Assembly (NCBI GenBank): GCA_016650295.1
Contig: JAENWA010000114.1
Coordinates: forward strand, 1 to 64,000
Origin: Desulfuromonadales bacterium
GTDB lineage: Bacteria; Desulfobacterota; Desulfuromonadia; Geobacterales; Pseudopelobacteraceae
Direction of reading: 5' to 3'
Length of the DNA: 64,000 nucleotides
This document shows positions 1 through 64,000 of this stretch, one piece after another. The notes beneath the pieces were generated by a model, which worked only from the letters and a program-made list of their open reading frames with translations, had not been told where the DNA came from and ran no database searches. Each line of letters opens with the position of its first letter. Positions within the stretch are counted from its first letter, which is position 1. The translations under genes and the position numbers were made by a program.

Positions 1-331
1 CTTGCACGAGCTCAAGCTGATTGTGGACCTGATGTATGAGGGCGGCATCGCCAATATGAACTACTCCATCTCCAACAACGCGGAATATGGCGAATATGTC
101 ACCGGACCTCGCGTGATCAACGATCAGAGCCGTGCGGCCATGAAGGAGTGCCTGAACAATATCCGGAATGGCAATTATGCCAAGCAGTTCATTCTTGAAG
201 GTGCGTCGAACTACCCCGAGATGACGGCACGTCGCCGTCTCAATGCCGCCCACCCGATCGAGCAGGTCGGTGGTCAGTTACGGAGCATGATGCCCTGGAT
301 TCAGAAAATCGTCGACAAAACCAAAAACTAA
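1..331 (+). CDS. ilvC: Ketol-acid reductoisomerase, C-terminal part (cut by window start)
   Basis: This is the last 109 codons of acetohydroxy-acid isomeroreductase, which converts 2-acetolactate or 2-aceto-2-hydroxybutyrate to the dihydroxy acids of valine and isoleucine synthesis, using NADPH and Mg2+. The visible segment is the all-helical C-terminal knotted domain. Recognisable stretches are [25 protein letters not shown] and the family's end region with the [10 protein letters not shown] block. The gene starts before base 1, and base 1 is the end of a codon, so no start is visible. The stop at 329-331 is followed by a short gap and psd; in Geobacter-type genomes ilvC commonly sits just before psd-pssA. 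Identity is clear; only the size of the missing part is unknown. Confidence 0.95.
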
Positions 332-400
332 TTCAATCATGCGATTACCGGCACCCCTTTTCCGCCAGGAGAGGGGTGTCCGCGTATTCAGGCAGGAACA

Positions 401-1060
401 ATGGAAAACAACGGAATCATCGCCAGGGAAGGCTACCCCTTCATCGCATACTCAGTCGGATTGACGGTACTTCTGAGTCTTTCCTCCTGTACGCTTCATT
501 CATATGTTCTGGCTGTTCCGGCCGTCATCGCCATGGTTCTGACGGTTTTTGTCGTGTCCTTTTTCCGTAATCCGGAGCGTACAGCTCCCGGTGACGGAAA
601 GTCGGTTGTAGCGCCGGCGGACGGAACCGTAGTAGTTGTCGAGCGTGTTCCGGAGACTCCTTTGGGGCATGAGGCGCTCAAGATCAGCATCTTCATGTCA
701 GTCTTCAACGTGCACGTCAATCGTGCCCCTCTGGACGGCACCGTTATTGCTATCGACTATCAACCAGGGCGCTTTCTTGATGCCAGGAACGGCCGGGCCT
801 CCAGCGAAAATGAACGCAACGGGGTTGTGCTGGAAACTGCCGCCGGCGTCCGGATTGCCTTCGTCCAGATCGCCGGGCTGATTGCACGGCGGATCATCTG
901 TTATCCTAAAGCAGGCGATGTTCTGACACGCGGAGCCCGCTATGGGTTGATCCGCTTCGGGTCGCGGGTGGATGTGTATCTGCCTGTTGACGTTGAACCG
1001 TTGGTGAAGCTGGGCGATACGACGGTAGCTGGCGAGACGGTGTTAGGGCGTCTCGGGTGA
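401..1060 (+). CDS. psd: Phosphatidylserine decarboxylase (short, Psd2-like form)
   Basis: Decarboxylates phosphatidylserine to phosphatidylethanolamine at the inner membrane. The 219-residue protein has two hydrophobic segments near residues 14-50, then FRNPERTAP, the APADGTVV block, FMSVFNVHVNRAP (conserved His) and a C-terminal FGSR at about 186-189. Family knowledge says the proenzyme cleaves itself between Gly and Ser here and turns Ser188 into the pyruvoyl cofactor. The length fits the short archaetidylserine-decarboxylase-like class. The start is the ATG preceded by GCAGGAACA. pssA begins 17 bases after the stop, so the two consecutive steps of PE synthesis are probably co-transcribed. 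Confidence 0.94.
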   Translation: MENNGIIAREGYPFIAYSVGLTVLLSLSSCTLHSYVLAVPAVIAMVLTVFVVSFFRNPERTAPGDGKSVVAPADGTVVVVERVPETPLGHEALKISIFMSVFNVHVNRAPLDGTVIAIDYQPGRFLDARNGRASSENERNGVVLETAAGVRIAFVQIAGLIARRIICYPKAGDVLTRGARYGLIRFGSRVDVYLPVDVEPLVKLGDTTVAGETVLGRLG

Positions 1061-1076
1061 GCGGAGAAGAGATCAA

Positions 1077-1880
1077 ATGAACACCGGACTTCAGGGTGAA
1101 CGGGTCGAGAAGACTGAAAGCATCAAACGCGGTATCTATATCCTTCCCAATCTGGTAACAACGGGCAGTCTCTTTGCAGGTTTTTACAGCCTGGTCTCCA
1201 CACTGAACGGCAATTACAGCGCTGCTGCCATATGGATCTTTATCTCGGCTGTATGCGACGGTCTGGACGGCAAGGTCGCCCGCATGACCGGGACTACCAG
1301 CAAATTCGGCGTGGAGTATGATTCCCTGGCGGACCTGGTGGCCTTCGGTGTTACACCGGGGCTGATGATGTACGCCTGGGCGCTCAAACCCTTCGGCCGG
1401 CTTGGCTGGTTGGCTGCTTTTCTATTTGTCGTCTGCGGCGCACTGCGTCTGGCACGGTTCAATGTGCAGGTCAACACCGTCGAGAGCAAACGCTTTGTTG
1501 GTCTTCCGATCCCGGCCGCTGCCAGCATGGTTGCTGCTACGGTTCTGTTTTTTTACCACTTCGGCTGGCCCAGCTCCTATAAGCGCCTGGCCATCATTGC
1601 ACTGATTTATTTGCTGGCCTTCCTGATGGTCTCCAGCTTCCGTTATTACTCATTCAAGGATCCGGCGCTGATCAAGCGCCAACCCTTCGGTTTTCTGCTC
1701 CTGGCGGTCGTTCTGCTGATTGTTGTAGTGGCAGAACCGGTTGTAATGACCTTCTCCATCATGCTGATCTATGTATTGTCGGGGCCGGTCGCCTTTGTCC
1801 TGACCTGGCCTCGACGTCGCCGTCTTGAGAAAGCGGTTCATAAGGGTCGTGAAGCGGTTCATCGTGAAGGGGAGTTGTGA
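1077..1880 (+). CDS. pssA: CDP-diacylglycerol--serine O-phosphatidyltransferase
   Basis: Integral membrane enzyme that makes phosphatidylserine from CDP-diacylglycerol and serine, supplying the neighbouring Psd. The CDP-alcohol phosphotransferase signature is visible at about residues 61-88 as DGLDGKVAR, then FGVEYDSLAD, matching DGx2ARx8Gx3Dx3D. About eight hydrophobic segments follow in the 267-residue protein, including LPNLVTTGSLFAGFYSLVS before the motif. The tail is strongly basic (RRRRLEKAVHKGREAVHREG). The ATG at 1077 has a GGAGAAGAG ribosome-binding site. The downstream gene is on the opposite strand, so the psd-pssA unit ends here. Confidence 0.94.
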   Translation: MNTGLQGERVEKTESIKRGIYILPNLVTTGSLFAGFYSLVSTLNGNYSAAAIWIFISAVCDGLDGKVARMTGTTSKFGVEYDSLADLVAFGVTPGLMMYAWALKPFGRLGWLAAFLFVVCGALRLARFNVQVNTVESKRFVGLPIPAAASMVAATVLFFYHFGWPSSYKRLAIIALIYLLAFLMVSSFRYYSFKDPALIKRQPFGFLLLAVVLLIVVVAEPVVMTFSIMLIYVLSGPVAFVLTWPRRRRLEKAVHKGREAVHREGEL

Positions 1881-1904
1881 CGGCCTGAAACCCGCGGGGC
1901 ATGA

Positions 1905-2375
1905 TCAGCTGATATCGTGGAGTCGGGCTGAGATGCCCGCAGGAGAGATCTCCAGAATTGCGAAGGATGTATGCTGAGCTTTGCGCATCAATGTGCCCGG
2001 ATTGACGGCCAGAATGCCTGACAGGGTGGTAACCGTTGCACGGTGGGTATGTCCGAACAGTACGGCATCGGCTCCAACCGCGATAGCCCGTGTCTCAAGC
2101 CTGCCCAACCCCGATTTGACCCCGTAGGCATCCCCGTGAACCAGCAGCAGCCTCTTTCCTTCACATTCCCAGAGCAACTCTCGCGGAGAGGTAGAGCCGA
2201 TATCACAGTTCCCGGCCACATGAATGACCATAACCTCCAGAGCCTGTTCAAGAAACGCGGCGTCGTCGGCGCCATCTCCGAGATGCAGCAGACAATCGAA
2301 GGTTTCAGCCATTTCACAGGCTTTTATGGTCAAGGGGATGTTCCCGTGACTATCGGACATAATCAGGATGCGCAT
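1905..2375 (-). CDS. YfcE/MJ0936-type metallophosphoesterase
   Basis: Small calcineurin-like phosphoesterase of 156 residues. All metal-binding blocks are visible in order: DSHGN (8-12), GDGADD (about 33), GNCD (about 55), HGD (about 80) and GHTH (about 108-111). This matches the dinuclear-metal YfcE/MJ0936 family, whose members hydrolyse phosphodiesters or phosphomonoesters in vitro; the natural substrate is generally not known and cannot be read from the sequence. The gene is monocistronic, convergent with pssA and divergent from sppA, with 64 bases between the starts of this gene and sppA. Confidence 0.85.
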   Translation of the reverse strand: MRILIMSDSHGNIPLTIKACEMAETFDCLLHLGDGADDAAFLEQALEVMVIHVAGNCDIGSTSPRELLWECEGKRLLLVHGDAYGVKSGLGRLETRAIAVGADAVLFGHTHRATVTTLSGILAVNPGTLMRKAQHTSFAILEISPAGISARLHDIS

Positions 2376-2439
2376 ATGATTACTGTAGCAGAAACCGCTT
2401 TCTCATGAAAATCAAAATGATCTATCAGGGTGCCCGAAT

Positions 2440-3321
2440 ATGACAAAAAAAACAGTGATCATCGGCGCAGGAATATTCATGTTCCTCGGCCTGCTCTTTA
2501 TCGGCTGTATCTTCATTGCCAGGGCCTTGCTGGGTACCGGTGACAGTCAGTTTGTCGAGAAGTCGGGTATCGGTCTGGTTGAAGTAAAGGGCATGATCCT
2601 GGATTCACGGGAGACCATCCGCCAGCTGCGGCATTTTCTGAAAAAAGACGATATCAAGGCCGTTGTACTGCGGGTGGATTCTCCGGGCGGAGTGGTGGCC
2701 CCTTCCCAGGAGATCTATGAAGAGGTCAAAAAGTTTGCTGCAAAAAAGAAGATTGTCGTCTCCATGGGGAGCCTGGCTGCTTCCGGCGGATACTATATCT
2801 CAGCACCTGCCACCCTGATCTATGCCAACCCGGGTACCATTACCGCCAGCATCGGCGTGATCATCAAGCTGTCCAATATAGAGTCGCTGATGGACAAGAT
2901 CGGCATCAAGTCCACGGTTATCAAGACCGGTAAATTCAAGGATTCGGGTTCTCCGGTGCGTGAGTTGACCGCCGAGGACCGGGCCATGTTCCAGTCGGTC
3001 ATCGACAGCACGCACAGCCAGTTCATCCGGGCGGTCGCCAGCGGCCGCAAGCTGCCGGAAGATGAGGTACGCAGAATTGCCGACGGCCGTGTACTCTCGG
3101 GTGAACAGGCCCTGGCGTTCAAGCTGGTGGATCGACTGGGTACACTGCAGGACGCCATCGAAGAGGCCGGAAGGCTGGCAGGAATCAAGGGCGAACCGGA
3201 AGTTATCCTGCCTCCTAAAAAGAAACTCAATTACCTGGATATACTTTCGGGCGGCGTGGAGGAAAAATTTGAGGGAGCGCTGGGCAAGGTAGGACGAGGC
3301 ATGCAGCTGATGTACGAGTAG
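2440..3321 (+). CDS. sppA: Signal peptide peptidase SppA, 36-kDa type
   Basis: Membrane-anchored serine peptidase of the S49 family that degrades released signal peptides. The protein has 293 residues. Residues 4-30 form an N-terminal membrane anchor. The core follows: VDSPGGVVAPSQEIYEEV, then SLAASGGYYISAP with the probable nucleophile Ser115, then IKTGKFKDSGSP with the probable general-base Lys at about 165-167. The length fits the short form, which works as an oligomer, rather than the fused 67-kDa E. coli form. It is transcribed alone and convergent with the DAHP synthase gene, with a GC-rich hairpin between them. Confidence 0.92.
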   Translation: MTKKTVIIGAGIFMFLGLLFIGCIFIARALLGTGDSQFVEKSGIGLVEVKGMILDSRETIRQLRHFLKKDDIKAVVLRVDSPGGVVAPSQEIYEEVKKFAAKKKIVVSMGSLAASGGYYISAPATLIYANPGTITASIGVIIKLSNIESLMDKIGIKSTVIKTGKFKDSGSPVRELTAEDRAMFQSVIDSTHSQFIRAVASGRKLPEDEVRRIADGRVLSGEQALAFKLVDRLGTLQDAIEEAGRLAGIKGEPEVILPPKKKLNYLDILSGGVEEKFEGALGKVGRGMQLMYE

Positions 3322-3358
3322 GGGCGGCCCTGTGTGGCCGCCCACTGGCCGCCCCGCT
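3322..3358. terminator. GC-rich hairpin between convergent sppA and DAHP synthase genes
   Basis: GGGCGGCC and GGCCGCCC pair across a six-base spacer, and a further CTGGCCGCCCC follows. There is no T-run on either strand, so it may be a bidirectional transcription barrier or a GC-rich intergenic repeat rather than a classical intrinsic terminator. Confidence 0.4.
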
Positions 3359-3361
3359 TGG

Positions 3362-4414
3362 TTACTTCCTTTTCTGCAATTCCTTGTGAGCTTCCAGCAA
3401 GGTCCGCTCGGTTGTTGCCCAGTCGATACAGGCGTCAGTGATTGATACCCCGTATTTCAGCTGGCCGGGGTCGGCAGCTATCTTCTGATTGCCCGCTTCA
3501 AGGTTGCTTTCGATCATGACACCCGAGATGGAGCTGTTGCCGTCAACCACCTGCCGGACAACACATTCCAGTACCTCGGGTTGTTTCTGGTAGTCCTTGT
3601 TGGAATTGCCGTGGCTGCAGTCCACCATAATGGTCGGGGAAAGGCCGTTTTTTATCAGGCTCTCTTCGGTGTGGATTATGTCTTCGGGGTGGTAATTGAC
3701 TTTGCGTGACCCGCCTCGCAGGACGATATGCACATCCGGGTTGCCGGTGGTCTGAATGATGGAGGTGCGACCATCACGGTTTATGCCGAGGAAACTATGT
3801 GGATGCTGGGCCGCTTTCATGGCGTCCATGGCGATCTGCAGGTTGCCGTCGGTGCCGTTTTTGAATCCGACCGGGAAGGACAGTCCGCTGGACATCTCAC
3901 GGTGGGTCTGGGATTCGGTGGTACGTGCGCCGATGGCGCCCCAGCTGATCATATCGGCCACATATTCCGGGGTGATCGGATCGAGCATCTCATTGGCAAC
4001 CGGCACTTCAAGTTCGGTTATCTTCAGAAGCAGGCCGCGGGCAATACCAAGGCCTTTTGATATAAGGTGACTGCCATTCATATCAGGATCATTAATCAAC
4101 CCTTTCCAGCCGACGGTCGTACGGGGTTTTTCAAAATAGACCCGCATCACCAGCATGAGCTGGTCATCCACCCGGCGGGCAAGGTCTGCCAGTCGTTTGG
4201 CATACTCCACTGCTGCTTCGGTATCGTGGATGGAGCAGGGGCCGACCACCACCATCAGGCGCTGGTCCCGGCGGTGCAGGATATCCTTGAGCCGTTCGCG
4301 GCTTTTGTTGACAAATTCGGCGCGTAGCGCGGAAAGCGGAAAGACCTGACGCAGGTCCCCAGGCGCAATAATTGGTGTGATGCCGGTGATTTTGAGGTTG
4401 TTGGTCTTGATCAT
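3362..4414 (-). CDS. aroF: 3-deoxy-7-phosphoheptulonate (DAHP) synthase, class I
   Basis: Condenses phosphoenolpyruvate with erythrose 4-phosphate in the first step of the shikimate pathway. The 350-residue length and motifs (VVGPCSIHD at about 57-65, MRVYFEKPRTTVGWKGL, GARTTESQTHRE, GLSFPVGFKNGTDG, MVDCSHGNSNKDY) place it in the AroG/AroF/AroH (type I-alpha) group of TIM-barrel enzymes, which are feedback-inhibited by aromatic amino acids. Which amino acid inhibits this copy cannot be told by eye, so the symbol is generic. The start has GGGAG nine bases upstream. It is divergent from gmhB, with about 130 bases between. Confidence 0.93.
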   Translation of the reverse strand: MIKTNNLKITGITPIIAPGDLRQVFPLSALRAEFVNKSRERLKDILHRRDQRLMVVVGPCSIHDTEAAVEYAKRLADLARRVDDQLMLVMRVYFEKPRTTVGWKGLINDPDMNGSHLISKGLGIARGLLLKITELEVPVANEMLDPITPEYVADMISWGAIGARTTESQTHREMSSGLSFPVGFKNGTDGNLQIAMDAMKAAQHPHSFLGINRDGRTSIIQTTGNPDVHIVLRGGSRKVNYHPEDIIHTEESLIKNGLSPTIMVDCSHGNSNKDYQKQPEVLECVVRQVVDGNSSISGVMIESNLEAGNQKIAADPGQLKYGVSITDACIDWATTERTLLEAHKELQKRK

Positions 4415-4547
4415 ATAGTGTGAGCTCCCGATGAGGTGGATGAGCAGTTATAGAGCCTCTTGACTGTCTTTGTCAACCAAACTCTGGATTATTGCTCAAT
4501 TAAATCAGCAGGTTAATTTCTGTCAAATCTAAGTTTAAGGATTGGCC

Positions 4548-5099
4548 ATGAAGCGGGCGGTATTTATTGATCGTGATGGTACGATCAACGTAGAAAAGGA
4601 GTACCTCTATCGCACAGAGGATTTCGAGTTTATCCCCGGTGCAGCGGAGGCGATACGATTGTTTAATGATGCCGGCTGGCTGGTGATTGTCGTCAGCAAC
4701 CAGTCCGGCGTAGCACGTGGCTACTACACCGAAGAGGACGTGCATAATCTGCATCGCCATATTTCCGCACAACTCCTTCAGGCCGGTGCAAAGGTGGATG
4801 CCTGGTTCTACTGCCCGCATCACCCATCGGGGCGCGGAAGCTATGCGCTTCCCTGTCGCTGCCGCAAGCCGCTGCCGGGCATGCTGCTGGAGGCTGCTGG
4901 CCGATTTGAAATCGATCTGGAAGCATCGGTTATGATCGGTGACAAACTGGTTGATGTTGAGGCCGGCCGGGCGGCCGGATGCCGGTCGATACTGGTGCGC
5001 ACCGGGTATGGCTCTGAAGAAGAATCCCGCTGCGCAAGCGGTACCGAGGTTTTTGACGATCTGCTGGCAGCGGCTGAATGTCTTTCCGGATTACCATGA
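4548..5099 (+). CDS. gmhB: D-glycero-beta-D-manno-heptose 1,7-bisphosphate 7-phosphatase
   Basis: HAD-superfamily phosphatase that removes the 7-phosphate during ADP-heptose synthesis for the LPS inner core. Residues 7-13 (DRDGTIN) carry the catalytic Asp pair, VVSNQSGVARGYY is motif II, and CPHHP...CRCRKP (about 93-111) supplies the structural zinc-binding Cys/His loop typical of GmhB; GDKLVDVEAG is motif IV. I chose the ATG at 4548 because AAGGA lies six bases upstream; an in-frame TTG two codons earlier would have no spacing from it. The gene precedes rmlA, another nucleotide-sugar gene. Confidence 0.9.
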   Translation: MKRAVFIDRDGTINVEKEYLYRTEDFEFIPGAAEAIRLFNDAGWLVIVVSNQSGVARGYYTEEDVHNLHRHISAQLLQAGAKVDAWFYCPHHPSGRGSYALPCRCRKPLPGMLLEAAGRFEIDLEASVMIGDKLVDVEAGRAAGCRSILVRTGYGSEEESRCASGTEVFDDLLAAAECLSGLP

Positions 5100-5176
5100 T
5101 GCTGTTTGACAGCCTGCCGGCAGGAGTGTAATATTCAAAAATTGCACACCATTTTTTTGAAAGGATTTTCAAAGCC

Positions 5177-6070
5177 ATGACACAACCTGTTTGCAAGGGC
5201 ATTATCCTGGCCGGCGGCGCCGGCAGCCGGCTGTACCCTCTGACACTGGTTGCCAGCAAGCAGCTGCAGCCGGTCTATGATAAACCGATGATCTACTACC
5301 CGCTGGCTACCCTGATGGCGGCCGGTATCAGGGATATATTGCTGATATCCACCCCCCATGACACGCCCCGTTTTCAGGCGTTGCTGGGTGACGGCTCACG
5401 TTGGGGAATCAATCTTTCCTACAAGGTTCAGCCTGAACCGAAAGGGATCGCCCAGGCGTTTCTGGTTGGTGAGGAGTTTATCGATAACCAGCCGGTTTGC
5501 CTGATTCTCGGGGACAACATCTTTTACGGTAAGATGAACCTGGATCGTATCGTGGCGGAATTCAAGGGCGGGGCCCGGATATTCGGCTACCTGGTACATG
5601 ATCCGGAACGCTATGGCGTGGTCGAGTTCGATGTTGACGGGAGAGTTCTCAGTATCGAAGAAAAGCCGAAGCACCCCAAGTCAAAATATGCTGTTCCGGG
5701 ACTCTACCTGTACGACGCTGATGTCGTGAATACCGCAAAAACCATGGCACCGTCTCCACGCGGCGAGCTTGAGATCACGGATGTCAATCTTGACTACCAG
5801 AGGCGTGGCACGTTAACGGTTGAACGTCTGGGGCGAGGAATTGCCTGGCTGGATACCGGAACGCACAAAAGTCTGCTGGAGGCCAGTAATTTTATCGAAA
5901 CCCTCGAATCGCGTCAGGGACTGAAGATCGCCTGTCTGGAAGAGATTGCCCTGCGGCGCGGTTTTATAGACTGCAGCCGGATGTGTCAGATCATACAGGA
6001 AACCCCCACATCACCCTATCGTGACTATCTCCAACAGATTTACGACGAAACCCAGCTCTGCGGGGCATAG
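5177..6070 (+). CDS. rmlA: Glucose-1-phosphate thymidylyltransferase
   Basis: Makes dTDP-glucose from dTTP and glucose 1-phosphate, the first step toward dTDP-rhamnose and related surface sugars. The 297-residue protein begins with the nucleotidyltransferase signature [16 protein letters not shown] (about 8-23). [26 protein letters not shown] (metal-binding Asp) and [21 protein letters not shown] follow, as in RmlA. An AAAGGATT element lies before the ATG. The partner genes rmlB, rmlC and rmlD are not next to it in this window. It ends 59 bases before mreC. Confidence 0.93.
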
Positions 6071-6129
6071 TTACATTCCCCCGTATGTGAACGCTGTAAC
6101 ACCTGGATGCAGATGCAGGGAAAGCACTT

Positions 6130-6951
6130 ATGGACTTCTTTAAAAAATTCGGCCTTGTAATCCTGGCCGGCAGCGGGATTCTGGCAGCTCTGATATTTTA
6201 TTCTCTCAATATTCCTCACAAACGCAGCGCCAATTTTGTCGAACGTGGTGTGATGATGGTCTTTTCGCCGGTGATGAAGCCGGCTGCGCGGATGAGCGGA
6301 TCTATCGAGGATGTCTGGGACAACTACGTCAATCTGGTGGGCGTGCGTCAGGAAAATCTGCGGCTGCGCAACGAGGTCAAGGAGCTGAACGAGCGGGTCG
6401 TCGCCGCCGCTGAAGCGACATTTGCCAATCAGCGTCTGGAAAAGCTTCTGGGCATGAAAAACAGTATCAAAATACCTGTCTTGTCGGCCATGGTAGTGGG
6501 AGAAGACCTCAGTTCGTGGTTCAGGACACTGGTGATTGATCGCGGGAGTTCCAGCGGCATTGCAGAAGGTATGGCAGTGGTAGCGGCCGACGGTGTCGTC
6601 GGCCAGATCGTCAAAGTGTCTCCCACCACCTCACGGGTCCTGCTGCTGACCGACCATGCCAGCGGAATTGCAGCAACCATACAGCGTTCACGGGCGCGGG
6701 GGGTGGTGAAGGGCAAGTCGGAAGGTCTCTGCTCGCTGGAGTTCACAACACGCGAGGAGGACGTCAAGGTCGGAGATATGGTGATTACGTCCGGTATCGG
6801 CGGAGTTTTCCTCAAGGGGGTGCCGATCGGTGAGGTGACCATGGTCAAGCGTGGCGAGTACGGAATTTTTCAGACGGTTACGATTCGCCCCCTGGTCAAC
6901 ATATCCCATCTGGAAGAGGTCCTGGTGGTGCAGAGGGAGCCGCATGATTAG
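6130..6951 (+). CDS. mreC: Rod-shape-determining protein MreC
   Basis: Bitopic inner-membrane protein of the elongasome that links MreB and MreD to the PBP2-RodA peptidoglycan synthase. It has 273 residues: a transmembrane helix at about 8-26, a coiled coil at about 75-105 (ENLRLRNEVKELNERV) and a C-terminal periplasmic beta domain with DRGSSSGIAEGMAVV and VTSGIGGVFLKGVPIGEV, both typical of MreC. It overlaps mreD by eight bases, starting the translationally coupled mreC-mreD-mrdA-rodA operon. No mreB lies in this window. Confidence 0.93.
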   Translation: MDFFKKFGLVILAGSGILAALIFYSLNIPHKRSANFVERGVMMVFSPVMKPAARMSGSIEDVWDNYVNLVGVRQENLRLRNEVKELNERVVAAAEATFANQRLEKLLGMKNSIKIPVLSAMVVGEDLSSWFRTLVIDRGSSSGIAEGMAVVAADGVVGQIVKVSPTTSRVLLLTDHASGIAATIQRSRARGVVKGKSEGLCSLEFTTREEDVKVGDMVITSGIGGVFLKGVPIGEVTMVKRGEYGIFQTVTIRPLVNISHLEEVLVVQREPHD

Positions 6952-7432
6952 GAATCTTTCGGCGCTGTTTATCATTTTCGGTGCCGTGGTTCTGCAGACC
7001 TCGGTTCTGCCGATACACCTGTCCAGTGCCTTTAAGCCGGACCTGCTGTTGATTGCGATGGTCTACATCGCCCTGCGCGGTTCCCTGGGGTCCGGCGCCA
7101 TCCTGGCGTGGGTTCTGGGATTGACCAAGGATGTCTTCAGCGGGCTCTATCTGGGGCTGAATGCCTTCACCTTCCTGATTATCTTTCTGATCATAAAAAG
7201 TATTTCGGATCGGCTCTACGCAGAAAGCGGTGAACTTTTTGTCGTCACCGTCGGCGTCGCCACCCTGGTATGCGTGACAGCCGACCTGATCCTGCTGATC
7301 ATGCTGACATCAAGCCCCGGCATTGTGTACTCCATGACAACCGGCGTCCTGCCGCATCTGCTTGCCAATGCCTTCGCAGCATCACTTGTCACCCTGCTGC
7401 CCGTATTTTCATCTCCCCAGGAAGTGTTATGA
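6944..7432 (+). CDS. mreD: Rod-shape-determining protein MreD
   Basis: Small polytopic membrane protein of 162 residues with about five hydrophobic segments and a typical MreD beginning (MIRNLSALFIIFGAVVLQTS). The internal block KPDLLLIAMVYIALRGSLG followed by LGLTKDVFSGLYLGLNAF carries the family's Gly-Leu-x-x-Asp-x-x-Ser signature. The start is the ATG inside the end of mreC, eight bases before that stop; a longer frame from further upstream would lie within mreC. The stop overlaps the mrdA start in an ATGA junction, so translation of mreD and mrdA is probably coupled. Confidence 0.92.
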   Translation: MIRNLSALFIIFGAVVLQTSVLPIHLSSAFKPDLLLIAMVYIALRGSLGSGAILAWVLGLTKDVFSGLYLGLNAFTFLIIFLIIKSISDRLYAESGELFVVTVGVATLVCVTADLILLIMLTSSPGIVYSMTTGVLPHLLANAFAASLVTLLPVFSSPQEVL

Positions 7433-9354
7433 AGGGACAGCGCTTTGTTCGCGAGGTGATGGAGTCCAAGCAACGGATTCTGGTGATCTCCTTTGTGGTA
7501 GGGGCTATTTTCCTGATACTGCTGCTGCGACTGTGGCATCTGCAGATTCTCAGCACCGATGATTACCGCAGCATGTCCGAAAACAACCGGCTGCGTTTCG
7601 TCCCGGTAGCGGCATCGCGCGGAGCCATCATGGACCGTAGCGGCATGGTTCTGGTCAGCAACCGCCCTTCGTTCAGTCTGGCGGTCGTTCCTCAGGAGGT
7701 AAAGGACAAGGATGCACTGCTCGGCAGGCTTGCCGGACTGCTGGGCCTGGATCGGGCAGAACTGGAGGAACGCTGGAGTAAAGTCAAGGGGAGAGCCAAG
7801 TATTATCCGGTTGTGCTGGCCTCGAACATAAGCCGCGACCAGGTTGAGATTATCGAAGAAAACCGCCTGCGTCTGCCGGGTGTCGAAGTAGAAATGAAGC
7901 CGGTTCGGGAGTACTCCAGCAAGGTACTGGCTGCCCACCTGCTGGGTTATATCGGTGAAATCTCGGACGAGGAGATGAACAGGAAGGGTTACGAGGAGTA
8001 TAACCTCGGGGATTATGTCGGAAAAAACGGCATTGAACGGAGCTGGGAACAGGAACTGCACGGTAATGACGGCGGTCGCCAGCTGGAGGTGGATGCCCGT
8101 GGCAAGGTTCTGCGGACTGTGTCAGAATCCTATCCGACGGTGGGTAACAGCGTTGTACTTACGATTGATGCGGCTGTCCAGAAACAGGCTGAAAAGGCCT
8201 TTGGAGACCAGGCCGGGGCCGCGGTGGCACTGGACGTTAACACGGGAGAGGTGCTGGCGTTCGTCAGTACCCCTGCCTTTGACCCGGCGCTGTTCAGCGG
8301 CAAGCTGCCCCCCGATGTATGGAAGTCCTATCTGGAGGACAAGCGTCACCCTTTGGAGAACAAGGCCCTGACCGGCCAGTATCCCCCGGGATCGACCTTC
8401 AAGGTCATAACCGCCCTGGCCGGGCTTGAGAATGGATTGATCAGCGACAGCAGCTCGGTAGACTGCCGCGGTTCCTACGAACTGGGTAACTCGGTCTTCA
8501 AATGCTGGAACAAGCACGGTCACGGCACGACCAACCTGAAAAAATCACTGCGGGAATCATGTGATGTGTATTACTACCAGCTGGGGGAGCGTCTGGGTGT
8601 GGACCTGATTGCCAAGACCGCACAAAAGTTTCTGCTCGGCACACCAATGGGCATCGGCCTGAGCAATGAAAAACCGGGACTGATACCCACCGCGGAATGG
8701 AAACAGAAACGATACGGCAAGCGCTGGTTTCAAGGTGAGACCATCTCGGTATCCATCGGACAGGGCTATGTGCTGATGACACCCATCCAGATGGCTTCGA
8801 TGATCGCTACCGTAGCCAATGAGGGTACGGTCTACCGCCCTTTTCTGGTCAAGCGCATCGTTGATGCGGACGGTAAGCCCCTGAAGGAATTCAAGCCGGA
8901 GGTCATCGGCCGGACCGGTATCAGCCCGGATAAATTCCGGCTGGTCAAGCAGGGTCTGTTTGCCGTGGTCAACGAACCGGGCGGAACCGGCGGCATGGCC
9001 AGGCTGTACGATGTGCGCGTGGCCGGTAAGACCGGTACCTCGCAGGTTGTCAAGCTGCGCGACAGCAAGCAGGGAACCCCTTATCAATTCCGTGATCATG
9101 CCTTGTTTGTCGCGTTTGCACCCTATGACAAACCGGAGATTGCCGTAGCAGTTATTGTTGAGCATGGTGAACATGGCGGCGGATCTGCCGCACCGATTGC
9201 CGGAAGGATACTGAGGGCATATTTCGACGGGAAGAAACCCGTTCAGAAATCTACGGGAAGCCCACGAAACTCAGACACGGAAGACGACGAGGATGAAGAG
9301 CAGCCGCCACCTTCACAAAAGCCGCGTCTGAACGGGGATAGCGCCAATGATTGA
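7429..9354 (+). CDS. mrdA: Penicillin-binding protein 2 (elongasome transpeptidase)
   Basis: Class B penicillin-binding protein that cross-links peptidoglycan during cell elongation. The 641 residues comprise a transmembrane anchor at about 20-40, a pedestal domain starting at RGAIMDRSGMVLVSNRPSFS, and a transpeptidase domain with PPGSTFK (nucleophile Ser322), SCD at about 384 and GKTGTSQ (Lys534). The acidic tail, SDTEDDEDEEQPPPSQKP, is low complexity. I chose the ATG at 7429 overlapping the mreD stop, because sequence upstream in this frame is mreD read out of frame. It overlaps rodA by eight bases. Confidence 0.94.
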   Translation: MKGQRFVREVMESKQRILVISFVVGAIFLILLLRLWHLQILSTDDYRSMSENNRLRFVPVAASRGAIMDRSGMVLVSNRPSFSLAVVPQEVKDKDALLGRLAGLLGLDRAELEERWSKVKGRAKYYPVVLASNISRDQVEIIEENRLRLPGVEVEMKPVREYSSKVLAAHLLGYIGEISDEEMNRKGYEEYNLGDYVGKNGIERSWEQELHGNDGGRQLEVDARGKVLRTVSESYPTVGNSVVLTIDAAVQKQAEKAFGDQAGAAVALDVNTGEVLAFVSTPAFDPALFSGKLPPDVWKSYLEDKRHPLENKALTGQYPPGSTFKVITALAGLENGLISDSSSVDCRGSYELGNSVFKCWNKHGHGTTNLKKSLRESCDVYYYQLGERLGVDLIAKTAQKFLLGTPMGIGLSNEKPGLIPTAEWKQKRYGKRWFQGETISVSIGQGYVLMTPIQMASMIATVANEGTVYRPFLVKRIVDADGKPLKEFKPEVIGRTGISPDKFRLVKQGLFAVVNEPGGTGGMARLYDVRVAGKTGTSQVVKLRDSKQGTPYQFRDHALFVAFAPYDKPEIAVAVIVEHGEHGGGSAAPIAGRILRAYFDGKKPVQKSTGSPRNSDTEDDEDEEQPPPSQKPRLNGDSAND

Positions 9355-10447
9355 TCGCCGTCTGCTGACAAATATAGACTGGATGTTGGCCGGGTTGGTG
9401 ATTGCCGTCTGTCTGCTGGGGATACTCAATATCTACAGCGCTACCACACCCTATAAAATCGTCGCGACCCCCTATTACATCAAACAATTTTACTGGCTGC
9501 TGGTCGGGATGTTTATTGCCCTAATGGTCTGTACGGTGGACTATCATGTCCTTGAGGATTTATCCTACTGGCTTTACGTTATCATCGTTTTCCTGCTGGT
9601 TGTGGTCCTGGTGATCGGTCGGCGTTCGATGGGGGCGACACGCTGGCTTAATCTGGGTCTGTTCAATGTCCAGCCGTCAGAATTGATGAAAATTGTAATA
9701 ATTATGACGTTTGCCCGCTTCTTCAATAATTTTCAATCCATCGGAGGACTGACTGTCAAAGACATGCTTTTGCCGCTCAGCATTCTTGCCCTGCCGGCGT
9801 TGCTGATCATGAAACAGCCCGACCTGGGCACGGCCATACTTGTAATACTGATAGCTCTTTCAATGTCGGTCTATCGCGGTCTCCGCTGGTCTACGGTGGT
9901 TACCTTTGTCCTGGTCACTGTACCGCTCGCCTGGGCGGGGTGGAGTTTTTTTCTGCGGCCGTACCAGAAGAATCGTATCCTCGACTTCCTCGATCCGGAG
10001 AGGTCCCGTCTGGGGAGTGGCTACCACATTATCCAGAGCAAGATTGCGGTCGGTTCGGGAGGATTCTTCGGCAAAGGGTTTGTTAAAGGCACCCAGGCAC
10101 AGCTCCGTTTCCTGCCGGAGCAGCATACCGACTTCGCATTTTCCGTTTTTGCCGAAGAGTGGGGTTTTATCGGCTGTATGGTGCTTATAATTCTTTACCT
10201 GTCACTTGTCCTGTGGGGTCTCAATATAGCCCGGCGCTGCAATGACCGTTTTGGGGCTCTCCTGGCAATAGGCGTCACTGCCATGCTGTTCTGGCATATC
10301 GTGATCAACATGGGCATGGTGATCGGCATGTTTCCGGTGGTCGGGGTGCCGATGCCGTTTTTCTCCTACGGCGGCACTTCCATGATCACCTCAATGGTCG
10401 GCATAGGCATCCTGCAGAATATCAGTATGCGACGCTTCATGTTCTGA
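9347..10447 (+). CDS. rodA: Peptidoglycan glycosyltransferase RodA
   Basis: SEDS-family membrane glycosyltransferase that polymerises lipid II and works as a pair with PBP2. The 366-residue protein has about ten transmembrane segments. Family blocks include RSMGATRWLNLG, FNVQPSELMK, KQPDLGTA, FLPEQHTDFAFSVFAEEWGF and the C-terminal GVPMPFFSYGGTSM. It begins inside the end of mrdA (ATGATTGA junction), so it is the last gene of a translationally coupled cell-shape operon. No terminator-like hairpin is obvious before the convergent vapC gene. Confidence 0.95.
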   Translation: MIDRRLLTNIDWMLAGLVIAVCLLGILNIYSATTPYKIVATPYYIKQFYWLLVGMFIALMVCTVDYHVLEDLSYWLYVIIVFLLVVVLVIGRRSMGATRWLNLGLFNVQPSELMKIVIIMTFARFFNNFQSIGGLTVKDMLLPLSILALPALLIMKQPDLGTAILVILIALSMSVYRGLRWSTVVTFVLVTVPLAWAGWSFFLRPYQKNRILDFLDPERSRLGSGYHIIQSKIAVGSGGFFGKGFVKGTQAQLRFLPEQHTDFAFSVFAEEWGFIGCMVLIILYLSLVLWGLNIARRCNDRFGALLAIGVTAMLFWHIVINMGMVIGMFPVVGVPMPFFSYGGTSMITSMVGIGILQNISMRRFMF

Positions 10448-10468
10448 TGTTGTTTTGTGGGATGTTAT

Positions 10469-10879
10469 TTACGGGGCAATCAGTTTAAGTGTTGGAAAAT
10501 ATGTGCGGTAACGTGCCGCATCACGTGTCAACAAGGTAAGTCCGGAAATAACCGCATGTGCGCCGATAAAAAAATCCGGTAATGGTGAATGTTTTGTGCC
10601 GCCCAATTTACGGTATCGAATGAAGCACTTACCCGCCAGAAACGCCGCTTCCCAGGGAATCGGCATTCGCAGGAAATAATCCGGTGGCAACGCTTCCTCC
10701 AGTTCTTCAATACGTTTAAAGCCAATTGAAACTTCAGCGTAGATAATCGGATTTATGATTAAAGAACAGGTATCCGCCGCCTTCTGCAATTGGGTGGACG
10801 ACCATTCATACCAGATTGGATCCTCTTCCAGCAGATCAAGCAATACATTGCTGTCCACAAGCACGTTGGTTGTATTCAA
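10469..10879 (-). CDS. vapC: PIN-domain toxin of a VapBC module
   Basis: Probable ribonuclease toxin of 136 residues. The PIN-domain acidic residues are visible: LVDSNVLLDLL (Asp8) near the start, a middle EVSIGF, and PDFFIGAHAV (Asp at about 102) with TRDAARY near the end. VapC proteins cleave tRNA or rRNA; the target is not predictable here. Its start overlaps the stop of the antitoxin gene by four bases, the normal coupled arrangement. It is convergent with rodA, 21 bases from it, which puts the module at the left edge of an accessory scar. Confidence 0.88.
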   Translation of the reverse strand: MNTTNVLVDSNVLLDLLEEDPIWYEWSSTQLQKAADTCSLIINPIIYAEVSIGFKRIEELEEALPPDYFLRMPIPWEAAFLAGKCFIRYRKLGGTKHSPLPDFFIGAHAVISGLTLLTRDAARYRTYFPTLKLIAP

Positions 10880-11106
10880 TCGTCACCTCTGGTAAACGCC
10901 ATTATTTCATCTGTTGTCATCCGGACTGTGGCGCGGCCCCGCATGTTCTCGACAAGTCGCTTTCCCCTGCTGTTTTCCGATGTGGCCGTACGCAAAATAA
11001 CGGTAGCATCCTCCATAACAAACTCAACCTCGCTCTGGGGGAATATGCCCAGATGCTGACGAACATTGCGTGGTATCGTCACTTGTCCCTTACTGGTTAC
11101 CCTCAT
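10876..11106 (-). CDS. vapB: AbrB/MazE-type antitoxin VapB
   Basis: A 76-residue antitoxin with an N-terminal swapped-hairpin AbrB DNA-binding fold: MRVTSKGQVTIPRNVRQHLG is the classical SpoVT-AbrB signature. The rest (about 45-76) is charged and would wrap the VapC toxin. The ATG has AAAGGAGAC seven bases upstream. An 11-bp-arm palindrome lies just upstream and is the likely autoregulatory operator. Confidence 0.88.
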   Translation of the reverse strand: MRVTSKGQVTIPRNVRQHLGIFPQSEVEFVMEDATVILRTATSENSRGKRLVENMRGRATVRMTTDEIMAFTRGDD

Positions 11107-11125
11107 GGCTCAGGTCTCCTTTTTG

Positions 11126-11151
11126 ATGTAATACTTGATAAAGTATTACAT
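11126..11151 (-). promoter_or_regulatory. Palindromic operator upstream of vapB
   Basis: ATGTAATACTT and AAGTATTACAT form a perfect inverted repeat around GATA, 20 bases before the vapB start. VapB-VapC complexes usually repress their own promoter at such sites. The assignment comes from position and symmetry; binding is inferred. Confidence 0.6.
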
Positions 11152-11260
11152 TGCCGGTTTGGCATGTCAATGTATTGTTCCAATATTCCTTGTTCCAAGG
11201 AGCCTGTCGGACTTAGGAGAAATCTACTGCAAATCCGCCTGTGCGGTCCATATTTTCCTC

Positions 11261-11369
11261 GTTACGCAGCTCCTGCTGCGTAACGCAATGGTGCGACAAG
11301 CTCCCGCTTGGCGTTTTGGTAAGCGGGAGCTTACCTTGCCGGTGCGTTACCAAGCTGGAGCTTGGTAAC
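11261..11369. repeat. Cluster of three perfect palindromes with GGA-core loops
   Basis: Three hairpins stand in a row. The first is GTTACGCAGC-TCCT-GCTGCGTAAC (11261-11284), the second GGTAAGC-GGGA-GCTTACC (11318-11335), the third GTTACCAAGC-TGGA-GCTTGGTAAC (11346-11369). Arms are perfect and every loop is TGGA, GGGA or its complement. Two more of the same design occur at 12979-13030. They look like an extragenic palindrome family or the ends of a small mobile repeat. The flanks (11152-11260 and 11548-11670) show no gene I can support. Confidence 0.7.
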
Positions 11370-11379
11370 GAGAAAAAAC

Positions 11380-11547
11380 GCCATCCCCACCATCCGCGCC
11401 ACCTCGGAGCACATCGGCTGGAACCTGAAGCATGCCACCGTCATCCGCATTAACCCCCGCGAACCGGAGATCAAGTCGCCACACCTCTCGTTTGCCTGCG
11501 GTGCCCTGGAGGGATTGCGGCAGACCGATGCCCTGCTCCGGCCATAA
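11380..11547 (+). pseudogene. Orphan gene tail of about 50 codons (possibly sirtuin-like)
   Basis: An open frame begins at the edge of the palindrome cluster without its own start signal and ends with a stop at 11545-11547. The peptide (HIGWNLKHATVIRINPREPE, then PHLSFACGALEGLRQTDALL) reads like the well-packed C-terminus of a folded enzyme. The INPREP...CGALEGL pattern reminds me of SIR2-family ends, but I cannot confirm this. The likeliest reading is the remnant of a gene whose front was lost when the repeats arrived. Confidence 0.35.
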
Positions 11548-11673
11548 TCCCAAAAACGGCAACCGATCACGCGGAGACGCGGAGTTCGCGGAAATCACAA
11601 CCAGTCATCAAAGTAATGTATCTTGCCAAACAGGTGAATAACACCTTGCTCTTCTCTGACAAACATGAAATAC

Positions 11674-11681
11674 TTGTACAA
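11674..11681 (+). promoter_or_regulatory. Probable YefM operator core (TTGTACAA)
   Basis: The palindrome TTGTACAA, containing TGTACA, lies 23 bases before the yefM start. In E. coli the YefM-YoeB complex represses its promoter through palindromes with a TGTACA core. A second copy is not evident, so this is a half-documented operator. Confidence 0.5.
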
Positions 11682-11703
11682 CTAATAAGACAAGAGGTGT
11701 GCA

Positions 11704-11958
11704 ATGCGAGTCATTAATTTTTCAGAGGCTAGAAATCACCTCAAGCAGGTAATGGACCAGACTGTTGCCGATGCCGATTTCACCGTTATTGCCCGTCGCG
11801 ACTCTCCTGATGCGGTACTAATGTCTCTTGATACCTTCAATAGTTTTATGGAAACGGTTCATCTTCTGAAAACACCTGCCAATGCCGTTCATCTTGCCGA
11901 ATCTATTGAACAGTATCAATCAGGGGAACTGGTAAGCGGAAATCTGGCAGATGCCTGA
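11704..11958 (+). CDS. yefM: YefM/Phd-family antitoxin
   Basis: An 84-residue antitoxin. The N-terminal MRVINFSEARNHLKQVMDQ and the later ARRDSPDAVLMSLDTFNSFMET are the Phd/YefM DNA-binding fold. The C-terminal acidic part (about 60-84) would neutralise the YoeB toxin. An AGAGGTG ribosome-binding site precedes the ATG. It overlaps yoeB by eight bases, so the two are coupled. The module sits between repeats and a broken IS, an accessory setting. Confidence 0.9.
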   Translation: MRVINFSEARNHLKQVMDQTVADADFTVIARRDSPDAVLMSLDTFNSFMETVHLLKTPANAVHLAESIEQYQSGELVSGNLADA

Positions 11959-12211
11959 GCAACTGACCTGGACACTTGCCGCCTGGGAAGATTACCAATA
12001 CTGGCAGACGCAAGACAGAAAAACCTTGAAGCGGATCAATCTTCTGATTCAGGATGCCATGCGCAGCCCGTTTGAAGGGATCGGCAAACCGGAACCTTTG
12101 CGGGAAAACCTTTCCGGATTCTGGTCTCGCAGAATAGACGAGACGCATCGGCTGGTGTACACGGTCAATGGTGCCACGCTTGTTATAATTGCCTGCCGTT
12201 ACCACTACTGA
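11951..12211 (+). CDS. yoeB: YoeB-family mRNA interferase toxin
   Basis: An 86-residue RelE-superfamily endoribonuclease that cuts mRNA on the ribosome. Family features are TWTLAAWEDYQYWQTQDRKTLKRINLLI, then GIGKPEPLRENLSGFWSRRIDETHRLVY and the end CRYHY. The conserved catalytic residues (Glu46-, Arg65- and His83-like positions in E. coli YoeB) have visible counterparts in KPEPL, SRRID and CRYHY, and the protein ends in the usual HY, so it looks intact. It is translated from within the antitoxin gene's end. Confidence 0.9.
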   Translation: MPEQLTWTLAAWEDYQYWQTQDRKTLKRINLLIQDAMRSPFEGIGKPEPLRENLSGFWSRRIDETHRLVYTVNGATLVIIACRYHY

Positions 12212-12309
12212 CATCATCTGTGCATTGTTGTACCTTGCGCCGCAGATTCAGGTTGCGCAGGAGTGTACAGAACGGTTCTTGATGGAAAGATTGGGGATTC
12301 CGCATCAAG

Positions 12310-12388
12310 TCGGCCACCCATTACGATCGAACTCGGCCACCCAATATGATTGAAGTCGGCCACCCATTCCGATTGATCTCGGCCACCC
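12310..12388 (+). repeat. Four 23-bp-spaced TCGGCCACCC repeats (IS21-type terminal array)
   Basis: TCGGCCACCC starts at 12310, 12333, 12356 and 12379, exactly 23 bases apart, with degenerate 13-base spacers resembling ATTCCGATTGATC. IS21-family elements carry multiple short repeats at their ends as transposase-binding sites. The array lies upstream of a truncated istA in the expected orientation, so it marks the left end of that element. Confidence 0.75.
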
Positions 12389-12486
12389 CCTGAGTACTTC
12401 GCACGACCCCCCGTTTATTGTCGTCGCTGGGCTATTTCAACAAGCGTATGTTCTCCCCTCATTAATCAAATTTTGAGGAGAATCAT

Positions 12487-12951
12487 GTGCCAGCGGAGAG
12501 AACCCCTATGCGTAAAATCAGAGAGATATTAAGACTGAAGTGGACCTCTCAACTCAGTAACCGCGAGATTGCAAAAAGTTGCTCGACAGCCAGAAGCACT
12601 GTGGCCGGTTGTCTTGAACGTGCCTCAAATGCCGGGCTGTCCTGGCCTTTGCCTGATCATCTGGACGACACTGCTTTGGAGCACCTGTTGTATCCGCCTG
12701 TTGTCGTTTCCGAAGCGGTCAGGGTTATGCCGGAATGGTCCCTGTTGCAAAAAGAGATGCGAAAGAAGAATGTCACCTTGGCTCTTTTGTGGGACGAATA
12801 CAAAGTAGGCCAACCGGATGGTTACCAGTACAGCCAGTTCTGCAAACTTTACCGGGAGTTCACCGGTCGTGTGGATTGCTGCATGCGCCAGCGCTACGTA
12901 GCCGGTGAAAAGTTGTTTGTCGATTATTGCGGCCAGACCGTGCCGTTAATG
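12487..12951 (+). pseudogene. istA: IstA transposase, truncated
   Basis: The N-terminal part of an IS21-family transposase: a helix-turn-helix region (REILRLKWTSQLSNREIAKS) and the beginning of the integrase core ([19 protein letters not shown], with the first catalytic Asp). A full IstA has roughly 400-500 residues. Here the homologous reading ends at about residue 155, and the frame runs on into repeat sequence until a stop at 13027-13029. The GTG at 12487 has GAGGAG six bases upstream and is the probable original start; an ATG lies seven codons later. Confidence 0.8.
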
Positions 12952-12978
12952 GCCTTGCAAGCTCTTTCTTGCATATAC

Positions 12979-13030
12979 GACAAGCTGGAGCTTGTCACCC
13001 CATTGCATTACGCAGCTGGAGCTGCGTAAT
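12979..13030. repeat. Two TGGA-loop palindromes at the istA break
   Basis: GACAAGC-TGGA-GCTTGTC (12979-12996) and ATTACGCAGC-TGGA-GCTGCGTAAT (13007-13030) are perfect and share arm cores (CAAGC, ACGCAGC) with the cluster at 11261-11369. They lie just downstream of the point where IstA similarity stops. Confidence 0.7.
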
Positions 13031-13044
13031 GAGGAAGGGAATCA

Positions 13045-13076
13045 GAAAGCCGCACGCTGCAAAGGGGGCGGCTTTC
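13045..13076 (+). terminator. Hairpin in the lepA leader
   Basis: GAAAGCCGC pairs with GCGGCTTTC across a 14-base loop. There is no T-run directly after it, so termination is uncertain. It could insulate lepA from the IS remnant. Confidence 0.35.
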
Positions 13077-13165
13077 GTTGTGATTTCCCCCTTTTCCCTT
13101 TACTTTCCCGCCGGTTTTATTTAAGCTACACAATTCAATTTTGTCGCACACATCCGAAGGAATTC

Positions 13166-14962
<1,797 letters not shown>

Positions 14963-15044
14963 CGCAACTACATTGATAGCGACTGTTCACGGTGTCTCGT
15001 CGAGGATCACAGATCACGAAATAACTAAATGCAAAGGATTTTCC

Positions 15045-15713
15045 ATGGAAGAATATAAGGAATCGTCACAGGATCTGTCCGTAACGGAAAAACCGGAAAA
15101 GGTTTTCAAGAAAAAGAGCATCATACGCGAGTATACCGAATCAATCATTATTGCGGTGCTTCTGGCGCTGGTGATCCGCACCTACTTGGTGCAGGCCTTC
15201 AAGATCCCCTCCGGCTCCATGGAGGACACTCTGGCCATCGGCGATCATCTGTTGGTGAACAAGTTTATCTACGGAACGAAAATCCCGTTTACGACTCAGT
15301 CGGTCATAAAGATTCGTGACCCGCGTCAGGGTGACGTGATTGTTTTTGAATATCCCGAGGATGCCAGCAAGGATTTTATCAAACGGGTTGTCGGTACACC
15401 GGGAGATGTGGTGGAAGGGAAGGACAAGAAGGTTTTTGTCAATGGCAAACCCTACGAAAATCCCCATGAGATTCACAAAGAGAAGGAGATCATCCCCAAG
15501 GAGATGAATCCGCGCGACACCTTCGGGCCGGTTACGGTGCCGCCCGGCTCATACTTCATGATGGGTGATAATCGCGACCGTTCCTACGACAGCCGTTTCT
15601 GGGGCTTTGTCAAGCGGGACAAGATCAAGGGGCTGGCCTTTATCAAATACTGGTCGTGGGACCGGGAGAAGTTCCGTCCGCGCTTCGGCAGTATCGGAAA
15701 CCTGATTAACTGA
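15045..15713 (+). CDS. lepB: Signal peptidase I
   Basis: Membrane serine protease that removes signal peptides from secreted proteins. It has 222 residues: a charged cytoplasmic tail, one transmembrane helix at about 32-50, then PSGSMEDTL with nucleophile Ser58, DFIKRVVGTPGD with general-base Lys113, and GDNRDRSYDSRFWGFV near the end. The ATG at 15045 has AAGGAT upstream and gives the usual short N-terminal tail; a longer frame would overlap lepA. The single-helix layout is typical of the family's shorter forms. Confidence 0.95.
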   Translation: MEEYKESSQDLSVTEKPEKVFKKKSIIREYTESIIIAVLLALVIRTYLVQAFKIPSGSMEDTLAIGDHLLVNKFIYGTKIPFTTQSVIKIRDPRQGDVIVFEYPEDASKDFIKRVVGTPGDVVEGKDKKVFVNGKPYENPHEIHKEKEIIPKEMNPRDTFGPVTVPPGSYFMMGDNRDRSYDSRFWGFVKRDKIKGLAFIKYWSWDREKFRPRFGSIGNLIN

Positions 15714-15752
15714 CATTCAATTTACATAGTATATTTTTGATTGGAGGATAGC

Positions 15753-17537
15753 ATGGATACACTCGGAAACTGGAAACGCACACATTATTGCGGTGATTTG
15801 CGTGCCGCGGACATCGGCAGCGAGGTCATCCTGATGGGATGGGCGCTGCGTCGTCGCGATCACGGTGGACTGATCTTTATCGACCTGCGCGACCGTGAAG
15901 GCATCGCCCAGATTGTCTTCGACCCTGAAGTTAACGGCGCAGGTCATGCTGTCGCGGAATCGGTACGCAGCGAGTTTGTCCTGGCGGTCAGAGGCACGGT
16001 TATTCCCCGTCCGGAAGGGACCGTCAATCCGAACATGAAGACCGGTGAGGTTGAGATTCAGGTATTGGAATGCAAGCTGCTCAACCGCTCCAAGCCGCTG
16101 CCGTTCATGCTGGATGAGCACAGCGAAATCAACGAGAATATCCGGCTCAAGTACCGCTATCTGGATCTTCGCCGGCCTCAGCTGCAGTATAATCTGATTC
16201 TGCGCTCAAAGGTCGCCCAGGTTACCAGGAACTATCTGGTGGATAACGATTTTATCGAGCTTGAGACACCCTTTCTCACCAAATCCACCCCCGAGGGGGC
16301 CCGCGACTTTCTGGTGCCGTCTCGCATCAACCAGGGGAGTTTTTACGCGCTGCCCCAATCACCCCAGATATTCAAACAGATTCTGATGATCTCCGGTTTT
16401 GACCGCTATTTCCAGGTGGTTCGCTGCTTCCGCGACGAAGATCTTCGGGCCGACCGTCAGCCTGAATTTACCCAGATCGACTGTGAGATGTCTTTCATCG
16501 ACCGCGAGGACATTATTACGGTCATGGAGGGGCTGATTGCCCGTATCTTCCGTGAGGCCAAGGGGGTCGCGGTGCAACTCCCGGTCGAGCGTATCACCTA
16601 CGCCGAGGCCATCCGACGTTTCGGTGTCGATAACCCGGACCTGCGTTTCGGCATGGAGTTGTGCGATCTGACCGACCTGGTCAAGGGTTCCGGTTTCAAA
16701 GTCTTTGCTGACGTGGCCTCCAAGGGCGGCATCATCAAGGGCATCAACGCCAAGGGGTGTGCCCGTCTCTCCCGCAAGGAGATTGACGACCTGACAACCT
16801 TTGTCGCTATTTATGGCGCCAAAGGGCTGGCCTATGTCAAGATCGAGAACAATGAGTGGCATTCGCCCATTGCCAAGTTCTTTACTCCTGAAGAGATCGC
16901 TGCCATGAACACCGCTTTTGATGCTGAAGAGGGCGATCTGCTGCTGTTCGTGGCCGACAAACCCAAGGTTGTCAACGATTCCCTCGGTAAGCTGCGCAAC
17001 CACCTGGCCGGCATTCTCGGACTGACCGACAAGGAGGTCTATCGCTTTGTCTGGGTAACCGATTTTCCTCTGCTGGAGTGGGACGAGGACGAAAAACGGT
17101 GGTCTGCCGTGCATCACCCCTTTACCGCCCCCATGGACGAAGATGTCGAGTTTGTCGAATCCGATCCGGGCCGCTGTCGCGCCAAGGCCTACGACCTGGT
17201 GCTTAATGGCAACGAGATCGGCGGTGGTTCAATCAGGATCCATCAGGAACAGGTACAGTCGCTTATGTTCAAGATGCTGGGAATGTCTGTTGAGGACGCC
17301 CGGAGCAAGTTCGGGTTCCTGCTGGATGCGTTGGAATTCGGCACGCCGCCCCACGGTGGAATAGCCTTTGGCTTGGATCGACTGATCATGCTGCTGACCG
17401 GCAGTGATTCCATCCGCGATGTGATTGCATTCCCCAAAACACAGAAAGGAACCTGTATGATGTCCGAGGCTCCCTCGCAGGTTGACAACAAGCAACTTCG
17501 CGAACTGGGTGTCAGGCTGGCGGAGAAACAGGCCTAA
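15753..17537 (+). CDS. aspS: Aspartyl-tRNA synthetase
   Basis: Class II aminoacyl-tRNA synthetase of 594 residues. An N-terminal OB-fold anticodon-binding domain ([20 protein letters not shown]) is followed by the catalytic domain: [11 protein letters not shown] (motif 1), [20 protein letters not shown] (motif 2) and [24 protein letters not shown] (motif 3). A GAD insertion domain lies between motifs 2 and 3, as in bacterial-type AspRS. The ATG at 15753 is preceded by TTGGAGGATAGC. Whether it also charges tRNA-Asn cannot be settled here, since the presence of asnS or gatCAB elsewhere is unknown. Confidence 0.95.
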
Positions 17538-17560
17538 GTGTGTAACTGCCCAGCTACTCC

Positions 17561-18256
17561 ATGAGATGCAGGTCAGCGCTGACATCTTTGCTGGTTTTCT
17601 GTCTATTGACGGCCTGCTCCACGCCGGCTCCGACCTGGCGGGTTAAGGCAGCGGCACTGGTTGAAGATCTTGTCAAACAGGATACCCGGGTACTGTTTCC
17701 GCAGGAGTACCTGAGCCTGCTGGAGACTTTTGAGCACGGAGAGGCTGTTTTGCATGTCCAGGGAGATGAGGTGGAGGCTGATGTCCTGTATCTGCTTACC
17801 CTGCAGAAGGGTTCGGTGTTAAAGGACGAGTTATACAAACGCAAGCTGCGACTGGCGGAAGAAGAACGTCAGCGAGCAGCGGCAGAGGCCGCCCGGATTG
17901 AACAGGAACGTCTGATGCTTCAGGCGGCGGAAGCAGAAGCGCGGCTTCGTGAACAAGAACAACGTGCCGCTCAATTGGAGGCTCAGAAAGCGGTAGCAAA
18001 AAAAGAGACTATAATAAAAGAGTTGCTCCAGCAGCAGACACTCAGTTACACGGTGCGCCGCGGCGAGACACTTCCGCAGATTGCCGCGCGCACCGAGATA
18101 TATAATGACTCCTCCCTGTGGCCACTGATTTATCGAGCCAATCGGGACCAGATCCGGGACCCCCGACAGCTCTGGCCCGGCCAGAACCTCAAAATTCCCC
18201 GCCATTTTACCCGCGACGAGGCCCAGGAGGCCAAACGCTACTCCGGCAAAAAATAA
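17561..18256 (+). CDS. LysM-domain lipoprotein with central coiled coil
   Basis: A 231-residue predicted lipoprotein. Signal sequence LLVFCLLTACS has a lipobox with Cys19. Residues about 85-155 form a long charged Ala/Glu/Arg coiled coil (EEERQRAAAEAARIEQERL). Residues about 170-216 are a LysM peptidoglycan-binding domain (YTVRRGETLPQIAARTEIY, LWPLIYRANRDQIRDP, LWPGQNLKIPR). The layout suggests a membrane-anchored spacer that reaches the cell wall. The function is unknown. It starts 23 bases after aspS and may be co-transcribed. About 300 bases without a gene follow. Confidence 0.82.
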   Translation: MRCRSALTSLLVFCLLTACSTPAPTWRVKAAALVEDLVKQDTRVLFPQEYLSLLETFEHGEAVLHVQGDEVEADVLYLLTLQKGSVLKDELYKRKLRLAEEERQRAAAEAARIEQERLMLQAAEAEARLREQEQRAAQLEAQKAVAKKETIIKELLQQQTLSYTVRRGETLPQIAARTEIYNDSSLWPLIYRANRDQIRDPRQLWPGQNLKIPRHFTRDEAQEAKRYSGKK

Positions 18257-18388
18257 TCTTAACGTGGTAATGTACTGTTTAAGCTGATTTCCAGATGGCA
18301 CATGTTTCATATTTCTGCAATGACATAAGACTCCTTGTATTTTGATGGTCGAATACACATAACCCTGCTGGACTTAATTTGATTTTTC

Positions 18389-18423
18389 TTGACAGTTAAT
18401 CGGTTTTTGTATACTGTATACAA
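18389..18423 (+). promoter_or_regulatory. Promoter overlapped by a perfect 17-bp palindrome
   Basis: TTGACA at 18389-18394 and TATACT at 18410-18415 (15-base spacing) suggest a promoter for the isocitrate dehydrogenase operon. Exactly over its -10 lies TTGTATAC-T-GTATACAA (18407-18423), a perfect odd-centred palindrome of the kind GntR-type and similar regulators bind. A second possible start signal, the extended -10 TGATATAAT, lies at 18449-18457. The rest of 18257-18565 is AT-rich and shows no gene. Geobacter has a known repressor of central metabolism, HgtR, but I cannot confirm its motif here. Confidence 0.55.
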
Positions 18424-18511
18424 GATTTTTATTTAAACTATAACCATCTGATATAATTACAGTTGTGCTGAAAATACACTTCATATTTTTTTTGGATAAA
18501 CGGCAGAATAG

Positions 18512-20791
<2,280 letters not shown>

Positions 20792-20849
20792 TATCGCATG
20801 TTTGTGATGCTCTTTTAAAACCTGCACTATTCCAGCGGATGTGATTTGG

Positions 20850-23296
<2,447 letters not shown>

Positions 23297-23329
23297 TAGT
23301 ATTTAAGCATCAGGTTTTCTTTTGTGAAT

Positions 23330-23359
23330 GCAAAAGAAGGGCGTCTGCCCTTCTTTTGC
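23330..23359 (+). terminator. Perfect 13-bp hairpin between mdh and korD
   Basis: GCAAAAGAAGGGC and GCCCTTCTTTTGC pair perfectly around GTCT. No T-run follows, so it may be a partial terminator, an mRNA-stabilising or processing hairpin that sets the mdh to kor ratio, or a small repeat. Confidence 0.5.
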
Positions 23360-23416
23360 CACTTTATGGGATCTGAAACCACACCTTTTATTACGGAAAT
23401 TAAGGAGTCTTGTCAG

Positions 23417-23614
23417 ATGGAGAAAAAACTGCCAAAAATCGAGATTATCGAGAAATATTGCAAGGGGTGTCATATCTGTGTCGAGTTCTGCCCAACCAAG
23501 GTTCTTGAGATGCAGGGTTTTGTCGCTGCGGTCAAAAATCTGGAGGCCTGCATCAAGTGCATGCAGTGCGAACTCAGATGCCCCGATTTTGCCATAAAGG
23601 TTATTACCGAATAA
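23417..23614 (+). CDS. korD: 2-oxoglutarate:ferredoxin oxidoreductase, ferredoxin-like delta subunit
   Basis: A 65-residue protein with two [4Fe-4S] motifs, CKGCHICVEFCP (about 15-26) and CIKCMQCELRCP (about 45-56). It is the electron-transfer subunit of the four-subunit KorDABC enzyme, which converts 2-oxoglutarate and CoA to succinyl-CoA with reduced ferredoxin. I chose the ATG at 23417, since TAAGGAGTCT is well spaced and the product begins directly before the ferredoxin fold. It is followed 21 bases later by korA. Confidence 0.93.
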   Translation: MEKKLPKIEIIEKYCKGCHICVEFCPTKVLEMQGFVAAVKNLEACIKCMQCELRCPDFAIKVITE

Positions 23615-23635
23615 TTCAACGGGAGGAAATGAACA

Positions 23636-24769
23636 GTGTCCAAAAAAGTAGCGTTTCTTCAGGGTAACGAAGCTGCAGCACAAGGCGCGCTCTATGCCGG
23701 CTGCAATTTTTTCGGTGGCTACCCGATTACCCCTTCAACTGAAGTTGCAGAAGTCATGTCGATTGAACTTCCTAAAGTCGGCGGGAAATTCATTCAGATG
23801 GAAGACGAGATCGGGGCCATGGCTGCCATTCTCGGTGCTTCCCTGGCAGGGTCAAAGGTGCTGACCTCAACATCCGGTCCGGGCCTGTCCCTCAAGCAAG
23901 AATTGATCGGCTACGGCTGCATCGCCGAGATCCCTTGTGTAATTTACAATGTCATGCGTGGTGGACCTTCCACCGGTATGCCGACCGGCCCCAGCCAGTC
24001 CGACGTGATGTGCGCCAAGTGGGGCACCCACGGTGACCATCCGGCCATCTGCCTGACACCGGCCTCCGTGCAGGAGACCTACGAAGAGGTTATCCGCGCC
24101 TTTAATCTGTCCGAGAAGTACCGTACCCCGGTCATGGTCATGCCGGACGAGATCATAGCCCACATGCGCGAGCGGATTGTGTTCCCCGAGCCGGGCGAGA
24201 TTGAAGTCGTTCCCCGCAAGGCCCCGACCGTACCGCCTGAACAGTACAAACCCTATGACACCAGTTTCGGCGACGTTCCGCCGCTGGCCTCCTTTGGTTC
24301 CGGCTACAAGTTCCACGTGACCGGTCTCAACAAGATGCAGGACGGTTTCCCGACCACTAAGGCCGAGGTTGTTCAGGCCGAGGAAGAGCGCCAGGTTCGC
24401 AAGGTTGATGCCAATGTGGATGACATCGTCCAGTTTGAGGAATACGAACTGGCAGATGCAGAGGTTGTTGTCGTTGCCTACGGTTCCACCTCCCGCTCGG
24501 CCCGCTATGCCGTCAATGTTGCACGTGAGCAGGGCATCAAGGCCGGTATGTTCCGCATCAAGACCTTTTGGCCGTTCCCCGACAAACAGATCAAGGCACT
24601 TGCTGCCAAGGTCAAAGGCTTTGTTGTACCGGAAATGAACCTTGGCATGTGTGCCCTCGAAATCGAGCGCAACGCCCAGGGTAAGGCCCCGATCCTCGGG
24701 ATCTTCCGCGTTGACGGTGAGCCGATCAATCCCGACCAGATCCTCGAGAAGATTAAGGAGGTTAAGTAA
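23636..24769 (+). CDS. korA: 2-oxoglutarate:ferredoxin oxidoreductase, alpha subunit
   Basis: A 377-residue subunit carrying the pyrimidine-binding half of the thiamine-diphosphate site. Family features: NEAAAQGALYAGCNFFGGYP followed by ITPSTEVAE, TSTSGPGLSLKQELIGYG, and RGGPSTGMPTGPSQSD. The C-terminal domain carries VVVAYGSTSRSARYAV. The start is a GTG with GGGAGG upstream. The family also includes 2-oxoacid ferredoxin oxidoreductases of other specificity (VOR, POR), but neighbours mdh and icd and the DABC order argue for 2-oxoglutarate. Electrons go to ferredoxin, which makes this TCA step low-potential. Confidence 0.93.
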   Translation: MSKKVAFLQGNEAAAQGALYAGCNFFGGYPITPSTEVAEVMSIELPKVGGKFIQMEDEIGAMAAILGASLAGSKVLTSTSGPGLSLKQELIGYGCIAEIPCVIYNVMRGGPSTGMPTGPSQSDVMCAKWGTHGDHPAICLTPASVQETYEEVIRAFNLSEKYRTPVMVMPDEIIAHMRERIVFPEPGEIEVVPRKAPTVPPEQYKPYDTSFGDVPPLASFGSGYKFHVTGLNKMQDGFPTTKAEVVQAEEERQVRKVDANVDDIVQFEEYELADAEVVVVAYGSTSRSARYAVNVAREQGIKAGMFRIKTFWPFPDKQIKALAAKVKGFVVPEMNLGMCALEIERNAQGKAPILGIFRVDGEPINPDQILEKIKEVK

Positions 24770-24770
24770 T

Positions 24771-25589
24771 ATGGCATTCGATTATGAGAAATGGCTTCGT
24801 CCCAACAAATTGCCCCATATCTGGTGTCCCGGCTGCGGCCACGGCATCGTCATGAAAGGGCTGATTCGGGCGATGGAAACCCTGAAGCTTGAAAAAGAAA
24901 ATACCACCATCGTGTCCGGTATCGGCTGCGCTTCCCGTCTGCCCGGCTACATCGATTGCTGTACACTGCACACTGCCCATGGCCGTGCAGCAGCGTTTGC
25001 TACCGGTGTCAAGATGGCCAAACCCGAAATGAACGTGATTCTGGTCGGCGGCGACGGCGACGGAACCGCCATCGGCGGAAATCACTTCATCCACGCCTGT
25101 CGCCGCAACATCGACATGACTTACATCATCATGAACAACTACATCTACGGCATGACCGGCGGACAGTTTTCACCCTGTACCCCGACCGGACACAAGGCCT
25201 CCACCACTCCCTACGGCAACCCCGATCCCGGTTTCGACATCGCCAAACTGGCCATCGGCGCCGGAGCAACCTTCGTGGCCCGTGGAACAGCCTTTCATGC
25301 CAACCAGATCGACAAGCTGATCACCGAAGCCATCCAGCACAAGGGTTTCTCGGTTGTCGAAATTCTGGATGACTGTCCGACAACCTATGGCCGCCGCAAC
25401 AAATTCAAATCGGTCATCGAGATGATGAATCGCCTTAAAGAGGTTGCCGTACCTGTCAAGGCCGCCGAAAAAATGACTGCCGAGCAGCTGCAGGGCAAGG
25501 TGCTGACCGGTGTTCTTTACAAGGAAGAGAAAGCACATTACACCGACGAGTACGCCAAGGTCATCGAGCGTGCCAAGGCCGCCAAATAA
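24771..25589 (+). CDS. korB: 2-oxoglutarate:ferredoxin oxidoreductase, beta subunit
   Basis: The 272-residue subunit binding the diphosphate end of thiamine diphosphate. WCPGCGHGIVMKGL (about 17-30) and GIGCASRLPGY carry conserved cysteines, and GGDGDGTAIGGNHFIHACRR is the Mg-diphosphate motif. It begins one base after the korA stop, and AAGGAGGTTAAGTAAT provides the ribosome-binding site inside korA's end, so korA and korB are translationally linked. The ATG at 24771 is preferred to upstream in-frame codons inside korA. Confidence 0.94.
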   Translation: MAFDYEKWLRPNKLPHIWCPGCGHGIVMKGLIRAMETLKLEKENTTIVSGIGCASRLPGYIDCCTLHTAHGRAAAFATGVKMAKPEMNVILVGGDGDGTAIGGNHFIHACRRNIDMTYIIMNNYIYGMTGGQFSPCTPTGHKASTTPYGNPDPGFDIAKLAIGAGATFVARGTAFHANQIDKLITEAIQHKGFSVVEILDDCPTTYGRRNKFKSVIEMMNRLKEVAVPVKAAEKMTAEQLQGKVLTGVLYKEEKAHYTDEYAKVIERAKAAK

Positions 25590-25613
25590 TTACAGGAAAA
25601 AGGAGCGATAAAG

Positions 25614-26162
25614 ATGTCACGTTATGAACTCAGATTTTCCGGTGCCGGCGGACAGGGACTCATTACCGCCGGTATCATCATGGCTAAAGCTGCCTCCATC
25701 TATGAAGGCAAACAGGCCGTTCAATCGCAAAGCTACGGACCCGAGGCCCGTGGCGGCGCATCAAAATCGGAAGTCATCATCTCCGACGGTCCGATCGACT
25801 ACCCGAAAATCACCCAGTGTGATGCATTGCTGGCCATGACTCAGGAAGCGGCCAACAAGTATTCCCACGACCTGAAAGAGGGCGGGGTCCTGTTGATCGA
25901 TTCCGATCTGGTCAAAAATATCCCGGTTGGCAACTTCAAGACGGTTGCCTTCCCGATCATTAACACAGCCAAGAACGACGTCGGCCGCGAAATCGTCGCC
26001 AACATCGTTGCACTGGGCGCAATGGTGGCCCTGACCGGCCAGGTTACCAGAGCAAATGCGGAGAAGGCGGTTCTGTCCAGCGTACCAGAGGCTTTCATTG
26101 AGCTGAACAGGAAAGCCTTCAGCCTGGGCTATGAAAGGGCCGAGGCTGCTGCCAAAGGCTGA
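25614..26162 (+). CDS. korC: 2-oxoglutarate:ferredoxin oxidoreductase, gamma subunit
   Basis: A 182-residue subunit of the POR/KOR gamma family. RFSGAGGQGLITAGIIMAKA at the start and SYGPEARGGASKSEVIIS in the middle are the family's two best-conserved segments. It is the last gene of the operon and is followed after about 18 bases by a strong intrinsic terminator. AAAAAGGAGCG before the ATG gives good initiation. Confidence 0.94.
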   Translation: MSRYELRFSGAGGQGLITAGIIMAKAASIYEGKQAVQSQSYGPEARGGASKSEVIISDGPIDYPKITQCDALLAMTQEAANKYSHDLKEGGVLLIDSDLVKNIPVGNFKTVAFPIINTAKNDVGREIVANIVALGAMVALTGQVTRANAEKAVLSSVPEAFIELNRKAFSLGYERAEAAAKG

Positions 26163-26180
26163 TTACACGTAAAAAGAAAT

Positions 26181-26215
26181 AAAAACGCCCGTTACGGAAA
26201 CGTAGCGGGCGTTTT
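26181..26215 (+). terminator. Intrinsic terminator after korC
   Basis: AAAAACGCCCGTTACG and CGTAGCGGGCGTTTTT pair with a GAAA loop, allowing a G-T pair, and the stem ends in a T-run. The symmetric A/T tails would let it act in both directions, but only korC has a nearby upstream gene to end. Confidence 0.9.
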
Positions 26216-26334
26216 TGCGTCTATGGCGGAACTTGTTGCATGATGGTAATCTGGTCAGGAAACTGTATTCAAGTTGTCTTTTAAAGTGGATCAAATCTGG
26301 TGAAACTCAATGCAATCGAAACTGATTGAGTATT

Positions 26335-26739
26335 TCAAACATAATGCTTTGAGGATATAAATTCTCCCATGTCAGAATCAATTTTCTGGATATGATCAAA
26401 TAACCAGTTCTTCACGAAATCAAAGACGTCCTCTGAAATATTGTTATGGGAATCTATCAGGTCCCTTTCATACGACAGCACTTTATTTGTAAAACTCACA
26501 TGTTCCAAAATGTGCAGATCGATGTTTTGATAGTCGTATTTCATCATCAGTTTTTCTTCGGTATAAAAATGATAATGAGCATAATTGATAAGTTCATAGA
26601 GCAATCTGGACAGATCATCCTGATTGTTATCCTGTAATTTTATAACACTGGACCTGTTCAACATGTCAAACAGTTTCATATGATGTTCATCAATCACATC
26701 AATTTTTACCGAATATCTGTCTTTCCATTCAATCAACAT
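26335..26739 (-). CDS. Bacteriohemerythrin
   Basis: Oxygen-binding di-iron four-helix protein of about 134 residues. The iron ligands are visible in order: IDEHH, HYHFYTEE (His and Glu), HILEH and HIQKIDSD near the C-terminus, matching the H...HxxxE...HxxxH...HxxxxD pattern. I prefer the Met at 26739 because GGGGTGATC, a strong match to the anti-Shine-Dalgarno, lies just upstream and the product then begins MLIEWKDRYSV as typical bacteriohemerythrins do; an ATG 11 codons earlier is the alternative. Roles in oxygen sensing, delivery or protection are known. It lies downstream of a riboswitch-controlled ihfA-like frame. Confidence 0.9.
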   Translation of the reverse strand: MLIEWKDRYSVKIDVIDEHHMKLFDMLNRSSVIKLQDNNQDDLSRLLYELINYAHYHFYTEEKLMMKYDYQNIDLHILEHVSFTNKVLSYERDLIDSHNNISEDVFDFVKNWLFDHIQKIDSDMGEFISSKHYV

Positions 26740-26774
26740 ACAGATCACCCCATGCATCATTGCAGTCTGCAAAT

Positions 26775-27055
26775 CTAATCATGTTTATTGATTATTTGCC
26801 GTAATACGGCAGTTGACTTAAACGTTACTACTCTCCTGGATTCAATACAGATGTCTGCGCCGGTATGAGGATTTCTTCCTTTACGATCTTTTTCTACTTG
26901 ACCTCAAAGTTGCCAAAACCGGCTATCTTGCTGTTCTCACCGGACTCAAGGGTTACTTTCATACGTGAAAATAAGGACTCCAGAATCTCGGATGATTCTT
27001 TCTTTGAGAATCCTGTCTTGAAATGGATTCGTTCGATCGAGTCTGCTTTGGCCAT
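26775..27055 (-). pseudogene. ihfA: IHF alpha/HU-family DNA-binding protein, one-base frameshift
   Basis: The first frame begins MAKADSIERIHFKTGFSKKE and stops after GFGNFEVK at 26894-26896. The missing half is present in another frame: KDRKGRNPHTGADICIES, then RRVVTFKSTAVLRQIINKHD, ending at 26775. Together they would give a normal 93-residue IHF/HU protein if one base were restored near 26895. So this is a single-base deletion, real or a sequencing error. The DNA-intercalating RNP arm lies in the shifted part, so the truncated product should not bend DNA. The reading end is almost adjacent to the hemerythrin gene. Confidence 0.85.
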
Positions 27056-27112
27056 GTATCGACCCCGGTAGTAGATTATTATTTTCATGGCGTTGGCCGG
27101 TTTTGGTTTTTA

Positions 27113-27150
27113 CACAAAAAAATGCCTACTCCGGATAAAAGGGTAGGCAT
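27113..27150 (-). terminator. Intrinsic terminator, riboswitch expression platform
   Basis: On the minus strand ATGCCTAC and GTAGGCAT pair around a 13-base loop and are followed by seven T residues. It lies between the riboswitch aptamer and the ihfA-like start, so readthrough is needed to express the downstream genes. Confidence 0.85.
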
Positions 27151-27154
27151 GTGT

Positions 27155-27245
27155 CGTTACTGCCATTTCGACAACCCCGCTATCCATTGCTGGACTGGAA
27201 GTTTTGCGCCGCCAAGTCTCCCTGGCTTTACCCTTTCGATGACAA
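27155..27245 (-). promoter_or_regulatory. GEMM-I cyclic-dinucleotide riboswitch aptamer
   Basis: On the minus strand AGGGUAAA precedes a helix GCCAGG/CUUGGC closed by a GAGA (GNRA) tetraloop, then GGCGCAAAA, a short UCCA/UGGA helix, and the hallmark UAGCGGGGUUGUCGAAAUGG. These correspond to the Vc2 c-di-GMP-I aptamer elements in the same order and spacing. Aligned to Vc2, the ligand-contacting G20 position is G (the c-di-GMP-type base), whereas the C92 position appears to be U. Ligand choice between c-di-GMP and cGAMP therefore stays open. A consensus promoter lies just upstream and a terminator just downstream. Confidence 0.85.
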
Positions 27246-27264
27246 ACAATATTCAGTTTGCAAC

Positions 27265-27293
27265 TGTATACACCACAAAACTATGAATGTCAA
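27265..27293 (-). promoter_or_regulatory. Sigma-70-type promoter of the riboswitch RNA
   Basis: On the minus strand TTGACA (27288-27293) and TATACA (27265-27270) are separated by exactly 17 bases. Transcription should begin at about 27258, shortly before the aptamer. The AT-rich stretch from here to 27495 shows no other gene. Confidence 0.8.
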
Positions 27294-27495
27294 ATAGTAA
27301 CTATTTGTAAATTAATGTAAAAACACTTATATTGGTGTTATTTTATTAAATCTGAATCCAGTCAGCCGCCATCATATTGAGGATTGCTTATTGTAAATAA
27401 TAAGGATTTGACGCAGTATGTTTTCTACAAACGTTCCATCCCATTTATTACCGTTAACGCACTTTATCCTGTTTATCAGGGTCAGGACACGAGCC

Positions 27496-28170
27496 GTGTC
27501 ACAGAACATTCCTATTGTTGCCATCAACTTCCTTACGCACACTATTTCGAGACGAACCCTGATTTTCACTACGTGCTGCCTGGCTGTTGCTCTGCTGATA
27601 CTTCCGGCCTGCAGCAAGACGCCCCAACTGCCGCCGCTGGCTGCTGAAGGCATAATACTGGCCTTTGGCGACAGCCTGACCGCCGGAACCGGTGCAGGTG
27701 AAACGGAGAGTTATCCGGCCGTTCTGGCGCAACAGATCGGACGCAGAGTCATCAACGCCGGGGCGCCGGGCGAGGTCTCGGCCAGCGGCGCCCTGCGGCT
27801 GCCGGAGCTGCTGGATCGGGAACGGCCGGCGCTGCTGATCTTGTGCCATGGCGGCAATGATCTGCTGGGCCGACAGGACCAGCGTCAGCTTGCCGATAAT
27901 CTGCGGAGCATGATCCGGGCCGCCAGGGAGCGCGGTGTTTCCGTCCTGCTGGTGGCTGTGCCAGCGCCCGACCTGTCGCTCAAACCGCCCCGGCTGTACC
28001 GGGATCTGGCCGGGGAATTCGCACTGCCGTTGGAAGGTACCTCGCTGACCCGCATCATGGGGAAAAGCTCCCTTAAATCAGACCATGTTCATCCCAATGC
28101 AGCCGGCTACCGAATGCTGGCAGAGGCTCTTGCCGAGCTGCTGAAAAAAAGCGGGGTCATTCCCCACTGA
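27496..28170 (+). CDS. GDSL/SGNH-family esterase, predicted lipoprotein (TesA-like)
   Basis: SGNH hydrolase related to TesA/arylesterase. FGDSLTAGTGAGETESYPAV carries the block I Ser, INAGAPGE block II, CHGGNDLLG block III and SDHVHPNAAGY the block V Asp/His. The N-terminus has a signal-anchor region ending LLILPACS, a lipobox, so the enzyme is probably membrane-tethered in the periplasm. The GTG at 27496 has AGGA eight bases upstream; an ATG 26 codons earlier (27418) is also open and would give an unusually long leader. Natural substrates, such as acyl-CoA thioesters, esters or peptidoglycan acetyl groups, cannot be told apart. Confidence 0.85.
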   Translation: MSQNIPIVAINFLTHTISRRTLIFTTCCLAVALLILPACSKTPQLPPLAAEGIILAFGDSLTAGTGAGETESYPAVLAQQIGRRVINAGAPGEVSASGALRLPELLDRERPALLILCHGGNDLLGRQDQRQLADNLRSMIRAARERGVSVLLVAVPAPDLSLKPPRLYRDLAGEFALPLEGTSLTRIMGKSSLKSDHVHPNAAGYRMLAEALAELLKKSGVIPH

Positions 28171-28183
28171 CACAGGAGAAACC

Positions 28184-28627
28184 ATGAATTACCTTGATTT
28201 GCTGTACCGGCTGTCCATCAGCCTGTGGGCCGGCGGCAACGCCATCTTCACACTGATGCTGACGCCGATTCTCTTCAAAACCGAGAGCCGCGATATTGCT
28301 GCCCGGATCGTGGGCAATCTTTTTCCGGCCTATTTCAAATGGGGTCTGGTGTGCGGTGTAATCGCCCTGGTCAGTCGTCTGGTCGGGCGGGGCATGGGTG
28401 GCGGCAGGGCTTCGCTGGTGATTCTGGCCGTGATGCTGGTGCTGGTGCTGTTCCAGGCCTTATACGTGGAGCCGCACGCCGCCGATTTGAAGCGCAGGAT
28501 CGGGTCATTTGAGACAAGCAGCAAGGATGATCCCCTGCGAAAGGAATTCGGAAAGCTGCACGGTGTTTCGGCGGTCTGCAACCTGACCGTGCTGGTAGGG
28601 GGGATTGTGCTGGTGGTGCTGCCGTAA
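28184..28627 (+). CDS. DUF4149 family membrane protein
   Basis: A 147-residue protein with four hydrophobic segments (about 8-28, 48-65, 72-92 and 128-147). It begins YLDLLYRLSISLWAGGNAIF and ends CNLTVLVGGIVLVVL, the layout of DUF4149/TMEM205-like proteins. The function is not known. It starts 13 bases after the esterase gene with GGAGAAACC before the ATG, so the two are co-transcribed. Confidence 0.7.
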   Translation: MNYLDLLYRLSISLWAGGNAIFTLMLTPILFKTESRDIAARIVGNLFPAYFKWGLVCGVIALVSRLVGRGMGGGRASLVILAVMLVLVLFQALYVEPHAADLKRRIGSFETSSKDDPLRKEFGKLHGVSAVCNLTVLVGGIVLVVLP

Positions 28628-28655
28628 GAATATATCTGGCGGAAAATGCGCAACA

Positions 28656-28690
28656 CATAAGTCCGGTGATTGTATGCCGGGCTTATTATG
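28656..28690. terminator. Possible bidirectional terminator between convergent genes
   Basis: ATAAGTCCGG and CCGGGCTTAT pair across a ten-base loop, between the ends of the DUF4149 gene and the minus-strand TolC gene. The tails are A/T-rich but not pure T-runs. Confidence 0.4.
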
Positions 28691-28692
28691 TT

Positions 28693-29958
28693 TCAAAGTT
28701 CGCCCCTGGCGCGTTTAACCTTGGCCAGGGCCACCTGATAGTCGAATATGGCCTGGTAATGCTCGGTCCTGATCTGGGTCAGCAGCGTCTGGGCGTCGAT
28801 CACCTCGGTGGCGGTGCCGACTTGCTCCTGGTAGCGGTCCCTGTTGATGCGCAGGTTCTCTTCGCCCTGAGTGATAGAAGTCGTCGTGACGTTGATCCGT
28901 TCCTTGGCCACCTTGGCGTCATTGACGGCGGTGCGGTATTCCAGGGCAAAGTCCGATTCCATCTGGCGCAGCCGCTCTTCGGCTTTTGTGCGATTCCTGA
29001 CGGCCTGGTTGAGGTGCGCGGTGGTGGCAAAGCCGTCGAAGAGGTTGATCTTGAGGCCCACGGTGGCCGCCATGATATACTGCTCCTTGACCCGGTCGTT
29101 CTGCACGTAGTCGAGACCGGCCCTGGCGTAGATCTCGGGGTAATAGCCGGTCTTGTTCTCCCTGACCTCCAGTTCGCCGGCATCCAGCAGCTTGCGCTGC
29201 GCCAGGATCTCGGCCCGCCCGGCAACCGCCTGCTGGGCCGGTTTGTCCGGATCGTTCAGGTTGACGGTGGTATCCTCGACCAGTTCCCGGCGGGATTCCG
29301 GCGGGTCGCCGATCTGGTTGTTGAGATCCAGCCAGGCGTTATCCAGCCGGTTGACCACCTCCAGTCGGTGCTGCCTGCTTCTGGACAGCTGCACCTCGGC
29401 CTGGAGCAGGTTGTTGCGGGTCACGACCCCTTCCTCGTACAGCACCTTGGCAACCCGCAGGTGATCGGTCATCTGAGCCACCTCATCATTGGCGGCATTG
29501 AGGATTTTCTGTGTCTGGAGGATCAGGAAATAAGAGGTCACGGTCTGGAAGAATACATTCTGCTCCTGTTTCCTGTAATCAAAGCCGGTAGCCTCAAGGG
29601 CCGCCTTCGCACGGCCGTAGCGGGCATCGGTGCGGCCGAAGTCGTAGAGGGTCTGGTAGATGCCCAGGCTCAGGAAAGCGTAGTCCGCTTCCTGGGTCGC
29701 AAAAGTGCCGAAGGGTGCCGAGATAGACTGGGGCGCCTGCTGGGCGGTGTAGCCCCCCTGGATGTCCACGCGGGGCAGGTAGCCGCTCCGGCTGGCCTGC
29801 ACGTTATAGACGGCGATCTGTTCGTCCATGGTCGCGATCTTCAGCGTCTGGCTGGTGGCGGATCTTTTCGCCAGCGCATCGGCCAGGGTGAGAGGTTCGG
29901 CTTGGGCGGAAGATACGGAAAGGATGAGCAACAGAGAGAAGCAAAATGTATATCTCAT
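28693..29958 (-). CDS. TolC-family outer membrane efflux protein
   Basis: A 421-residue outer-membrane channel component. A clear signal peptide (MRYTFCFSLLLILSVSSAQA) precedes LTLADALAKRSATSQTLKIA. The body is two related heptad-rich halves, typical of the TolC fold (RSGYLPRVDIQGGYTAQQ; KTGYYPEIYARAGLDYVQN; GLKINLFDGFATTAHLNQAV). I chose the Met at 29958, with GAGGT eight bases upstream, over an ATG 13 codons earlier, because the signal peptide starts here. No membrane-fusion or inner-membrane pump gene is adjacent, so it is an orphan that could serve RND, ABC or type I systems encoded elsewhere. Confidence 0.9.
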   Translation of the reverse strand: MRYTFCFSLLLILSVSSAQAEPLTLADALAKRSATSQTLKIATMDEQIAVYNVQASRSGYLPRVDIQGGYTAQQAPQSISAPFGTFATQEADYAFLSLGIYQTLYDFGRTDARYGRAKAALEATGFDYRKQEQNVFFQTVTSYFLILQTQKILNAANDEVAQMTDHLRVAKVLYEEGVVTRNNLLQAEVQLSRSRQHRLEVVNRLDNAWLDLNNQIGDPPESRRELVEDTTVNLNDPDKPAQQAVAGRAEILAQRKLLDAGELEVRENKTGYYPEIYARAGLDYVQNDRVKEQYIMAATVGLKINLFDGFATTAHLNQAVRNRTKAEERLRQMESDFALEYRTAVNDAKVAKERINVTTTSITQGEENLRINRDRYQEQVGTATEVIDAQTLLTQIRTEHYQAIFDYQVALAKVKRARGEL

Positions 29959-30169
29959 GGTGAATACCTCAACCTGACCCGAACAAGCAGGAGTCAAAAA
30001 ATATCACGCAACGACGCAGCGACGCAACGCAAAGAAAGTCTTATACGCTGTTCTTATACGGATTGTAAGTATGCTGTCAATATTGGATATACGCTTCCGC
30101 ATTTTTCCTTGCTTTCGACCCTGGTCGGCAGTATCATGATCTTACCAAATCTTACCAAGGTGGTGTTCC

Positions 30170-30436
30170 ATGGAAACAACGCTGATGTCAAGCAAGGGGC
30201 AGGTAATTATCCCCAAAGCGATCCGAACCAGTCTCCACTGGCGTCCCGGCACACGTTTCTCCGTTGAGGAGACCCAGGCCGGTGTACTGCTTAAGCCCTT
30301 GAATACATTTTCCGCTACCGATCTTGAGAGCGGGCTGGGGTGCGCCGGCTATGGCGGCCCCGTGAAAAGCATTGAGAAAATGCGCGAGGGTATCGACGAA
30401 GAGCTGGCGCGGACCTGGCGGAAGGAAGGGCGCTGA
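30170..30436 (+). CDS. vapB: AbrB-type antitoxin of a second VapBC module
   Basis: An 88-residue antitoxin. METTLMSSKGQVIIPKAIRT is the AbrB/SpoVT DNA-binding signature; the tail (SIEKMREGIDEELARTWRKE) would contact the toxin. AAGGTGGTG before the ATG serves as ribosome-binding site. A direct repeat CTTACCAAAT/CTTACCAAGG lies about 20 bases upstream and could be the operator. It is clearly different in sequence from the antitoxin at 10876-11106. Confidence 0.88.
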   Translation: METTLMSSKGQVIIPKAIRTSLHWRPGTRFSVEETQAGVLLKPLNTFSATDLESGLGCAGYGGPVKSIEKMREGIDEELARTWRKEGR

Positions 30437-30834
30437 TGATCGTCCTCGACACCAACGTCTGGGTGCGTTATGTAACCAACGACGACCATCTCCAGGCCCG
30501 GCGCGCATTGCATCTGCTGGAGCAGGCCGAGGCAGTCTTTCTGCCCAAAACTGTTGTGTTGGAGTTGGAATGGGTGCTGCGGGCGGTCTATGGCCTGAAT
30601 ACGGCCGCAATTCAGCGGTCACTGCTGCATATCCTGGGATTGCCCATGGTTATCGCCGAATCTCCGGGCCAGATTGCCACTGCGCTCGGTTACCATGCCC
30701 AGGGCTTTGACTTTGCCGACGCTCTGCTTCTGGCGGCCAGCGAAGGCGAACAAACCTTCTATACCTTCGACAAAAGCTTTGTTCTCAAGGGGAAGCATTC
30801 CGTTCCCGTAGTAAAGGGTGTTCCGGCGAAATAG
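30436..30834 (+). CDS. vapC: PIN-domain toxin of the second VapBC module
   Basis: A 132-residue PIN ribonuclease toxin. MIVLDTNVWVRY gives the first catalytic Asp, VVLELEWVLR the middle Glu and FDFADALLLAAS the C-terminal Asp pair, followed by TFDKSF. It overlaps the antitoxin stop by one base (TGATG), so translation is coupled. The target RNA is unknown. Confidence 0.88.
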   Translation: MIVLDTNVWVRYVTNDDHLQARRALHLLEQAEAVFLPKTVVLELEWVLRAVYGLNTAAIQRSLLHILGLPMVIAESPGQIATALGYHAQGFDFADALLLAASEGEQTFYTFDKSFVLKGKHSVPVVKGVPAK

Positions 30835-30940
30835 CTGATTCGGGGGATTTTTAGATTTCAGATCGCTGGTGAGATTTTGAGGAGCGGTGAACGGGTAGCG
30901 TGAGAGCGGTATCACTGCAAGCGGGCAGAAAAAAATGGGA

Positions 30941-30981
30941 AAAGGGGGACCGGATTTTACATAAAATCGGTTCCCTTTTTT
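30941..30981 (+). terminator. Intrinsic terminator after vapBC
   Basis: AAGGGGGACCGGATTTTA and TAAAATCGGTTCCCTT pair imperfectly around a short loop and are followed by six T residues. It lies about 105 bases after the vapC stop. The remaining 200 bases up to the methyltransferase gene are AT-rich and show no gene. Confidence 0.65.
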
Positions 30982-31187
30982 GTGTGTCCAACCGGCGTCA
31001 GGATGGTGTCAAGGGGTGGCGAGAAGGTCTGAAATTGTCGAAACTGAAATTGTTGTGTTCCCCCATCAACTTTTGGAGATTATTATACAATACCACTTGT
31101 CATCTCGAAAGCTCATAAATATATTTGCAATATGGCTTCAAGTGATGTCAATTGAGCATATAAATTTAATAAATGGAGGATGTGTCT

Positions 31188-31781
31188 ATGATCAAAATAA
31201 TTACAACTGGAGAACGACATAAATTTCTAGAAGAATTTCCCAAGACAATCATGAATGTTACGGATGAAGACGCTATGCTTCTTAGAATTCTTATTGAAGC
31301 TAAGGGTGCGCAACGGGGATTAGAAGTCGGCTCATCCACGGGTTATGGTGCATTAAATATGGGTGTAGCGTTTGAAAGGACCGGTGGAAAATTGGTTACC
31401 ATTGATACCGATCCTCAAATGGTGAAGGTAACTAAAGAAAATTTGAAGATATTCGGTTTGGAAAAGACCGTCACAGCCATTGAGGGAGATGCGATTGATG
31501 TGCTACAGCTGATAGAGGGTCAATTTGATTTCGTATTCCTTGATGCAGTAAAAGAGGATTATTTCAAGTATTTCGAGGCAATCAGACCGAAGTTGGATGA
31601 TCGGGCTTTGTTGGTGGCTGATAACGTAATCTTAAGTGCAGACAAGATGCGAGATTTTTTCCAATTTATGGAAAGAAGTTCGGAATGGGAGATGGTCATA
31701 GTACAATGTTCATCGGAAAAAGGTGACGGGATGGCAATCTGTAAAAATATATCTATTTCAGATTGCCCGAATGTTTATTAA
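31188..31781 (+). CDS. SAM-dependent O-methyltransferase (COMT-like, class I)
   Basis: A 197-residue class I methyltransferase. EVGSSTGYGALNMG is the SAM-binding motif I, LVTIDTDPQMVKVTKENLK motif II, and FDFVFLDAVKEDYFKYFEAI the metal-binding Asp region of bacterial caffeoyl-CoA-type O-methyltransferases; VADNVILS follows. I chose the ATG at 31188 because GGAGG lies eight bases upstream; an ATG five codons earlier overlaps that site. Codon use is AT-rich compared with core genes to the left, suggesting acquisition. The substrate is not predictable, and no pathway neighbours are visible. Confidence 0.8.
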   Translation: MIKIITTGERHKFLEEFPKTIMNVTDEDAMLLRILIEAKGAQRGLEVGSSTGYGALNMGVAFERTGGKLVTIDTDPQMVKVTKENLKIFGLEKTVTAIEGDAIDVLQLIEGQFDFVFLDAVKEDYFKYFEAIRPKLDDRALLVADNVILSADKMRDFFQFMERSSEWEMVIVQCSSEKGDGMAICKNISISDCPNVY

Positions 31782-31793
31782 AGGCTAAAGACG

Positions 31794-32921
31794 TCAAGTT
31801 GTAATTGTTTTGCAAATGTAGTCGCACTTTTCTTGGACAAGATCAAAGAAATTTTGATGATCAATCAAGTCGAAATAAACTGCGACATAATTCCTGTCAA
31901 AATCTACAGGATACCTATCGTTTGGACAATATTTTTTCAAGACCTCTTCAGCCTTTCGAAATGCATTTGGTGCAGATCCAAAAGTTGTGAGACAATCTAA
32001 TTCTCTTGTCGCGATAGGAACTTTAGGATTGCCTCGATATTTATCTGAGAATGCCATGACAACAGAAAGATGTTTTTCTTTCCCTTTTGCGAGAATCATA
32101 CGAAAATCGGTTAGTTCGTAGTACTGGAAAATATTAAAATCCAATTTAATTTTTCTTTTGGATGAAAGCTCCCATAAGGCCACAAACCATGCAATATTAT
32201 TCAGATTTTGCTTTTTATGACCTTCGTTCGCATATATCTTTTCATTGTACGCACCTGTTTTTTCGCCGAACCAAAGAATGTGTTCTTCTTTTTCCCACAA
32301 ATAAAGAGTTAGTTCACATTTGCTATCGCCTCTATTCTTAAGCCAATCCTCAATCATTTCTACAAACGCTTCAAACACGCTTGGTTCTCCTAATACACCA
32401 AAAGCAGGACTAGCAAGAAGCGCATGTACTTCATCTGACTGCCTGAACCCATAATCTGTCAGATCATTAAAGGTTCTTTTTAAAACTTTAGGAATGCTTG
32501 TCTCTAGGCGGGACTGCTGAATAATATGAAGTTCTCTTTGCTGCTGTAGAATCTCATATTGCTGAGCGATACCGACAATAGCTAGGAGAAATGCTACCAG
32601 GGTGGCGACTCCGGCTATATTATTAAATGCATTTGCGACGTTGAAAAAATAAATGTTAACAATAGCAATAGTTGCTGCAACAGATAAAGATATTATGCCT
32701 GCCCAAACAAGCCTATCGTGAGTTACTTTATCAGTAATACCGAATTTCAAATACTCCGGTAATTTTTTGTATGGAATTGGCTTAAGCGCGATTTGTTTTT
32801 TTATAAGAATTGCAAGAATAAATATAATAAACAAGATACATGTAAGTATCCCAATTAGATTATCTTCCATTTTGAATAATATACCTTTAAGTAGCATGAC
32901 TAGATTAATTCCTATTTTCAT
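31794..32921 (-). CDS. Unrecognised membrane protein with cytoplasmic C-terminal domain
   Basis: I do not recognise a family. The 375-residue protein has three probable transmembrane helices: about 20-40 (LIGILTCILFIIFILAILI), 72-94 and 100-118. A short coiled coil follows (QQYEILQQQRELHIIQQSRL), then a soluble domain of about 230 residues rich in charged and aromatic residues. The start is uncertain: an ATG at 32921 and another at 32870 are both possible, neither with a strong ribosome-binding site. The gene is convergent with the methyltransferase gene, 12 bases away, in AT-rich surroundings. The layout, a membrane anchor plus coiled coil plus sensor-like domain, resembles many defence or signalling orphans, but no function can be assigned. 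Confidence 0.6.
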   Translation of the reverse strand: MKIGINLVMLLKGILFKMEDNLIGILTCILFIIFILAILIKKQIALKPIPYKKLPEYLKFGITDKVTHDRLVWAGIISLSVAATIAIVNIYFFNVANAFNNIAGVATLVAFLLAIVGIAQQYEILQQQRELHIIQQSRLETSIPKVLKRTFNDLTDYGFRQSDEVHALLASPAFGVLGEPSVFEAFVEMIEDWLKNRGDSKCELTLYLWEKEEHILWFGEKTGAYNEKIYANEGHKKQNLNNIAWFVALWELSSKRKIKLDFNIFQYYELTDFRMILAKGKEKHLSVVMAFSDKYRGNPKVPIATRELDCLTTFGSAPNAFRKAEEVLKKYCPNDRYPVDFDRNYVAVYFDLIDHQNFFDLVQEKCDYICKTITT

Positions 32922-32999
32922 GTCCAACTTAAAATTTAATTAAATTAGAATTCAATATAAAATTTCGGCAATTTCTGCTGAGCAATTAAATTATTTCCG

Positions 33000-33749
33000 T
33001 TACAATTTTATTGAGCTTTGTTCATCTATATAAAAAAAAGATGAAACTCTGTCAAAAGCAACATTCATAGAAAAACCTACCATACCTGTGATGAGAATAT
33101 ATGCATACATCTCTGGCATATTGAATGCGTTATATGCTTGATATGCTGCATAGCCTACCCCTGATGAAGATACAAAAAGCATTTCGGAAACGACTACCAT
33201 AACGAGCCCTAACGAAATAGCTGATTTCACTCCCGATATAATCCCTGGCATCAGCGTCCACGCCATTGAAATGAGTGGCACCCACCTTGGAATCGTGGAC
33301 TTATGTATATCAAACCAGATTCGAAGGTCGCGTTGCGCAAATGCTTCATTCAATCCTGATGCGACTGAGATGATAAGAATAGGAGTGGCGAGAGTAAGAA
33401 CCATAAAGAAGCGGGAAATTTCACCAATTCCAGATAGAATTATAAAAAGTGGAAATAACATTGCGACAGGAATGCTGCGAATAAAATCGAGCGCTGGTGA
33501 AACAAAATCTCTGTAGAACTTCGTACGTCCTATACCGATACCCAGAATGCCGCCAACAATAAGTGCGCCAGCAACCCCGACAAATGTCCTTGCTGCTGTA
33601 ATCGCGAGATCACGCAACAAATGTCCCTCTATAAAAAGCTTTGCAGATGCTCGCAGAGTATTAAAACAGTCAGGAAGCAACATAGATTCTAGAGGCAGTA
33701 CCAATGAAAGAAGTGCCCAAAGCGAGGCATATATTGCAAAAGCTTTCAT
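33000..33749 (-). CDS. ABC transporter permease (SsuC/TauC/NitT type)
   Basis: A 249-residue permease with about six transmembrane segments. The EAA loop is visible as ALDFIRSIPVAMLFPLFIIL and the later KSAISLGLVMVVVSEM block is typical of the nitrate/sulfonate/taurine/thiamine-precursor group. It overlaps the ATPase gene by four bases on the same strand. The transported compound cannot be read from the permease. AT-rich codons match the whole 31-37 kb island. Confidence 0.87.
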   Translation of the reverse strand: MKAFAIYASLWALLSLVLPLESMLLPDCFNTLRASAKLFIEGHLLRDLAITAARTFVGVAGALIVGGILGIGIGRTKFYRDFVSPALDFIRSIPVAMLFPLFIILSGIGEISRFFMVLTLATPILIISVASGLNEAFAQRDLRIWFDIHKSTIPRWVPLISMAWTLMPGIISGVKSAISLGLVMVVVSEMLFVSSSGVGYAAYQAYNAFNMPEMYAYILITGMVGFSMNVAFDRVSSFFYIDEQSSIKL

Positions 33750-34378
33750 AATTGAAAAGTATCTCGCATTTCTAGGTATGCACGATCTTCGCGGTTCCTT
33801 GTAAAAACGATCTCTTTTACTTCGCGTCTGACCATTGCATCATCAGGAAGAAGGTGTGTTGCAATAAGAATCGTCTTTCTATTGTCTCTCATTACATGAT
33901 CCAGAAAAAAAGCCCAAGTCTTTTTTGCACTAAGCGAATCCATTCCAGAAAAAGGCTCATCTAACAAAAGAACATCAGATGGCGCGTGGAGTTCTCGAAC
34001 AACAGCGATGCGTTGACATTGCCCCCCGCTAAGTTGTTTGGGGCGTTTCCTGAGATCTTGCAAGGGAAATCCCATTTGACGTAGACGACGAGCCATCGTA
34101 TAAGAAGGCCCGCGTAAAAGATTTAAATTGCTCCATCCCGAAAGCCAAGGCTGCAAAACTTCCTTGTAGTGCTGGGGTACATATCCAAGGCGTAATTGGG
34201 ACTGTAATTCCAAGCTGCCATCAGTTAGAATTTCTTTCCCCGCCAGCGCCCTCAAAAAAGTGGATTTGCCACTCCCGTTTTGACCGCGCAGCAATACAAG
34301 CCCTGGACCTATATGAATATTTCCAATATATAGTTCAAAACCAGGCTTGATAATTTTTGCATTACTAAATGTAATCAT
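33746..34378 (-). CDS. ABC transporter ATP-binding protein
   Basis: A 210-residue nucleotide-binding subunit. Walker A GQNGSGKST (about 31-39), signature LSGGQ (about 116-120), Walker B DVLLLDEPFSG and the H-loop ATHLL are all present. It is somewhat shorter than usual SsuB/TauB proteins (about 250) but keeps every motif. It is the middle gene of a binding protein-ATPase-permease operon, with a four-base overlap with the permease. Confidence 0.9.
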   Translation of the reverse strand: MITFSNAKIIKPGFELYIGNIHIGPGLVLLRGQNGSGKSTFLRALAGKEILTDGSLELQSQLRLGYVPQHYKEVLQPWLSGWSNLNLLRGPSYTMARRLRQMGFPLQDLRKRPKQLSGGQCQRIAVVRELHAPSDVLLLDEPFSGMDSLSAKKTWAFFLDHVMRDNRKTILIATHLLPDDAMVRREVKEIVFTRNREDRAYLEMRDTFQL

Positions 34379-34393
34379 GTTTTCAATTAACCA

Positions 34394-35359
34394 TTATGGC
34401 TGCCAGATCCAGTTAGTGCCTTGGAATGAGGTCAATCCATTTTGTTTCATAAAGGTAAAGTAATCGTTTAATCGTATCCTAGTTGCAGGGTCACTAGATG
34501 GAGACCAAATTAGTAGTGGTGTTTTTGGTGCCAATTCAGGCGTAACATTCATGCGTTGGACTAACAGCTTGTCAGCAATAACTCTACTGGACTTGACAAG
34601 ATCAACAGCTTTATACATTGCATTTGCAACAGAATTCTCTTGTTTTTTTGTTAGCCGTCCATCAATGAACCATGAGCCCGACGCAGGGACTTGAGGCATG
34701 ACTTGAGCGTAGTACCCTTCGACTAAAATGTTGAAGTCACCGGATGCAAGTATTGTCGTCGCTTGTGGTTCAAGTGCTGTTATGGCATCCACTGTGCCAG
34801 TACGAAGCGCTGTGAGCATCTGTGCGGCAGGGATCTCTACAATTTTAATTTGATCCAAGGGGAGGCCGAGTTTTGGAAATACAACCGAAGAGAAGGTTTT
34901 CCCGACTGAACCCGGAAAAATTCCAATTGTCTTACCTTTCAAATCGGCAACCTTCTTAATACCTTTGCCCCCTATCAGCAGATCAGTTGATGGATGATCT
35001 GCCGTCTTTACAGCATATTCATTTGCTAAAAATAGCTTCATTGTTTTTCCGCTAGCTTGCGCTGAATCGAGCACTGCGTTTGATGCCGCACCACCTATGA
35101 CATCGATGTCACCTGAGACTGCGGCTGTCGCAACTTCATTTCCCGTTTTGAACTCTACAAGTGTAACTTCAACACCTTCTTTAGCAAATAAGCCTTGTTC
35201 CTGTGCTACGAGCAATGGAATGCCAGCCATAATATTGAGATATCCAATACGAATTGGTTTTGTTGGCTGCTTATCAGAATTACAGCCCCCTTGGATTAAG
35301 GCTAGACTCACGGTTGTAATTGCGATAAGCACTACGTAAATGATATTAATTTTCTTCAT
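34394..35359 (-). CDS. ABC transporter substrate-binding lipoprotein (NMT1/SsuA-like)
   Basis: A 321-residue periplasmic binding protein. The signal sequence ends SLALIQGGCNS, a lipobox. The mature part begins IRIGYLNIMAGIPLLVAQEQ, then GLFAKEGVEVTLVEFKTGNE and SGDIDVIGGAASNAVL, the pattern of NMT1/SsuA/TauA binding proteins for sulfonates, nitrate, thiamine precursors or similar anions. KVADLKGKTIGIFPGS is the usual second-domain entry. AGGAATTGCC precedes the ATG. It heads the transporter operon; a two-gene unknown cassette ends 28 bases upstream and may share its transcript. Confidence 0.9.
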   Translation of the reverse strand: MKKINIIYVVLIAITTVSLALIQGGCNSDKQPTKPIRIGYLNIMAGIPLLVAQEQGLFAKEGVEVTLVEFKTGNEVATAAVSGDIDVIGGAASNAVLDSAQASGKTMKLFLANEYAVKTADHPSTDLLIGGKGIKKVADLKGKTIGIFPGSVGKTFSSVVFPKLGLPLDQIKIVEIPAAQMLTALRTGTVDAITALEPQATTILASGDFNILVEGYYAQVMPQVPASGSWFIDGRLTKKQENSVANAMYKAVDLVKSSRVIADKLLVQRMNVTPELAPKTPLLIWSPSSDPATRIRLNDYFTFMKQNGLTSFQGTNWIWQP

Positions 35360-35387
35360 GGCAATTCCTCCAAAATTCGAAATTTAA

Positions 35388-36506
35388 TTAATTCTCACTT
35401 TTCTTTATATCTTCTAGATGTATTTCTCTCCCAATTTTTACGCCGGTTACAACCACAACATCCTCCCAAAGTGGTTTCACTATATCAGTCATCATCCCCT
35501 CAGGAACTACAACGTTATGGCTTTTACCATCATTATCCACAAGCTTGATTAAATGCATACTTTTCATTGAATTGGCATAACGTAAAGATCCAGTAACTGA
35601 TATACGCTTGACTTCATTGGAAGGGAGCTTGGATTGACCTATGATTGAAATCTTATCTTTTGGCACGGTCAACGGGGTTTGAGTGGTTTTGCCATTTCTT
35701 GAAACCGTAAACCCAACCTGAGTGATTTGATTACCATCAGGAGCGATTTGCTTTGTTAGCGCCAGGAAGTTTTGTAGATAGGCTTCATCATTGATCCTTG
35801 TTTTCAATTCTGCATCATTACCTTCATTTACCAGCTTCACACATTCCAATACCTCATCAACAACAACTATGGCTGGATCAATCTCTGGGAGATGAGGTTG
35901 ATCCTTCGATTGACCAAATTTGAAAGTTATTGCAAAGCTTGCGGCACGAGGTGCGCTCAGAAATAGCTGCAAGTCTTCCTTCATCCCGGCTTCTTTTCTT
36001 CCCCGCTCCTTGAATGGTTTGCCCTTCTTGCGCTCAGCTGTTCTGAACAATAGTTTTTCCACGAAGTCAACACGGTCGATGAACTCCTTGGAGGAAATTA
36101 CTCCATGGCCAATTGCTTTTCCGCTTAATGACATTTGGAACTCTGATCCGGCCAGTTCCATCCCCTTTGTCTCAAGATGCCTCGAAAACTGTACCGTCTC
36201 AAGTAAGTCTCTTAGTTCCTCGGCTATGTTGATGGGTGGGTTGCCCCATAAGGCCAGACTGATGAGTTTCTCTGCCTCCCGGTATTCTGTGCAGTCCATT
36301 GCCAATGATGCGGCGCTTCGACAAAGAATGGAGCGGGTTGGTTCAAGGGTGAAATCCTGCGCCACGGCGAGCGCCGCCTTTTTTTCCAGTTCAAAAGCCT
36401 TTTTCGACAATTCCAAAAAAGTATCCCGATCATCTTTTGACTTCGCGATGTGGGCAAGCTCGGCCAGATCCATGGCTTCGTTATGCAAGGTTTCAATCGT
36501 ATTCAT
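35388..36506 (-). CDS. Unrecognised two-domain protein (helical N-terminus, beta-rich C-terminus)
   Basis: I do not recognise this 372-residue protein. Residues 1-100 are helical and repeat-like (TLHNEAMDLAELAHIAKSKD; DTFLELSKKAFELEKKAALA; YREAEKLISLAL), reminiscent of a MIT- or TPR-type hairpin bundle. Residues about 130-215 contain KLLFRTAERKKGKPFKERGR. The C-terminal 140 residues look beta-rich, with VTGSLRYANSMKSMHLIKLV and VVVTGVKIGREIHLEDI suggesting an OB-like fold. It overlaps the upstream gene by four bases, so the two form a translationally coupled pair. It has no signal peptide and no membrane segments. The AT-rich island setting suggests transfer. Confidence 0.65.
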   Translation of the reverse strand: MNTIETLHNEAMDLAELAHIAKSKDDRDTFLELSKKAFELEKKAALAVAQDFTLEPTRSILCRSAASLAMDCTEYREAEKLISLALWGNPPINIAEELRDLLETVQFSRHLETKGMELAGSEFQMSLSGKAIGHGVISSKEFIDRVDFVEKLLFRTAERKKGKPFKERGRKEAGMKEDLQLFLSAPRAASFAITFKFGQSKDQPHLPEIDPAIVVVDEVLECVKLVNEGNDAELKTRINDEAYLQNFLALTKQIAPDGNQITQVGFTVSRNGKTTQTPLTVPKDKISIIGQSKLPSNEVKRISVTGSLRYANSMKSMHLIKLVDNDGKSHNVVVPEGMMTDIVKPLWEDVVVVTGVKIGREIHLEDIKKSEN

Positions 36507-37084
36507 TTAATTGCCACCTGTGATAACGGGCTGCCGAATTCAACTATGACCACATATGCGGGAAAAGTTCCATCGGATGGAGCAACCTGAGTTAGTTTTT
36601 GTTTGACTCGGCTTGCAATTTTAGAGGCGGTCCCTTTGAGTATTCCGGAAACCTCAAGTCTTGCCTTGTCTTGAAACAGTGTACCGCCTTCTTTGCCAAG
36701 CCAGTAGTCAAAGCCAGGCCCCTTTTTTGATCGTTGGATGACCGTATAATTGGTTAATTGTTTGAGTAGCAGGAAGGCAATCCCGTAAGCTCCATATTCA
36801 GTCGAATCCTGGAGATCGTTGTAGCAATTTTTCATCTGTGGGGTTACCGCAGGCCAGAGCAATTTATATTTCGTTTTGTGTAAACCCTTTACCTGGAATT
36901 CAACACCGCTCTGATGTCCTACCTCGTCCAGACAAACAGCTCCGGCCTCGGCAAGAGACCTGCCATACGCTGGCGTCACGGCAGGCATTCCCTCATAAAG
37001 GCTTTCGAGATTGATTTCAGGCGAATTTTTCAAGACGCTTGTACTCCGAATAACAGGCACCCTGTTAGATTTTTTGGAAGTCAA
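36503..37084 (-). CDS. Unrecognised protein, first gene of a coupled pair; possible nuclease-like fold
   Basis: A 193-residue soluble protein I cannot assign. The N-terminus contains ESLYEGMPAVTPAYGRSLAE and HQSGVEFQVKG. The centre reads AYGIAFLLLKQLTNYTVIQR, then SKKGPGFDYWLGKEGG and KARLEVSGI. The pattern of an Asp in GFDYW, a gap, then Glu-x-Ser after a beta strand resembles PD-(D/E)xK-type nuclease cores, with Ser in place of Lys; this is only a visual likeness. It precedes the 372-residue protein with a four-base overlap. Upstream lies a bidirectional terminator shared with rimI's leader region. Confidence 0.6.
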   Translation of the reverse strand: MTSKKSNRVPVIRSTSVLKNSPEINLESLYEGMPAVTPAYGRSLAEAGAVCLDEVGHQSGVEFQVKGLHKTKYKLLWPAVTPQMKNCYNDLQDSTEYGAYGIAFLLLKQLTNYTVIQRSKKGPGFDYWLGKEGGTLFQDKARLEVSGILKGTASKIASRVKQKLTQVAPSDGTFPAYVVIVEFGSPLSQVAIK

Positions 37085-37101
37085 ATTGAGTCAACAAACA
37101 T

Positions 37102-37146
37102 AAAAAGCCGTCCGTCAGCACAGAGCTGACAGAGCGGCTTTTTTTT
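37102..37146. terminator. Strong hairpin with T-run upstream of the unknown pair
   Basis: AAAAAGCCG pairs with CGGCTTTTTTTT, enclosing a second stem GTCAGC/GCTGAC. On the plus strand eight T residues follow; on the minus strand there are five. It isolates the island from rimI. The 200 bases between it and rimI show no gene. Confidence 0.75.
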
Positions 37147-37344
37147 CAGGTATATATCACCACATATGGAGCCATCATTCGCCCCTTCATAACATCGTAA
37201 ATTCAGGTGTTTCTAATACACGCTTTCCTTCATTGAGTCAACCGGAAAGGAACTGAAACAGCGAAAAACAGAATGAAATTGCAATTATCCAAACCCGTCG
37301 AAAACCGTTTACAATAATCACCTGTTTACCTATTATGTCAGACC

Positions 37345-37824
37345 ATGTCCGGACCGGAAACAATAAACATTCGCCCCATGAACGAGGCCGATCTCGACAC
37401 CGTACTGGCCATCGAGCAGGCCTCGTTTCCGGCACCCTGGAAGCGCGACCACTTTCTGCACGAGATTAGCGCACCCTATTCGTTTCCGTTTGTTGCCGAA
37501 ACCAACGGCATGCTGGCCGGGTACGTCTGCCTGACCTCATTGTTCGAGGAGGCCCAGATCCTGGATATAGCCGTTGCACCGGACCTGCGCGGCAGGGGCA
37601 TTGCCCTGGCGCTGATGGAATATGCGATTGCCCTGGCACTGGAAAAGGGGGCCGAGGTCCTGGCGCTGGAGGTCAGGTCCACTAATACGGCGGCGATTGC
37701 GCTGTATGAACGGCTCGGCTTCATTCGTCGCGGGTTGCGACCAAGATATTACGAAGGTATCGATGATGCCGTGCTGATGGAAAAAAATCTTCAAGGAGAA
37801 TCTTCATGCAGTTTACATCCATGA
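37345..37824 (+). CDS. rimI: Ribosomal protein S18-alanine N-acetyltransferase
   Basis: GNAT acetyltransferase of 159 residues. Visible features are INIRPMNEADLDTVLAIEQA at the start, the acetyl-CoA pyrophosphate loop APDLRGRGIALALM (about 73-86), and LALEVRSTNTAAIALYERLG followed by FIRRGLRPRYY, matching RimI. It acetylates the N-terminal Ala of S18. The gene overlaps pyrK by 19 bases, so rimI, pyrK and pyrD form one operon. An upstream ATG at 37335 is out of frame. Confidence 0.9.
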   Translation: MSGPETINIRPMNEADLDTVLAIEQASFPAPWKRDHFLHEISAPYSFPFVAETNGMLAGYVCLTSLFEEAQILDIAVAPDLRGRGIALALMEYAIALALEKGAEVLALEVRSTNTAAIALYERLGFIRRGLRPRYYEGIDDAVLMEKNLQGESSCSLHP

Positions 37825-38624
37825 TCCTGTCCAACGCGGAGGTCTCGCCCGGCTACTGGCGCATGCGCATGACCGCACCGCAGGAGTTTTCAGCGGCCGA
37901 ACCGGGCCAGTTCGTGATGGTGCGGGTCAACGGCGCCATTGATCCGCTGCTGCGGCGCCCCTTCGGCATCTTTGATGTGGGGGTCCATACTCCCGCCCAG
38001 AGCGGCGCGATCAGCCAGCCCTATTTCGAGATGCTCTACCGGGTGGTGGGGAAGGGGACCGCCATGCTGGCCACCCTGCACGAAACCGACCTGCTGGATG
38101 TCCTCGGACCCCTGGGCGACGGCTTCAACCTGGGCAGCCCGGACGAGGAAAAGCTGATTGTGGGGGGCGGGGTCGGTCTGGCGCCGCTCTACCTGCTGGC
38201 CCGCGAGCTGGTCAAAAACGCGCCGGTGCGCCTGTTTGCCGGAGGAAAGACCCGCGACGACGTGCTCTGCATCACCGAGTTCGAACGGCTGGGGGTGGAG
38301 TGCTATACCGCTACCGAGGATGGTTCGCTGGGAGAGCAGGGGCTGGTGACGGAGGCCTTGATCCGTCGTCTGGATGCCCTGACCGGCAAGGCCTCCATCT
38401 ATGCCTGCGGGCCGCACGGCATGCTGAACGCCGTGGCCACCATCGCCGCTGCCCGCTCCATCCCCTGCCAAGTGTCGCTGGAGGGCTACATGGCCTGCGG
38501 TGTGGGGGCCTGCCTGGGGTGCGTGGCTCCGGGGAGCGGCCATTCGGCGGAGACGCCCGATTTCCGCTGTGTCTGTACCGAGGGACCGGTCTTCGAGGCC
38601 GGCGAACTGAAGTGGAGGGAGTAG
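37806..38624 (+). CDS. pyrK: Dihydroorotate dehydrogenase B, electron-transfer subunit
   Basis: FAD- and [2Fe-2S]-containing partner of PyrD that passes electrons from dihydroorotate to NAD in pyrimidine synthesis. The 272 residues have a ferredoxin-reductase-like fold: PGQFVMVRV and RRPFGIFDV (FAD binding), [13 protein letters not shown] (nucleotide binding), ACGPHGML, and a C-terminal cluster motif CGVGACLGC...CVCTEGP, which supplies four cysteines. It starts inside rimI with AAGGAGAATC as ribosome-binding site and ends one base before pyrD. Confidence 0.94.
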
Positions 38625-38625
38625 C

Positions 38626-39540
38626 ATGAAACCTGAAATGAGCGTAAACCTGGCCGGCATCGAGCTGCGCAACCCGGTCATGACCGCCTCCGGCACCTTC
38701 GGCTATGGCCAGGAGTTTGCCGAATACTGCGATCTGGAAAGCATCGGCGCCTTCGTAACCAAGGGGCTGTCCCTCAAGCCGCGGGCCGGCAATCCGACCC
38801 CGCGCATCGTCGAGACGCCGGGCGGCATGCTGAATGCCATCGGCCTGCAGAATGTCGGGATCGAGGCCTTCATCGCCAAAAAGGTGCCTTTTCTGCGTAC
38901 GGTCTCGACCCCGGCCATTGCCAACTTCTTCGGCAGTACGGTGGATGAGTATGCCGAGATGGCCCGCCGTCTGGACGAGATCCCGGAGGTTGCCGGACTG
39001 GAGGTCAACATCTCCTGCCCGAATGTCAAGCAAGGGGGCATTGTCTTCGGCACCGATCCGAACTGTGCCGCATCGGTGGTCTGCGCCTGCCGCGCTGTCA
39101 CGAATAAACCGCTGATTGTCAAGCTGTCACCCAATGTGACCGATGTGACCGCCATGGCCAGGGCCTGCGAGGATGCCGGGGCGGATGCCCTGTCGCTGAT
39201 CAACACCCTGACCGGCATGGCCATCGATCTCAACCGGCGCCGGCCGGTGCTGGCCAACATCACCGGCGGTTTCTCCGGACCGGCCATCAAGCCGATCGCC
39301 CTGCGCATGGTCTGGCAGGTGGCCAAGGCCGTCAAGCTGCCGATCATCGGCATCGGCGGGATCATGAACGCCACCGATGCCCTGGAGTTCATCCTGGCCG
39401 GTGCCACGGCCATCCAGGTCGGCACCGCCAGCTTCATCAACCCCGGCGCGGCCCAGCAGATAGCGGCCGATATGGAGGCCTGGCTGGTTGCCAACGGCGT
39501 TGCCGACATCAAGGAGCTGATCGGCGCCCTGGAAACATGA
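38626..39540 (+). CDS. pyrD: Dihydroorotate dehydrogenase B, catalytic subunit
   Basis: FMN-dependent oxidation of dihydroorotate to orotate. The 304 residues show class 1B features: [58 protein letters not shown] with the catalytic Cys of the 1B group, and [20 protein letters not shown] for the phosphate of FMN. It directly follows pyrK, the normal pairing. It ends just before a membrane-protein gene, which begins four bases later. Confidence 0.95.
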
Positions 39541-39544
39541 GCCG

Positions 39545-40234
39545 GTGACGGAACTGGGGCTGTCATTCCTGGCCGGGCTGGCCGGCAGCGGCCATTGCCT
39601 GGGGATGTGCGGCGGGATTCTGGCCGCCCTGGCCGTAGCGAACCCCGCTGTTGCAGCCGGTCAGCGATTCCGGTTGAACCTGTCGTATCACGTCGGCCGT
39701 ATCATCACCTACACCCTGCTTGGCCTGTTGGCCGGGGCCGTTTCACAGGCGGCGCTCTTCACGTCCCTCAGGTCCCATCTGTACTGGCTGTTTGCGGCGG
39801 CCAACTGCCTGGTGATCATCATCGGGCTGGCAACGGCCTTCGGTCTGCGCCGTTTCAGCCTGGCAGCTCTGGATGGTGTCGGGTGGGTGGGGATGTCCGG
39901 GATTCTCGGCCGGGCTGCCGGCCAGGCAACGGCCCGGGCTTTTCTGCTGGCCGGGCTGGTCATGGGCCTGCTGCCCTGCGGACTGATCTACGGTGTTCTG
40001 ATCAGCGCCGCCACCGGCGGTTCCTGGCTGCGGGGCGGGGGCATGCTGCTGGCCTTCGGCCTGGGAACCCTGCCGGCCCTGCTGGCATACGGGCAGGTCG
40101 CTACGGCGCTGGGAGCGATTGCCACTACGCTCTTCCTGAGGATTATGGGGCTGTTCGTCGCCCTGTTGGGTGTGTGGGGACTGCTGGCGACCCTGATCCG
40201 CATGGAGCTGATTCAGCCGTTTCATATCTGGTAA
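39545..40234 (+). CDS. Sulfite exporter TauE/SafE-family (UreH-type) membrane protein
   Basis: A 229-residue polytopic membrane protein with six or seven helices. The start SFLAGLAGSGHCLGMCGGIL, with its conserved GHCxGMCGG, and the later LVMGLLPCGLIYGVL belong to the UreH/TauE-SafE-like group often annotated as heavy-metal or cytochrome-assembly transporters. The paired Cys motifs suggest metal or thiol handling; no specific substrate can be stated. It starts with GTG four bases after pyrD, so it is probably expressed with the pyrimidine genes, although no functional tie is evident. Confidence 0.8.
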   Translation: MTELGLSFLAGLAGSGHCLGMCGGILAALAVANPAVAAGQRFRLNLSYHVGRIITYTLLGLLAGAVSQAALFTSLRSHLYWLFAAANCLVIIIGLATAFGLRRFSLAALDGVGWVGMSGILGRAAGQATARAFLLAGLVMGLLPCGLIYGVLISAATGGSWLRGGGMLLAFGLGTLPALLAYGQVATALGAIATTLFLRIMGLFVALLGVWGLLATLIRMELIQPFHIW

Positions 40235-40326
40235 TCGTTATCTGACACAGGCGAACTGGCGTTTCCCGCAGAATAGTGTATATTACCGATCAGCAATATC
40301 GTAATTACCAATAAAGGTGATTTGTC

Positions 40327-41220
40327 ATGACCTTAAAGCAGCTGGAAGTCTTTGTGGCGGTTGCGGATACCCGCAGTTTTTCCCGGGGGGCCGAACAATC
40401 CTGCATTACACAGTCAACGGCCAGCCAGCATATCCAGGGTCTGGAAGAGGAGTTGGGCGTACGGCTCTTTGACCGGGGCCGGGGTGGGGCCTTGCTGACG
40501 GAAGCGGGCAAACTGTTTTTGGGGCGCACTCGCAGGATTCTGTCGGAATGCGATGAATCCCGTTCCGCTATCCGACGCTTTCTGGGGATGGAGGATGTGG
40601 TCCTGAAGGTCGGGGCCAGCAATATTCCGGGGACCTGCCTGATACCGGCTGCCTTGGGGAAATTTCAGACGGAATGCCCCCGTGTCCGTCTGGAGGTCTC
40701 CCAGGGTGACAGCCGTTCGGTTGTCCAGCAACTGCTGGCGGAAGAGATCGAATTGGGATTTATCGGCGGCCGCTACGACGATGACCGGATTCATTTCGAG
40801 GAGATGGGTGAGGATACGATTGTCTGTGCCGTGGCACGCGGCAGCGTCGATCCGGTGAAGAAGAGTCTCAGCCAGGCCGAACTGTGCAAGGTGCCGCTGG
40901 TTGTGCGTGAGCAGGGGTCGGGTACGCAGAAGGCTGTCTATGAGGCCCTGGCCGGAACCTGGATCAGCCGGGAAGCACTGCGGATTGTCGCTGTGCTGGG
41001 CAGCAGCGAGGCGGTCAAACGCGCTCTTTTGGAGGGTGCCGGTTACGCCTTTGTCTCCAGCAGGTCGATCGGGGAAGAGTTGGCCAGCGGTGTATTGGCA
41101 ACCGTCAGGATTCCCGGCCTCAACGTCAAACGAAAATTCTATGCCGCCTATCGCTCGGGACGGGAACTGTCACCGGCTGCAGCGGCATTTTTGACCTTGA
41201 TGCTGAACACCCGGCACTGA
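40327..41220 (+). CDS. LysR-family transcriptional regulator
   Basis: A 297-residue LysR regulator. The N-terminal winged helix is typical (MTLKQLEVFVAVADTRSFSR, then STASQHIQGLEEELGVRLFDR). The C-terminal effector domain has IPGTCLIPAALGKFQTECPR and GSGTQKAVYEAL, similar to the CysB-like and selenium-metabolism-associated LysR groups, though I cannot decide between them. A promoter-like AT-rich leader of 90 bases precedes it. It is followed by a clear terminator and is monocistronic; its targets are unknown. Confidence 0.87.
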   Translation: MTLKQLEVFVAVADTRSFSRGAEQSCITQSTASQHIQGLEEELGVRLFDRGRGGALLTEAGKLFLGRTRRILSECDESRSAIRRFLGMEDVVLKVGASNIPGTCLIPAALGKFQTECPRVRLEVSQGDSRSVVQQLLAEEIELGFIGGRYDDDRIHFEEMGEDTIVCAVARGSVDPVKKSLSQAELCKVPLVVREQGSGTQKAVYEALAGTWISREALRIVAVLGSSEAVKRALLEGAGYAFVSSRSIGEELASGVLATVRIPGLNVKRKFYAAYRSGRELSPAAAAFLTLMLNTRH

Positions 41221-41255
41221 AAAGGGCGCTGGAGACTATCTCCGACGCCCTTTTC
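41221..41255 (+). terminator. Terminator after the LysR gene
   Basis: AAAGGGCG and CGCCCTTTT pair, with an inner GGAG/CTCC stem, and end in TTTT. It begins directly after the stop codon. Confidence 0.8.
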
Positions 41256-41270
41256 GCGATCATTCGCAGG

Positions 41271-41375
41271 CTATTCCGCCTTGACGAATTGCCCTTTTTC
41301 GCCGCATTTCTCGCATTTCTGCGGTTTGCAGCGCCCTTCCTTGCTGAAGCCGCAGCTGCATTTCCAGGTTGCCAT
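41271..41375 (-). CDS. 34-residue RCKP-type rubredoxin-like protein
   Basis: A very short gene. The product begins MATWKCSCGFSKEGRC and contains two CxxC-like pairs, CSC and CEKC, plus the RCKP block. This resembles the small RCKP-type rubredoxin-like proteins found in anaerobes, with an expected single zinc or iron site. Support for the start is good: GGGAGG lies eight bases before the ATG. Longer in-frame starts upstream would add unrelated sequence. The function is unknown; a role in electron transfer or metal binding is inferred from the cysteines. Confidence 0.75.
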   Translation of the reverse strand: MATWKCSCGFSKEGRCKPQKCEKCGEKGQFVKAE

Positions 41376-41489
41376 ACTGAGTACCTCCCGGTTGATTTTG
41401 ATACTGCTCTTGGGATGCGGTTTGCAAAAGTCCCGCATCAATGCTACATTTAATCCGTTACTATCCGCAAAGTCCAGGGGACTGTACTC

Positions 41490-41678
41490 ATGAGCGAACT
41501 GATATTTATCCTGCTGTTTTTCGGCATTCCCGGCGTATTCGGCTTTATCATGGCCCGTAAACGGGGAAAGAATCCCTACCTGTGGTGTCTGTTGTGCGGG
41601 GTATTCCCTTTTTTTCTGATGGTGCTCAAGATGCAACACAAGCCGCTGAACAAAACGCAGCCCCCGCCCTCACCCTGA
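41490..41678 (+). CDS. Small membrane protein, 62 residues
   Basis: Two hydrophobic segments (about 3-20 and 31-47) are separated by a basic loop, ARKRGKNPY, and followed by a polar Pro-rich tail. CAGGGG lies about 14 bases before the ATG. I do not recognise the family beyond a general likeness to small inner-membrane proteins of unknown function. It is convergent with the large ATPase gene. Confidence 0.5.
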   Translation: MSELIFILLFFGIPGVFGFIMARKRGKNPYLWCLLCGVFPFFLMVLKMQHKPLNKTQPPPSP

Positions 41679-41707
41679 CCAACCGTCTGCATGAGCAGTT
41701 TCGAAGC

Positions 41708-44011
41708 CTACTTGATGCAGACCTTGCGCACCTCTTTCAAATCAGTCAGCCCCTCAAAGCACTTCAGAATACCGTCCTGTTTCAGCGTTGTCATGCCATC
41801 GGAAATGGCCTGACGGCGGATCAATTCAATCTCCGATTTACGCTTGATGAGTGACTTCATCGGGTCGGTTCCCTCCAGAAGTTCGTGCAGGCCGAGACGT
41901 CCCTTATAGCCTGAATCACCGCATTTCGGGCAGCCGACCGCTTTATACAGCCGGATGCTCCCGGGCTCAATGCCGGTCTTTTTAAAATCCTCGGCGCCAT
42001 ATTCGATGATGATATCTTCCAGCTCTTTCTGTTCGGGGGTATATTCCTGCTTGCAAGTACCGCACAGGCGACGCGCCAGGCGCTGGGCGAGAATACAGAG
42101 GATGGCATCGGAAAAGCTGAAGGGGTCGAGTTCCATATCCAGAAGACGGGTGACGGTATCCGGGGCCGAGTTGGTATGCAATGTGGAAAATACCAGATGC
42201 CCGGTCAGTGACGATTCGATGCCGATCTCGGCGGTCTCCTGGTCGCGCATCTCGCCGACCATGATCACATCCGGGTCGGCGCGCAGGAAGGAACGCAGCG
42301 CGGCGGCAAAGGTAAAGCCGATCTTGGGGTGAACCTGGACTTGGCGCAGGCCGCGCTGGGTGATCTCCACCGGGTCTTCGGCGGTCCAGATCTTTGTTTC
42401 GGGCGTATTGATGACCGAAATGGCCGAATGCAGGGTTGTCGTTTTACCCGAACCGGTCGGGCCGACCACCAGGATCAGGCCGTAAGGCTGCTTGATGCAG
42501 GCCTCCAGCACACGTGAGTTGCGTTCGGTCAGGCCCAGCTTGTCATAGGGCAGGGCCGCTTCGCCCGAGGCCAGCACACGCATGACCACATCCTCCAGTT
42601 GACCGGCGGTCGGGACGGTGGCAACGCGCAGCTCCACATCGATCGGACCGAACTTTTTGAAGTCGATCTTGCCGTCCTGCGGCTTGCGGCGCTCTGATAT
42701 GTCGAGTCCGCACATGATCTTGATGCGCGAGGGGATCGCATATTTATACTTATAGGGGATGCGCTGGTACAGCTGGCAGCGGCCGTCGATGCGCATGCGC
42801 ACCTGAACATCCTCCTTGCCGGGGTACGGTTCGATATGGATATCGGAAACTTTTTTCTGCACGGCGTCCATGATGATCTTGTTGACCAGCTGAACAATGA
42901 CGCTGTCCTGTTCGGAGACCTTCTGGGATTCGTTCTCGATCTCCGGTTCATCGTCGGTATCCAGTTTGTTGATCAGATCGTTGATGCTGCCTGAAGCCCC
43001 CGGCGATCCGTAGTGGTAGAAGAGATTGATGTAACTCTGGATATCCTCGCGGAAGGCGCCGGTATAGCTGATACGCCTGTATTCGGGGTAGACGAACTTG
43101 ATAGTGTCATGCCGGTTCAGATCGCTGGGGTCTTCCATGATGATATGCAGGTTGCCGTTCTCGATCTTGAACGGGACCCAGCCTTCCTTTGTCAAACGGT
43201 CCGGTTTGACCCGTTTCAGGAGTTCATCTTCCAGCGGCGGGGCGGCCGGGTCATAACCGATGAATTCCGATCCGAAGTAGAGGGACAGATTTTTGGCCAT
43301 GTCTTCCTTCGACACTCCGAAGTCCCGCATCAGGATACCGTCCAGGCCTATCTTCGGGACATCCGGGTGGAGAATGGCCTTCTCAATGATTTTATCGTCA
43401 ATCTGGTTTTTATCCAGCAGATAGTTGTAGCGGGGCATCTGGCGGATGACCTTGGTGGTGGCCGAGAGACGGTAGATATTGTGGATGGCGACGGAGAGTG
43501 AAGCGGCCAGTTCGGTCGCATAGCTGATGTCGATGTCGCTGAAAAGGGCGTTGTCCTTTCTGTTGATAATCTGGATCACGCCGATCAGGGTTTTCTGGAA
43601 TTTCATCGGCACGCACAGAACCTGTTTCGTCAGGAAGCCGGTCTTTTTGTCCCAGCTGTCGTCGAATTTGATGTTGCTGTTGATCGTGTACAGCTCATGG
43701 GCATCATAGGCGTTTTTAACATGGAGAACGTCTCCTGAAATGGCGCAGTGACCGGCCAGACTTGTTTCACTGATCGGGATGACGATCTGCTGGATTTCGG
43801 TACCGGATTTGACCTTGGAGATCAGCTGCTTGCGTTTGGAGTCAGCCACGTAGATGGTGAGTCGCTCGGCATTGAACAGCACGGCAATGCTGTCCTTGAT
43901 ATGGGTCAGAATGGCGTTGAGGTTGTCGGCCGAATGGAGTTCGTTGATCTGGTCCATCAACCGCTTGCGATACTCATGCTGCATTTTGAGATCTTCCGAT
44001 TTCTGGACCAT
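41708..44011 (-). CDS. GAF-domain-containing PilB/GspE-type assembly ATPase
   Basis: A 767-residue ATPase of the type II secretion/type IV pilus family. Residues about 15-180 form a GAF sensor domain (LTIYVADSKRKQLISKVKSG; LAGHCAISGDVL). A MshEN/GspE N-domain follows (about 220-330), then the ATPase core with VVGPTGSGKTTTLHSAISVI (Walker A), Asp box FLRADPDVIMVGEMRDQETA (Walker B), LTGHLVFSTLHTN (His box), and a zinc-binding CGTCKQ...CPKCG near the end. GAF domains fused to this ATPase are uncommon, so activity may depend on a small-molecule or cyclic-nucleotide signal. No other pilus genes are adjacent; pilins are about 9 kb away. Confidence 0.9.
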   Translation of the reverse strand: MVQKSEDLKMQHEYRKRLMDQINELHSADNLNAILTHIKDSIAVLFNAERLTIYVADSKRKQLISKVKSGTEIQQIVIPISETSLAGHCAISGDVLHVKNAYDAHELYTINSNIKFDDSWDKKTGFLTKQVLCVPMKFQKTLIGVIQIINRKDNALFSDIDISYATELAASLSVAIHNIYRLSATTKVIRQMPRYNYLLDKNQIDDKIIEKAILHPDVPKIGLDGILMRDFGVSKEDMAKNLSLYFGSEFIGYDPAAPPLEDELLKRVKPDRLTKEGWVPFKIENGNLHIIMEDPSDLNRHDTIKFVYPEYRRISYTGAFREDIQSYINLFYHYGSPGASGSINDLINKLDTDDEPEIENESQKVSEQDSVIVQLVNKIIMDAVQKKVSDIHIEPYPGKEDVQVRMRIDGRCQLYQRIPYKYKYAIPSRIKIMCGLDISERRKPQDGKIDFKKFGPIDVELRVATVPTAGQLEDVVMRVLASGEAALPYDKLGLTERNSRVLEACIKQPYGLILVVGPTGSGKTTTLHSAISVINTPETKIWTAEDPVEITQRGLRQVQVHPKIGFTFAAALRSFLRADPDVIMVGEMRDQETAEIGIESSLTGHLVFSTLHTNSAPDTVTRLLDMELDPFSFSDAILCILAQRLARRLCGTCKQEYTPEQKELEDIIIEYGAEDFKKTGIEPGSIRLYKAVGCPKCGDSGYKGRLGLHELLEGTDPMKSLIKRKSEIELIRRQAISDGMTTLKQDGILKCFEGLTDLKEVRKVCIK

Positions 44012-44205
44012 GGCGCAATCCCTCTGATATGTGATGAGATGTTGATAAGATTAGCAGATGTACGGCATTTCACAAGTAAAAATACGGAGTTTTATATGAG
44101 TGATATTGCGTTTGACTCCCGCACAATTATTGCTACACTTCGCCATTATTTAAATGTATTGGAGCTGACAGTTGCAGGCGACTGCCGGGAGAGGAAACCT
44201 GAAGT

Positions 44206-45036
44206 ATGCCGGAATTACCGGAAGTAGAGAGTGTCGTCCGCAGCCTGCGGGACGGCTGTCCGTCCCTGATCGGGGCCAGGGTCCGGTCGGTCAATCTTGT
44301 CTGGCCCGGCGTCGTGTCATCAACCTCGGACTGTTTTGACGAGGAACTGCTGGAGGGGTGTCGTTTTGCCTCGATTGGGAGAGTGGGGAAATTTCTGCTG
44401 TTTGGTCTGAAGAATTCGCGCGGTCGTTCGCTGTGCCTGGCCGTCCACCTTCGCATGACCGGCCGCCTGTTTCTCGTGCCGGAAAGGGAGGCGGTCGAGC
44501 GACATACGCGTTTGGCGCTGATGCTGGATGACGGCCTTGCCTTACGGTTTGACGATCCGCGCAAGTTCGGCCGGGTCTGGCTGATTGATGATCCGTCTGC
44601 GGTAACGGGCGGGATGGGGCCGGATGCCCTGGCTGTCGGCTTTGAAGAGTTTGCATCGCGCCTGACACGTTATCGGCGTCAGATCAAGCCGCTTTTGCTG
44701 GATCAGTCTTTTGTGGCCGGTATTGGTAATATTTACGCCGATGAAAGTCTGTACCGGGCCGGAATTCATCCCTGTACGATTTCCGCTGATCTTGCACCGG
44801 ACGCGGTGCGCCGGCTGCACGCCGCCATCGCCACGGTACTGAGTGAGGCGGTCGAGGCACAGGGGGCCAACATAGATGGTGTTTTCAAGGCCGGCAGCTT
44901 TGTTGTCAGTGTCTATGGTCGGGAGGGTGCTTCCTGCCGGATCTGCGGAACGGCCATCAGCAAGATCAGGGTCGGGCAGCGTGGGACACACTTTTGCGGA
45001 CATTGTCAGAACAACTGCTCAACATCCACTACATAG
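44206..45036 (+). CDS. mutM: Formamidopyrimidine-DNA glycosylase
   Basis: Base-excision repair enzyme that removes 8-oxoguanine and formamidopyrimidines. The 276-residue protein begins MPELPEVE, with the catalytic Pro2 and Glu3. GRVGKFLLF (about 61-69) includes the conserved Lys, and LLLDQSFVAGIGNIYADESL is the helix-two-turn-helix. The C-terminal zinc finger reads CRICGTAI...FCGHCQ, a four-cysteine finger. The start is fixed by the requirement for Pro at position 2. Everything needed for activity is present. Confidence 0.95.
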   Translation: MPELPEVESVVRSLRDGCPSLIGARVRSVNLVWPGVVSSTSDCFDEELLEGCRFASIGRVGKFLLFGLKNSRGRSLCLAVHLRMTGRLFLVPEREAVERHTRLALMLDDGLALRFDDPRKFGRVWLIDDPSAVTGGMGPDALAVGFEEFASRLTRYRRQIKPLLLDQSFVAGIGNIYADESLYRAGIHPCTISADLAPDAVRRLHAAIATVLSEAVEAQGANIDGVFKAGSFVVSVYGREGASCRICGTAISKIRVGQRGTHFCGHCQNNCSTSTT

Positions 45037-45151
45037 CGGGGAATAAGTCGTTAACAGCGGCACAGCTTGACTTTCTGCTGATAGTGTTACATAGGTAACC
45101 GAGTACATACGTCAATGTATCTGTGTTGTATCCGTTAGAAGGAGGGCTGTT

Positions 45152-45910
45152 ATGAAGTTGCGGGTTTTGGGAAGCGCCGGCGCGGAATTACCCAACTTCA
45201 GGCCTCCGGCATTCCTGATCGACGACCATTTGCTGCTGGATGCCGGCACCATCGGATCGGTACTGACCGAAGAAGAACAGTGGGGCCTAAAAAATATTTT
45301 CATAACCCACTCCCACCTGGATCATATCCGCGCTATTCCTGCCCTGGCAGATAATATCATCATCAAGAACCTGCGCCACACGGTCAAGGTCTTCAGCATC
45401 CCGGATGTCATAACTGCCATGCGGAATCATCTGTTCAATAATGTCATCTGGCCGGATTTTACCACCATTCCCAGTCCCGAGCGGCCGGTCATTTCCTTTG
45501 AGACGATTGATACGGGGGTTGAGTACACGGTTTCGGGCTACAGTATCCGGGCGATTCCGGTCAATCATACCGTGCCCGCGGTCGGCTATCGTGTCTGCAG
45601 CGGCTCCACAACACTGCTCTACAGCGGCGATACCGGGCCCACGGAAGAGTTGTGGCAGTATGCCGGTGGTGTGGACGCCCTGATTGTGGAGGTCTCATTC
45701 CCCAATAACATGGAGCCGCTGGCACTTCTGACCAAACATCTGACCTGTTCCCTGTTAAGTGTCGAACTGGAAAAGATTGACAAACTCCCGAAGAGAATCC
45801 TCATCACCCACCCCAAGCCGCAGTATTACGACCTGATCCGCTCGGAAATCGAATGTCTCGGCCTCAAGGAGATCGAGCTTCTCCATGATGGCGCAATCTT
45901 TGAAATCTGA
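45152..45910 (+). CDS. Class II 3',5'-cyclic-nucleotide phosphodiesterase / MBL-fold hydrolase
   Basis: Metallo-beta-lactamase-fold protein of 252 residues. HSHLDHIRAIPAL (about 52-64) matches the class II cyclic nucleotide phosphodiesterase signature HxHLDH, and GYRVCSGSTTLLYSGDTGPT and LIEVSFPN-like blocks carry the remaining metal ligands, with HPKP near the end. Family knowledge suggests cAMP or a related cyclic nucleotide as substrate; other MBL hydrolases look similar. AAGGAGGGCTGTT before the ATG is a strong ribosome-binding site, and a terminator follows. It lies between mutM and fbp. Confidence 0.78.
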   Translation: MKLRVLGSAGAELPNFRPPAFLIDDHLLLDAGTIGSVLTEEEQWGLKNIFITHSHLDHIRAIPALADNIIIKNLRHTVKVFSIPDVITAMRNHLFNNVIWPDFTTIPSPERPVISFETIDTGVEYTVSGYSIRAIPVNHTVPAVGYRVCSGSTTLLYSGDTGPTEELWQYAGGVDALIVEVSFPNNMEPLALLTKHLTCSLLSVELEKIDKLPKRILITHPKPQYYDLIRSEIECLGLKEIELLHDGAIFEI

Positions 45911-45966
45911 GGTATAATCGCCATTCTCCTGAACCGGACTGGTTTGAATTTCGTTGTTAAAACCCA

Positions 45967-45993
45967 TGCCCTGCCGTTGCGGGGCAAGTTTTT
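45967..45993 (+). terminator. Terminator after the phosphodiesterase gene
   Basis: TGCCCTGC and GCGGGGCA pair around a short loop, followed by five T residues. A second small hairpin, TTTTAG-CTAAAA, comes directly after. Confidence 0.65.
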
Positions 45994-46075
45994 AGTATTG
46001 CTAAAACAGGATGTTTGCAGTATTGTTTCCCAGCCAAGCATCCCATAAACTACAACTAACCGTGGAGGAACATAC

Positions 46076-47020
46076 ATGTACAGCCAAGCGGGTAAAACCA
46101 AATTCCAGGTCGATTTTCGCCAGCACCTGCGTGACCAGAATATCAGCGGCAACCTTGTGCATCTGCTCTGCGAGATCGCCGAGGCCAGCAAATATGTGAT
46201 CAACGCCGTACGTACCGGCGATCTTGGTGTGGCAGGTACTTCCAACCTGTACGGCGAGGAACAGCTGGCTCTGGATGTGCTCTCCGACCGGATTATGCGC
46301 AAGCGTCTGCAGCATTCGGGCGTAGTCTGCAACATCGCCTCCGAAGAGATGGAGGAGATCTTCCAGGTTACCAGCAATCCCCAGGGAATGTTCTCGGTCG
46401 CCTACGACCCGTTGGACGGATCTTCGCTGGTGGATGTCAACCTGGCGGTCGGAACCATTGTCGGTATCTATCAGGGGCAGGACCTGCTCCAGCCGGGCCG
46501 CAAGATGGTCGGCGCCATGTATATCCTTTACGGACCTCGGGTATCGCTGGTCTACTCGGTGGGTAAGGGGGTCTACGAATTTACCATGAACCAGTTGATG
46601 GAGTACACCCTGACCCGCGAAAATATCCGTATGCAACCGTCGGGCAACATCTATTCGCCGGGCGGCCTGCGCAAGAAATACAGTGAGGGCAATGAGCGTT
46701 TCATCCGGTATCTTGAGGAAAAAGGTTCCAAGCTGCGCTATTCCGGCGGTTTTGTACCTGATATCAACCAGATACTGATGAAGGGCAAAGGGGTCTTCAT
46801 GTATCCGGCCCTGTCGGATGCACCTAACGGCAAACTGCGCCTGCTGTTCGAGCTCAACCCGATGGCTTTCCTGATAGAGCAGGCCGGCGGAAGCGCCACC
46901 AACGGTGAAATCCCTATCCTGGACATCGTCCCGGACGGGTTGGATCAGCGTTGTCCCGTCTATATCGGAAGCCGGGATGATGTTGCAAAGGCCGCTGAAT
47001 TTCTGGACGGCAGCTGCTGA
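46076..47020 (+). CDS. fbp: Fructose-1,6-bisphosphatase, class I
   Basis: Gluconeogenic enzyme of 314 residues that hydrolyses fructose 1,6-bisphosphate to fructose 6-phosphate. The active-site block VAYDPLDGSSLVDVNLAVGT (about 112-131) and the downstream PALSDAPNGKLRLLFELNPM (Lys and substrate-binding residues) are plain. GGAGGAACATAC precedes the ATG. It ends two bases before a small acidic-protein gene, and the two are evidently co-transcribed. In an organism growing on acetate through the TCA cycle, this enzyme would be needed to make sugars. Confidence 0.94.
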   Translation: MYSQAGKTKFQVDFRQHLRDQNISGNLVHLLCEIAEASKYVINAVRTGDLGVAGTSNLYGEEQLALDVLSDRIMRKRLQHSGVVCNIASEEMEEIFQVTSNPQGMFSVAYDPLDGSSLVDVNLAVGTIVGIYQGQDLLQPGRKMVGAMYILYGPRVSLVYSVGKGVYEFTMNQLMEYTLTRENIRMQPSGNIYSPGGLRKKYSEGNERFIRYLEEKGSKLRYSGGFVPDINQILMKGKGVFMYPALSDAPNGKLRLLFELNPMAFLIEQAGGSATNGEIPILDIVPDGLDQRCPVYIGSRDDVAKAAEFLDGSC

Positions 47021-47022
47021 AT

Positions 47023-47322
47023 ATGACCGGCATTGTCGAGAAAGCGGCTGAAAAAACGCAAAAACCGATGCGGCGGCTCTGCAACGAGATCCAGCTTTTT
47101 GATCTGTGCGAACTGGAAAAATGTCGTCATAAAGAAGGTCAGTTCTGCACCGATGAAGAACTGCTGAACCGTTTTGAGGAAATCGACGAACAGGAGCAAC
47201 GCCCGGTCGAGGGATTTGTCCCGGATGAGATCGAGGAAGAGGATGATGCCAATGGTGAGGGGTATGATGATGCCTTTGACGATGATGAATACGGTGATGA
47301 TGAGAATGAAGAGGATGAATAA
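47023..47322 (+). CDS. Small Cys-containing protein with long acidic tail
   Basis: A 99-residue protein I cannot assign. The N-terminal half contains CNEIQLFDLCELEKCRHKEG and then CTDEELLNRFEEID, four cysteines within about 28 residues that could form a metal site. The last 40 residues are almost purely Asp/Glu/Gly (DDANGEGYDDAFDDDEYGDD). Starting two bases after fbp, it belongs to that transcript. The tail could bind cations or basic partners; this is inference. Confidence 0.7.
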   Translation: MTGIVEKAAEKTQKPMRRLCNEIQLFDLCELEKCRHKEGQFCTDEELLNRFEEIDEQEQRPVEGFVPDEIEEEDDANGEGYDDAFDDDEYGDDENEEDE

Positions 47323-47352
47323 CGGGTTGTGAAAGTCAGATGCGCAAAATTC

Positions 47353-47381
47353 AGGGGGGCGGATAATCCGCTCCCCTTTTT
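47353..47381 (+). terminator. Terminator after the fbp operon
   Basis: GGGGGCGGA and TCCGCTCCCC pair around TAA, followed by TTTTT. It lies 30 bases after the small acidic gene and before comEC. Confidence 0.85.
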
Positions 47382-47415
47382 ATCTGCCGCACTAAATACA
47401 CTCTGAAAGTTGCCC

Positions 47416-49830
47416 ATGATCCTACAGGAACGGCCACTACTGCTTCCTTTTCTGGCGCTGGCCGTTGGTCTGACGGTAGCGGATCAGACCGGTTTCCGGA
47501 TGCCGTTGTATGGTGTGGCGGCCTTTCTGGCCTGTCTCATTCTGTCCTGTCTGACCCGCCGACGGACCCTGTTCGTTGTCTGTGTTGCGCTGTTCTTTTT
47601 TGCCCTGGGGCTGTGTGCACTTTCCCCCTGGAAGACTCCTCAGTATCCATCCGCTTCTATCCGAACCATGGCCGGGCCTCAGTCACTCACGCTTGAGGGA
47701 GTGGTGCGGTCGCGACCAGTCGCTTCTCCTGATGGAACAAGCCTGCTGGTCAGAACGGAGCAGCTCTTTCGAGGCGGGAGCCGCGAAGCGGTCTCTGGCG
47801 ACCTGATGCTGTATGTGCCCGAGGGAGAGGTCTCCCTGGACCAGGGAGACAGGATCCGCTTCACAACGCGGGTTACGGTGCCGCGACGTCTCGGGCTGCC
47901 GGGTGAATTCGATTATCCCCGCTATCTGGCGTTTCAGGGTGTTGCAGCCATTGGACGGGTGGCCTCTCCGGAAGACGTCGTACTGATTCGGGGGGCGGCG
48001 CAAGATTCACTGCAGCGTCGTGTTGATCTGGTTGCCCGGCGCCTGGGTGACTTCATCCGCGCCTCCGTGCCGGATGAAGAGGTGTCTTCGGTTCTGACGG
48101 CGCTGCTGATCGGCGATCAGAAACGGATACCAGCTGATCTGGCGGCAGCCTATACCCGGGCCGGCGTCAACCACATCCTCTCCATCTCCGGTTTCCACGT
48201 CGGCATCATCAGTTATTTCATTGTCATGGCCGCACTGCTCCTGGCGACCCGCTCAGAATATCTTGCGTTGCGCTTCAACCTGCGACGGGCGGTCCTGCTG
48301 CTCTCCCTGCCGGCCATGCTGTACTACCTTGTGCTGACCGGTTCCGCACCGGCCACTGCCCGTTCGGTCATCATGCTGGCGGCCTTTGTCCTGGCCCTGT
48401 ACGCCGAGCGGGAGACCGATCCGGTCAATGCCCTGCTGGTGGCAGCTTTTCTTCTGGTAGCGGTCAACCCGCCCAGCCTTTTCGACATCTCGTTTCAATT
48501 GTCCTTCCTGGCGTTGTGGGGGATTTGCGTTATCGTTCCGCCATTCATGGAACGTTTTGTCCGTACCGAGCGCAGGTGGCTACGGACGCTGCTCCAGTTT
48601 GTCGCCGCCTCATGCGCCGCCTCGCTGGCCACGGCCGTGCCGGTGCTTTTTGTCTTTAACCAGGCATCGTTGAACGGTGTTGTTTCAAATTTCCTGATTG
48701 TGCCCATTCTGGGATACGGCGCAGTTCTGGCCGGGTTCTGTGCGCTGCCGTTCGTGTATCTTTTTCCCCCGCTTGCCACGCTGCTGCTGTTGATAGCCGC
48801 CAAAATGGTGCTGGTCTCCAACTGGCTGATTGAACTGTTTGCAGGACTGCCGGTTCTAAGTTTCCACGGTATAACCAGGCTCGACATGCTGCTGTTTCTG
48901 GCGGTCATGTGCGCGGCAACCTTCCTGCGCGGTCGGAAGATGAAAACCTGCTTGTGTCTGCTCCTGCCGGCCGCAGCCGTCGTGGCGCATCTTTTTGCCC
49001 CGTCCGGCGCGGACGGACGTCTGCACATCACCATGCTCAGTGTGGGGCAGGCCGAATCCCTGCTGCTCAGGCTCCCTGACGGAGCAGTCGTGCTGGTGGA
49101 TGGCGGCGGCTATCTGCATGATACCGGTCGAGACTTCGGTGAACGCACTCTGGCGCCGGCCCTCTTCAAGCTTGGTGTGCGTCGCATTGACCATATGATT
49201 CTGACTCACTGCCATCCGGATCACATTGGTGGCTTTCCGTTTGTGGCAGGCACATTCCCTGTCGGCAGCTTCTGGGAGGCAACGCCGGGCGGAATCGGTG
49301 ATCAGTACGATCAGCTGCGTGCGGCTCTGGACAGAAACAGGGTGCCGATCCGACAGCTGGCGGCCGGGGATGGGATCACGCTTTCGGGCGGGGTCAGTCT
49401 ACGGGTGTTGTCGCCCCGTACACTACAAAAACGACCGGGAATGCAGGCCAATGATATGGATCTGAATGAAGATTCGCTGGTATTCCGGCTGAGCTATGGC
49501 TCTTTCAGCATGCTCTTCACCGCCGATTCCGGTTTTCCGGCTGAGGAGCGCATGCTGGCGGATGGCCGTGATCTGAGGTCAACGGTTTTGAAGGTCGGCC
49601 ATCATGGCAGCCGCTACTCCACATCAGAAGCCTTTCTGAAGCGGGTTGCTCCAAAGCTGGCTATGATTTCAGCCGGCCGGGGCAACCGGTTCGGGCTGCC
49701 GTCACCTGATACTCTTGATTCACTTGAGAGGCGTGGAATACCCGTTTGGCGGACGGATTATGACGGCACTGTCGAACTGGTTAGTGACGGTCTGATATGG
49801 AGCGTCTCCAGCATCTGTTCAGCTGATTGA
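47416..49830 (+). CDS. comEC: ComEC/Rec2-family DNA internalisation protein
   Basis: A polytopic membrane protein of 804 residues needed for DNA uptake across the inner membrane. Several transmembrane helices at about 10-70 are followed by an OB-like DUF4131 region (SLTLEGVVRSRPVASPDGTS), the Competence domain (LTALLIGDQKRIPADLAAAY; HILSISGFHVGIISYFIV) and a C-terminal metallo-beta-lactamase domain (ILTHCHPDHIGGFPFV; VLKVGHHGSRYSTSEAFL), which probably degrades one strand. The start is placed at ATG 47416 rather than the TTG two codons earlier. The protein is complete. Confidence 0.93.
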   Translation: MILQERPLLLPFLALAVGLTVADQTGFRMPLYGVAAFLACLILSCLTRRRTLFVVCVALFFFALGLCALSPWKTPQYPSASIRTMAGPQSLTLEGVVRSRPVASPDGTSLLVRTEQLFRGGSREAVSGDLMLYVPEGEVSLDQGDRIRFTTRVTVPRRLGLPGEFDYPRYLAFQGVAAIGRVASPEDVVLIRGAAQDSLQRRVDLVARRLGDFIRASVPDEEVSSVLTALLIGDQKRIPADLAAAYTRAGVNHILSISGFHVGIISYFIVMAALLLATRSEYLALRFNLRRAVLLLSLPAMLYYLVLTGSAPATARSVIMLAAFVLALYAERETDPVNALLVAAFLLVAVNPPSLFDISFQLSFLALWGICVIVPPFMERFVRTERRWLRTLLQFVAASCAASLATAVPVLFVFNQASLNGVVSNFLIVPILGYGAVLAGFCALPFVYLFPPLATLLLLIAAKMVLVSNWLIELFAGLPVLSFHGITRLDMLLFLAVMCAATFLRGRKMKTCLCLLLPAAAVVAHLFAPSGADGRLHITMLSVGQAESLLLRLPDGAVVLVDGGGYLHDTGRDFGERTLAPALFKLGVRRIDHMILTHCHPDHIGGFPFVAGTFPVGSFWEATPGGIGDQYDQLRAALDRNRVPIRQLAAGDGITLSGGVSLRVLSPRTLQKRPGMQANDMDLNEDSLVFRLSYGSFSMLFTADSGFPAEERMLADGRDLRSTVLKVGHHGSRYSTSEAFLKRVAPKLAMISAGRGNRFGLPSPDTLDSLERRGIPVWRTDYDGTVELVSDGLIWSVSSICSAD

Positions 49831-49920
49831 AAAAGCGGCCCAAAGATCGTTTGACACGGCCTGTGTAAACGCGGTAAAAAGGTTTGTTAGCACCTATTTC
49901 AGAGCAAGAATGGCACATAA

Positions 49921-51300
49921 ATGGACAGGATTCTGATAGTAGAAGACGATCGCTTCTTCCGTGAAATGTACGTCAACCTGCTCCAGGCCGAGGGGTATCT
50001 TGCCGACACCGCTTCCTGCGGTTCCGAGGCCTTCGACCTGCTGTCCAGAAATCGTTACGGCCTGGTCATTACCGATCTGGTCATGCCCGATGTCAGCGGA
50101 ATGGAAATACTTGCACAGGTCAGGGAATGCTACCCAGGTGTTGACGTTATAATGGTTACCGGCAACGCCAACCTTGAATCCGCCATCTTTGCTCTCAAAC
50201 ATGGTGCCCGTGACTACCTGACCAAGCCGGTCAATCATGACGAGTTCCTGCATTCTGTAGCTCAATGTATGCAGCAGCGCCGTTTGCTGGATGAAAACGA
50301 TGAACTCAAGAACCTGCTCAACTTGTTTCAGTCCAGCCAGGCGATAGCCGGATGCCTTGAGATGGATCGAGTGTACCACCTGATGGTGGAGGCGGTTGCA
50401 CGGGAGGCGGGTGTATCTCGCGCCCTGGGGCTGTTTCAGGGGGATGAGGGCCTTGAGATAAAGGAAGCCAAAGGAATTTCGGCAAGCGCGGCGCAGCAGT
50501 ACGGTGATAACGTGCTGGGCCTGATTAACACGAGTCAGCCCCCCAACCGTCTGATAGTAAAGATTCAGTTGAGCAATGTGTTGCCGGAAGTTGGGGCAGT
50601 CGCCGCGGACATTACCGAGGCCTATCTCATCTTTATGCGTAACAATGAGGATTTGCTGGGGGTTATTGCTGTTTTCAACGAACCGGAACTGAGCCTGCCC
50701 GATATTCATCCCAAAAAAAAGAATATCCGGTTTTTGCTGGAACAGTCGTTACGCGCCTTTCAGAATGCCGAGAACTACACCAATGCAAAGGACATGCTGT
50801 TCATTGATGACCTGAGCGGCCTCTTCAATTACCGCTATCTGGAGGTTGCCCTTGACCGGGAACTGAAGCGGGTAGAGCGTTATGCCTCACATCTGGCTGT
50901 CCTGTTCCTTGATCTGGATGCTTTCAAGCAGATTAATGACAGCCACGGCCATCTGGTCGGCAGCCGGGTACTTCGGGAGATGGCTGACCTGCTGAAAAAG
51001 TATACCCGTGAGGTGGATGTGGTTATCCGCTACGGCGGCGACGAATATACCATTATCCTTGTGGAGACAAGTGCGGAAACCGCCGCGATTGTTGCAGAAC
51101 GTATTCGTTCCCAGGTTGAATCACACGCTTTTCTGGCATCGGAAGGTTATGCTATCAATCTGACCTGCAGTATCGGCTACGCCTGTTGCCCGGAAGATTC
51201 AATGTCAAAACAGCTGTTGCTGGATATGGCGGATCAGGCCATGTACGGCGGCAAGGCCGAAGGAAAGAATTGTGTCGTCCGCTATACAAAACCCTCCTGA
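49921..51300 (+). CDS. gacA: Response regulator with Hypr-type GGDEF domain (GacA-like cyclic-dinucleotide synthase)
   Basis: A 459-residue protein: REC domain (1-120) with phosphoacceptor Asp52 (VITDLVMP), a GAF-like middle (about 135-280), and GGDEF domain (about 290-455) with RYGGDEY at 370-376. A product-inhibition I-site, RxxD, is at 363-366. Canonical diguanylate cyclases have Asp in the GHxxGD motif; here it reads GHLVGS, so Ser348. Exactly this Asp-to-Ser change (Ser347) marks the hybrid promiscuous (Hypr) enzyme GacA/GSU1658 of Geobacter sulfurreducens, which makes 3',3'-cGAMP. The gene immediately precedes hisS. I infer a cGAMP (and c-di-GMP) synthase activated by phosphorylation. 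Confidence 0.87.
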   Translation: MDRILIVEDDRFFREMYVNLLQAEGYLADTASCGSEAFDLLSRNRYGLVITDLVMPDVSGMEILAQVRECYPGVDVIMVTGNANLESAIFALKHGARDYLTKPVNHDEFLHSVAQCMQQRRLLDENDELKNLLNLFQSSQAIAGCLEMDRVYHLMVEAVAREAGVSRALGLFQGDEGLEIKEAKGISASAAQQYGDNVLGLINTSQPPNRLIVKIQLSNVLPEVGAVAADITEAYLIFMRNNEDLLGVIAVFNEPELSLPDIHPKKKNIRFLLEQSLRAFQNAENYTNAKDMLFIDDLSGLFNYRYLEVALDRELKRVERYASHLAVLFLDLDAFKQINDSHGHLVGSRVLREMADLLKKYTREVDVVIRYGGDEYTIILVETSAETAAIVAERIRSQVESHAFLASEGYAINLTCSIGYACCPEDSMSKQLLLDMADQAMYGGKAEGKNCVVRYTKPS

Positions 51301-51453
51301 TCATACCTCGGGTCATCAAAGGCAATGAACCTAAAGGGGCTGCCATCTGGTTTTATGGATTGAAAGCGGCTTGGACCTCCGGCGTGTTAGAAACCTTGCA
51401 GATCTTGCAAATGTTACCTTGAAGTCCACCTGAAATTACAACGATGAGGATTT

Positions 51454-52698
51454 ATGGCTATTACTGCAATTAAAGGTTTTAACGACATCCTTCCTGCTGA
51501 ATCCGGCAGGTGGCAGCATATCGAACAGGCCGCCCGGCGCGTATTCGAGTTGAATGGATTTTCCGAGATCCGTGTGCCGATCATGGAGAAGACGGATCTG
51601 TTTTGCCGCTCCATCGGCGATGCGACCGATATCGTCGAGAAGGAAATGTACTCGTTTGTCGATAAGGGTGAGAACAGTGTTACCTTGCGTCCCGAGGGAA
51701 CGGCAGGGGTCATGCGGGCCTTCATCGAGCACAAACTGTATGCCCAGGACCCGGTGGCAAAATTGTACTATCTGGGCCCCATGTTCCGTTATGAGCGCCC
51801 CCAGAAAGGACGCTACCGCCAGTTTCACCAGATCGGAGCCGAGATCACCGGCGTACATGATCCGTTGGCCGACGCCCAGGTGCTGAATATGCTGGTGCAG
51901 TTTTTTCGCGAAATCGGCCTGGACGAGCCGCAACTGCAGGTAAATTCCCTGGGGTGTCCCGAGTGTCGTCCCGCCTATCGTGCCGCCTTGATCGAATTTC
52001 TCGAAAAGCGCGTAGATGCGCTCTGTGAGGATTGTCGCCGCCGCCTGTCCACCAACCCCTTGCGCGCCCTGGATTGCAAGGTTCCCGGCTGTATCGAAGC
52101 GACCGCCGGTGCTCCGTCGGTACTGGACAGTCTCTGCACAGGCTGTGACGAGCACTTCAGCGGCGTGAAGCGCTATCTGGAACTGACCGGCACCTCGTAC
52201 AGCATCAACCCCCGCATGGTGCGCGGGCTGGATTACTATACCCGTACCACCTTTGAGATGGTTACGACGCTGCTGGGCTCCCAGTCGGCCGTGGCAGCCG
52301 GAGGCCGCTACGACGGGCTGATCTCGCAGCTGGGCGGTCCGGCCATCCCCGGTATCGGCTTTGCCATGGGGGTGGAGAGGGTGGCGCTCCTCCTGGGCGA
52401 GAAGGCGTTCACCCGTCCGCCGGACCTGTTCATGGCAACGCTTGGCTCAGGCGAGCGGGCTTTTGCCTTCAATCTGATGCATAAGCTGTTGCAGAAGGGC
52501 ATTCGGGTCGAGATGGATTATGAGGGAAAGAGCCTGAAAAGCCAGATGCGCCGCGCCGACAAACTGGGCGCACGCTACTGTGCCGTCATCGGGGAGAGCG
52601 AAGTGGCTTCGGGCCGGGCGGTCTTCAAGCGCATGGCGGATGGCGGGCAGGTTGAGGCGGCGATGGAGGTGTCGGAGGTACTAGAAATTTTAAGTTGA
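51454..52698 (+). CDS. hisS: Histidyl-tRNA synthetase
   Basis: Class II synthetase of 414 residues. [20 protein letters not shown] at the start, [31 protein letters not shown] (motif 2), [20 protein letters not shown] and [13 protein letters not shown] (motif 3) are visible, and a C-terminal anticodon-binding domain closes the chain ([20 protein letters not shown]). GATGAGGAT precedes the ATG. Downstream, the base composition changes abruptly into the AT-rich pilin region. Confidence 0.96.
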
Positions 52699-52748
52699 TC
52701 AATAAGAGGCGGAGTTATGGTCATGGATACTGTTTAAATCCACGTTAT

Positions 52749-52764
52749 TGGCGCTATCATTGCA
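52749..52764 (+). promoter_or_regulatory. Sigma-54 promoter of the first pilin gene
   Basis: TGGCGC-N5-TTGCA matches the -24/-12 consensus with the GG and GC exactly 12 bases apart. The start should be near 52775, leaving a short leader that contains TGAGGAGA before the ATG. Confidence 0.8.
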
Positions 52765-52790
52765 TGATGGTTTTACTGAGGAGATTGATT

Positions 52791-53003
52791 ATGAATAATC
52801 CTTTTCGAAGTAAAGCTGGATTTACCCTAATTGAATTATTAATTGTTGTAGCTATAATTGGTATATTGGCGGCAATTGCCATTCCAATGTTTCAAGATTA
52901 TATTAAAAGAGGTTTTAACTCTGCCGCAATATCTGATTCACGCAATTTTAGAGCACAAATGGAATCAGCTTTTATTGATCGACAATCATATCCGCTCTTT
53001 TAA
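52791..53003 (+). CDS. Short type IVa pilin, PilA-N paralogue 1
   Basis: A 70-residue prepilin. Leader [10 protein letters not shown] is cut before Phe, giving a mature 60-residue pilin beginning [20 protein letters not shown]. This is the Geobacter-type helix-only pilin without a globular C-terminal domain. Mature aromatic residues lie at 1, 24, 27, 32, 43, 51, 57 and 60. The sequence is close to the second pilin (53196-53408), but codons here are much more AT-rich. The start has TGAGGAGA about nine bases upstream, and it has its own sigma-54 promoter. No PilA-C-like gene directly follows it. Confidence 0.9.
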
Positions 53004-53112
53004 TGTATTGTGACAATTATTGGCAGTTTATGTGACCAAATGTGGATGTATGTCAAAGCCAAAAGAATGGAATAACTCGTATAACACTACATAATTTAAC
53101 AAACAATAAATT

Positions 53113-53129
53113 TGGCTTATAATTTGCTT
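53113..53129 (+). promoter_or_regulatory. Sigma-54 promoter of the second pilin gene
   Basis: TTGGC...TTTGCTT with GG at 53114-53115 and GC at 53126-53127, 12 bases apart. The -24/-12 spacing is canonical. pilA of Geobacter sulfurreducens is known to be sigma-54/PilR dependent. The start should be near 53139. Confidence 0.75.
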
Positions 53130-53155
53130 CACAATTATCATAATTGATTATCATA

Positions 53156-53170
53156 GCTCACTCAGTGAGC
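53156..53170 (+). promoter_or_regulatory. Small hairpin in the pilA leader
   Basis: GCTCAC-TCA-GTGAGC forms a six-base-pair hairpin ending 25 bases before the pilin start codon. It may affect stability or translation of the pilin mRNA; no role is proven. Confidence 0.5.
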
Positions 53171-53195
53171 ATAAAACAAAGAAAGGAGAAAACAC

Positions 53196-53408
53196 ATGCT
53201 TAACAAAATCAGAAACAGAAAAGGTTTTACCCTCATCGAGCTTTTGATCGTTGTTGCGATCATCGGCATCCTGGCCGCTGTTGCCATTCCACAATTTTCT
53301 GCCTATCGCATCAGAGGTTTCAACTCGGCAGCCACAAGCGACTCGAGAAACTTCAGGACCCAGATGGAGGCTCAGTTTTCCGACACGCAAGCTTATCCGG
53401 TTCTGTAA
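53196..53408 (+). CDS. pilA: Short type IVa pilin PilA-N (Geobacter-type)
   Basis: A 70-residue prepilin with leader MLNKIRNRKG cut before Phe and mature beginning [20 protein letters not shown]. It resembles Geobacter sulfurreducens PilA-N (GSU1496) closely, including PQFSAYR and the end SDTQAYP. Mature aromatics are at 1, 24, 27, 32, 43, 51 and 57; position 32 is Phe where G. sulfurreducens has Tyr. AAAGGAGAAAAC gives strong initiation. A PilA-C-like gene starts 33 bases after the stop, the same arrangement as GSU1496-GSU1497. Whether this pilin forms conductive filaments or serves secretion is debated for the family. Confidence 0.94.
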   Translation: MLNKIRNRKGFTLIELLIVVAIIGILAAVAIPQFSAYRIRGFNSAATSDSRNFRTQMEAQFSDTQAYPVL

Positions 53409-53441
53409 TCAAAATATCATAAATTGAAAGGAGTGATCATT

Positions 53442-53765
53442 ATGAATAAAAATCTTTTTAAAATCTGTTTTGTTGCAGCATTGCTCATCTCTGCAGGTTC
53501 GGCGTACGCTTCTGGCACATCTATCGACACTACAACTATTATTGGGGGGGGTACTTTTTCACCCTCCAACAAAGTTCTTATTGGAGTTGCATCAATTGCA
53601 ACTGAATATTCAGCACAAGCCAAGCACAATGCTGGCGATCGCATCATCGGGTTTAACAATAAAGATCCCAAGATGTACTGGTCGGTTGGCGTTGTCGGTT
53701 CCACTCTTGTCACACCTTCTGATACAGCAGCTGACCACACGGCGAGCGGTTGGACGTCCCTTTAG
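53442..53765 (+). CDS. pilA-C: PilA-C-like secreted pilin partner
   Basis: A 107-residue protein with a standard signal peptide (MNKNLFKICFVAALLISAGS, then AYA) and a mature part rich in Gly, Ser and Thr: TIIGGGTFSPSNKVLIGVAS, EYSAQAKHNAGDRIIGFNNK, PKMYWSVGVVGSTLV. This fits PilA-C of Geobacter, which pairs with the short PilA-N to supply the globular part missing from it. AAAGGAGTGATC before the ATG at 53442 is near-perfect; a TTG six codons earlier overlaps it. A terminator follows, ending the pilin operon. Confidence 0.85.
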   Translation: MNKNLFKICFVAALLISAGSAYASGTSIDTTTIIGGGTFSPSNKVLIGVASIATEYSAQAKHNAGDRIIGFNNKDPKMYWSVGVVGSTLVTPSDTAADHTASGWTSL

Positions 53766-53791
53766 TCACACAGATTTTTTTGTTTGTCTTT

Positions 53792-53819
53792 AAGCCTGAC
53801 TTTGTCAGGCTTTTTTTTT
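53792..53819 (+). terminator. Strong intrinsic terminator after the pilin operon
   Basis: AAGCCTGAC and GTCAGGCTT pair around TTT and run into nine T residues. On the other strand it could also act as a weaker terminator for the convergent glycosyltransferase gene. Confidence 0.92.
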
Positions 53820-53830
53820 GAAATGTCCTC

Positions 53831-54961
53831 TTAGAGGAGTATTTTTTCCAATTTATCGACAGCATGCTGCCACCTGTGATACTTGTTGATGAAATCTGGA
53901 CCAATCACTGCAGAACGTGCTCTGAAATCTGAATCTTCAATGGATTCCTGCATCAGTTGTGTCAAGTGCTCTCCATCGGGAAGAAATGGAAATTGATCTG
54001 CTGAATAAATCCTTCGACTGCAAATGTATTTTGTGAATGTGGGGAGGGTAAATTCATCGGTCGGCCCACCCTGTGTACAGATAACCGGAATGCCGCACGC
54101 TGCAGCCTCCAGCACCGGAAGATTAAAACCTTCTGCCATATATGGGCTTACATAAATATCTGCCGCCTGATAAAGACTCGCCATTTCATTAAAAGAGAGG
54201 CTTCCACCCAGATAGGAAATACGCCCTTCCATGCTCTGCTTCTCTTCTGGGCTAAGTGACTCTTTATACATTTTGAGAAATTCAAGAGAAGAATAAACTG
54301 CATCAAGGCCCTTCAGGCACAATCGTACATTCTGGTTATCACGCGCAATCACGGCAAATGATTTCAAGAGCGTCAGCATTCCCTTGTTTGGCGCCATGCA
54401 TCCGCAATTGTAAAAAACAAAGTCGTTGTCCCACCCCAGTTCGATGCGGCGCACTCTTCGCTTCTCCGGATCAAGAGGATTGAAGATAGATGGATCTATT
54501 CCAAGTGGTATCACTACAACCCGGGCACTGTCCGCTCCGTTTTCAATCAATCTTTCCCGAGACCAGGCGGAAGGCGTAACGATGATAGCCCTGCTTCTGT
54601 TATGGGCATCGCGAAGGTTATTGTTCCCGGCTATATGGTTATCAGGAAAGGCATTGAATTCGGCCGTCACAAAGACAAAGAGACGATTCACGTACGTTGA
54701 CTCAAACCTGTGTGGAAAGTCTATCCGGTATATGATGTCTGCTTTGTTGGGATCCGGCATTGGGGGGATGGATCGCAGCGACTTTTCAATATCCGGGGCA
54801 AACAAACCTGGTTTGGGAGTCAAATTCCAATCACATATTGATGCATCGTTGTGATATAATTCAAAAGTGTTTCTTTTCAGAAGTTCAATACATTGCCACA
54901 TATTGACGCAGGAGTAAGAGTGTGGAACAAAACGTAGTCCTTCTATTAAAAGCTTGAGCAT
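53831..54961 (-). CDS. GT4-family glycosyltransferase
   Basis: A 376-residue retaining glycosyltransferase of the GT4 (group 1) family with GT-B fold. The N-terminal domain begins MLKLLIEGLRFVPHSYSCVN. The C-terminal domain has VVVIPLGIDPSIFNP, FYNCGCMAPNKGMLTLLKSF and the donor-binding AEGFNLPVLEAAACGIPVIC with the E-x7-E pattern. I chose the ATG at 54961, with GGA eight bases upstream, rather than 18 codons earlier, because family members begin here. The donor sugar is unknown. It is convergent with the pilin operon and divergent from the giant OGT-like gene, suggesting a shared glycosylation task. Confidence 0.85.
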   Translation of the reverse strand: MLKLLIEGLRFVPHSYSCVNMWQCIELLKRNTFELYHNDASICDWNLTPKPGLFAPDIEKSLRSIPPMPDPNKADIIYRIDFPHRFESTYVNRLFVFVTAEFNAFPDNHIAGNNNLRDAHNRSRAIIVTPSAWSRERLIENGADSARVVVIPLGIDPSIFNPLDPEKRRVRRIELGWDNDFVFYNCGCMAPNKGMLTLLKSFAVIARDNQNVRLCLKGLDAVYSSLEFLKMYKESLSPEEKQSMEGRISYLGGSLSFNEMASLYQAADIYVSPYMAEGFNLPVLEAAACGIPVICTQGGPTDEFTLPTFTKYICSRRIYSADQFPFLPDGEHLTQLMQESIEDSDFRARSAVIGPDFINKYHRWQHAVDKLEKILL

Positions 54962-55050
54962 GATATACATCCTATGGCGTGAGAAGCGATTATCAACAAG
55001 TGAAATGAATATCATACAACTAATTATTTCTTCAATAAAGAACCCGACTT

Positions 55051-58000
55051 ATGACCAATAAACCTCCTTCCCGTGGCAAGATTCCGATCGATGAAATGTT
55101 CCAGAGAGCTTCTTTGTGTGTAGATAATGGTGATTTTTCAGGGGCCCAAGCTCTTTACCGCGAGATTCTTACTCGGCATCCAGAAAATACTCGCGCCCTT
55201 CACTCTCTCGGGGTGGTCATGTACCGGGGTGGCGGCAATTCGGAAGAGGCTCTTCAACTGATCAGGCAGGCGATTGAACTGAAGCCTGATTATCCGGATG
55301 CCAGATGCAATCTGGGAAATATGCTGAATGAACTGCGGCGCTTTTCTGAAGCGGAGGAGTGTTACAAAGCCGCATTGGCGATCAATCCTGATTTATCCCT
55401 TGCCTTGGTGGGTCTGGGGAATGTTTTCTTCAAGAAGCAGTTATTTGAAGATGCGCTTTATTACTATAAGAAAGCAACAGAGCTTTCGCCCGATGCGGCG
55501 ATTTATGTTCAAACAGGTGCTGCCCTCAACAAGATGGGACACAATGAAGATGCCGCTTCAGCATACCGCAGTGCATTGGCAATAAAGGATGATTGTGGTG
55601 AAGCCTATTATGGACTCGCTTCTGTATACGAGGCCGGGGCCAATCTTATTGCTGCAAGCGAATATGCGCAACAGGCGCTGAAACTAATGCCATCATCGTC
55701 CACTGCGATGCAGGTGATGGCTGTTATTTATCTTGCATCAGGCAGGGCAGATGAAGCGCTGGTCTGGTTTCAGCGTGCGGTTGATGCAGGAGGTGGGGGG
55801 CTGGCTTTTTCAAACATGCTGTTTGCCATGAATTATTCTCAAAACTGTTTGCCAGATGAAATCTTCAAGGAAAGTTGCCGATGGGAGAACGTCGCTGCTG
55901 TCCACCAAGAGCATTTTACTTTCCCGCCACGTTCTCCAGGACGACTTAGGATCGGTTATGTTTCCGGCGATTTCAAACAACACTCCGTAGCCTTTTTCTT
56001 TGAACCCCTCCTGACTGCCCATAATCGCAACCGCTTCGAGGTCCACTGTTATTCCAACGTAGTTGTTTCGGACAAAATTACTGACCGCTTGAAGGAGCAC
56101 GCTGAATACTGGCATGATATCCGTCGTTTGTCTGATAGAGAGGCGATAGACAGGATTCGTGAAGACCGGATTGATATTTTGATTGATCTTGCGGGACATA
56201 CTGCCGACAGTCGGTTGGGTATATTTGCTCGAAGGGCAGCCCCGGTTCAGATGACGTGGCTCGGCTATCCGAATACCACCGGCGTATCAGCGATAGACTA
56301 TCGATTTACGGATGCTGTTGCAGATCCAGAAGGTGAAAGCGACTCTCAGCATAGTGAACGCCTGATTCGGCTACCGGATTGTTTTCTCTGTTACCAGCCA
56401 CCAGAGGATGCGCCTGATGTCGCTCCTCCTCCATCACTGCTCAATGGATTTATCACCTTTGGATCCTTCAACAATCCGGCTAAAATTACGCCGGAGGTTG
56501 TAGAACTCTGGAGCCGCATACTCTTGGCGGTCCCAAATTCTCGACTGTTATTGAAGTCAAAATCGTTTTGTGATCCTGAACTTGCTAAAATTTTTTCAGA
56601 GTCCTTTGTTGTTTATGGTCTTTCGGCTGAACGAATTATGTGTGTTCCGGCTACGGAAACGATCTCAAACCATCTTGCAATCTACAGCCAAATTGATATC
56701 GCTCTGGATTCGTTCCCCTATAATGGCACCACTACAACCTTTGAGTCGCTGTTTATGGGGGTGCCGGTTATTGTACTACGGGGAAATCGACACGCAGGGA
56801 GAGTGGGGGCCAGTATTCTCACAAATTTGGGTGTGCCCGAACTTATTGCAAATACTGTGGATGATTATCTTGCAGCATCTGTTTCTCTCAGTCGAGATAT
56901 CCACCGACTTTCCGCTTATCATACCAATTTAAGGAACCAGCTCACAGCATCCACTCTTGTTGATGCCTCACGATTTGCAGATTCTATTGAGGATGCCTAC
57001 CGTTCAGTTTGGCAAACATACATTCCAGTCCACCCCGTGTCTCTACACAATCTTGAAGATCATTTTCTTCAGGCACGAAAACATTTCATGCAGTTTGAAT
57101 ACGTCCAAGCGAGATCCATATTTGAAGCAATACTGGCTGCGCATCCCGATGATCCCAGGGCGCTGCACGGTATGGGAATAATCTGTTACAGGCTTGGTGA
57201 TTCGGAATCGGCAATCAGGAATGTTTTCAGAGCGGTTCAACTGAATACAAATTATCCGGGGGCGTTATCTTCATTGGGTAATATATATAAAGAAACAGGG
57301 AGGCTTAGAGAAGCGATAGACTATTTCCGGCAAGCGCGGGATTTGGATCCCTGCAATTGCGAATTTCACAGCAATATCCTGATGAGCATGCAGTATCTGC
57401 CTGGGTATAGCCGTGACGAAATATTCAAGGAGGCAAAACTCTGGTCGGATTATCATGCAAGGCGGCCTTTTCAGGACCATTCGAACGGAAATAATGTTGT
57501 CAATATTTCTGGCAAGATACGAATTGGTTTTGTCTCGGCCAATTTCAATAAACATCCGGTCGGTTTCATCATTATTCCGTTTTTAGCCGCTTATGATCGT
57601 GAGCGATTTGAGTTGTTCTGTTACAGTAACAACACCAAATCAGATGAAGTTACAGAGCAATTAATCTCACTTGTTGACGTGTGGCGCATGATTGATGGCA
57701 TGCCAGATCGGGTAGCCTGGCAGATGATACATGATGACGCCATTGATATTCTGGTTGACCTGTCGGGGCATACCGCCGGAAACCGGTTGGTTTTGTTCTC
57801 CATGCGGCCGGCGCCGATACAGGTCTCCTGGCTTGGCTATTTTGACACCACGGGTCTTGATTCAATTGATTACCTGATTACAGACAGTTTCATAACCCCG
57901 ACTGGCGAGGAGCGCTGGTTTACTGAAAAATTCGCATATCTGCCTGACAGCCGTTTCTGTTATGCCCCTCCTGAATATGCTCCGGCAATCGGAGCGCCGC

Positions 58001-61000
58001 CTGCATGTGCAAACGGTTTTATTACCTTCGGCTCCTTTAATAACATTGCAAAGTTGACGGAAGACGTAATCGCCCTTTGGGCTGCAATACTACAGCAACT
58101 GAAAGATTCCAGACTAATTATCAAGTGGAAGAGTAGTCACGATAATGCTGTGATCACACATTACCTGGAGCTTTTCAGGAAGTATGGGGTTGATCCCGTG
58201 GGGCGTGTTGAATTCAGGGGGGAGTCAGGGCATCAGGAAATGCTTAGGCAATACGGGGAAGTTGATATTGCCCTTGATCCGTTTCCATTTTCCGGTGGAC
58301 TAACATCGTTGGAATCGCTCTGGATGGGGGTGCCGATTATAACTCTGAAAGGTGACCGTCTGGTTAGCAGGCAAACCGCCAGTTTTCTTGAAATACTAAA
58401 GCATGATGAGTTAGTTGCTGATTCTGTAGAGCAATATCGTGTCTGTGCTGTAAATCTGGCGGGTGATGTTGAAAGGCTTTCTACTTTGCGGCGCAGTCTG
58501 AGGGAGGAAATGTGCAGATCACCACTCTGTAATGCCGCCGCATTTGCACACAATATTTCCAATGTGTTTAAGCGTATTGTGCTCCGCCACGTCAGTTTGC
58601 TTGAACCGACCGTTGTTCTATCAGAAGAACTGGAAGGCGAGCTTGACAGGCGTTGTAATGAGGCTGCACAGCTTGTTGAAGCGGGAAAAATGGATGAGGC
58701 AGAAGCTTGCTATGAGGCTGTTCTGGTGAATGTTAAAAAATATCCGAGAGCCATGCATGCATTGGGGGTCGTTCGTTATCGCAGAGGTGATTTTGAAAAC
58801 GGGATCGAATTAGTGCGTAATTCCATTGATATCAAGCCTGACTATGTAGATGCATTGCTGAATCTTGGGAAAATGCTGCATGAACAGGGATGTTTTCTGG
58901 AAGCATCCGACTGCTATCGAAAAATTGTAGATATCAGGCCTGATGACCAAAATTCCTTGTATTTGATGGGTATGCTTCTTTCCAAAGCAGGGGAAAGTGA
59001 AAAGTCAATTATTGCATACCTAAGCCTTATTGCTATAGCTCCTGAACACTTTGATGCCATTTTCAACCTTGGGCAGATTTTGCTGGGTGTTCGGCGATTT
59101 GATGAAGCTGAAAAACTTTTACAGCGAGCATGCAGTCTGGCACCAGATAATGTTGGAGTGCTTATTGCTCTGGGTAATCTTGCCTTGAACCAGCGTGATT
59201 TTGCAGGTGCTGAAAAATATTACCTGAACGCCTGTAAAATCGATCCGGAAAGTGCGGAGGCGCATGCAAATCTAGGACATTTGTATACCGATCAGAACAT
59301 CGAAGAGGCAATCAGGCATTGCCGCATTGCTGTTGAGCTCAAGCCTGACTTAGTACTGGCCTGGGTAAATCTGGGAGTGGCCTTGAGCAGGGGGAGGCAA
59401 AATTTCGAAGCGATATCTGCCTACCGCGAAGCTCTTGAGTTGGATGCCGATTTGTCAGATATCCATTCAAGCCTGATAATGCTGATTAACTACATGCCGG
59501 AATATTCACAACACAAGATTTTTGCCGAGAGCATAGCCTGGAATGATTGTTACGGGACCGGATTCGATGAATTATGGAAGAATCGCATTTATTCGCCCTG
59601 TATTGGTCGTAAAATAAGAATTGGCTTTGTGTCCGCCGACTTCAAGTTGCATCCGGTCAGTTATCATTTTCTGCCGGTGGTTGAAAACTATGACAAGAGT
59701 GCTTTTGAATTCATTTGCTACAGCAACACGGATGTTTTTGACGAACTGAGTGTTCACATCAAAGGCTCTGTGGATCTCTGGCGGGATATTTACACACTTT
59801 CTGATGATCAGGCTGCAGAGTTGGTCTGCCAGGATCGGATCGATATCCTGGTGGACCTGTCAGGCCATACGGCCGGCAACCGGCTCCTGCTTTTTGCCCG
59901 CAAACCAGCGCCTATTCAGGTATCATGGCTTGGCTATTTCAATACCACCGGCCTGTCCGTAATCGACTATCTGATTTCTGATGCCATCACTATCCCTATT
60001 GATGAAGAATCGTACTTTAGTGAAAAGGTTCTCAGACTTCCCAGCACCAGGTTCTGTTATGCCCCTCCACCGGAGGCCCCATCGGTGGATGTGACAGTTG
60101 CAGAACGATCGGGTGGAGTTACCTTTGCATCATTTAACAATTCGGCAAAGATATCTTTAGAGTGCATCGACTTATGGTCTGCTGTTTTGGTTGCCATGCC
60201 GGATTCCAGGTTGATCCTCAAATGGGAGTCCTATAAGGACGAGGGATTGCGAAGCCACATTGTTCGGGCTTTTGAAAAACATTACATCGGACCCGAACGG
60301 CTGGAATTTCGCGGCATGTCGCCGCGAGGTGACATGCTTGCCCAGTATTCCGATGTGGATATTTGTCTTGATACCTATCCTTTCTGCGGTGGCGCAACAA
60401 CCTGTGATGCCCTCTGGATGGGTGTGCCGGTTGTAACGCTAACCGGCCAGACCCCAATCAGCAGACAGTCGGCTAGTTTTTTAGCCTGTATTGGCCATCC
60501 AGAGCTGATAGCAGATTCGCCGGACTCCTATCTGTGTATCGTGAAGGATCTCGCATCCGATGCTGTCCACCGTGCAGTTCTACGTCGGACGCTTCGGGCT
60601 GACATGTCTTTGTCGTTGCTGTGCGACGGAGTCAGTTTTACACGCAACCTCGAAGTGCTCTTCAGGCAGATGATCGTTGAGAAACAGGCACGTTTTGTCA
60701 GTCATTCTGAATCTGTCCCGGATGACAGAAACGACGTTCTTTATCAGGGACTTGATTTACTGGCCTCAAAGGATTTTGTAAATGCTGCGGAGTCTTTTGA
60801 ACGGGTAGTCACGCTGTATCCAGACAACGCGGATGCCCATAATAATCTTGGCATTGCTTATTTTGAGATCGGTTTCCGTGATGACGCCAAGGAAGAATTC
60901 AAGTCTGCGACAAAAATAGCGCCCAATCATGTTGAAGCATGGAAGAATCTGGGTAAGGCGATTAGAGATACCGGGGGAAATCCTGAACTCTCAGCTCGTT

Positions 61001-64000
61001 GTTTCAGAAAGGCACTTTCTATTGATCCTGATTTTGATGACGCCTGGATGATGCTGGGTACGACCCTTTTAGACAGGGGGCGGAGTGTCGAAGCCGTAAA
61101 ATGTTTCCGAAAAACACTGGAATTAAACCCCACTAATTGTGATGCTCACTCCAACCTGCTCTTTGCCATGAACTATCTTCCTCAAATTACTCAAACAGAT
61201 ATTTATCAGGAAAGCCTGAAATGGAATGATATCCATGCAGTCGGTATAACCCAGGTGCAGCACAGTTCTTTATCTTCATCTCACCCCAACCATCTACCTG
61301 AAGGGGAGGGGACTAAATGCTCAAAGTTGCGTATCGGGTATGTCTCTGGAGATTTTAAACGTCATCCTGTAGGGTATCATCTGCTGCCCGTCATTGCCGC
61401 GCATGATAGAGAACAGTTTGAAGTATATTGTTACGCGACAATGAATGGACAGGATGATCTGACGGAGAAAATACAGGGATATGTTACCGGATGGCATGAT
61501 ATAACCAGACTTTCCGATAATGATGCCGCAGCGCTGATTTGCGGCGACCGGATTGATATACTCGTCGATCTCTCAGGACATACCGGAGGGAACCGTTTGC
61601 TTTTGTTTGCCAGCAAACCTGCGCCGGTTCAGGTGTCGTGGCTCGGATATTTCAATACAACTGGTGTCAAGACAATTGATTATCTGATATCCGACGAAAC
61701 AACTATTCCGCTGGAAGATGAACAGTGGTTTTCGGAAAAGATAATCCGGCTTCCCGGAAGTCGCTTCTGCTATGCTCCACCAGAATATGCACCACCGGTA
61801 GCTTCCCCTCCTGCCATGACCAATAATTTTATTACGTTTGGATCTTTCAACAACATTGCCAAGGTAACCCCGGAAGTCATAGCATTGTGGAGCAGGGTGC
61901 TGATTGCTGTCCCTGATTCGAGACTGATTATCAAGTGGTCAACACTGGGAAGAAAGAAAGTTCGTGACAGACTTTTATGTCAATTTGCTCGTCATGGGGT
62001 TACGAGTGAAAGAATAGTCTTACGTGGGAAGTCTCCTCATGTAGATATGCTGAAGGAATATGGAGATATTGATATAGCTCTTGATCCATTTCCTTTTTCT
62101 GGAGGTATGACATCCTGTGAGGCTCTCTGGATGGGTGTTCCAGTTTTAACCCTGTTGGGGAATAAGCCTGCTGGGCGCCAGACATCAGGCTTTTTGCGGA
62201 CGATTGGTTTGCCGGAGTGGGTGACTATTTCGGTGGAACAATTTTTGTCCCGTGCTCAGGAGGTTGCGTCTGAATATGAAAAATTGAAATCGATCCGTTT
62301 TGAGTTGCGGAAACGGATGATTGCTTCGACACTCTGTGATGGTGTTAGCTTCACGAGCCATCTGGAAGCAAGATTCCGAAGTATGTGGCAAACATGGGTG
62401 ACAAATCAATCTGAAGTTTTTTTACAGATGGCTCAAGAGATGATCCTAGCTCATCGATATACAGAAGCGGAAGACTTTTGTGAGCGTGCAGTGGATGTAA
62501 TACCTTGTAATCCGAAGGCATACTGCTTGATGGGAGATGCAAACAAGTTTCTTCTGAGGTTTGAAGATGCTGAAGCATGTTATCAACTGGCGTATCAGAT
62601 GCAGCCTGAAAATCCGTTGTACCTCTTCAATGTTGCCATGTTGCAGCGTGATCGCGGGATTTTCCTACAGGCGATTGAAACGTTTATGCTAGTACTTGCC
62701 TCTCATCCGGATCATGCAGAGTCATTGTCTGCGTTAGGTTATTGCCTGATGTATCTCGGACGTTATTATGAGGCTGCTAATTATTGTTCTCAAGCTGTAG
62801 AACTATGCCCTGCTTCAGCTGAATATATTGTGAATCTGGGTGCCGTGCTCTTTTATTCCGGGGAAGCAGAAAAGGCGACAGTACTATTTCAACGTGCCAT
62901 GAATGTTGACCCTGGATATTCCAGAGCACTTTCCAGTTTTCTGTTTATTATGAATTATCATCAGGGTATGTCGCAGGCGGAGTTGTTCGAAAAAACAAAA
63001 AAATGGGATCATCTGTATGGAGAACGTTTTACTAAGATATGTCACATTCCAGAAAGATTGCTCGATAATGGCAAAATACTTAATATTGGATTTGTGTCTC
63101 CTGATTTTGGGCGGCATCCGATTGGTTTTTTTCTTCAACATCCCTTTGAATTTCATGATAGGGCACGTTTCAAATATTTCTGCTATTCCGACAGATTGAG
63201 TGAAGACGATGTTACGACTCGCTTGCGTGAAAATTCTGATGAATGGCGAGTAACTCTGTACATGGATGACCATTCACTCAGTCGTCAGATACAAGCCGAT
63301 GAAATTGATATTTTGGTAGACCTGACAGGACATGCGGCAAAAAATCGGCTTTGTTTGTTTTCCATGAAGCCGGCACCGGTTCAAGTTACCTGGGCTGGAT
63401 ATGCAGGAACAACTGGCCTTTCAGCTATGGACTGGTTATTATCTGATCACTTTGAATCACCGATCGGTGCAGAACTTTATTGCAGTGAGCAAATTTATCG
63501 CATGCCAAGGGATTATATTTCATATCGGCCACCTGATTATGCACCATTTGTGTCGGTTTTGCCGGCGACCATCAATGGTTTTGTTACATTCGGATGTTTC
63601 AATAATCTTGTTAAAATCAACCAGGCGGTGCTTCAGCTTTGGGGTGAAATTCTGAAGAGCGTACCATCATCCAAGTTGTTTGTAAAAACCCGTGAGCTTA
63701 ATGATCCGGACAGGAAGCAGCGCTTCCTTGATTCATGTATTACTGCTGGAATTTCTGCTGATGTGCTTATTTTGGAGGGTGGCTCACCACATGCTGAACT
63801 TCTTGCTGCGTATCAACGTGTAGACATTGCGCTTGATCCATTTCCCTATTCCGGCGGACTGACTACTCTTGAGTCTTTGTGGATGGGAGTGCCTGTTGTG
63901 ACACTGACAGGTAACAGATTTTGTTCACGTCACTCCTTAACTCACTTGAGTAATGTTAACTTGTCATACCTCGCCGCAGAAACGCCAGAAGAGTATGTTG
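55051..64000 (+). CDS. Giant protein with five TPR plus SPINDLY/OGT-type (GT41) modules, incomplete at window end
   Basis: One reading frame runs from the ATG at 55051 to the window end without a stop: at least 2,983 codons. Five modules repeat. Each has a TPR array followed by a GT41 O-linked GlcNAc transferase-type domain. Approximate transferase spans are 298-655, 820-1180, 1518-1880, 2090-2450 and 2675 onward. Each keeps a motif like RIGYVSGDFKxH with the conserved His (311, 835, 1534, 2105, 2689), D(L/T)(A/S)GHTAxxR with WLGYxxTTG, an SFNNxxK Lys (478, 1001, 1700, 2271, 2855) and DIALDPFPFSGGxT...WMGVP. The Lys matches Lys842 of human OGT. Such enzymes glycosylate proteins in the cytoplasm. 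No signal peptide. An in-frame stop lies just before the start. Codons are AT-rich like its pilin neighbours. Confidence 0.92.
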   Translation, partial: MTNKPPSRGKIPIDEMFQRASLCVDNGDFSGAQALYREILTRHPENTRALHSLGVVMYRGGGNSEEALQLIRQAIELKPDYPDARCNLGNMLNELRRFSEAEECYKAALAINPDLSLALVGLGNVFFKKQLFEDALYYYKKATELSPDAAIYVQTGAALNKMGHNEDAASAYRSALAIKDDCGEAYYGLASVYEAGANLIAASEYAQQALKLMPSSSTAMQVMAVIYLASGRADEALVWFQRAVDAGGGGLAFSNMLFAMNYSQNCLPDEIFKESCRWENVAAVHQEHFTFPPRSPGRLRIGYVSGDFKQHSVAFFFEPLLTAHNRNRFEVHCYSNVVVSDKITDRLKEHAEYWHDIRRLSDREAIDRIREDRIDILIDLAGHTADSRLGIFARRAAPVQMTWLGYPNTTGVSAIDYRFTDAVADPEGESDSQHSERLIRLPDCFLCYQPPEDAPDVAPPPSLLNGFITFGSFNNPAKITPEVVELWSRILLAVPNSRLLLKSKSFCDPELAKIFSESFVVYGLSAERIMCVPATETISNHLAIYSQIDIALDSFPYNGTTTTFESLFMGVPVIVLRGNRHAGRVGASILTNLGVPELIANTVDDYLAASVSLSRDIHRLSAYHTNLRNQLTASTLVDASRFADSIEDAYRSVWQTYIPVHPVSLHNLEDHFLQARKHFMQFEYVQARSIFEAILAAHPDDPRALHGMGIICYRLGDSESAIRNVFRAVQLNTNYPGALSSLGNIYKETGRLREAIDYFRQARDLDPCNCEFHSNILMSMQYLPGYSRDEIFKEAKLWSDYHARRPFQDHSNGNNVVNISGKIRIGFVSANFNKHPVGFIIIPFLAAYDRERFELFCYSNNTKSDEVTEQLISLVDVWRMIDGMPDRVAWQMIHDDAIDILVDLSGHTAGNRLVLFSMRPAPIQVSWLGYFDTTGLDSIDYLITDSFITPTGEERWFTEKFAYLPDSRFCYAPPEYAPAIGAPPACANGFITFGSFNNIAKLTEDVIALWAAILQQLKDSRLIIKWKSSHDNAVITHYLELFRKYGVDPVGRVEFRGESGHQEMLRQYGEVDIALDPFPFSGGLTSLESLWMGVPIITLKGDRLVSRQTASFLEILKHDELVADSVEQYRVCAVNLAGDVERLSTLRRSLREEMCRSPLCNAAAFAHNISNVFKRIVLRHVSLLEPTVVLSEELEGELDRRCNEAAQLVEAGKMDEAEACYEAVLVNVKKYPRAMHALGVVRYRRGDFENGIELVRNSIDIKPDYVDALLNLGKMLHEQGCFLEASDCYRKIVDIRPDDQNSLYLMGMLLSKAGESEKSIIAYLSLIAIAPEHFDAIFNLGQILLGVRRFDEAEKLLQRACSLAPDNVGVLIALGNLALNQRDFAGAEKYYLNACKIDPESAEAHANLGHLYTDQNIEEAIRHCRIAVELKPDLVLAWVNLGVALSRGRQNFEAISAYREALELDADLSDIHSSLIMLINYMPEYSQHKIFAESIAWNDCYGTGFDELWKNRIYSPCIGRKIRIGFVSADFKLHPVSYHFLPVVENYDKSAFEFICYSNTDVFDELSVHIKGSVDLWRDIYTLSDDQAAELVCQDRIDILVDLSGHTAGNRLLLFARKPAPIQVSWLGYFNTTGLSVIDYLISDAITIPIDEESYFSEKVLRLPSTRFCYAPPPEAPSVDVTVAERSGGVTFASFNNSAKISLECIDLWSAVLVAMPDSRLILKWESYKDEGLRSHIVRAFEKHYIGPERLEFRGMSPRGDMLAQYSDVDICLDTYPFCGGATTCDALWMGVPVVTLTGQTPISRQSASFLACIGHPELIADSPDSYLCIVKDLASDAVHRAVLRRTLRADMSLSLLCDGVSFTRNLEVLFRQMIVEKQARFVSHSESVPDDRNDVLYQGLDLLASKDFVNAAESFERVVTLYPDNADAHNNLGIAYFEIGFRDDAKEEFKSATKIAPNHVEAWKNLGKAIRDTGGNPELSARCFRKALSIDPDFDDAWMMLGTTLLDRGRSVEAVKCFRKTLELNPTNCDAHSNLLFAMNYLPQITQTDIYQESLKWNDIHAVGITQVQHSSLSSSHPNHLPEGEGTKCSKLRIGYVSGDFKRHPVGYHLLPVIAAHDREQFEVYCYATMNGQDDLTEKIQGYVTGWHDITRLSDNDAAALICGDRIDILVDLSGHTGGNRLLLFASKPAPVQVSWLGYFNTTGVKTIDYLISDETTIPLEDEQWFSEKIIRLPGSRFCYAPPEYAPPVASPPAMTNNFITFGSFNNIAKVTPEVIALWSRVLIAVPDSRLIIKWSTLGRKKVRDRLLCQFARHGVTSERIVLRGKSPHVDMLKEYGDIDIALDPFPFSGGMTSCEALWMGVPVLTLLGNKPAGRQTSGFLRTIGLPEWVTISVEQFLSRAQEVASEYEKLKSIRFELRKRMIASTLCDGVSFTSHLEARFRSMWQTWVTNQSEVFLQMAQEMILAHRYTEAEDFCERAVDVIPCNPKAYCLMGDANKFLLRFEDAEACYQLAYQMQPENPLYLFNVAMLQRDRGIFLQAIETFMLVLASHPDHAESLSALGYCLMYLGRYYEAANYCSQAVELCPASAEYIVNLGAVLFYSGEAEKATVLFQRAMNVDPGYSRALSSFLFIMNYHQGMSQAELFEKTKKWDHLYGERFTKICHIPERLLDNGKILNIGFVSPDFGRHPIGFFLQHPFEFHDRARFKYFCYSDRLSEDDVTTRLRENSDEWRVTLYMDDHSLSRQIQADEIDILVDLTGHAAKNRLCLFSMKPAPVQVTWAGYAGTTGLSAMDWLLSDHFESPIGAELYCSEQIYRMPRDYISYRPPDYAPFVSVLPATINGFVTFGCFNNLVKINQAVLQLWGEILKSVPSSKLFVKTRELNDPDRKQRFLDSCITAGISADVLILEGGSPHAELLAAYQRVDIALDPFPYSGGLTTLESLWMGVPVVTLTGNRFCSRHSLTHLSNVNLSYLAAETPEEYV

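Follow-up and report, generated by a model that had tools for sequence, protein, structure and literature searches.

The locus raises three connected questions: which of two genes following a GEMM-I riboswitch on the minus strand is the working target, which cyclic dinucleotide the RNA senses, and whether that ligand turns the target on or off. The window, here and below, is the whole 64,000-nucleotide stretch of DNA that was analyzed. The arrangement is probably a c-di-GMP OFF switch placed before a bacteriohemerythrin gene that is live, with a dead ihfA copy in between. Feature coordinates are collected in Table 1.

For the aptamer, the first-pass annotation had proposed a covariance-model search, with the lack of a significant GEMM-I match counting against it. 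The search returned RF01051 at 27242–27167 with 49.9 bits, above the gathering score of 35 (E 9.2e-7, model 1–87 complete), and this c-di-GMP-I aptamer was the only Rfam match in the 64-kb window. The GAGA loop (a GNRA tetraloop) and the AGCGGGG core lie on the minus strand where they had been placed. The RNA shares with the RF01051 family the three-helix fold, the GNRA loop, the conserved core and the G at the specificity position; it is unlike the family generally in its short third helix and in a Geobacterales expression platform whose antiterminator strand is the 5′ core strand. Two other GEMM-I RNAs (L185 and L199) carry long third-helix insertions, giving elements of 183 and 203 nt, and these are possibly inserted repeats. 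Upstream of the aptamer, TTGACA (27293–27288) and TATACA (27270–27265) were found on the minus strand with a spacer of 17 nt. The motifs and spacing of the promoter annotated earlier are thus present, and their consensus weakly supports promoter status; promoter-like sites in this stretch were no commoner than chance in a consensus scan, the rule of which leaves out TATACA.

Table 1. Features of the riboswitch locus and of the Hypr enzyme gene in the window
Feature	Position	Strand	Basis or remark
Putative sigma-70 promoter, TTGACA-17-TATACA	27265..27293	-	Direct reading, consensus only
c-di-GMP-I (GEMM-I) aptamer, G at ligand-specificity position	27167..27242	-	Rfam RF01051
Strand P, 5′ aptamer core GAAAGGGUA	27229..27237	-	Also pairs with terminator left arm
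Strand T UACCCUUUU, terminator left arm and loop	27137..27145	-	Partner of P in the antiterminator
Intrinsic terminator hairpin and seven-T tail	27115..27150	-	Direct reading; covariation in relatives
ihfA-like pseudogene	26770..27055	-	Amber TAG at codon 54, 1-nt deletion just after; halves match IHF alpha
Single-domain bacteriohemerythrin, 134 aa, intact	26335..26739	-	NF033749; ribosome-binding site GGGGTGATC
GC-rich inverted repeat (aacgcccg...cgggcgttttt)	26180..26215	.	Ends transcript, between convergent genes; direct reading
Rec-GGDEF with Hypr-type serine (GHLVGS)	49921..51300	+	GacA-like cGAMP synthase, adjoins hisS; outside the unit

Ligand preference was read from the specificity column of the alignment (column 11), which we take to be position 20 in the numbering of Vc2. 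This base is G in the window RNA. The source genome (4.07 Mb, 123 contigs) contains 18 GEMM-I RNAs, 16–20 per genome being usual in this family; in their alignment five, the window RNA included, have G and 13 have A, 11 of the latter being of the GEMM-Ib type. Two RNAs of this genome (L004 and L005) have A at the position in an otherwise ordinary, non-GEMM-Ib sequence type. For comparison, 17 GEMM-I RNAs are reported in G. sulfurreducens (PMC6456294). Examined for class membership, the window RNA fell outside the GEMM-Ib/cGAMP riboswitches (A at position 20) and within the c-di-GMP type (G). Because of this G, and because A20G switches a Geobacter riboswitch from cGAMP to c-di-GMP selectivity (PMC6456294) and G20A enables cGAMP binding by a class-I RNA (PMC6274999), the window RNA is predicted to sense c-di-GMP.

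The first-pass annotation had found the co-occurrence with a Hypr enzyme suggestive. The enzyme is present, a receiver plus GGDEF protein (49921–51300, plus strand) with a GHLVGS signature, and its position beside hisS (51454–52698) fits the described GacA/GSU1658 type. It is quite improbable that cGAMP made by this enzyme is the ligand: the gene lies 23 kb from the riboswitch and GEMM-Ib RNAs of the cGAMP type are numerous in the genome, but at the deciding base the window RNA has G where the cGAMP-type members have A, and a riboswitch acts in trans on a diffusible ligand, so that a shared 64-kb window carries no weight. The A-type RNAs at other sites of the genome would instead be the targets of the Hypr enzyme's product, and with the cGAMP-type base in 13 of the 18 GEMM-I RNAs and the c-di-GMP-type base in this one, the suggested link is not upheld. 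The Geobacter GEMM-Ib cGAMP riboswitches (pilM, pgcA/GSU1761), whose type accounts for the 11 GEMM-Ib-type copies above, are alike in aptamer class and bacterial order; they are ON switches with A at position 20, whereas the c-di-GMP-type window RNA has G and is predicted to be OFF.

The first downstream gene, an ihfA-like frame annotated from 27055, is present and interrupted. Frames 27055–26885 and 26918–26784 match IHF alpha in two different frames, and a two-frame reading matches Pfam PF00216 and misses the IHF alpha equivalog cut-offs (PRK00285/himA; 100.2 vs 111 and 84.6 vs 120.25 bits). Where the intact paralogues (C3:57827, beside pheT and 63% identical, and C13:110387) read CAG or GAG, the window copy reads TAG, with one base missing a few bases on; an intact IHF alpha reading frame was thus not found here, and the product would stop after 53 residues, short of the beta arms that bind DNA. 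Unless the assembly is wrong at both lesions, the gene is by its sequence a pseudogene. That the lesions are such errors, or a recoding site, and that full IHF alpha is made has a low probability, about that of the cGAMP reading: the assembly is a draft in 123 contigs and, away from the lesions, the codons continue to match IHF alpha, but there are two separate lesions within about ten bases, a C-to-T-type TAG and a 1-nt deletion, and the frames overlap by three codons with no slippery heptamer ahead of the TAG. Programmed ihfA frameshifting was rejected on the three-codon overlap, the lack of a slippery site before the TAG, and the TAG itself. Because the gene carries the TAG and the deletion, the earlier proposal that the riboswitch controls a nucleoid protein is unsupported. 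Extra ihfA copies are described in Geobacter metallireducens (ihfA-3 and the frameshifted ihfA-4; PMC2700814), likewise supernumerary IHF alpha genes of which one is frameshifted; the matched passages of that paper present them without any link to a GEMM RNA.

Since the ihfA-like frame is a pseudogene, the functional target is predicted to be the downstream bacteriohemerythrin gene, which follows at 26739–26335 as annotated and is intact. Its product is a full-length, single-domain match to NF033749 (108.9 bits, cut-off 84), and also matches TIGR02481 (105.6) and PF01814 at full length. The di-iron ligand motifs (H, HxxxE, HxxxH, HxxxxD) are found in the translation as H20, H57/E61, H72/H76 and H113/D118. 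In an alignment of four sequences, read from rows 1, 2 and 4 and from the invariant columns of the N-terminal part, H20, H57 and E61 do not vary. The ribosome-binding site, GGGGTGATC, is strong, and no terminator was seen between the ihfA remnant and the hemerythrin gene, which would presumably share a transcript with the riboswitch. A search of genome contigs with the hemerythrin returned no close relative, and no close copy was found among three other members of the genus; the nearest relative in the family (genome G074) is 49% identical and has no GEMM RNA. The claim that a GEMM-I riboswitch with its own terminator controls an oxygen-binding protein is therefore retained as a prediction. 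Riboswitch class, protein and type of control are all already known, and a riboswitch-controlled hemerythrin was not found in the literature searched.

The direction of switching was read from the expression platform. An intrinsic terminator follows the aptamer, in agreement with the first-pass annotation; its hairpin (AUGCCUAC...GUAGGCAU) is succeeded by seven T, is kept in relatives with covariation and was recovered there by R1, a subtype covariance model searched in 141 genomes of the order, about 150 loci being read. Strand P (GAAAGGGUA), which contains the specificity G, is complementary to strand T over 9 bp at −12.0 kcal/mol, a value reached by 22 of 5000 shuffled downstream sequences for the window alone, and within T the motif UACC(C/U) is conserved in relatives. 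The antiterminator fold also pairs the P1 3′ strand GGCA with the UGCC adjoining UACCCUUUU. When the RNA was folded by length, the P:T antiterminator (−41.6 kcal/mol) outdid the held aptamer (−27.3 to −29.1 kcal/mol) at 124–136 nt and was the minimum at 128–136 nt, by a margin of 12–14 kcal/mol; with the right arm completed, aptamer plus terminator and antiterminator were level (−43.7 and −43.1 kcal/mol). Even in the absence of ligand the full-length MFE favors the terminator, and a kinetic mechanism is therefore required; kinetic switching has been reported for Cd1 (PMC9262584).

Aptamer and terminator can coexist, and the P:T antiterminator, which is conserved, excludes both, the arrangement of a transcriptional OFF switch. 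Since P:T pairing removes both the ligand pocket and the terminator, readthrough is expected of the RNA without ligand and termination of the RNA with ligand; on these folds the riboswitch most likely turns the hemerythrin gene off, not on, with ligand. Readthrough caused by ligand had been raised beforehand, and the platform predicts ligand-caused termination instead. An ON switch, in which ligand stabilizes an antiterminator to give readthrough, would agree with the Geobacter cGAMP GEMM-Ib members (PMC6456294, PMC9262584), but is unlikely for an RNA whose aptamer and terminator coexist, whose sole strong alternative fold gives up both at once, and whose 5′-core/T pairing is matched within loci (next paragraph). 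As a predicted OFF switch the window RNA resembles Cd1 of Clostridioides difficile, which is turned off by c-di-GMP, in that aptamer and terminator coexist and a transient antiterminator competes with both; for Cd1 the published antiterminator consists of T + A (+H) strands (PMC9262584), whereas in the window RNA the P strand also pairs with T.

Within-locus matching of P and T was assessed in the R1 set by permuting partners between loci. Permutation weakened the core-downstream duplex in the 99 loci that have G as specificity base (z −4.5). After removal of similar elements, the 66 non-redundant loci gave −8.76 kcal/mol within loci vs −8.00 kcal/mol permuted (sd 0.20; z −3.7; 5 of 20,000 permutations), and the same test minus the window's own type gave 13 of 20,000. 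Four other aptamer segments of equal length, used as controls, showed no within-locus effect (2416–4075 of 5000). Duplex energy with shuffled partners was −6.1 kcal/mol, so that mismatched (−8.0) and matched pairs were both far stronger. The variable core base 13 and its partner in T change together (C-G 23, U-A 8, U-G 5, C-A 5; Fisher p 0.01); the core base-10 pair is loosely kept and its covariation alone is weak. Counting contiguous P:T pairs at 6 bp gave 74% in matched and mismatched loci alike, and the separation came from duplex energy only, with a small mean advantage of 0.76 kcal/mol. Because the effect is modest in size and absent from the plain contiguous-pair count, the evidence that P and T match within loci more than by chance is good but not conclusive.

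In the mechanism we propose, transcription would start near 27258 and the c-di-GMP class-I aptamer would be made first. At high c-di-GMP the aptamer would be held closed with the 5′ core strand buried around the ligand, the terminator hairpin would form, and transcription would end ahead of the coding region. With c-di-GMP low, GAAAGGGUA would be free and, together with the P1 3′ strand GGCA, would pair with the emerging left arm (UGCC UACCCUUUU), the terminator would come too late, and the polymerase would cross the dead ihfA copy into the hemerythrin gene. The outcome would be repression of an oxygen-binding protein by c-di-GMP, with O2 binding presumably belonging to the low-c-di-GMP state.

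The same riboswitch subtype was found in Pelotalea chapellei, a Pelobacter MAG and Geobacteraceae bacterium GWC2_55_20, relatives that place the window in Geobacterales. In the Pelobacter MAG (G030) it is followed after 55 nt, and with nothing interposed, by a different hemerythrin (33% identical). Intact IHF/HU genes directly follow GEMM-I RNAs at L142 (G084:C70) and L247 (G019:C65); at L141 (G060:C173) the intact gene stands behind a small heme-protein-like gene (CxxCH motifs) after the GEMM-I RNA, and at L143 (G023:C1) the RNA lies at some distance before it. Judged from these sequences, the GEMM-I plus IHF/HU arrangement recurs and the window copy has lost it. The RNA could then be a relic of the dead ihfA-like gene, with the hemerythrin expressed independently or not at all, and the pseudogene is indeed the first gene after the riboswitch, IHF/HU genes are intact behind GEMM-I RNAs in these four genomes, and the closest hemerythrin relative has no GEMM; we nevertheless consider a relic doubtful, though somewhat less so than an ON switch, since the RNA keeps an intact aptamer, terminator and P:T pairing, the way from the ihfA remnant to an intact hemerythrin frame with a strong ribosome-binding site is free of terminators, and G030 has the subtype before a hemerythrin with no ihf between. 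A working OFF switch for the hemerythrin gene remains the preferred reading.

A rough census of about 150 GEMM loci gave 2 hemerythrin cases (one being the window's) and 5 IHF/HU cases. Because the counts are rough and several loci were fetched for their hemerythrin or IHF/HU match, they indicate recurrence and not enrichment; strong GEMM-hemerythrin or GEMM-IHF enrichment was rejected, 2 of about 150 being not above chance by rough estimate. Elsewhere, R1 matches precede MCP (L089), CheW, chemoreceptor, response-regulator, HD-domain and PilZ genes, neighbors that would fit a gene set of the low-c-di-GMP state. Those before CheW, chemoreceptor-like and HD-domain response-regulator-like genes were seen at L195, L201, L203, L222, L236, L243, L138, L175, L225, L231 and L250.

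Tentatively, and at somewhat less than even chances, the G20 GEMM-I RNAs of Geobacterales form a broad family of OFF switches in which the antiterminator strand is the ligand-binding core, with A20 members in the same cells acting as ON switches. If this is true, sensing and antitermination compete for the same bases, and the readouts of the two messengers are of opposite sign, the c-di-GMP side comprising chemotaxis, c-di-GMP-turnover, IHF/HU and hemerythrin genes. In Geobacter both messengers serve attachment and extracellular electron transfer, and the action of c-di-GMP on gene expression has been called little known (PMC12285248). What most merits a test is the proposed double role, across Geobacterales, of the ligand-binding strand as antiterminator strand, a platform that may have been described earlier.

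Two further observations concern other genes of the window. A PilB/GspE-type ATPase is encoded at 41708–44011 (minus strand) with an N-terminal GAF and an MshEN domain, which binds c-di-GMP in other proteins, and two overlapping small genes at 30170–30834 (plus strand) resemble a pair of AbrB-type antitoxin and PIN-domain (VapC-like) toxin.
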